IMG/VR virus record: IMGVR_UViG_3300035070_001007
Span: 1-27,159 of that record
Source: a virus
Strand: one strand, 5' to 3'
DNA: 27,159 nucleotides
In this document: piece by piece, positions 1 through 27,159 of the stretch
How positions within the stretch are numbered: the stretch's first letter is position 1
Layout of the letters: each line of letters starts with the position of its first letter
Notes under the pieces: model-generated
What the model was told of the DNA's origin: nothing
The model's database searches: none
The model's input: the letters and a program-made list of their open reading frames with translations, nothing else
Translations under genes and position numbers: made by a program

Positions 1-88
1 AATTGTCAGAATTTTGCTGTTTTCATCTCGTTAATAAGCAGAAATACGCTGTCGCTAAAGGATCACCTAATTAGCCCTTTAATAATGA

Positions 89-118
89 TTGACGTGCGAG
101 TATTTTTTTATTTATAGA
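89..118 (+). promoter_or_regulatory. candidate sigma70 promoter of the 63-aa gene
   Basis: A -35-like TTGACG (89-94) is followed after 18 nt by a -10-like TATAGA (113-118). Transcription would begin about 20 nt before the Shine-Dalgarno of the gene starting at 148. The -35 overlaps the left copy of a 13-bp direct repeat (90-102), so a protein bound to that repeat could control this promoter. This is a consensus match by eye only. Confidence 0.45.
90..102 (+). repeat. 13-bp direct repeat, left copy
   Basis: TGACGTGCGAGTA occurs here and again, identically, at 348-360. The two copies bracket the 63-aa gene. The left copy lies on the -35 of the candidate promoter. The right copy lies between the stop codon and the terminator. 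No other copy was noticed in the window. A shared operator or DNA-binding site is an inference. Confidence 0.7.
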
Positions 119-147
119 TGATTCCATTAGAGCAGGAGAATTTTAAT

Positions 148-339
148 ATGATACTAAGTACTGAACAGGCAAAAGAGATCGGAGAGGCACTTGTGGATGC
201 CTCTGAAAGATCCATAGAAGACAATAAAGACCACTATGTTGTTTATTTAGATGAGTCTGGGAAGGCTGCTTGTATGGCTGTTGACCCTGACATCCATAGT
301 TATGGCTACAAAGTAGTGGCTCATGTTACTAAGACCTAA
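148..339 (+). CDS. orphan small protein (63 aa) in its own transcription unit
   Basis: The protein is 63 aa with no family I recognise. It is acidic in the middle (SERSIEDNKDHYVVYLDESG) and has an alternating hydrophobic pattern that suggests a small helix-plus-sheet domain. No helix-turn-helix, signal peptide or membrane segment is visible. An upstream in-frame ATG exists at 118, but I chose 148 because AGGAG (134-138) sits 9 nt before it and the candidate promoter's -10 overlaps 118. The gene stands alone between a promoter and a strong terminator, just ahead of the integrase, with a 13-bp repeat on each side. That layout fits an individually regulated gene such as a lysogeny or host-interaction factor, but this is inference only. 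Confidence 0.7.
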   Translation: MILSTEQAKEIGEALVDASERSIEDNKDHYVVYLDESGKAACMAVDPDIHSYGYKVVAHVTKT

Positions 340-347
340 AATACATC

Positions 348-360
348 TGACGTGCGAGTA
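348..360 (+). repeat. 13-bp direct repeat, right copy
   Basis: This copy is identical to 90-102. It has CTGACG rather than TTGACG at its start and no matching -10 downstream, so it does not look like a second promoter. It lies just before the terminator hairpin. Confidence 0.7.
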
Positions 361-364
361 AATT

Positions 365-386
365 AGCCCCTCCTGGGGCTTTTTTT
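365..386 (+). terminator. rho-independent terminator after the 63-aa gene
   Basis: A perfect 6-bp stem AGCCCC / GGGGCT with a TCCT loop is followed by six more T residues. It lies 25 nt after the stop codon of the 63-aa gene and insulates it from the integrase gene. Confidence 0.85.
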
Positions 387-408
387 GTATCAATATTAAT
401 ACACACTC

Positions 409-443
409 CCCATTAAAAACCCCCTGATCCGAAAACCAGGGGG
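409..443 (-). terminator. hairpin with a U-run on the leftward strand
   Basis: CCCCCTG (420-426) and CAGGGGG (437-443) form a 7-bp stem with a 10-nt loop. On the + strand no T-run follows. Read leftward, the hairpin is followed by GTTTTTAATG, which resembles an intrinsic terminator. No leftward gene ends here in the window, so it may instead act as a leader structure for the integrase, or stop antisense transcripts. Confidence 0.45.
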
Positions 444-444
444 C

Positions 445-473
445 GTTCAAACGCAGTGAACAGTTGTGAACAG
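445..473 (+). repeat. direct and inverted GTGAAC repeats upstream of the integrase
   Basis: GTGAACAG is repeated at 456-463 and 466-473. GTTCA at 445-449 forms an inverted repeat with TGAAC at 457-461. The cluster lies in the roughly 125-nt leader before the chosen integrase start. It could be an operator or an integrase-binding site. The sequence shows only the repeats. Confidence 0.5.
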
Positions 474-600
474 GGAGGTTATTCACAATACAATACTAAC
501 ACTCAAACTTAACAAAGTGCAAGCAAATAATTTAGTATTGACTCTGACTCAACACCACAACTATGGTTTATCTATCCGCATAACCATGGGAGGTTGTAGA

Positions 601-1707
601 ATGGGATCGATTAAATACTTAGAACGTCATGTGCTATCCACAGGCCAGATATCTTGGGGTGCAAACCCATCTAAGGCAGTGCGAGAAGCACTCCTAGTCA
701 AATATGAAAGCTACAACGAAAAGAAGGACGCTGTTGACCGTTGTATGGAATGGGAGAAGGCGTTTCTGGATTACAAACGGGGCATTGATAGAAAAAAGCA
801 TATCAGTGAGAACTCTGTTAATGGATTAATAGCTGCTTATAAAAATACATCCAATTGGGACCGTCTTTCGGTCAATAGTAAGAATACATACCAGCAACTG
901 ATAGATTCAGTCGTAAATAGTCGCATAGGACGATCAAATATCTCCTTTGGGGAGACCTTACACCATAATATCACCGTAAAAGTAGTGGAAAGATTACACA
1001 AACAACTGTGTAATGATGTGAGTGAGCATCGTGCAAACCATGTGTGCAAAGTCCTGCGCCGTGTGTGGTTTGTAGGCTTCCGTTTAGGCCTTACACGTTC
1101 CAACCCCTTTTCTAAGATGGGTCTAGCCACTCTACCGTCACGGGATGTTAGGTGGGAGAAAGAACACATAGACATATTCGTAGCTAAAGCTGACGAAATG
1201 AACCTGTGGTCTATCGGTACGTTGGCATTGATGTGTTACGACCTCTGCCAGCGCATCGGAGACATGAGACAGATCCGTTGGGGTAACTATGATCTCCAAG
1301 GCGACAGCTTCTTCGACTTTGTACAAGAGAAAAGCCGCACGGTACGAAAGCCCCAAGGCAACCTGGTATCTGTTCCCGTAATGAATGAAGAACTCAAGGC
1401 ACGGATCGACAGCCTAACCCGTGGTGGTAAGGATGATTTCATTATCCTTAATGAGCGTACAGGTCGGCCCTACAACAGGTGGGCTTACAAGACTGTAGCA
1501 GAGGTACGCAAAGCCGCTGGGCTACCTGAAGAACTAAAGATCTCAGACTTACGCCGTACAGGCGCTACTGAGGCTGGGGAAGCTGGTCTAACCGAAGATG
1601 AAATCATGGCACTTACAGGCCACACTTCCCGGGAAGTGGTGAGTGTCTACGTTAAGAAAACCCGCCGTATGGCATCAACCGCAGCGAGAAAGAGGCATGG
1701 AAGATGA
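601..1707 (+). CDS. int: tyrosine site-specific recombinase (integrase)
   Basis: This 368-aa enzyme integrates the phage genome at attP. The reading frame is open from 466 (GTG), but I chose ATG 601 because GGAGG (589-593) lies 7 nt before it. An N-terminal arm and SAM-like core-binding domain (about residues 75-190) precede the catalytic domain. Visible catalytic features are the first Arg in CQRIGDMRQIRW, a probable Lys in VQEKSRTVRK, box II SDLRRTG with Arg about 318, GHT with His about 341, and the nucleophile Tyr about 350 in VSVYVKK. The usual first His of the HxxR motif is Ser here, a substitution seen in other phage integrases. The tRNA-derived attP core lies about 1.1 kb downstream. 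The stop overlaps the next ORF as ATGA. Confidence 0.95.
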   Translation: MGSIKYLERHVLSTGQISWGANPSKAVREALLVKYESYNEKKDAVDRCMEWEKAFLDYKRGIDRKKHISENSVNGLIAAYKNTSNWDRLSVNSKNTYQQLIDSVVNSRIGRSNISFGETLHHNITVKVVERLHKQLCNDVSEHRANHVCKVLRRVWFVGFRLGLTRSNPFSKMGLATLPSRDVRWEKEHIDIFVAKADEMNLWSIGTLALMCYDLCQRIGDMRQIRWGNYDLQGDSFFDFVQEKSRTVRKPQGNLVSVPVMNEELKARIDSLTRGGKDDFIILNERTGRPYNRWAYKTVAEVRKAAGLPEELKISDLRRTGATEAGEAGLTEDEIMALTGHTSREVVSVYVKKTRRMASTAARKRHGR

Positions 1708-1865
1708 TAAGTATAAATGAGGCAAGAGCAGCCTTTGAAGATGAACTGAAGAAAGTATTTAAGTCTGCCGGGGTTCCTGCGTGTCAAATTCACCCGCTAA
1801 CTGAACGGTTTATTGATTTAGTTACTGCCATCCGTTGGGAGTTAAGAAAATCAAATGGACGTTAG
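1704..1865 (+). CDS. orphan small protein (53 aa)
   Basis: This 53-aa ORF starts in an ATGA overlap with the integrase stop. It begins MISINEARAAFEDELKKVFK and ends WELRKSNGR. It looks like a small helical protein with acidic then basic faces. No family is recognised. The stop-start overlap on both sides (the next ORF begins at 1855) and the protein-like composition argue that it is translated by coupling. An excisionase (recombination directionality factor) would be a reasonable size and place for it, but nothing in the sequence proves that. Confidence 0.55.
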   Translation: MISINEARAAFEDELKKVFKSAGVPACQIHPLTERFIDLVTAIRWELRKSNGR

Positions 1866-2010
1866 GATACCCCCAGAATTGGAACGTCACCTGGAAGCTA
1901 TTGGGGTGCTTAATAAGAACCCATTAGACGAACATGAAGACCTTCCTCACCCGAATGCATTTGAATTTAATAAAGTCGCACTGGACGATACTGGAGAACC
2001 CCCTTGGTAA
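1855..2010 (+). CDS. orphan small protein (51 aa)
   Basis: This 51-aa ORF (MDVRIPPELERHLEAIG...) overlaps the preceding ORF by 11 nt and runs 7 nt past the proposed TTG start of thyX. It is acidic and proline-rich at its end (DDTGEPPW). It has no recognised domain, signal peptide or membrane segment. Tight packing between int and thyX supports it being real, and its function is unknown. Confidence 0.55.
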   Translation: MDVRIPPELERHLEAIGVLNKNPLDEHEDLPHPNAFEFNKVALDDTGEPPW

Positions 2011-2735
2011 AAATATTAGCTAAACTAGTTGGACTAACTCAACCTACCATAAACATGGACGCCAGTTCCCCAGAAGAACTGATCTCCTATGCTGCTAGGG
2101 TTTCCAACCCATCCAACCAGACCAACCACAAGACATCCTCTGGGCTTCTTAAATACTGCATGAAGAACAAGCACTGGTCTGTGTTTGAAATGGCTAACGC
2201 TGTTGTAGAGGTCAAGGCTCCTCGGGATATAACCCGGCAGCTATTGCGTCACCGTAGCTTTAGCTTTCAGGAGTTCAGTCAGCGTTACTCAGATGAAATT
2301 GAAATGACTGATCGTGAGTATCGTCGGCAAGACAAAAAGAACCGCCAGAACTCTATTGATGATCTAAGTGAAGCGGTTACTAAAAAGGTAAATAACAAGC
2401 AGTTACAGGTGCGTACACTTACCTTCGATGTATATCACAAGCTTAGAGAGTATGGTGTAGCTAAGGAGACAGCCCGTGCGTTGCTTCCAGAGGGGCTTAC
2501 GATGTCCACATTATATGTGAACGGCACACTACGGTCATGGCTTCACTACTTAGATGTGCGGGATGATGAAGGCGTCACACAATGGGAACATGTTCTGTTG
2601 GCCCGTGAAATCAAAAAAGTTCTGGCCCCAGCATTCCCCATTATTATGGGTGATAACAAACCACAGATCAGACCCATGACCGACGAAGAAAGACAAAGAG
2701 CAACCTATAAGGCTATGCAGAATCAATACGGATAA
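2004..2735 (+). CDS. thyX: flavin-dependent thymidylate synthase ThyX
   Basis: This 243-aa enzyme makes dTMP from dUMP using FAD/NADPH and methylene-tetrahydrofolate, supplying thymidine for phage DNA. The ThyX signature is at residues 82-95 as RHRSFSFQEFSQRY, where Gln replaces the more common Asn. The length is normal for the family. The start is TTG 2004, with GGAG (1993-1996) 7 nt upstream. The first available ATG would be inside the conserved N-terminal region. It works with the ribonucleotide reductase and MazG-like enzyme encoded about 9 kb downstream. It is the last gene before the attachment site. Confidence 0.93.
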   Translation: MVKILAKLVGLTQPTINMDASSPEELISYAARVSNPSNQTNHKTSSGLLKYCMKNKHWSVFEMANAVVEVKAPRDITRQLLRHRSFSFQEFSQRYSDEIEMTDREYRRQDKKNRQNSIDDLSEAVTKKVNNKQLQVRTLTFDVYHKLREYGVAKETARALLPEGLTMSTLYVNGTLRSWLHYLDVRDDEGVTQWEHVLLAREIKKVLAPAFPIIMGDNKPQIRPMTDEERQRATYKAMQNQYG

Positions 2736-2764
2736 TAGGTGACCCGACCAATTTTAACCAATCC

Positions 2765-2804
2765 AATCCAATGATACTAGATAAGTTACTGATATCATTG
2801 GATT
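2765..2804. repeat. 12-bp perfect inverted repeat next to the attP core
   Basis: AATCCAATGATA (2765-2776) and TATCATTGGATT (2793-2804) are perfect inverted repeats separated by 16 nt. They end exactly where the tRNA-derived core begins. It could be a terminator for thyX (only a short T-run follows), or a binding site used by the integrase or an accessory factor. Confidence 0.6.
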
Positions 2805-2842
2805 TGGTTGCGGGAGTAGGATTTGAACCTACGACCTTCAGG
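2805..2842 (-). other. attP: attP core: 3' end of an initiator tRNA-Met gene
   Basis: Read leftward, these 38 nt are the 3' part of a tRNA: the 3' half of an anticodon stem (CCTGA), a variable loop (AGGTC), a T stem and loop with GTAGG/CCTAC and TTCAAAT, a TCCCGC acceptor strand, then A-A-CCA. The pattern AAGGTCGT..GGTTCAAATCC..CCCGCAACCA matches bacterial initiator tRNA-Met. Homology stops inside the anticodon stem, and no 5' half or anticodon is present. It is therefore not a functional tRNA but the copy a phage carries to rebuild the host gene on integration. Which tRNA is an inference by memory. That it is a tRNA 3' end is clear. Confidence 0.85.
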
Positions 2843-2860
2843 GTCTCCGAAACTTATTAA

Positions 2861-2887
2861 ATATCAATAAGATACAGAGATATCAAT
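2861..2887 (+). repeat. paired ATATCAAT sites beside attP
   Basis: ATATCAAT occurs at 2861-2868 and 2880-2887, 19 nt apart start to start, in an AT-rich stretch just right of the core. This is the position where integrase arm-type sites usually lie. The functional reading is inferred. Confidence 0.35.
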
Positions 2888-2934
2888 TAGTTAGTCTACA
2901 AACCCATCACCTTACTAAATACCACAATTAACTA

Positions 2935-2962
2935 TTGACTAGTTGACCATTGGCTGTATCCT
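2935..2962 (+). promoter_or_regulatory. candidate promoter of the primase unit
   Basis: TTGACT (2935-2940), a 16-nt spacer and TATCCT (2957-2962) resemble a sigma70 promoter. A 6-bp hairpin, CACCCC / GGGGTG (2968-2984), follows in the presumed leader before the primase Shine-Dalgarno. In an integrated prophage this promoter would lie just inside one attachment end. Confidence 0.4.
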
Positions 2963-3006
2963 ACGGACACCCCGTCCAGGGGTGGAATACCTAGGGAGGG
3001 TATGCA

Positions 3007-3789
3007 ATGAACTTTAGTTATCGTGACCAGTGGGATATATTACAATCTATAAATCTTACTGATGGTGAGCATAAGTCTATAGATTGCCCGTTCTGTGGTG
3101 GACGTAAGAAATTCAGTATATCCAAGATAGACGGTAAAACTCTTTGGAACTGCTATAAAGCAAGCTGTACAGCTAAAGGTGTATACTCTGGTCCCAGGAC
3201 TATTGAAGAAGCTAAAGCGTATATGGCAGGAAAGAATAAAACAAAGTTTGAAAAAAAGACTACTCCTGTACCCACTATGGTTACGTCGATAGATAACCAC
3301 CCCGCCGCAGTAGAGTACATCAAATCAGTTAACAGTTATGAAGCATACCAAAATGGGTCAGTTACGTTGAAGTACTGCCCTAGTGATAACAGAGTCCTGT
3401 TCTATACACACACTAATGAAGGTGCAGTGGGCAGAAGCCTTTCTACCAGAGGCCCTAAGTGGTGGGCTTACGGAGATACGCAGTCTGGGGTTCACGTTGG
3501 TACGGGGTCTACAGCGGTATTAGTTGAAGATGCAGCTTCTGCCTGTGCTGTGTCCAGGTGCAGTAATATAGTCGGTGTTGCACTATTAGGCACAAACTTA
3601 ACTAAAGACCTCGAAAAATCACTTAGCTGTTACGAAAATGTTATAATTATCCTTGACAATGACGCAAAACAAAAGGCAGTATTTATGTCACGGGCTTTAT
3701 CTAAGTCCACAACAATGAGGATAACTAAGCTGGACTTAAAGGTTCTAAGCTTAGGAGATACCGAGAGGCTACTTTATGCGTACAATTGA
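3007..3789 (+). CDS. T7-type DNA primase with zinc finger and TOPRIM domain
   Basis: This 260-aa protein makes RNA primers for lagging-strand synthesis. The N-terminal zinc-binding domain has Cys27, Cys30, Cys49 and Cys54 (CPFCGG ... WNCYKASC). The TOPRIM part includes VLVEDAASA with Glu174 and the acidic pair in ILDNDAKQK (Asp217, Asp219). It corresponds to the primase half of T7 gp4. The helicase half is a separate gene at 4369. The start is fixed by GGGAGGG (2994-3000) 6 nt before ATG 3007. Another ATG at 3002 is followed at once by a stop. It is the first gene after attP. Confidence 0.92.
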   Translation: MNFSYRDQWDILQSINLTDGEHKSIDCPFCGGRKKFSISKIDGKTLWNCYKASCTAKGVYSGPRTIEEAKAYMAGKNKTKFEKKTTPVPTMVTSIDNHPAAVEYIKSVNSYEAYQNGSVTLKYCPSDNRVLFYTHTNEGAVGRSLSTRGPKWWAYGDTQSGVHVGTGSTAVLVEDAASACAVSRCSNIVGVALLGTNLTKDLEKSLSCYENVIIILDNDAKQKAVFMSRALSKSTTMRITKLDLKVLSLGDTERLLYAYN

Positions 3790-3964
3790 TATTAACCGTA
3801 CAACAGAAAAATCATCGTATACTTGGGAGTATCTGTGTCCATTAACTTTTAGTAAACCTAAATCTGGCCCTAGTAATTTATCAACTACAGGCGGCTTCAT
3901 GCCCGTCATTTTTTCTATATACTTGATGAATCCACACCTTGGCCCTCCCTACTTTTCAGTTTAA
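3776..3964 (+). CDS. doubtful 62-aa ORF overlapping the primase end
   Basis: The ORF starts 14 nt before the primase stop and could be translated by coupling. Its product has no recognised family and is rich in Ser, Pro, Phe and Tyr, without the charge pattern of its neighbours. The opposite strand of the same stretch has an equally protein-like 46-codon ORF (3769-3909), so the + frame may be an antisense shadow. It fills most of the 232-nt gap between primase and the next gene. Confidence 0.25.
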   Translation: MRTIDINRTTEKSSYTWEYLCPLTFSKPKSGPSNLSTTGGFMPVIFSIYLMNPHLGPPYFSV

Positions 3965-4021
3965 TGAAACCGTGCAGATGAAAACTGCACTATCGTCAAT
4001 CTGAATTTTTAAAGGTGTACT

Positions 4022-4228
4022 ATGAAATTACGGGCGCTCGTCCTATTGGACTACGATCTGCCAGATGCGGGATTAATCGAAGCTGCGGATCAACAGAAAG
4101 CACTTCAAGCTAAAGTAGATGAAATAACTAAGGGGAACCCAAAAATTGTGTACAGCACAGTGGATATGCGTGAGCGTAGAGGAGATACCCAGCCTGACCT
4201 GAAGAAGATGAAATTTCGTCAGACATAA
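4022..4228 (+). CDS. orphan small protein (68 aa)
   Basis: The 68-aa product begins MKLRALVLLDYDLPDAG, has a charged helical middle (ADQQKALQAKVDEITKG) and ends in a basic tail. The opening beta-strand and acidic loop resemble a ferredoxin-like or allosteric-type small fold, but I do not recognise a family. AAAGGTG (4011-4017) serves as ribosome binding site. Upstream, GTGCAG / CTGCAC (3972-3990) forms a 6-bp hairpin in the leader. A terminator follows, so it closes the primase transcription unit. Confidence 0.75.
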   Translation: MKLRALVLLDYDLPDAGLIEAADQQKALQAKVDEITKGNPKIVYSTVDMRERRGDTQPDLKKMKFRQT

Positions 4229-4260
4229 ATAACTGTAATACAACAGTTTAATTCGTAATT

Positions 4261-4291
4261 AGGCCCTGGGTTTTACCTGGGGTCTTTTTTT
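4261..4291 (+). terminator. rho-independent terminator after the primase unit
   Basis: AGGCCC pairs with GGGTCT (one G-T wobble), with an inner GGT/ACC extension, followed by seven T residues. A small upstream inverted repeat, AACTGT / ACAGTT (4231-4248), precedes it. A weak -35/-10-like pair (TTGATT 4295-4300, TAGTAC 4318-4323) after it may restart transcription for the helicase operon. Confidence 0.75.
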
Positions 4292-4368
4292 ATCTTGATT
4301 ACCATTACAATGGTCCTTAGTACAGTGAATGCAGCATCACGCTACTCACTAGCTAAAAAGGGCCAAAC

Positions 4369-5586
4369 ATGGATAAAGCATTGTTGAAGACACTTCTATC
4401 TTCAGAATTCTATCAAGCAAATAAAACAAAAATGAGGCAGTCACTTTTCACAGGTAACAATGCAGAGGTTTATAAAACCATTGCCCAGGCACAGGATAAG
4501 TATGATCAGGATGTTAACACCAATGACATCCTAGCAATCTGGGCTACCAACAACCCCGTTGCCACAGTCTCTGAAAAAGAAGACTTTGCCGATACTCTTG
4601 CCGAAGTGCGGGAGCAAACACCCCTGACGCAAGAGATAGCACGGGATGTTATTGGGGATCTTTGGCGCAAAGAGACAGGCCGGGATGTAACCAACTTAGG
4701 CATTCAAATGGCTGAAGGTCATTCGGATGCAATGGCTAAACTAAAGAGCCTTATTGAGCGCACTTCCGAGGACTACCTTCCAGACGATTTTGGTGAGCCG
4801 ACAACAGATGATCTGTATGAACTACTCGCTCAAACAAGTGATGAGTCACGTTGGAAATTTAACATCAACCAACTTTCTAGGAATGTATACGGTCTAGGCC
4901 CTAGTGAGTTTATGATTATATTCGCCCGACCTGAGACAGGTAAGAGCGCCCTAGCTGTTAGCCTATGTGCAGCCCCAGATGGTTTCTGCCAACAAGGTGC
5001 AAAGGTACTATATATTGGTAACGAGGAAGCAACCCGGCGCACCAAGCTACGGGCCATTCAATCATTCACAGGTATGACCACAACAGACATACAAGCTAAC
5101 CCTGATTTAGCTTCAAGTCGTTACCTAGCCATTCGTGACCGTTTAATTATGAAAGATGCCCAGGAATGGGACATGACTATGTTGGATGGGTATGTCGCCC
5201 GTATCAAGCCTGACATCCTAGTGGTAGATCAACTTGATAAGGTTAACATCGCTGGTCAGTTTGGTGGCACACACGAAAAGCTTCGTGAAATATACCGACA
5301 AGCTAGGGAACTAGCTAAACGACATGAGTGCGGTATCATCGCTGTATCCCAGGCAAGTGCGGAAGCAGAGGGCCGTGTACGCCTAGACTTCTCTATGATG
5401 GAAAACAGTCGTACTGGTAAGGCAGCGGAAGCAGATTTAATATGTGGTGTAGGTAAATCCTCTGGTGAGGATGATGATGGCCCTGATCCCACTAGGTTCC
5501 TACAAATATCCAAGAACAAATTATCAGGTTGGCATGGTCAAATTATCTGCAATCTACAGGCCGAAATAACACGGTATGTAGACTGA
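4369..5586 (+). CDS. replicative DNA helicase, DnaB/T7 gp4 family
   Basis: This 405-aa RecA-fold ATPase would unwind the replication fork as a hexamer. Walker A is ARPETGKSA at 186-194, where the first position of GxxxxGKS is Ala, as in other phage DnaB-like proteins. The catalytic glutamate pair is in GNEEA (219-220), and Walker B is ILVVD (283-287). A helical N-terminal region (about 1-160) takes the place of the DnaB N-terminal domain. It pairs with the separate primase at 3007. The stop overlaps the next start (TGATG at 5584-5588), opening a run of overlapping genes that reaches the polymerase. Confidence 0.9.
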   Translation: MDKALLKTLLSSEFYQANKTKMRQSLFTGNNAEVYKTIAQAQDKYDQDVNTNDILAIWATNNPVATVSEKEDFADTLAEVREQTPLTQEIARDVIGDLWRKETGRDVTNLGIQMAEGHSDAMAKLKSLIERTSEDYLPDDFGEPTTDDLYELLAQTSDESRWKFNINQLSRNVYGLGPSEFMIIFARPETGKSALAVSLCAAPDGFCQQGAKVLYIGNEEATRRTKLRAIQSFTGMTTTDIQANPDLASSRYLAIRDRLIMKDAQEWDMTMLDGYVARIKPDILVVDQLDKVNIAGQFGGTHEKLREIYRQARELAKRHECGIIAVSQASAEAEGRVRLDFSMMENSRTGKAAEADLICGVGKSSGEDDDGPDPTRFLQISKNKLSGWHGQIICNLQAEITRYVD

Positions 5587-6110
5587 TGGGTAAACGATCT
5601 AACTTTGAACGCAAGCCCCGTGACTATTATAGAACGCCTATAGAAGCCGCAGAACCTATCAGACCGTTTATTCAGGATGTCCAGACGTTCTGTGAGCCGT
5701 GTGCGGGTGATGGTGCATTAATACGATGTCTTCTTACGATGGGTATGACCTGTGTCAGTGCCTTCGATATAGAACCTCAAAAGATTGGCATCGATATACT
5801 GGACGCCACCCAGCTTGATGAACATCATCTTAACAATGCAGATGTTATTGTAACGAACCCGCCCTGGGAGCGTTCAATCCTACACCCAATGATAGAAAGG
5901 TTCTCAGATCTGCGGCCTACCTGGCTGCTATTTGATGCTGATTGGGTCCACACAAAACAGGCCATCCCCTTCCTACCAAGACTCAGAAAGATCGTGAGCA
6001 TTGGACGGGTAAAATGGTTCGATAAAACCGCAGGTAAAGACAACGCCTGTTGGTATCTTTTTGACCGTTACAACGAAAGTTATAACACTAAATTCTACGG
6101 GAGAACATAA
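5586..6110 (+). CDS. DNA methyltransferase, probable N6-adenine type
   Basis: This 174-aa class I SAM-dependent methyltransferase is translated from ATG 5586, coupled to the helicase stop. The frame is open further upstream inside the helicase gene, but that part reads as overlap. The AdoMet motif I is FCEPCAGDGAL (35-45), followed by an acidic residue in FDIEP (motif II). The catalytic motif is TNPPW (90-94), the (D/N)PP(Y/F/W) type of amino-methyltransferases. It is short with no evident target-recognition domain. No partner restriction enzyme is adjacent. Such solitary phage enzymes typically protect phage DNA or mark it. The target sequence cannot be read from the gene. Confidence 0.85.
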   Translation: MGKRSNFERKPRDYYRTPIEAAEPIRPFIQDVQTFCEPCAGDGALIRCLLTMGMTCVSAFDIEPQKIGIDILDATQLDEHHLNNADVIVTNPPWERSILHPMIERFSDLRPTWLLFDADWVHTKQAIPFLPRLRKIVSIGRVKWFDKTAGKDNACWYLFDRYNESYNTKFYGRT

Positions 6111-6418
6111 TGCTATCATCGGATTGCACAATACAGGATGTTAAAAACGCTATCCACGACACAAGGAAGTTTATCCCCTACGACGATAGCTTTCATAAAA
6201 CCTCTGTCAAAACTTTAAATAAATTAGAACTTCTACTGGAATTCATGGAGATTGGGGGGGAGGGCATAAAGTACCGTGGTGGCAGTGTTGAGATAGATAT
6301 TAAATATCTCGCAACGCTATCGGGTAAGAAGTGGTGCGTCGTAGGTAAAAACTGGTGGTATCCATACGGTAACCCTACGGACCTTCTGCATAAGTTGCGG
6401 GGGTCAGCGGATGCTTAG
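6110..6418 (+). CDS. orphan protein (102 aa)
   Basis: This 102-aa protein starts in a TAATG overlap with the methyltransferase stop. A helical first half (residues 8-48) is followed by a glycine-rich strand region and an aromatic patch, KNWWYPYGN, near residue 85. No domain, signal peptide or membrane segment is recognised. Being embedded in the replication operon suggests a role in DNA metabolism, but none can be assigned. Confidence 0.75.
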   Translation: MLSSDCTIQDVKNAIHDTRKFIPYDDSFHKTSVKTLNKLELLLEFMEIGGEGIKYRGGSVEIDIKYLATLSGKKWCVVGKNWWYPYGNPTDLLHKLRGSADA

Positions 6419-6590
6419 TGAACATGACCTCAAAGAATTCTATGAAATGCTTGAGAAGAATAAAGCGGCATACAAGAAATCACAATCACCAGAGGTGAAA
6501 GACCTTTTGGATGAACAGCTAGATTTAATAAACGCTTTTATTCTCAACCAAAAGAAGATCATCGCTAAGTTAGCGGGGTTCAAGATATGA
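6411..6590 (+). CDS. orphan small helical protein (59 aa)
   Basis: This 59-aa ORF begins 8 nt before the previous stop and ends in an ATGA overlap with the polymerase start. The product is highly charged and almost certainly all helical, and might form a coiled-coil hairpin (MLSEHDLKEFYEMLEKNK ... LDLINAFILNQKKIIAK). No family is recognised. Coupling on both sides and phage-like composition support it as a gene. A small accessory protein for the polymerase is possible, but nothing shows it. Confidence 0.7.
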   Translation: MLSEHDLKEFYEMLEKNKAAYKKSQSPEVKDLLDEQLDLINAFILNQKKIIAKLAGFKI

Positions 6591-6979
6591 CTAAAACCCT
6601 CGTACTAGATCTGGAAACCACTGTGCAACGGTTTGATGGAAAGATCGACAACAGCCCATTCAATTGCGCAAATAAATGTGTATCGGCACACTTTGGCTGG
6701 TTAGGCTGGGATACGGTAGATGAAGTAACTAATCTTGTATTTTTTCATGACGAAAAGGATGTTCCTGATAGTCCTGAACCTTTGCGAAAAGCTTTGCAAG
6801 AAGCTGACGTGCTAGTGGCACACAATGCTAAATTCGATGTCCTATGGCTAAAGGCTATGGGCATGCCAATCCCACCTACCATCCGTTGCACAATGATCAA
6901 CGAATATATCCTGGCTAAAGGCCAGAGAACTAAGCTTTCACTGAAAGAGACTGCCCAGCGCAGAGGTGGTTGGGGATGA
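6587..6979 (+). CDS. polA: family A DNA polymerase, N-terminal exonuclease part (broken frame)
   Basis: This 130-aa ORF holds the first two motifs of a 3'-5' DnaQ-type proofreading exonuclease: Exo I LDLETT (Asp8, Glu10) and Exo II AHNAKFDVLWL (Asp84). It ends at TGA 6977-6979, before Exo III. The missing Exo III (PYAEADV) is found at once in the next ORF, which is in the -1 frame and begins ATGA at 6976. Neither product alone has a complete exonuclease site. The residues either side (SLKETAQRRGG... then EQKKSELVDDLF) run on as in intact polymerases. Adding one base near GGGG 6972-6975 would restore one frame. Options are a sequencing or assembly indel, a -1 ribosomal frameshift, or two subunits made by coupled translation. 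No classic slippery heptamer is present. Confidence 0.85.
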   Translation: MTKTLVLDLETTVQRFDGKIDNSPFNCANKCVSAHFGWLGWDTVDEVTNLVFFHDEKDVPDSPEPLRKALQEADVLVAHNAKFDVLWLKAMGMPIPPTIRCTMINEYILAKGQRTKLSLKETAQRRGGWG

Positions 6980-8748
6980 TTGAGCAAAAGAAAAGTGAAC
7001 TAGTCGATGATCTGTTTAAGTCAGGTGTCGGGTTTGAGGCCATGCCTCTGGATGATGTTGTAATTCCCTATGCCGAGGCTGACGTTAAATCCTGTGCTGG
7101 GGTGTACCTATCTCAGATGGATGCTTTTGAGTCAGAAGAAAATCTGTCTTTAAAACCTATTGTTGTCCTGATGAATGAAATGCTTGAATTCTTAGTCGAG
7201 TGTGAAACCAATGGGGTAAAGATAGATTTAGAAGAACTTTCCTCTATCGGTGAACAGTTCCAAAAAGAGCATGATGAACTAAGCAAGCGGCTGGAAGAGA
7301 TCGTAGAAATTGTAATGGGGGATACCCCAATCAATTTAAATTCAGGAGCAGATGTATCTAAACTTATATATAGTAGAGAAGTAGTTAACAGGGACTACCA
7401 TATACAGACCTTCCGCATCGGCACAAACGCTGAAGGTAAACCCCTTCCCCCACCTCGTATGAATAAAGCAGAGTTTAACACTGCGGTACGTTCAAACACT
7501 AGAGTGGTACAGAAGACCTCTGTTGTTTGTTGTCCAGAGTGTGATGGTCGAGGTCTGGTACAGAAGTATAAACAGAAAACTAGGACTAAGAATAAGATAA
7601 CGTACAAGGTTCCTGGTGACCCATATAAGAACTTGTCTAAGTGTCCATCATGTGTGGGTGTGGGCGCTTTCTATAACCCTACGGGTAAAGTGGCAGGGCT
7701 GAAGATAAGTCCTCTTGGGCCTCAGTATGCTTCCGTGAATGGGTTTAAGACTGACAAAGGTACAATAAAGCTTTTGATCTCTCATGCTAAAAGTAAGAAC
7801 AATGATCTAGCTGTGGAATTTCTTACGAAGATTAGTAGGCTTTCGGCAGTATCTACCTACTTAACAAGTTTCGTAAAAGGTATAGAAACCTGGACCCGCC
7901 CTAATGGCCTAATACACACAAACTTCAACCAGTGCATAACCGCAACCGGGCGTCTTAGTTCTTCCAATATTAACCTGCAAAATATGCCAAAACGGGGCTT
8001 CCCTGTCCGTAAAGCTATGGTGTCTAGATTTGACTACAAAATTGTTGAATTCGATTACTCAGGATTAGAATTTCGTGTTGCTGGAGAAGTGTCCCGAGAT
8101 CCTCAGATTATTGAAGATATTCTGAATGGTAAGGACATCCATAAACAGACAGCTTCTATCATTAACCGGGTTTCGATTGATAGCATATCAAAAGATAAGA
8201 GACAGGCTGCTAAAGCATACTCGTTTGCTCCCCTGTATGGCGGCATGGGTGCTGGTGAACCAGAACATATACGGAACTACTTCTCTGAATTCTTTGTGAT
8301 CTACAAAGGTCTAAAATCTTACCAGCAACGTCTTATGGATGGGGTCGTTAAGAACGGTATAGTCCAGACACCTAGTGGCAGACAGTATTACTGGCCTAAT
8401 GCCAGAAGGCTGAAGAATGGTCGTGTCACGAATGCTACTCAGGTAGTCAATTATCCTATCCAAGGATTTGCCACAGGGGACATAGTACCTCTGGCCTGTA
8501 TTCGTGCTTTTAGGCTGTTCAAGAAGCACAACCTAAAGTCGAAACTCATCCTAACGGTACACGACTCAATTGTAGTGGATTGCCACCCAGATGAATTGAC
8601 GCAGGTAAAAAAAGTTTTAGTCGAAGCTATGGCAAATGTAGGCGAAGAATTAGAGCAACGCTTTGATTATAAGCCTGTATTACCCCTGGATGTAGAAATG
8701 ACGGTAGGGCCTAACTGGCTTGAGCAGGAAGAGATTCCGCTTGATTAG
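6976..8748 (+). CDS. polA: family A DNA polymerase, main part with DnaJ-like zinc insert
   Basis: This 590-aa ORF begins at ATG 6976 (a TTG at 6970 is also possible). It opens with Exo III (Tyr32, Asp36 in PYAEADV). Next come helices and a zinc insert with CPECDGRG (Cys186, Cys189) and CPSCVGVG (Cys223, Cys226), two of the four repeats of the DnaJ central domain. Then come TGRLSSSNINLQN (324-336), motif A VEFDYSGLEF with Asp360, the O-helix with Arg409, Lys413, Phe417 and Tyr421, and motif C TVHDSI with His529 and Asp530. Phe417 is at the position of E. coli Pol I Phe762. The DnaJ-like insert is what was described in HMO-2011 phage polymerase. It replicates the phage genome with the primase and helicase. 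Confidence 0.93.
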   Translation: MIEQKKSELVDDLFKSGVGFEAMPLDDVVIPYAEADVKSCAGVYLSQMDAFESEENLSLKPIVVLMNEMLEFLVECETNGVKIDLEELSSIGEQFQKEHDELSKRLEEIVEIVMGDTPINLNSGADVSKLIYSREVVNRDYHIQTFRIGTNAEGKPLPPPRMNKAEFNTAVRSNTRVVQKTSVVCCPECDGRGLVQKYKQKTRTKNKITYKVPGDPYKNLSKCPSCVGVGAFYNPTGKVAGLKISPLGPQYASVNGFKTDKGTIKLLISHAKSKNNDLAVEFLTKISRLSAVSTYLTSFVKGIETWTRPNGLIHTNFNQCITATGRLSSSNINLQNMPKRGFPVRKAMVSRFDYKIVEFDYSGLEFRVAGEVSRDPQIIEDILNGKDIHKQTASIINRVSIDSISKDKRQAAKAYSFAPLYGGMGAGEPEHIRNYFSEFFVIYKGLKSYQQRLMDGVVKNGIVQTPSGRQYYWPNARRLKNGRVTNATQVVNYPIQGFATGDIVPLACIRAFRLFKKHNLKSKLILTVHDSIVVDCHPDELTQVKKVLVEAMANVGEELEQRFDYKPVLPLDVEMTVGPNWLEQEEIPLD

Positions 8749-8797
8749 TGGTGCTTAGTTATGGTACATTATAAACTCAATATAAAAGGAGACACCA

Positions 8798-9679
8798 ATG
8801 GGTGACTTAACAGCAGTACAGGCCGCAGACCTTGCCATAATGGAAAAAAAACTTGGCGCATCAGGCGTCGAAAATTCAAAAGTAATTATGGATGAATTAA
8901 AAATTAACTACGAGGATGAAGATGACAATGGAACCCGATTAGACATGGGCCATGTGTTCGTCAAAGGTAGCGATAAAAATTACTTTTACGCAAAATCTTT
9001 CACGTTTCGTCCGTTGAGCCAGATGCATCAATATACTTTGTATGATGCTCAAGAAAAGAAGATGGCATGCAAAAGCCGTTTACTCACAGATTTTTTTGAG
9101 GAAGCACGGGATACGAAAGGTACATTACGTTGCGGAAAACCTAGTTCCAAAGAGATGCGGGACATGACTGACGAACAGAGAAAAAAGTATTCAGGTGTAA
9201 AAAATGAAAGGCAACTACGGGGCCTTGTGTCTTACACAGGGGTGTCTTCTTCTGGTGAAGAAAAGACTTATGAAAATCATCCTGTATTGATGCGCTTAAA
9301 GGGTCAGAATAATTATCGCCTGGATGAAAAGAGCAGGATATATTCTCCTTTTGAAACACAATTTTTAAAACAGATTCCTCGGGGATCTAGCATGTGGAAT
9401 TTTGCTCTTGGTGTGGAAACTTGCCGTAGGAAAAGTTCTTCCACAGGTAAGGCTTATTATACTTTTGAGTACTCTCCTGATTTCGGTTCACCTCTGCCCA
9501 TCGACAAAGACATCTTCGATACACTTACAATGATTGAGCAGATCATCGACGATGAAAACGCTTACGTTGATGGTCAGTACTATAAAGCAATTAAAGGGGA
9601 TGCTTACGAAGCAGAAGCCTCTCAAGTTCTAGACCAGATGCACGAAAGCCTGGATGCTGACTATGAGGACGTAGCCTAA
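8798..9679 (+). CDS. possible single-stranded DNA-binding protein
   Basis: No sequence family is recognised in this 293-aa protein. Features compatible with a phage SSB are its place between the polymerase and a Cas4-like exonuclease, a strong ribosome site (AAGGAG at 8786-8791), a central basic and aromatic region (about 110-220, with many Lys/Arg/Tyr), and a clearly acidic C-terminal tail (HESLDADYEDVA) like those SSBs use to bind partners. A 49-nt AT-rich gap before it, the first real gap in the operon, may hold its own promoter (TTGATT 8741-8746, TACATT 8765-8770). The SSB role is inference. T7 gp2.5 is the functional comparison. Confidence 0.5.
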   Translation: MGDLTAVQAADLAIMEKKLGASGVENSKVIMDELKINYEDEDDNGTRLDMGHVFVKGSDKNYFYAKSFTFRPLSQMHQYTLYDAQEKKMACKSRLLTDFFEEARDTKGTLRCGKPSSKEMRDMTDEQRKKYSGVKNERQLRGLVSYTGVSSSGEEKTYENHPVLMRLKGQNNYRLDEKSRIYSPFETQFLKQIPRGSSMWNFALGVETCRRKSSSTGKAYYTFEYSPDFGSPLPIDKDIFDTLTMIEQIIDDENAYVDGQYYKAIKGDAYEAEASQVLDQMHESLDADYEDVA

Positions 9680-10533
9680 TGCTGCAAGAACTCATTCATA
9701 TGACGATGGATCGTATGTCTAACGACGAATACGACGATCTGGTTGTTGAAGATGAATGGATTGATGCGGTTGGTGAAAATATCAAACGGGAACTAAAGAA
9801 AAGCCTCACCCCTAGATCAAAAGATTTCCGAATTCGTGGGTCCAATGTTGGTAGACCAGCGTGTGTCCTGCAAATGCAGAAGTCAGGGGCTGAACCTTCT
9901 CGAAAACCTTACCACTTTGTAATGCAGATGCTGCACGGGTACATGATCGAAGAGATTATGACACTCATACTAAAAGTAGCAGATGCTAATATCACAGGCG
10001 GTAAAGCGAAGGTTTCTTTAGATCTTGAGGGCGTGACTATTAAGGGCGAGGACGATGTTCAAATCGATGGTAAAGAGTTTGATGTGAAGTCGTGTTCTCC
10101 CTGGGCTTTCGCTAACAAGTGGAGTGAAGGATACCGGGGATTACGCAAGTCCGATAACTTTGGTTACGTTGGTCAACTCATGGCCTACTCAGAGGCGCAG
10201 AGTATACCTGTCGGCGGTTGGATTGTAGTAAACAAATCTAATGGCGAAGTGATGGTTGTAGACGCAGATGATAGCCCATCAGAACGTAAGATCGTTCTAG
10301 ATAAGATGAAGGCTACTGTGCGAACCATAGACAGGGATGCCCCGTTTAAGCGTTGTTTTGATCCCATAGAGGATAGCTACAAGAGAACCCCCACCGGGCG
10401 TAAGTATCTCAGTAGAGATAACTGCGGCATGTGTGACTTCAAAACTTCTTGCTATCCCGGTGTTCAGTACAAGGCGCAGCCTGAGAGTACGGCAGTCAAT
10501 CCACCCTTCAAATGGTATGTCAGCGAGGACTAA
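9679..10533 (+). CDS. Cas4/RecB-like PD-(D/E)XK exonuclease with Fe-S cysteines
   Basis: This 284-aa nuclease has its active site in GEDDVQIDGKEFDVKS, with Asp126, Asp135 and Lys137. Four cysteines are placed as in Cas4 and AddB iron-sulfur nucleases: Cys62 in GRPACVLQ, then Cys249, Cys252 and Cys258 in NCGMCDFKTSCYPG. It would degrade or resect DNA ends, as phage exonucleases do during recombination and replication, with host DNA degradation as an alternative. It starts in a TAATG overlap with the SSB candidate and ends overlapping the next nuclease. No CRISPR array is nearby, so a CRISPR role is not suggested. Confidence 0.82.
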   Translation: MLQELIHMTMDRMSNDEYDDLVVEDEWIDAVGENIKRELKKSLTPRSKDFRIRGSNVGRPACVLQMQKSGAEPSRKPYHFVMQMLHGYMIEEIMTLILKVADANITGGKAKVSLDLEGVTIKGEDDVQIDGKEFDVKSCSPWAFANKWSEGYRGLRKSDNFGYVGQLMAYSEAQSIPVGGWIVVNKSNGEVMVVDADDSPSERKIVLDKMKATVRTIDRDAPFKRCFDPIEDSYKRTPTGRKYLSRDNCGMCDFKTSCYPGVQYKAQPESTAVNPPFKWYVSED

Positions 10534-10886
10534 TGCCTATCAAACCATCGTCTGCCAAGGCGAAGGGGAGAAAGCACCAACAGTGGGTTAGAGATCAAAT
10601 CCTGGGAAGGTTCCCTAAGTTAGAACCTGATGATGTCCGTTCCACTGGAATGGGGCAAAACGGAGAGGATATTCAGTTATCCCCTGCCGCCAGGAGACTC
10701 TTTCCCTACACCGTAGAATGCAAGAGCAACAAAAGCTTCGCAATCTACAAAGTGATGGAGCAAGCGGAAGCCAATTGCCCCAAAGGTGCTGAACCCCTCG
10801 CAGTCATAAAAGCTGACAGACAAACCCCTTTGGTTGTCTTGGATGCTTCTCACTTTTTCGATTTGCTACAAAGGATTAAAAAATGA
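10533..10886 (+). CDS. small PD-(D/E)XK endonuclease, resolvase-like
   Basis: This 117-aa protein starts at ATG 10533 in a TAATG overlap. The longer frame from 10512 lies inside the previous gene. The basic N-terminus (SSAKAKGRKHQQWVRDQI) precedes an active site with Asp46 in NGEDIQL and Glu62/Lys64 in YTVECKS. Size and motifs match small phage Holliday-junction resolvase-like or T7 endonuclease I-like nucleases, which resolve branched replication intermediates. The exact class is uncertain. It sits directly after the Cas4-like exonuclease, suggesting they work on the same recombination intermediates. Confidence 0.75.
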   Translation: MPIKPSSAKAKGRKHQQWVRDQILGRFPKLEPDDVRSTGMGQNGEDIQLSPAARRLFPYTVECKSNKSFAIYKVMEQAEANCPKGAEPLAVIKADRQTPLVVLDASHFFDLLQRIKK

Positions 10887-11203
10887 ACGCAGAAGATTTA
10901 GAGCCTGACACCGTGGCCTTGGTACTGTCCCTTGATGAAAAAGGGAGTACCATTGTTTCCAGCATAGCAAACTTTGACGATGATCTTGATGAAGAGACTG
11001 AAGCTTACATGCTCTTCTTACTTCGTGGTTTATCTATGATGGCGGCTACGGCCTCTCCTACGATGGCTGTTTTCGGAAGCGCCTTATTCGATGTTGAGGA
11101 ACTAGATTCACAAGAAGGTGGCTTTGAACCTGCGGATGAACTTATCGATAGGATGAATGATACCAAGGTAGTTCCCATCAACGGTAAGAAAAGACCTAAC
11201 TGA
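10883..11203 (+). CDS. orphan acidic protein (106 aa)
   Basis: This 106-aa protein starts in an ATGA overlap with the nuclease stop and ends overlapping the DUF3310 start (TGATG). It is acidic (FDDDLDEETEAYM), with a Met/Ala-rich hydrophobic stretch at about residues 43-70 that is probably a buried helix rather than a membrane anchor. The C-terminus is basic (INGKKRPN). No family is recognised. A regulator or partner of the adjoining nuclease or nucleotide genes is possible but not shown. Confidence 0.7.
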   Translation: MNAEDLEPDTVALVLSLDEKGSTIVSSIANFDDDLDEETEAYMLFLLRGLSMMAATASPTMAVFGSALFDVEELDSQEGGFEPADELIDRMNDTKVVPINGKKRPN

Positions 11204-11439
11204 TGGATGCAGTTAATAGCCCCCCGCATTACAACCAATCAGGTATCGAATGTATTGATGCCATCAAGGCTGCTTTAGGCCCTGAAGGCTTCCAGAAATA
11301 CTGCCAAGGCAATGCAATCAAGTACCTCTGGCGACATGAATACAAAGGCGGCATTCAGGATCTGGATAAAGCTGTTTGGTACATTAATCGCCTTAAATCT
11401 GAACTTTTAAAAGCCCATGTTCTAGAGGATGAAGAATGA
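11203..11439 (+). CDS. DUF3310 protein
   Basis: This 78-aa protein carries the DUF3310 signature: VNSPPHYNQSGIECIDAI at the start and GNAIKYLWRHEYKGG then DLDKAVWYINRL in the middle. Members are common in phages and often annotated as SaV-like or nucleotide kinase-like, though the biochemical activity is not settled. It lies between nuclease genes and the MazG-like gene, in line with a nucleotide-metabolism role. It overlaps both neighbours by 1-4 nt. Confidence 0.88.
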   Translation: MDAVNSPPHYNQSGIECIDAIKAALGPEGFQKYCQGNAIKYLWRHEYKGGIQDLDKAVWYINRLKSELLKAHVLEDEE

Positions 11440-11861
11440 CCCCTGGATATGAATATTTTAGCGAGGGATCTGAGGCCCTGCGTGACCCCAACACATATTT
11501 GGGAAAAAGCCCCTTGGATATGGTTAAGCATTTTGCCCGTGTTTATGGACAGTCATTGAACCATGAGTGGGCCAAGGGCAGTACCGCAGATTTATTTAGA
11601 ACTGTGCTTATTAAAGAAGAATATGCTGAAGTTTTGTCAGCCACAGATGCTGAAAACATGGTCAAAGAACTAGCAGATTTAGTCTACGTCACATTCGGAA
11701 TGGCGGCTAAATTTGGATGGGATTTAGACGAAGCAATTCGCAGAGTACATGCGTCCAATATGAGCAAATTGGATGATGACGGTGAGCCTATCTACCGGGA
11801 GGACGGGAAAGTTCTCAAAGGGCCAAATTATCAAGAACCAAATCTGAAAGACTTAGTTTAA
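11436..11861 (+). CDS. MazG-like NTP pyrophosphohydrolase
   Basis: This 141-aa all-alpha NTP-pyrophosphohydrolase has the metal-binding EExxE at KEEYAEV (Glu61, Glu62, Glu65) and ExxD at KELADLVY (Glu78, Asp81). The family hydrolyses nucleoside triphosphates to monophosphates. The C-terminal pattern VHASNMSKLDDDGEPIYREDG is typical of phage and HisE-like members. In phages it may clean up or redirect nucleotide pools, or lower alarmone levels. The sequence cannot distinguish these. It begins overlapping DUF3310 by 4 nt and is followed by the reductase. Confidence 0.87.
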   Translation: MTPGYEYFSEGSEALRDPNTYLGKSPLDMVKHFARVYGQSLNHEWAKGSTADLFRTVLIKEEYAEVLSATDAENMVKELADLVYVTFGMAAKFGWDLDEAIRRVHASNMSKLDDDGEPIYREDGKVLKGPNYQEPNLKDLV

Positions 11862-11872
11862 GGGGGCATACA

Positions 11873-13621
11873 ATGCTAAAAAACTCATACGGGCCTACAT
11901 TACCTATCAGTGAGCAGATCCATAAAGAAAAATATCGCAGTGAAGGCGAAACTTTCCACGAAGCAATGACCCGTGTGGCCGAAGCACTGAAAGATGATGA
12001 ACCTCACTTTAATCAGTTTAGAAATATCCTGTATAACCAGCGGTTCTTACCAGCGGGGCGTGTACAATCAGCTATGGGCGCACCACGAACTGTCACTCCA
12101 TATAACTGCTTTGTGAGTGGTACAATTGAAGACAGCATGGAAGGTATTATGGATGCGGCTAAAGAAGCCGCCAGAACCATGCAGCTTGGAGGGGGTATCG
12201 GGTATGACTTCTCCACACTTCGTCCTCACGGTGCGCTTATAAAGAGCCTAGACAGTCGTTCTAGTGGCCCTCTTAGCTTTATGCAGATCTTTGATAGTGT
12301 ATGCCATACTATTGCTTCCGCAGGTCACCGCCGGGGCGCTCAAATGGGCGTTTTAAGGGTAGATCACCCCGATATCGAAAAGTTCATCCGTGCTAAAAAT
12401 AACAGTACTGAACTAACAGGATTTAATATTTCCGTAGGCGTTACAGACGCATTTATGGAAGCGGTTAAGACCAATGGTCAATTTGATCTGGTGTTTGAAG
12501 ACCGTGTGTATTCTACCGTGAATGCCCGTGCTTTATGGGACGATATTTTAAGATCAACATGGGATTGGGCTGAACCAGGTATCCTGTTTATTGATCGAAT
12601 TAACCGTAAAAATAATCTCCATTACTGTGAGAATATTGTTGCTACTAACCCATGTGGCGAACAGCCTTTGCCGCCCTACGGTGCTTGCTTGCTGGGATCT
12701 TTCAATCTCACAAAATATGTAGTTAGTACGCATGAAGACGGTAAGTACATCTTCGACATGGATATGTTGAAAGAGGATATACCAAGCGTAGTACGGGCTA
12801 TGGATAACGTAGTTGATCGTGCAACTTACCCTCTACCCCAGCAAGAAAAACAGGCCAAGGATACCCGCCGTATGGGGTTAGGCGTAACTGGTGTCGCAAA
12901 TGCTATTGAAGCATTAGGTCACGATTATGGTTCAGAGAAATTCATCGAAGTACTAGAAGATATCATGGGTACTATTCGGGACATTTGCTATGAAACGTCT
13001 ATCACGCTGGCAAAAGAAAAAGGTGCGTTTCCTCTATTTCATAAAGACTACCTAGCCAGTGAATTTACTCAAACCCTGCCAAAGGATATCCGTAAAAAGA
13101 TCTCACGGCATGGTATCCGTAATTCACACCTTCTAAGTGTCGCTCCCACAGGCACAATCAGCTTGAGTGCAGATAATGTATCCAGCGGTATAGAACCTGT
13201 ATTCAGCCACTTCTATGATCGTACCATTCAGACCTTTGATGGCCCTACAATTGAGCGGGTAGACGATTATGGATATCGGGAGTTTGGGGTCAAAGGTAAG
13301 ACCGCAAATGAACTGTCTGTATTCGATCATGTACGGGTTCTAAATGTTGCATCAAAGTACGTTGATTCCGCTTGCTCAAAAACCTGCAACGTAGGGGATG
13401 AAGTAACCTGGGAACAATTTAAACAGGTGTACATGGATGCTTATGAAGGCGGTTCGTCAGGTTGTACTACATTCCGTGCTTCTGGAAAAAGATACGGAAT
13501 TTTGAATGCTTCTACGTCAGAAGATGTAGTGGATGAAAAACCAGAAGAAAAAGACAATTTCATTGATGAAGGTGGAGCGTGTTACTATGACCCAGCTACT
13601 GGTTTGCGTAAGTGTGAATAG
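11873..13621 (+). CDS. nrdJ: class II (adenosylcobalamin-dependent) ribonucleotide reductase
   Basis: This 582-aa enzyme reduces ribonucleotides to deoxyribonucleotides. Active-site features are Cys79 in YNCFVSG, the catalytic NPCGE (Asn259, Cys261, Glu263) followed by QPLPPYGAC with Cys272, APTGTISL in the barrel, and a C-terminal redox pair at Cys570 and Cys581 (ACYYDPATGLRKCE). NPCGEQPLPPYGACLLGS is typical of B12-dependent class II, and no small subunit (NrdB) gene is seen nearby. It would therefore rely on host or imported cobalamin. AGGGGG lies about 7 nt before the start. It complements ThyX in dNTP supply. Confidence 0.95.
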   Translation: MLKNSYGPTLPISEQIHKEKYRSEGETFHEAMTRVAEALKDDEPHFNQFRNILYNQRFLPAGRVQSAMGAPRTVTPYNCFVSGTIEDSMEGIMDAAKEAARTMQLGGGIGYDFSTLRPHGALIKSLDSRSSGPLSFMQIFDSVCHTIASAGHRRGAQMGVLRVDHPDIEKFIRAKNNSTELTGFNISVGVTDAFMEAVKTNGQFDLVFEDRVYSTVNARALWDDILRSTWDWAEPGILFIDRINRKNNLHYCENIVATNPCGEQPLPPYGACLLGSFNLTKYVVSTHEDGKYIFDMDMLKEDIPSVVRAMDNVVDRATYPLPQQEKQAKDTRRMGLGVTGVANAIEALGHDYGSEKFIEVLEDIMGTIRDICYETSITLAKEKGAFPLFHKDYLASEFTQTLPKDIRKKISRHGIRNSHLLSVAPTGTISLSADNVSSGIEPVFSHFYDRTIQTFDGPTIERVDDYGYREFGVKGKTANELSVFDHVRVLNVASKYVDSACSKTCNVGDEVTWEQFKQVYMDAYEGGSSGCTTFRASGKRYGILNASTSEDVVDEKPEEKDNFIDEGGACYYDPATGLRKCE

Positions 13622-13623
13622 CC

Positions 13624-13800
13624 ATGAATGAACCCTTTGATGAAGGCTTTAAAGCCTTTTTTAGGGGGGATTTCATATGCAACTATAGGCTCCGATCTCA
13701 CTACTATCGTGAGTGGCATCGGGGCTTCAACTCAGCATTCTTCTACAACAGGGATACGCATGTACAAAGCATTCCAGAAGAGTATCTTCAACAAGTATGA
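13624..13800 (+). CDS. RMF-like (ribosome modulation factor family) small protein
   Basis: This 58-aa ORF begins 2 nt after the reductase stop. Its pattern, PFDEGFKAFFRG then NYR and REWHRGFNSAFF, matches the core of ribosome modulation factor and related phage proteins: G(F/Y)xA, a glycine, an N/P-Y pair, then W-x-x-GF-x-x-A. In bacteria RMF dimerises and silences 70S ribosomes in stationary phase. Phage copies are common but their role is not established. It overlaps the next CDS start by 41 nt. It has no strong ribosome site of its own and is probably translated by coupling to nrdJ. Confidence 0.65.
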   Translation: MNEPFDEGFKAFFRGDFICNYRLRSHYYREWHRGFNSAFFYNRDTHVQSIPEEYLQQV

Positions 13801-14182
13801 TGCACCTGCCAGGGACACGGCCAAGAAGTTTTGGTCTTCGCAGGGGTACACTTGTACGGACCATGCCGATGAATATGACGTGGATCTTGTTGTGGAGAAA
13901 GATAATAAACGGTTCTACTGCGAGGTAGAGGTAAAGACCACCTGGCACGGGCAGGAGTTCCACTATGACACGCTACATATCCCTGCCCGTAAGGCTAAGT
14001 TTCTATCTAAACCAACTCAGTTTATGGTGTTCAATAATAGTATGACTAGAGCGGCTATAGTAGGCCGTAATAAGTTGTTAGGTTCTGCTACTATTGAGGT
14101 TCCTAATAGGAAGATTGCTTTCGGGGAACGGTTCTTTGATGTACCCAAGGAAGATCTATTTTTTGTACCTATAGAAATATAA
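13760..14182 (+). CDS. PD-(D/E)XK nuclease-like protein
   Basis: I chose ATG 13760, giving 140 aa. The frame is open from 13628, but that part overlaps the RMF-like gene and does not read like protein. The fold is suggested by YDVDLVVEKDNKRFYCEVEVK, with Asp42, Glu57 and Lys59 on consecutive strands, as in restriction-endonuclease-like proteins. An aromatic and basic tail follows. It may act on DNA ends or foreign DNA. Its exact class is unknown. It is the last rightward gene, with its stop within a leftward terminator hairpin. Confidence 0.65.
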   Translation: MYKAFQKSIFNKYDAPARDTAKKFWSSQGYTCTDHADEYDVDLVVEKDNKRFYCEVEVKTTWHGQEFHYDTLHIPARKAKFLSKPTQFMVFNNSMTRAAIVGRNKLLGSATIEVPNRKIAFGERFFDVPKEDLFFVPIEI

Positions 14183-14214
14183 AAGGCCCCCAAGTCTATT
14201 GACCTAGGAGCCTT
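14174..14214 (-). terminator. terminator of the leftward virion operon
   Basis: Read leftward, AAGGCTCC (14214-14207) pairs with GGGGCCTT (14190-14183) with one G-T wobble, then comes a U-rich tail TTATATTTC. On the + strand the same stem has a C-A mismatch, so it fits leftward use. A second hairpin, AACGGGG / CCCCGTT (14234-14253), lies between the convergent operons. Confidence 0.65.
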
Positions 14215-14265
14215 GTAATTCTATAATATATTTAACGGGGTTGGTCCCCCGTTTAGCTAGTAAGA

Positions 14266-14296
14266 AGCCCTCAGATTTCGGTCTGGGGGTTTTTCT
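14266..14296 (+). terminator. terminator of the rightward operon
   Basis: CCCTCAGA (14268-14275) pairs with TCTGGGGG (14282-14289) around a 6-nt loop and is followed by TTTTTCTTT. It stops rightward transcription just before the 3' end of the convergent 1208-aa gene. Confidence 0.8.
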
Positions 14297-17200
14297 TTAC
14301 CTGCCTAGCCCCAGCATTTCGATTGTCTGATCCCCAATTTTTCTTAGTGTGGACCTGGCATCTTCTACCGTGCCATCTACGGCGTCAGCCCCATCAATGA
14401 CGTATTCGTCCCAGGATTTGTATGTATCTTCTCTGTCTGCTTCCGCATATTTTCCTATACGAATACCTAAAGAGAACATTTCATCGTACATATCACGGGG
14501 TAGTCGAAATGGTCCTATTCCCTTAGTAGCCCTGCGCTTCTCAAGCTTATCTATGACTTGTAGGGCAAGCTTACTGTCGGCTACTACAACGTCCATAGCA
14601 ATCTCATACCGATTAGCAATGTCTAGCTTTTCTGCCGCAAGTCTACCCGCTGTTCTTGCCTGAGTACCTATACGGTTAAGTGGCCCTACAATCACGTTGA
14701 TCATAGTATTAATTGCATTTTGGTATTGCTGGATTTCTGGTGTTCCAGATGAACCCGGTAAGGCTTTAGAGTTACGCTTTGCTTGGCTTTCGGACGCAGA
14801 TGTCAAAATAGTCTTAATGACATTATTTAACTCAGGCTCACCCGCAAGGATGATTTCCCCTGACGCCGCAAGCCCTGTATTTTCTTTAAGTATGTTGCGA
14901 ACTTTAGCTACGCTAGTTATCGGTGCGCCAGAAGATGTCTGCCCCGCAGTAAATGCTTTCTCCCTCAACTCTTGTAAGTAAAGTTTCTTCAGCCCACCCT
15001 GCACAACAGGGTTGTTGTCCGTAGCGTTTAGTATTGCTTGCACACTATCCGCACCATTAGAAGAATTAAGCATAGAGATTATCTTATTCTCTACATTTGC
15101 AGAGGGCATTCCTGGTACAAAGTCATCCACAAATCCAGAAATTAATTTAGAAAAAGCATCGTTCTGCATAGCTGCAAATTGCTCTTGTGCTTGCACTAAC
15201 GTGTCTGAAACAGACTCTCCTGTTTGCCTAGAATTCTTAATTCTGCTTTCTAGCAAGTCTAGTTCCATTGCCAGAGTATCGAAGTTGCCTCGCATTTGGT
15301 CAGCGTACCCTCGAATGGTGGCACTAAGAGTAGCAGGATCTATGTTGTTAATACCGTCTTTGGTGATCTGGGCGTATAAATCCTCAAACGTCCTAGCGAC
15401 TATATATTCTTGAACAGTCTCTGGGCTTGCGCCTAAATCTGATACTTCCAGTGCTTTTACCAACTGCTCTACTTCTTCAGAAGCGCCAGACTCAAGGATA
15501 TTGGTAACCTGTCCTTGGGACTGTACTGTTTCTGCTACAGGATTAATACCTCTGCCACGGGTATCTTTAAATGTCTGGTAAGTATCCGTTAGTGGAGCAT
15601 CTCCCCACAAAGGAATAAAGTCACGTTTATAGTAATTCATAGCATTTGTGGCAGCGTCTTTAGCTTCTGGGTTGTTATTAGCCACAAACTCAACCTGGTC
15701 ATCGATATACTTAACCACAGATCTTAGGCGAGTACCTACAGGCCCTTTACCACTATTATAAGCTTCTTCCGCTAGAGCAGATATTGCAGGACGAATATCA
15801 TTATATAGACGTTTGAAATCTACCCCCGCCTCAAATAATTCTTCTCCTAAATCTGCAATATCTGTTGGCGCTTTAGTAACGGGGTTACCAAATTGATCTA
15901 GAATAGTACTGGGGGCCTCATCACCAGGTTTAGCTTTTTTGTATGCCGCCTTAATTGTAGCAACTAATCGGGACTGCAAGAATTCCGCACCCTCAGTACC
16001 AAACTGATCTAGGTTTGTAGATAATTCATCAATTAAGTTTCCGAAACCTTCATAATCAAATCTAGCACCTTCAGGTATCGCATTAAACAGATCGTTTTTC
16101 TGTTTGGTCATGCGCTCCGCTTCATCGATAAGCGTGGTCGCTATTTCTTTTTTCTTTGCTACTGATAAGGCGCTAACTTCAGAGGATGAAACTTTACCTA
16201 GTCGGCTTAAAGCCGGGGATAAGTTAGGGTCACTAAGTATGTTATTTAGCGCAGCTTCATTATCAGTCTTAATTGCCTCTTCTGCTTCAAATATACTACG
16301 TTGTTGTTTCAGAATTCGGCTGTCATTACTTCCAACAATACCTTCTACCGCATCGTCCATAGTAGAACCTACAGGTAATGCGGCGTCAGCCTCTTCCTGG
16401 AGAATTCTATCTGTCTGCACGTTAATGGCGTTTGCTTGCTGGTTAAGTGCGCCCTGGTTTTTAGAACTACTTACAATACCGCTACGGATTTGCTGAATTC
16501 TTGCCTGTGTTTGCGGAGTTACTGCTTCCCCCGCTTCTAGGGCAGAGAATACATCTAGCACCAGGTCATTATTTTGTTTGCTTGCCTTGGTCTGATCGAT
16601 CAGAAGAGTACTGTTCTTTCTAATCACTTCGATAAGTTGCTGCCGTGCAGTTTCCATATCCTGTTTTGTGGAAGATGCTTGCACCGCAGATAAATCCGAA
16701 AGGATGTTATCCATAGCAGAAGTCATTTTAGAGCCGTCACCTTCAAATAGTGACCGGGCAATTGCTCCTACAGAAGCTTCGTTAACAAAGTCGGCAATTT
16801 TCAGACCTCCTTTAAGCGCCGTATCCATAGCACCTGACATGATCAAACTATCTACAAAGATGTTCATTCGAGCAGCTAGGATCTGTTCTGCTTTAGGATC
16901 GTTAGGGTCTACATCAAATGGCGCTATGTACGCCTCAGTATTTGTGTCAGCGCCTAACGCAACCCCTAGGTCACCCCCTGAGTATTTTAAAAGTTGCCGG
17001 GTAGGTTCATACGCTTTTTCAATTACAGGTTGCCCCACCTTCATCCAGGTAGTTGTTTTTGAAATAGGGGACATAAATCTTTTTAATAGGAACTCCCCTC
17101 CTTCTACCGCTGCATCTGATACAAGCTTACCTGTGAAGAATGATGCAGCTAGACCCACACCTTCACCTGTCACAGCATCAAACTTAGAAAAGCCTGATGA

Positions 17201-17923
17201 CGTTCTAGGTATAGTGTCTGTCCATTCCACGAAGGACGTATCAAGCCCCACTTTATCTGCGGCAATGTCGCCTAGAGCGGCTATAAATTCTACTGTGTTA
17301 GTTAAGCTGTCGGTAACTTCATTTATTAGACGTGTACCTTCATTAACCCCGGCAGGTTTATCGGCGTAGTAGTCGGGACGTAACCTGCGAACTGTTTCGT
17401 TCCAGACATCTTGAATAATAGGTACTGATGTACCTGACCTAGCAGGATAGTAGACTATAAAGCTTTTTCCTGACACGGGGTCGTTATAAGTTAAGTTTCC
17501 TGTAGTAGGATCAATAACTGTGTCCTCATTGTCTGCATAAGCGTTATATATCTCAAATGCGGATACTTCTGCGTCAGGCTCTCTATTTTCAAAGCTGTCT
17601 TCTTTGTACCCTATTTTTAAGCCATCGTACATATCAGTACCTGGCTGGCCTATATACGCTTTGGAGCCATCCCCTTCCGGCGCTTGCATTTCCTGTCCAA
17701 TAGAGTCGCTATATGCTTGGATCTCTTCGTTTGTGAAACCCGCAGCCTCTAGATCCGCAGCCTCGTATCCCCCTTGCATATTGGTTAATTCACTAGCGTA
17801 GGATACTAACTCAGGGTTTACCGTAGGCTCTTCAGGGGGATCTTCTTCATCGAACTGATCAAAAATATTAGGCTCTGTAGAGGTCGAATCTTCTTCATCG
17901 AACTGATCAAAGATGTTTGCCAT
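14297..17923 (-). CDS. large internal/ejection-type virion protein (1208 aa)
   Basis: This is the last gene of the leftward virion operon. The N-terminus carries a perfect tandem peptide, NIFDQFDEED, at residues 3-12 and 19-28. The rest is mostly helical, with long Ala/Glu/Gln-rich stretches, and has no signal peptide. No enzyme motif is recognised. Length, position next to a large lysozyme-domain protein and helical make-up fit podovirus internal core proteins that are ejected with the DNA (functional analogue of T7 gp15/gp16), though this is inference. It starts 2 nt after the stop of the 954-aa gene. Confidence 0.72.
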   Translation of the reverse strand: MANIFDQFDEEDSTSTEPNIFDQFDEEDPPEEPTVNPELVSYASELTNMQGGYEAADLEAAGFTNEEIQAYSDSIGQEMQAPEGDGSKAYIGQPGTDMYDGLKIGYKEDSFENREPDAEVSAFEIYNAYADNEDTVIDPTTGNLTYNDPVSGKSFIVYYPARSGTSVPIIQDVWNETVRRLRPDYYADKPAGVNEGTRLINEVTDSLTNTVEFIAALGDIAADKVGLDTSFVEWTDTIPRTSSGFSKFDAVTGEGVGLAASFFTGKLVSDAAVEGGEFLLKRFMSPISKTTTWMKVGQPVIEKAYEPTRQLLKYSGGDLGVALGADTNTEAYIAPFDVDPNDPKAEQILAARMNIFVDSLIMSGAMDTALKGGLKIADFVNEASVGAIARSLFEGDGSKMTSAMDNILSDLSAVQASSTKQDMETARQQLIEVIRKNSTLLIDQTKASKQNNDLVLDVFSALEAGEAVTPQTQARIQQIRSGIVSSSKNQGALNQQANAINVQTDRILQEEADAALPVGSTMDDAVEGIVGSNDSRILKQQRSIFEAEEAIKTDNEAALNNILSDPNLSPALSRLGKVSSSEVSALSVAKKKEIATTLIDEAERMTKQKNDLFNAIPEGARFDYEGFGNLIDELSTNLDQFGTEGAEFLQSRLVATIKAAYKKAKPGDEAPSTILDQFGNPVTKAPTDIADLGEELFEAGVDFKRLYNDIRPAISALAEEAYNSGKGPVGTRLRSVVKYIDDQVEFVANNNPEAKDAATNAMNYYKRDFIPLWGDAPLTDTYQTFKDTRGRGINPVAETVQSQGQVTNILESGASEEVEQLVKALEVSDLGASPETVQEYIVARTFEDLYAQITKDGINNIDPATLSATIRGYADQMRGNFDTLAMELDLLESRIKNSRQTGESVSDTLVQAQEQFAAMQNDAFSKLISGFVDDFVPGMPSANVENKIISMLNSSNGADSVQAILNATDNNPVVQGGLKKLYLQELREKAFTAGQTSSGAPITSVAKVRNILKENTGLAASGEIILAGEPELNNVIKTILTSASESQAKRNSKALPGSSGTPEIQQYQNAINTMINVIVGPLNRIGTQARTAGRLAAEKLDIANRYEIAMDVVVADSKLALQVIDKLEKRRATKGIGPFRLPRDMYDEMFSLGIRIGKYAEADREDTYKSWDEYVIDGADAVDGTVEDARSTLRKIGDQTIEMLGLGR

Positions 17924-17925
17924 TA

Positions 17926-20790
17926 TTACTTACCTCTTACTTGGCTTAGTACTTTATCGGCAGCACCTGGACCGAATTTTCGATCAAAGGCTGCTCTTTG
18001 GTTAGGATTTTTCCTCAGGAAGTCTATGGCTCCGCTACTAGGAGGTTTAAATTCTGGGGTATCTCCTGTACCTGTGGGCGGCTCTGTTTGCGTAGACGTA
18101 AACCGTTTGTAGTTATCTTTAAGTGTTTGGGATGATTGTGCCGCCACATAATCAGCCATATTTAAAGGCTCACTTACAGGTGAGAATCCGTAGTTGTCTT
18201 TAAACCCTTGGATCTGGCTTCCTGGCCCTACTACTTTGAAATGTTTCTGGTCGTAGGATTCAATCTTACCTGCCATATAATCTGTCAGGTTTTTCTTAAA
18301 TGCTTCCGCAGACCCTCCAGATGTTCGTACAATCTCCATGATTTTTCTGAAATCTTGGTTTGACATAGCGTTACCAGATTGTCCTTCCATGCGTCCAACT
18401 TGGAACGCTAAAGACAACATCTTAGCTTCAAACCGTGCAGTTGCGTCTGCCAAATTTTGTACATTGCCCGAAAGTACAGCGTCTAAGAACTTATTATCAA
18501 ATCCACCCTGTCTCTGTAGTTGGTCAAGGGTTATTTCATCATTTGTTTCAAATAACTCTTCAACAACACTGAGAACTTGCCCACCTGATCGTCCTGCGCT
18601 TGTTAAGAATTTAGCAAGTTTACCACCTGCACCTGCCACACGGGCATCGTCTTCTACAATTTCTATAGCTTGGGTAGCGGTATCCATACCTTCAGCAAGT
18701 GCGGTATTAGCAACACCTAATTCAGTGATTATTTTCTGAGTTTCAGTTCTAATGGTTTTAAATGCATCATTTTCATTTGTACCTAAAGGAAGTGCATTTG
18801 TGACCACAGTGCCTTCTGCATCTCTATAGCCTGTCTCACCTGGCTTCTGGTAAACAGTTTTATACTCAAATTTACCATCACCTAGAGGAACTTTCGCTTC
18901 AACGGTAACAATATTAAATCCGTTTTTCTCCGCTGCCGTTTGACGCTCAGAGTTTGCTTGTTGCTGCGCTTTAAGGTCTTCAAGTGCCTGAATTATGTTA
19001 TTACCCGCACCCTCTTTTTTAGCCAGAGATATTTGTGTCTCAGTTGTGTTAACGCTGGTAGCATTGTCTGCGTATTTACGATACAAGCCACTCTGCTCAA
19101 GTGCTTCTGCGGCAGCAATTTCACCTTTTAGAGCGGTTAACTCTGATGCAGGGGCATTGGCTTGTTCTGCAATACGCCTAATAGCATTGAGTTCCTGTGC
19201 TGACTTACCAACAAGATAGGTAGGTTCAAGCAGGTCTTTATAAGATGCTTCCCCATTCCTAATACTTTTTGCCATAGTAGTTGCTAGGTTAAAGTTAACT
19301 AGATCCCCTGCTTGGAAGAATTCTCTAGATTTTGCGGTCATTGCATCCGCACTGCTAGATGCCTCTGATATCCAAGAGTAAGTATTAACATCACCTTCAT
19401 TAATACGAGCCGCTGCGGATCTGACAGTCGGGTCAGTAGAGTACTTAGCCACCAGCGCACGTTGATCTGAAGACATTTCTATCAGTTGTTTTTGTGTATA
19501 CTCTTTTCGTGCCTCTATAATGGGTAGTATATCTGTTGCTATGTTATCAGGTATTTCCATACCTTTGGCTTCAGCTAGATCTATGCGATCTTGTAATTTG
19601 CTGGCGGTCATATCGTCAGCCAACAAGACTTCCATTGAGAATAGTTCTTCAACCTTTTCTGTTTTCTGGAGTGCCTGTAGGTTTTCGCCCCGTTCATTAA
19701 AGAAAGTCATAAACTCTGGATCAACATCCAGTTTATTTGCGTTAATATTCGCATTTGTTGCAGACCAATCCTCAAAGGTTTTGATGCCTGAAATATCTAC
19801 AGGATCGAATTCACGACCTGGGGTGTTAAAGATAGCAGTTTTACCTCTCATCATAGAGCGATCTTCTACTACTGCACCTTCATCAAATGTTCCTGTTTCA
19901 ATCCCCGCAATAACAGACAGAACTTCCTCATCCGAAGCTTTCTTCAGGCCTTCCCAGATGTTACGCATTTCAGCAATACGCTCACCATCTGTTGTTTTGC
20001 CTTTCAAGCGATCCTGTGCATAACGCACAAATAGAGCATCCTGGGTTTTCTCATCGAAGATGGTATCATCGGTGATACCTAACTCATCTAATGTTCCGTT
20101 CTCTTTTAAGTCTTTTAACGTGTCACCAACAAACTGGTATTTACCTACAGGAGTAGACCCTAGACCTTGTTTTTTAGCCTCTGTTCCATCTGGCATGTTT
20201 TTCTTAGACCATGCGTGATATGAACCAGCGCCACGTTTCTGTTGAAACGCCATAACCTCACTAATAGGCATAGTGCTTACGTTGATGTCACTAAATTGAC
20301 TATTTTGCGATTGGTTAAGTAAGGCGTTAGAGCCACCTGCACCACTCTCTAAATCAGTAAGAATATTAGTGTTGCTAGGCAAACCTGGACCCTGCTCTGG
20401 GCCTATCATTTCTATGTTACCTTTATTAATACCACTTATGAAATAGTCATAAATCTTTGATTGATCTGCCCCGCCTTGGGCCATTACAAATGCCTGTTGA
20501 AATATCTCAGGAGAACTGGGAAGTTGCGCTTGGGCTATAGCTGCTTTTGCAGTGTTCCTGTTTTCTTGATCTTTTTCTTCTTTTTTACGTTGCTCTTCAC
20601 GAATTCGCTTACGTTCTTCTTTTTCTTCTGCAAGACGATCTTTTTCAGCCGCCGTATCATTGGCAGCATCCTGCATCCAGCTTTTAGCTACAATATCTGC
20701 GGCTGCGGCAAATCCTGTTGCTAAAGGACTTTCTTCTTTAGGTTTGTAGAAGCCACTATTTACTTTAGCCCGTGCATCACGCCAACTCAT
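17926..20790 (-). CDS. virion protein with lysozyme-like domain (954 aa)
   Basis: The 954-aa protein opens with a highly charged coiled-coil (residues 45-80, EEKEERKRIREEQRKKEE). Next comes a lysozyme-superfamily-like domain (about 173-284) with the recognisable STPVGKYQF and, later, an FDEKTQDALFVRYAQD helix, as in virion transglycosylases. Glu178 is a candidate catalytic residue, judged by eye. The long remainder is helical and Ala/Glu/Gln-rich. It is likely an internal virion protein that opens peptidoglycan during genome entry, as T7 gp16 does. It overlaps the previous gene by 14 nt. Confidence 0.75.
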   Translation of the reverse strand: MSWRDARAKVNSGFYKPKEESPLATGFAAAADIVAKSWMQDAANDTAAEKDRLAEEKEERKRIREEQRKKEEKDQENRNTAKAAIAQAQLPSSPEIFQQAFVMAQGGADQSKIYDYFISGINKGNIEMIGPEQGPGLPSNTNILTDLESGAGGSNALLNQSQNSQFSDINVSTMPISEVMAFQQKRGAGSYHAWSKKNMPDGTEAKKQGLGSTPVGKYQFVGDTLKDLKENGTLDELGITDDTIFDEKTQDALFVRYAQDRLKGKTTDGERIAEMRNIWEGLKKASDEEVLSVIAGIETGTFDEGAVVEDRSMMRGKTAIFNTPGREFDPVDISGIKTFEDWSATNANINANKLDVDPEFMTFFNERGENLQALQKTEKVEELFSMEVLLADDMTASKLQDRIDLAEAKGMEIPDNIATDILPIIEARKEYTQKQLIEMSSDQRALVAKYSTDPTVRSAAARINEGDVNTYSWISEASSSADAMTAKSREFFQAGDLVNFNLATTMAKSIRNGEASYKDLLEPTYLVGKSAQELNAIRRIAEQANAPASELTALKGEIAAAEALEQSGLYRKYADNATSVNTTETQISLAKKEGAGNNIIQALEDLKAQQQANSERQTAAEKNGFNIVTVEAKVPLGDGKFEYKTVYQKPGETGYRDAEGTVVTNALPLGTNENDAFKTIRTETQKIITELGVANTALAEGMDTATQAIEIVEDDARVAGAGGKLAKFLTSAGRSGGQVLSVVEELFETNDEITLDQLQRQGGFDNKFLDAVLSGNVQNLADATARFEAKMLSLAFQVGRMEGQSGNAMSNQDFRKIMEIVRTSGGSAEAFKKNLTDYMAGKIESYDQKHFKVVGPGSQIQGFKDNYGFSPVSEPLNMADYVAAQSSQTLKDNYKRFTSTQTEPPTGTGDTPEFKPPSSGAIDFLRKNPNQRAAFDRKFGPGAADKVLSQVRGK

Positions 20791-21328
20791 CTGTAGGCTC
20801 CTCTTCTTCTACCATGCCCAACATTGCAGCCTGTTCGTCCTCAGACGCAGCCCCATCGTCTATAGGCGCACCCATAAGACCACCTTCTGGGATGACAGGG
20901 GCTTCCTCTAGAACCTCTAGGGTTTCTTCCTCATCATCCTCATAAATGCCCAGCGCCATTTTAAGAGAGGTAGGAGTGATGCTAATACGATCTTTGTCGC
21001 CAACTCCCATGTCGTACTTAATTTCTTGCTCATCAGCGATAATGCTAATGTATCGTGCTATTGGTCCTGCCATCAGTATAGCCAAATCAATAGAAAACTT
21101 ACCCCGAGATATACCTTGCATCAGGAGAGATGTTACAACCGTGGATACATGGGCATCTATTTCTAGCAGTGAGAATACCAGTTCAATCTGCTCTGGTTCT
21201 TTCATCTTAGTGATCATGTAGTCCACACCTTCATCATAATTCACGATGTCAGGGGGCCTATGCCAAGGGTAGTTTCGTGTATCGGCGGCGTAGTTAGCAC
21301 CCGCTATTGGGGCATCAAACATCTTCAT
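20777..21328 (-). CDS. virion-module protein of unknown function (183 aa)
   Basis: The 183-aa protein starts MKMFDAPIAGANYAADTRN, has a helical centre with a long hydrophobic run (about residues 56-95, not a clear membrane segment), and ends in a strongly acidic tail (EDDEEETLEVLEEAP ... EEEEPTDELA). No family is recognised. It lies between the S74-domain protein and the lysozyme-domain protein and overlaps both neighbours by about 14 nt. A minor structural or assembly protein is likely, by position only. Confidence 0.7.
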   Translation of the reverse strand: MKMFDAPIAGANYAADTRNYPWHRPPDIVNYDEGVDYMITKMKEPEQIELVFSLLEIDAHVSTVVTSLLMQGISRGKFSIDLAILMAGPIARYISIIADEQEIKYDMGVGDKDRISITPTSLKMALGIYEDDEEETLEVLEEAPVIPEGGLMGAPIDDGAASEDEQAAMLGMVEEEEPTDELA

Positions 21329-21494
21329 CTACGCTCTCCTCTTCTTTAACTTCCCCCAGGATCATTTCTTCCAACTCATCAAAGTACTCAGGGGTATGAA
21401 ATATTCCGCCCTCCGACATTTCATCAGTAGCACTGGGCGTCTTACCTTGCATAAATGCCTTGATGGATTTTTTTACGGCGTCTTCAAACTTCAT
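21315..21494 (-). CDS. orphan small acidic protein (59 aa)
   Basis: This 59-aa ORF starts in an ATGA overlap with the stop of the S74-domain gene (21491-21494) and ends 14 nt inside the next gene. It begins MKFEDAVKKSIKAFMQGKTP and ends in an acidic tail EEESVDEDV. It has no recognised family. Overlap at both ends and use of the same strand support a translated gene. It may act with the acidic 183-aa protein encoded next. Confidence 0.65.
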   Translation of the reverse strand: MKFEDAVKKSIKAFMQGKTPSATDEMSEGGIFHTPEYFDELEEMILGEVKEEESVDEDV

Positions 21495-23905
21495 TGGATT
21501 TCTCCATAATTAACCATCAGATATCCATCATCCCCTACAGATACTGCTTTGGGGTACTTTTTCTGAACTTCTTGTGCGATCACACCGAACCCAGGGTGCT
21601 TATCTGCCCCCACACGTTTGCCTTCTGAATTCCAATCCCAGGTGTAGTATTTGACACCTTTAATAGTGTCGTAGTATTCGATGTTTTCTTTCAGGCGTTT
21701 ATCTGATTTAGATGTGATCCACGCTGCACCAAGCTTGAATAACCCATCTACAAAACTATTTCCGCCCCCGCTGCTACCTGCTTGCGCTCTAATTTCGGCA
21801 GCTAGTATGGTGGCGTCACGATCTGACTCCGCATTCCATCCCTTGAAAATATAGTCTAGAAGATTGTCCACCCGATCCCACATACGGGTCATTGCTTCTG
21901 TTGAAAGATCTAATGTATTCTTTACGTCAGTTGTTGCAGCATCAAACTCCATTTCTGTGTTTGTTGTAGCCACTGTCTGACGCCATTTGGCATTAGCAAG
22001 ATCTAAGTTGTATTGCATGTCGGCATAAAACTCTTGACGGGATTGCTCTAGTTTGGCGTTGAACTCTCGCCCGTCATTGATTTCACCTGTATTAAACCTT
22101 TTCATTTGGTTTAGCTGTTCAGAGTTTTGCAACGAAATCTGTGCATTCATATTGTCATAATACTTTTGCATGTCGTTAGTCTGTTCTGCTCCAAACAACC
22201 GGGCTGCGTTAATAGCCGCCTGATCATTAAACAGGGCGTCAACCATTGCTTGAGTATTCACAACTTCAGCCTGTTGTTCATTAGTCAGGTTAGCCAAATC
22301 CATTTCCAAGAATGCTTTAGCATTCTGTACCGCAGCGGCCTGTCTGGCATCCAGATTAGCTATTTCAAATTTAGCCAACACGGCGGCTTTATTAATGATA
22401 GCTTCTTGTCTGTTATCTAAATTCTTAGTTGTTAGTGTCTGAAAGAATGTTGCTTCTTTTTCTGCAATCCCCAGGGTTGCTTCCATGATGGCATTACTCA
22501 TTGCAGCGGTTGCGGCAGTACCAGAGATACCTGAGAAGGCCATCGTTTTAGAAGTCTCACGGGCCAGTGCTTGCGCCCACGGGGGTATTACAGGGTTACC
22601 GTTACTATCTTTAAATTCGGCAGAGATAATTTCCATCTGCCCAAGGATAGTAGCCTTGCTATCCGTGTAGTTGCCTTCACCTAATTTCTGGGCAAGCAGT
22701 TTACCTGCAACCGTAGACGTATCAATAATATTACTAATGTTTTGTGTGGCAAAGTCATTTAAAGCCTCGCCTGTAACACTTACTGTGCCGTCTGCATTTA
22801 CACCTGTGGCAGCGCCTGTCATATCAATCTGAGCAGCGTCTACGAGGTTTTCATCACGGATCTCGCCTGTGGCTGCATTTACGGTTGTTGCGTCAGTTCC
22901 TAGCAAATCTTCTGTAGTGCTGGCGTCATAAGTTACTGCACCAGGATTATCTACATTGTCTACAAGGCTTGTTTCGCCCGTCTGCTCCACCTCTACTTCA
23001 GGGCTTTCCCCTAGTAAGTAGTTTTCGCTGGTAGGGTCTAACAATGTTCCTACAGTCTCAGGATCAAGATTAGGCAGCTTATCTACAAGACTTGCGCCGT
23101 TAGCCTTTAGCCACCCCGCAGGATCATCTAGGATAGCTTGTATTTGTTCGTTGCTGGTAGCCATACCAGCTTCTTCAGCCATCTTAATGATGGTTTCTGC
23201 CCCTGACGTTGTAGAGTTGCTACCATCGTCCTCAGTACCATTGTCGGCGGCTTCTTGAAGAATAGCGTCTGCCTGATCATTATCCCCACGCTCACGGGCG
23301 TCTTGGGCCATTTTTTCATAGCCAGATGACGATTGATCATAACCTTCCTCCCCAGGGTATTTACCAGATGCATCTTTGCGTAAGAAGTCTTGTACCTGCC
23401 CCGTGGTTTCGTTCACTTCTACCTGATACTGCATTCCCAAAAAGTTATGGGAATATTGAAAATCTGGCTCACCATCTTTTCCTGGTCGAGTATATACCAC
23501 CCTACCATCTACAACCTGACTAGGATCTTTTTCAGGGTCTGTGCCGTTAGCCCACCCTGCTAATGCGCCAATAACACCAATAGGTGATGCAAAACCTAAA
23601 ATCTTATTAATTCCAGACGGGGCAGCGCCTTTAGGCACAAAGTCTTCGTTTACTCCACTAGAAGTAACATTGGCCTCAGTGTCGTTTCCTGCGGTGTTCG
23701 CACTACCCGTATAAACCGAAGTGCCATCACTATCACTTCCGTATCCCCCTGAAGAGTTTGTCGGAACAACCGTACCTGCGTTAGACCCAGAGTCATACGT
23801 TAGCGTACCCCCCACATAGGAAGCCCCATCATTAGGAGTAAACGTATTAGCCACACTCTCAGTAAAGCTATTACCACCGCCAAAATTATCTGCCCAAAAG
23901 CCCAT
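21491..23905 (-). CDS. structural protein with short C-terminal S74-like chaperone domain (804 aa)
   Basis: The N-terminal ~130 residues are Gly/Ser/Thr/Asn-rich. The middle (about 440-710) is long helix or coiled-coil with Gln/Asn/Ala. The C-terminus (734-804) has the start of an intramolecular chaperone autoprocessing (peptidase S74) domain: SDKRLKENIEYYD, YTWDW, GVIAQEVQKKYPKAV and VNYGEI. In this family the domain directs trimer folding and cleaves itself at the Ser before Asp. Here only about 71 residues are present, shorter than the usual domain, so cleavage may not occur. Probably part of a tail appendage or fibre. Its start overlaps the Rz1 stop (TAATG). Confidence 0.78.
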   Translation of the reverse strand: MGFWADNFGGGNSFTESVANTFTPNDGASYVGGTLTYDSGSNAGTVVPTNSSGGYGSDSDGTSVYTGSANTAGNDTEANVTSSGVNEDFVPKGAAPSGINKILGFASPIGVIGALAGWANGTDPEKDPSQVVDGRVVYTRPGKDGEPDFQYSHNFLGMQYQVEVNETTGQVQDFLRKDASGKYPGEEGYDQSSSGYEKMAQDARERGDNDQADAILQEAADNGTEDDGSNSTTSGAETIIKMAEEAGMATSNEQIQAILDDPAGWLKANGASLVDKLPNLDPETVGTLLDPTSENYLLGESPEVEVEQTGETSLVDNVDNPGAVTYDASTTEDLLGTDATTVNAATGEIRDENLVDAAQIDMTGAATGVNADGTVSVTGEALNDFATQNISNIIDTSTVAGKLLAQKLGEGNYTDSKATILGQMEIISAEFKDSNGNPVIPPWAQALARETSKTMAFSGISGTAATAAMSNAIMEATLGIAEKEATFFQTLTTKNLDNRQEAIINKAAVLAKFEIANLDARQAAAVQNAKAFLEMDLANLTNEQQAEVVNTQAMVDALFNDQAAINAARLFGAEQTNDMQKYYDNMNAQISLQNSEQLNQMKRFNTGEINDGREFNAKLEQSRQEFYADMQYNLDLANAKWRQTVATTNTEMEFDAATTDVKNTLDLSTEAMTRMWDRVDNLLDYIFKGWNAESDRDATILAAEIRAQAGSSGGGNSFVDGLFKLGAAWITSKSDKRLKENIEYYDTIKGVKYYTWDWNSEGKRVGADKHPGFGVIAQEVQKKYPKAVSVGDDGYLMVNYGEIQ

Positions 23906-24150
23906 TAGATTTTATCCTTTTCCTCATTACATCTACGGATACGATCCCGCAGGTAGATGTAGTTTTTTACAGCCTCATCGATTGCCGTAGATGCGGCAGG
24001 AAGACTTTCTAATTCATCAGCTAATTGGTTGTTGAACCGCTCATCATACTGCTTGATTTGTGGACAGTAGATTTCGAGTTTGGTCCTATAAACCGTTTGA
24101 GCGCAGCCTGTCAGTAATAGACTTGCGGTCAGTAAGATTGTCAGTTTCAT
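23905..24150 (-). CDS. Rz1: outer-membrane spanin subunit, Rz1-like lipoprotein
   Basis: I chose ATG 24150, giving 81 aa: MKLTILLTASLLLTGCAQ is a lipoprotein signal peptide with lipobox LTGC. Longer frames begin upstream but would bury the signal. The mature part is short and helical, with a charged C-terminus (RDRIRRCNEEKDKI). It would sit in the outer membrane and join Rz through the periplasm to fuse the two membranes in the last lysis step. The first 65 nt overlap the end of the Rz gene in another frame, the classic nested arrangement. Confidence 0.85.
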   Translation of the reverse strand: MKLTILLTASLLLTGCAQTVYRTKLEIYCPQIKQYDERFNNQLADELESLPAASTAIDEAVKNYIYLRDRIRRCNEEKDKI

Positions 24151-24325
24151 TATCTGCCATCGTTTTATAAAAATCATATTGTCTTTGACGGGCTTCAAGT
24201 TCATCAGTTAGAACTTTATTCTTTTCTTTTGCCCGTCCTTTAACCTGTCCAAAAACGTAAATAATGGGCAGGGCCAATGCTAAAGTGGCAATGATGTACA
24301 TTTTAATCTTGCCAAATATGAACAT
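24086..24325 (-). CDS. Rz: inner-membrane spanin subunit, Rz-like
   Basis: I chose ATG 24325, giving 79 aa and overlapping the endolysin stop (TAATG). It has a basic start (MFIFGKIK), one membrane helix (about residues 9-25, YIIATLALALPIIYVFG) and a periplasmic coiled-coil of charged heptads (EKNKVLTDELEARQRQYDF). This is the standard i-spanin plan, at the short end for the family. The longer frame to 24394 has a basic leader in the endolysin gene and is less likely. Confidence 0.82.
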   Translation of the reverse strand: MFIFGKIKMYIIATLALALPIIYVFGQVKGRAKEKNKVLTDELEARQRQYDFYKTMADNETDNLTDRKSITDRLRSNGL

Positions 24326-25056
24326 TAATGGACGCCTTCTTTGTTGTCTTTGAAACGAGCGTATGCAGCCAATGCGATCCCGCCGATTGCACACACCAAG
24401 AAGATTGTTTTGAGCATAGGGGCGTAAGCTACCAGCCCCTGCATTTGACCTGCTACTTCGTTCATTGCAGTAGCCGCCCCAGCGATCCCGGCCCCCGCCA
24501 TTGTCTTAGACTTAGCAAGCGATTTAGGAGCCTCTGCGGTAGGTTTCTGAACCATCTGTGGCCCACCTTCATCCGAAGGCAACTGAGCGTCACGGGAGAA
24601 GATAGCAGCCTCTGCGGTACGGCGGCGTGTTAGCCCACGAAGCGGCGTTAGTTTGCCATCCACACGGGCTTTGTTCCAGCGCATGATCTGTTCCGGACAT
24701 TCGTCGTACTTTCCAGAGTTCAGACGTGTAAGCAAAGTTGATGATCGGAACGCACCACCGCCTAAATTGAATACAAATGAGGTCAAGGAATCGTACTGAG
24801 ATTGAGTTAAAGGTACATTAACGTACTTCTTAACAATCTTGCCGTGTTCCTCTAAGTCCTCAATCAGACGCATTTCGGCATATTCTTTAGTCCACTTAAC
24901 TCCAGAGCGCACCCCTTTGGTCGCTCCAAATCCGCAAGTCCACTTTCCTGCGGGACAACGATAGGCGTGTACCATCCCATCGTCTTTCACTCGATGCAGA
25001 CCTTCAAACTTTTTAACAAGTTCTACGCAATCTTTAGATACTGTTGTTGGATGCAT
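24325..25056 (-). CDS. endolysin, GH24 (T4-type lysozyme) with C-terminal membrane segment
   Basis: The 243-aa protein has a GH24 muramidase domain (about 5-160). Glu18 in KKFEGL is the catalytic acid. AYRCPAGKWTCGFGATKG follows, with Cys34 at the usual catalytic Asp position (as in lysozymes with YRCPAG) and Thr40. The linker between Glu18 and this motif is several residues longer than usual. A Gly/Ala-rich stretch (AGAGIAGAATAMNEVAG) is followed by a hydrophobic helix (about 212-230, IFLVCAIGGIALAAYA). There is no N-terminal signal. The membrane segment suggests anchoring or self-export, and no separate holin was recognised. It begins the lysis cassette endolysin-Rz-Rz1. Confidence 0.9.
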   Translation of the reverse strand: MHPTTVSKDCVELVKKFEGLHRVKDDGMVHAYRCPAGKWTCGFGATKGVRSGVKWTKEYAEMRLIEDLEEHGKIVKKYVNVPLTQSQYDSLTSFVFNLGGGAFRSSTLLTRLNSGKYDECPEQIMRWNKARVDGKLTPLRGLTRRRTAEAAIFSRDAQLPSDEGGPQMVQKPTAEAPKSLAKSKTMAGAGIAGAATAMNEVAGQMQGLVAYAPMLKTIFLVCAIGGIALAAYARFKDNKEGVH

Positions 25057-25059
25057 GAT

Positions 25060-26820
25060 TTACCTCGTAGTTGCAAACGGCGAGGCAAAACCTGTTTCAG
25101 GCGCTCCTGCCGACATAGCTGGGCTTAAATTGCCCATAGATACATTTGCTCCCTGAAGTGTAGCCAATTGAGACAAGTTATTTAGTGTTCTGTTAATATT
25201 CATAACTTGATCACCCACACGGCTACCTTGTGCGTCGAAAGACCGTAGTAGTAAGTTACCTTTGTCATCCATTGCTCTTGAAACGGTTGTTCCGTTTTCT
25301 AAAACTGAGTTCTGTATTAAGTTGCCCTGATCATCAAAAGATTGTTCTAGTTGTTTAAATTCATTACGCATATTCATATCTAAGTCGGTTTGTTCAGCGG
25401 CTATACCTGCTAAGTTGCGAGTTTGCGTATCCAACTTCTTATCTTGCTGCGAGAAGCCTCTAGAAATTGCCTGAAGTTCAGTGTTTGTGGCTTCCTCAGA
25501 TTGGTCAAAGCGTTTATCTAGCTGGCCCATTAGTGACCGTTCGTAAGCTTCTGCGTTGCCCAACATTGTTTCAACGTCCATGGATACGGCACTTATCTCA
25601 TTCCCGTTTATATCCAGCTTTCTTTCAATGACATTGCCTTGATCATCTAGCGCACGGGAAATTGTGTTACCCTGGGCGTCAATAGAATTAGCAATTAAGT
25701 TCCCGTTCTCATCAAATGCGTTGACAAGCTTATTATACTGATCAGCGGTTTCCACACCCAAGGAATCTGAGGTGCTTTGTATAAGTTCTCTCACGTTTCC
25801 TAATCGGGTATTAAAGTTTTCCTGTGTAATCTGATCTTCCATAGAGGAAGTCGAAAAACCTGTGCCTACCGCACTTCCAAGCGTTTCAAACCCCGCATCA
25901 ATACCCGTTCCTAACGTACCAATATTTCGGGATATGTTACCTTGGTTGACTGCGGAAGCTTGGGCAAACTCACCAATATCAGAACGTAGGCGGTCTGTTT
26001 GAGTTGCCTGTGCTGATGCTAAGTCTGACCGAGCGGAATTTGCCAAGGTAGTATCTTGTCCATATCGATCCACATAACTATCAAAACTAGATTTAAAGTC
26101 ATCCTGACCACTCTGAAGAGCGTCTTGGTTAGCCAGACTTTGCCCAGCATAAATATCCGCAGTGTTTGACATGGTAGCTAAGTTATCATCAATAGTACCT
26201 TGCCCCCCAAGAACCTCTGCTTGGGTATTAGTTAGTTGCGTTCCTAGGGCATCAGCATTGGCAGTAGCTTGTCCCGCAGCGTTTGTCTGCCCAACGTCTA
26301 AAGTATCAAATCTAGCACCAGCGCCAGAAAAACCCGTATCGACTGCCGATTGAACTGTACCTACATCCGTAATAATATTATCCGCAGTATTCTGAACCGA
26401 CCCGATGCTAGAATCTAACCCATCAAATCTAGCGTCCGTGTCTGCAAAACCTGTGTCTAGTGCTGTTTGTGCGCTATCTAATGAGGCTTGTGTAGCAAGT
26501 CCCCCTGTATTATTTTTTAGTGCCTCAATGATGTTACCATAGTTGGTTGACCTGTCTAAAGCAGCGGTAGTTCTATTGGAATTTGCTTCATCGTTATAAC
26601 CTTTTAAGACTGCCTTAAGGTCAACAAAGCCGCTATCAGTGTTAGTATTCACACCATCTACTTTAGTACCTAAATTAGTAATACCTGTGCCTACGGTAGC
26701 AAACCCCGCATCAGCAATACCAGCTATTTCAGACTGATTGCCTTTTAGCGTGTCGAACTGAGTGTCGCCTAGCCCAGTTTGGTATGTATTGTATGTTTTT
26801 TTACTGCTCAGTAAGCCCAT
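25060..26820 (-). CDS. repeat-rich structural protein (586 aa)
   Basis: The 586-aa protein has no recognised family. The N-terminal two thirds are Asp/Thr/Gly/Ala-rich with loose repeats (DTGFADTDARFDGLD at 122-136, DTGFSGAGARFDTLD at 161-175). Two blocks of four 11-residue repeats with core (F/I/L)D-x-x-GN-x-I begin at residues 369 and 495, with period exactly 11. The C-terminus is Ala/Ser/Gly-rich. No enzyme motif, signal or membrane segment is seen. It lies at the head of the lysis cassette, after the DUF6447-like gene. A fibrous or internal virion component is the best guess. GGAG lies 7 nt before ATG. Confidence 0.72.
   Translation of the reverse strand: MGLLSSKKTYNTYQTGLGDTQFDTLKGNQSEIAGIADAGFATVGTGITNLGTKVDGVNTNTDSGFVDLKAVLKGYNDEANSNRTTAALDRSTNYGNIIEALKNNTGGLATQASLDSAQTALDTGFADTDARFDGLDSSIGSVQNTADNIITDVGTVQSAVDTGFSGAGARFDTLDVGQTNAAGQATANADALGTQLTNTQAEVLGGQGTIDDNLATMSNTADIYAGQSLANQDALQSGQDDFKSSFDSYVDRYGQDTTLANSARSDLASAQATQTDRLRSDIGEFAQASAVNQGNISRNIGTLGTGIDAGFETLGSAVGTGFSTSSMEDQITQENFNTRLGNVRELIQSTSDSLGVETADQYNKLVNAFDENGNLIANSIDAQGNTISRALDDQGNVIERKLDINGNEISAVSMDVETMLGNAEAYERSLMGQLDKRFDQSEEATNTELQAISRGFSQQDKKLDTQTRNLAGIAAEQTDLDMNMRNEFKQLEQSFDDQGNLIQNSVLENGTTVSRAMDDKGNLLLRSFDAQGSRVGDQVMNINRTLNNLSQLATLQGANVSMGNLSPAMSAGAPETGFASPFATTR
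25207..25338 (-). repeat. four 11-aa repeats, second block
   Basis: Codons for residues 495-538 of the 586-aa protein encode four consecutive 11-residue units beginning at 495, 506, 517 and 528 (FDDQGNLIQNS and relatives). The second and fourth are the most diverged (VLENGTTVSRA, FDAQGSRVGDQ). Confidence 0.75.
25585..25716 (-). repeat. four 11-aa repeats, first block
   Basis: Codons for residues 369-412 encode four 11-residue units beginning at 369, 380, 391 and 402 (FDENGNLIANS, IDAQGNTISRA, LDDQGNVIERK, LDINGNEISAV). All keep the D-x-x-GN core. Confidence 0.8.
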
Positions 26821-26866
26821 TAGTTATCTCCGATTATAGCACTTTGTAGGGTGCATATGCAAGCCC

Positions 26867-27070
26867 TTACTCTACTGTTTCTAAGCTTTTAGTAAGCATA
26901 TCGACGAAAGCCTGTTTACCTACTGCTAATTGATCAAGGTTAAACTGAGTAGTGCCGATCTTTCGGTCTAAATCACCTACATGGTTTACCATAATTTTCT
27001 GTTGATCTGTTAGTTGATCTTCAGTGTATTCTTTGTCGTTTATTACAATGGTTTTTTTGTTTTCTGCCAT
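26867..27070 (-). CDS. DUF6447-like small protein (67 aa)
   Basis: This 67-aa protein begins with a beta-rich start (KKTIVINDKEYTEDQLTDQQ) and then a helical hairpin (QFNLDQLAVGKQAFVDMLTKSL). The VxINxxEYxxxxLxxxxK...hV.DLDRKI pattern resembles DUF6447, found in the virion regions of marine podophages, from memory. Its function is unknown. AAGGAG lies 7 nt before ATG. It lies between the repeat-rich structural gene and the gene cut by the right edge. Confidence 0.65.
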   Translation of the reverse strand: MAENKKTIVINDKEYTEDQLTDQQKIMVNHVGDLDRKIGTTQFNLDQLAVGKQAFVDMLTKSLETVE

Positions 27071-27085
27071 TGGTTTTCTCCTTAA

Positions 27086-27159
27086 TTATGCAGCATCTTT
27101 AACTGGCTGTGGTGTTGCATCTACTGTAGCCTGTGCTTCTGCACGTTCAGCCACATCAG
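27086..27159 (-). CDS. C-terminal end of an upstream virion gene (cut by window edge)
   Basis: An open leftward frame runs from the window edge to TAA at 27088-27086 and encodes ...DVAERAEAQATVDATPQPVKDAA. The Ala/Pro-rich ending fits the tail of a structural protein, but there is too little for identification. Confidence 0.55.
   Translation of the reverse strand, partial: DVAERAEAQATVDATPQPVKDAA

Follow-up and report, generated by a model that had tools for sequence, protein, structure and literature searches.

A family A DNA polymerase of HMO-2011-like viruses encoded in two overlapping genes, with its exonuclease motifs divided between the two predicted chains

The window analysed here, a 27,159-base IMG/VR virus record with an HMO-2011-like replication module, encodes its DNA polymerase in two overlapping genes, and this arrangement is probably a true fission of an HMO-2011-type family A polymerase in which two chains, the second made by reinitiation, rebuild one proofreading domain. 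The module carries genes for an integrase, ThyX, a primase, a DnaB-type helicase, the polymerase, a Cas4-type exonuclease, a RusA-like resolvase, MazG and ribonucleotide reductase. The polymerase gene pair has the following features.

6587..6979, plus strand: polymerase N-chain (ORF1), 130 aa, TGA stop at 6977-6979; N-terminal part of the 3'-5' exonuclease domain
6964..6969, plus strand: GAGGTG, Shine-Dalgarno-like (SD-like), within the N-chain gene at its 3' end, beginning in an Arg codon, 6-8 nt before the ATG at 6976
6976..6979, plus strand: ATGA start/stop overlap of both genes, the same overlap as in 28 of 30 distinct split relatives
6976..8748, plus strand: polymerase C-chain (ORF2), 590 aa, ATG start at 6976; remainder of the exonuclease domain, DnaJ-like insert and family A polymerase
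6985..7050, plus strand: KKSELVDDLFKSGVGFEAMPLD codons, the strongly conserved C-chain start right after the junction

The N-chain contains Exo I (LVLDLETT) and Exo II (HNAKFD) and matches Pfam PF01612 (E 1.2e-5) as well as a PHROG annotated as DNA polymerase. Exo III (PYAEAD) is found in the C-chain, whose reading frame is -1 relative to ORF1 and which matches PF00476 (E 7.9e-65), with the complete polymerase domain inside this chain alone and two CXXCXGXG motifs forming a partial DnaJ domain (zinc insert) between exonuclease and polymerase. PHROG and Pfam gave no extra domains in the chains beyond the exonuclease and polymerase matches. The catalytic residues of all three motifs of the DnaQ-like domain (PF01612) are thus present in the window but divided over two chains, and it is from this gene anatomy that a proofreading site shared by two chains is proposed. 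A preliminary description of this DNA had located the break after Exo II and before Exo III, the first two motifs being in 6587-6979 and the remainder from 6976 in the -1 frame, and had stated that neither chain holds a full proofreading site; both points are borne out, and its coordinates for the junction are correct. GAGG lies at 6964-6967, 8 nt before the ATG, the GGGG run at 6972-6975 adjoining the stop overlap, and ATGA at 6976-6979.

Elsewhere in the window, a DNA methyltransferase-like ORF (5529-6110, PHROG 799) is listed with a TTG start giving a 58-nt overlap with the end of the helicase gene; an ATG further on, near 5583, is the likelier start. On the minus strand, overlapping small ORFs at 23905-24394, of which one has a signal anchor and another a lipobox (LTGC), resemble an Rz/Rz1 spanin pair that comes after the gene for lysozyme (24325-25056), and a large protein (21491-23905) with a C-terminal peptidase S74 intramolecular chaperone domain is probably a tail protein.

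Relatives were then compared for a recurrence of the split, a point raised in the preliminary description. A first IMG/VR search yielded 14 close polymerase relatives with a readable junction, all but one of them split and most with the GGGGATGA junction; L013 is a fused relative. A search for relatives of the N-chain added further loci, and the fetched loci as a whole gave 145 distinct junctions, of which 115 are fused and 30, the window included, are split at the same loop, although these numbers are not frequencies in nature, the relatives having been sampled by similarity. Only one other break of the polymerase was seen among the 145 loci, and as the same loop is broken in 30 of them the split is not a matter of chance. 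The exception is L135, where the C-chain is broken in overlapping frames near 3655-3724 of the locus, about 105 residues past the exonuclease loop. A later pattern search added more split contigs, whose junctions are of the kinds already seen (L217/L227, L231 and L237/L248); L237 and L248 have an insert of about 14 residues in the N-chain (TYEKDEDGNSVAIK) before the junction helix and a split junction of the L080 type. In bacterial genomes only distant Bacteroidales matches were found.

These comparisons bear on the first explanation offered in the preliminary description, a one-base indel from sequencing or assembly in the G run with the real gene intact. The run does adjoin the stop, but about ten other metagenome sets contain contigs with the identical junction, other relatives show different junction sequences at the same loop including split ones without a G run, and the window junction is 11 nt longer than that of fused genes, for which one base is insufficient. 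We give this explanation practically no weight; the break is genuine and inherited, and among marine bacterial viruses of a widespread group the HMO-2011-type polymerase appears to be repeatedly split at one spot.

At the junction, fused genes read ERR-DVTR-KKSD, while split genes stop soon after RR and restart just before QKKSD. Fused genes have 12 nt (in a few cases 15) from the RR codons to KKS, split genes mostly 23 or 26 nt (range 22-152), counts of 45, 48 and 59 being an artefact of matching an earlier Arg pair. Despite differing sequence, with N-chains ending in GGWG, GAVE, DALA, SLAA, RAG, RAA or NKAT before the stop codon, the split junctions have an exact ATGA except in L095 and L144, which are also in another frame relation. 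The SD match before the restart usually begins in the Arg codons of 'ERR' (GARAGGAGR, CGCAGGAG, AGAGGTG). In the window the duplex of GAGGTG with the anti-SD has an energy of -7.0 kcal/mol; the mean at the junction is -7.4 kcal/mol for split and -3.3 for fused genes, and AGR codons account for 40 of 58 junction Arg codons in split genes compared to 39 of 175 in fused ones (33% elsewhere in split genes), both comparisons being raw counts with related sequences included. Of the 6 independent pairs on the tree, 4-5 show an SD strength that tracks the split and none opposes it, six pairs being too few for significance. Right after the junction, the KKSELVDDLFKSGVGFEAMPLD region is 95% identical between split clades, compared to about 49-62% for the rest of the C-chain.

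The junctions differ in further details. N-chain tails comprise 2 to 23 residues, the longest (MGIEVGMATSDEQPHEYYEDALA) occurring in L014, L032 and L033 together with an own GAGG before the ATGA, and L087 has an N-terminal extension of the C-chain of about 40-44 residues (2626-2757), its clade carrying a single CXXCXGXG motif. No homologues of the L014 tail or the L087 extension were detected among the fetched loci. A Gln before KKS was considered as a marker of the split (present in all 30 split genes and in 1 of 84 fused genes of the first set) and rejected after more Gln-bearing fused loci were found, leaving it as a correlate only. The fused loci L221, L234 and L247, which came from a pattern search that required Gln, have yet another type of loop (NLSNQKK), in which Gln precedes KK.

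A programmed -1 frameshift, which would yield a full-length polymerase with the short product as a by-product, had also been considered in the preliminary description, and in the window the two halves are indeed in a -1 relation with both frames open jointly for 46 nt. As a conserved mechanism, however, it does not hold: none of the 30 split junctions contains a canonical slippery heptamer (X_XXY_YYZ), the overlap windows go down to 16 nt, the frame relation is the other one in L095 and L144, and neither the variable tails nor the C-chain extension of L087 fit. Frameshifting is therefore very unlikely. The third proposal of the preliminary description, two subunits coupled by reinitiation at ATGA, is the one supported, by the recurrent overlap, by the embedded SD match and by the purifying selection on both halves described below. 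ATGA is the commonest gene overlap in prokaryotes and on its own therefore weak evidence of coupling. Taken together, the stop/start overlap, the SD and the absence of a gene between the halves make termination-reinitiation or internal initiation the simplest route to two chains. Translation of ATGA pairs has been found coupled in experiments, and genes encoding subunits of one complex are overrepresented among such pairs (PMC6728339, PMC10666635).

In order to place the split in the fold we used an AF2 model of the fused L013 (pLDDT 90), in which the split site corresponds to a loop of lower confidence (125-132) flanked by the short helices 118-124 and 133-140, preceding the Exo III helix (150-176). 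The best PDB matches were Klenow-type Pol I, and a profile alignment to Klenow puts Exo II at D424 and Exo III at Y497/D501 of E. coli Pol I; the split falls near residues 467-472, in the loop that precedes FEEIAGKG (residue numbers counted by hand from the chain start at 324). The gene is divided within a short loop that separates Exo II from Exo III, its halves overlapping by ATGA. Ribosomes ending the N-chain would restart on the C-chain, or might initiate there from the SD in the Arg-Arg codons; the beta sheet bearing Exo I and II would come from the N-chain, the helix bearing Exo III (Y/D) from the C-chain, and both chains would most likely fold together as fragments of one exonuclease domain to give one proofreading polymerase. 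We infer such a fragment complementation from the fold, the constraint and the 43A/43B precedent discussed below, and reinitiation, assembly and exonuclease activity of the split form are likewise predictions from sequence.

Both halves are under purifying selection. Where the data of a split clade sufficed, dN/dS is 0.03-0.12 in the N-chain and 0.06-0.11 in the C-chain, similar to fused genes, and Exo I and II are found in 30 of 30 split copies and Exo III in all except L075, whose contig ends too early. Polymerases with a weakened exonuclease can favour displacement synthesis, and the C-chain alone holds the entire polymerase domain, so that the split could also represent an exonuclease-deficient polymerase, on purpose or by decay, with the C-chain working alone and the N-chain being vestigial or only sometimes bound. 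The low dN/dS of the N-chain, the retention of its motifs in every split copy under a constraint equal to that of fused genes, and the constant adjacency and overlap of the two genes make this unlikely, even if it is the least improbable of the alternatives. The exonuclease of the split form could be inactive, though its residues are strongly constrained.

The split could also be the scar of a homing endonuclease or intron, as proposed for T4-like gene 43 and MEP401 phages (PMC2988022, PMC10580990), in which case the chains would cooperate likewise. The tails of the L014 and L087 junctions, which lack known relatives among the fetched loci, would fit such an origin, but none of the 30 split loci has an inserted ORF (gap at most 147 nt), Rfam gives no intron match at the window junction, and the split site is a loop and not an active-site motif. 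We consider a scar improbable, if slightly less so than frameshifting.

For the history of the proposed fission the two halves were analysed separately. Mapping the split label on the C-half tree takes 7 changes, 6 or more of them on well-supported branches, and a single split clade is rejected for the polymerase halves (AU p ~1e-4; 4e-6 without the L080 group), whereas for the N-halves without the L080 group a single split origin is not rejected (p 0.109), and in view of this difference we put no figure on how many fissions occurred independently. In the N-half tree the window, L040 and L087 groups cluster with weak support, and the fused L013 lies inside this cluster, suggesting that N-halves were exchanged between lineages and that L013 was re-fused. 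Fused sisters match the flanking DNA of the L080 group at 80-100% identity along most stretches, but for about 180 nt starting at the junction the value falls to about 55-75%, and the fused L094 and the split L080 have the same patch downstream of it; we regard this patch as a recombined cassette or local replacement. These patterns indicate that the split recurred or moved by recombination, and it was probably re-fused once. More tentatively, and with somewhat less than even confidence, we propose a natural split enzyme with a two-chain proofreading site in which the split is a small recombining cassette (the junction and about the first 50 C-chain codons with Exo III) that moved among phage lineages, arose more than once, was re-fused at least once and took its start signal from the enzyme's own conserved Arg-Arg codons.

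Close natural pairs have the same proofreading domain as one chain or two: the aligned N-chain parts of L070 (split) and L069 (fused) are identical in sequence, and L080 (split) and L094 (fused) share 92% DNA identity. Such pairs allow direct tests of gene fission, of assembly coupled to translation and of whether a two-chain proofreading site is costly or beneficial. Polymerase-based phage surveys may count the C-chain alone and mistake it for an enzyme lacking the exonuclease.

By homology and domain order the window enzyme can be classified as a split variant of the HMO-2011-type polymerase. The polymerases of CRP-235, CRP-3, CRP-212, CRP-738 and HMO-2011 share with it family A, the DnaJ-like CXXCXGXG insert and the replication module, and HMO-2011-type phage polymerases are 34-66% identical to the window over the C-chain, but in the isolates examined in the phage collection exonuclease and polymerase are in one gene, whereas the window and 29 other distinct loci are split. 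No mention of a split was found in the searched text of openly available papers on HMO-2011-type and virioplankton polymerases. Split phage polymerases as such are known; those we found are cut elsewhere or by inserts, and the open literature searched gave no report of a break between Exo II and Exo III. Termination-reinitiation pairs (PMC6728339, PMC10666635) resemble the window in their ATGA overlap, internal SD and adjacent partner genes, but they usually encode two different subunits, whereas the window encodes fragments of one domain with a coupling that is predicted. In the T4-like Aeromonas phages 25 and 44RR the replicative polymerase is also made from two genes, 43A and 43B, whose products co-purify and polymerise (PMC2988022); this enzyme belongs to family B and its halves are set apart by an endonuclease gene or intercistronic sequence, in contrast to the family A enzyme of the window with its ATGA overlap, no insert and the split between Exo II and Exo III. 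MEP401-type OM43 phages are marine and likewise have a family A polymerase in two ORFs (PMC10580990), but there the cut lies inside the polymerase domain with a small ORF in between and the exonuclease domain is whole, whereas in the window it is the exonuclease that is cut.
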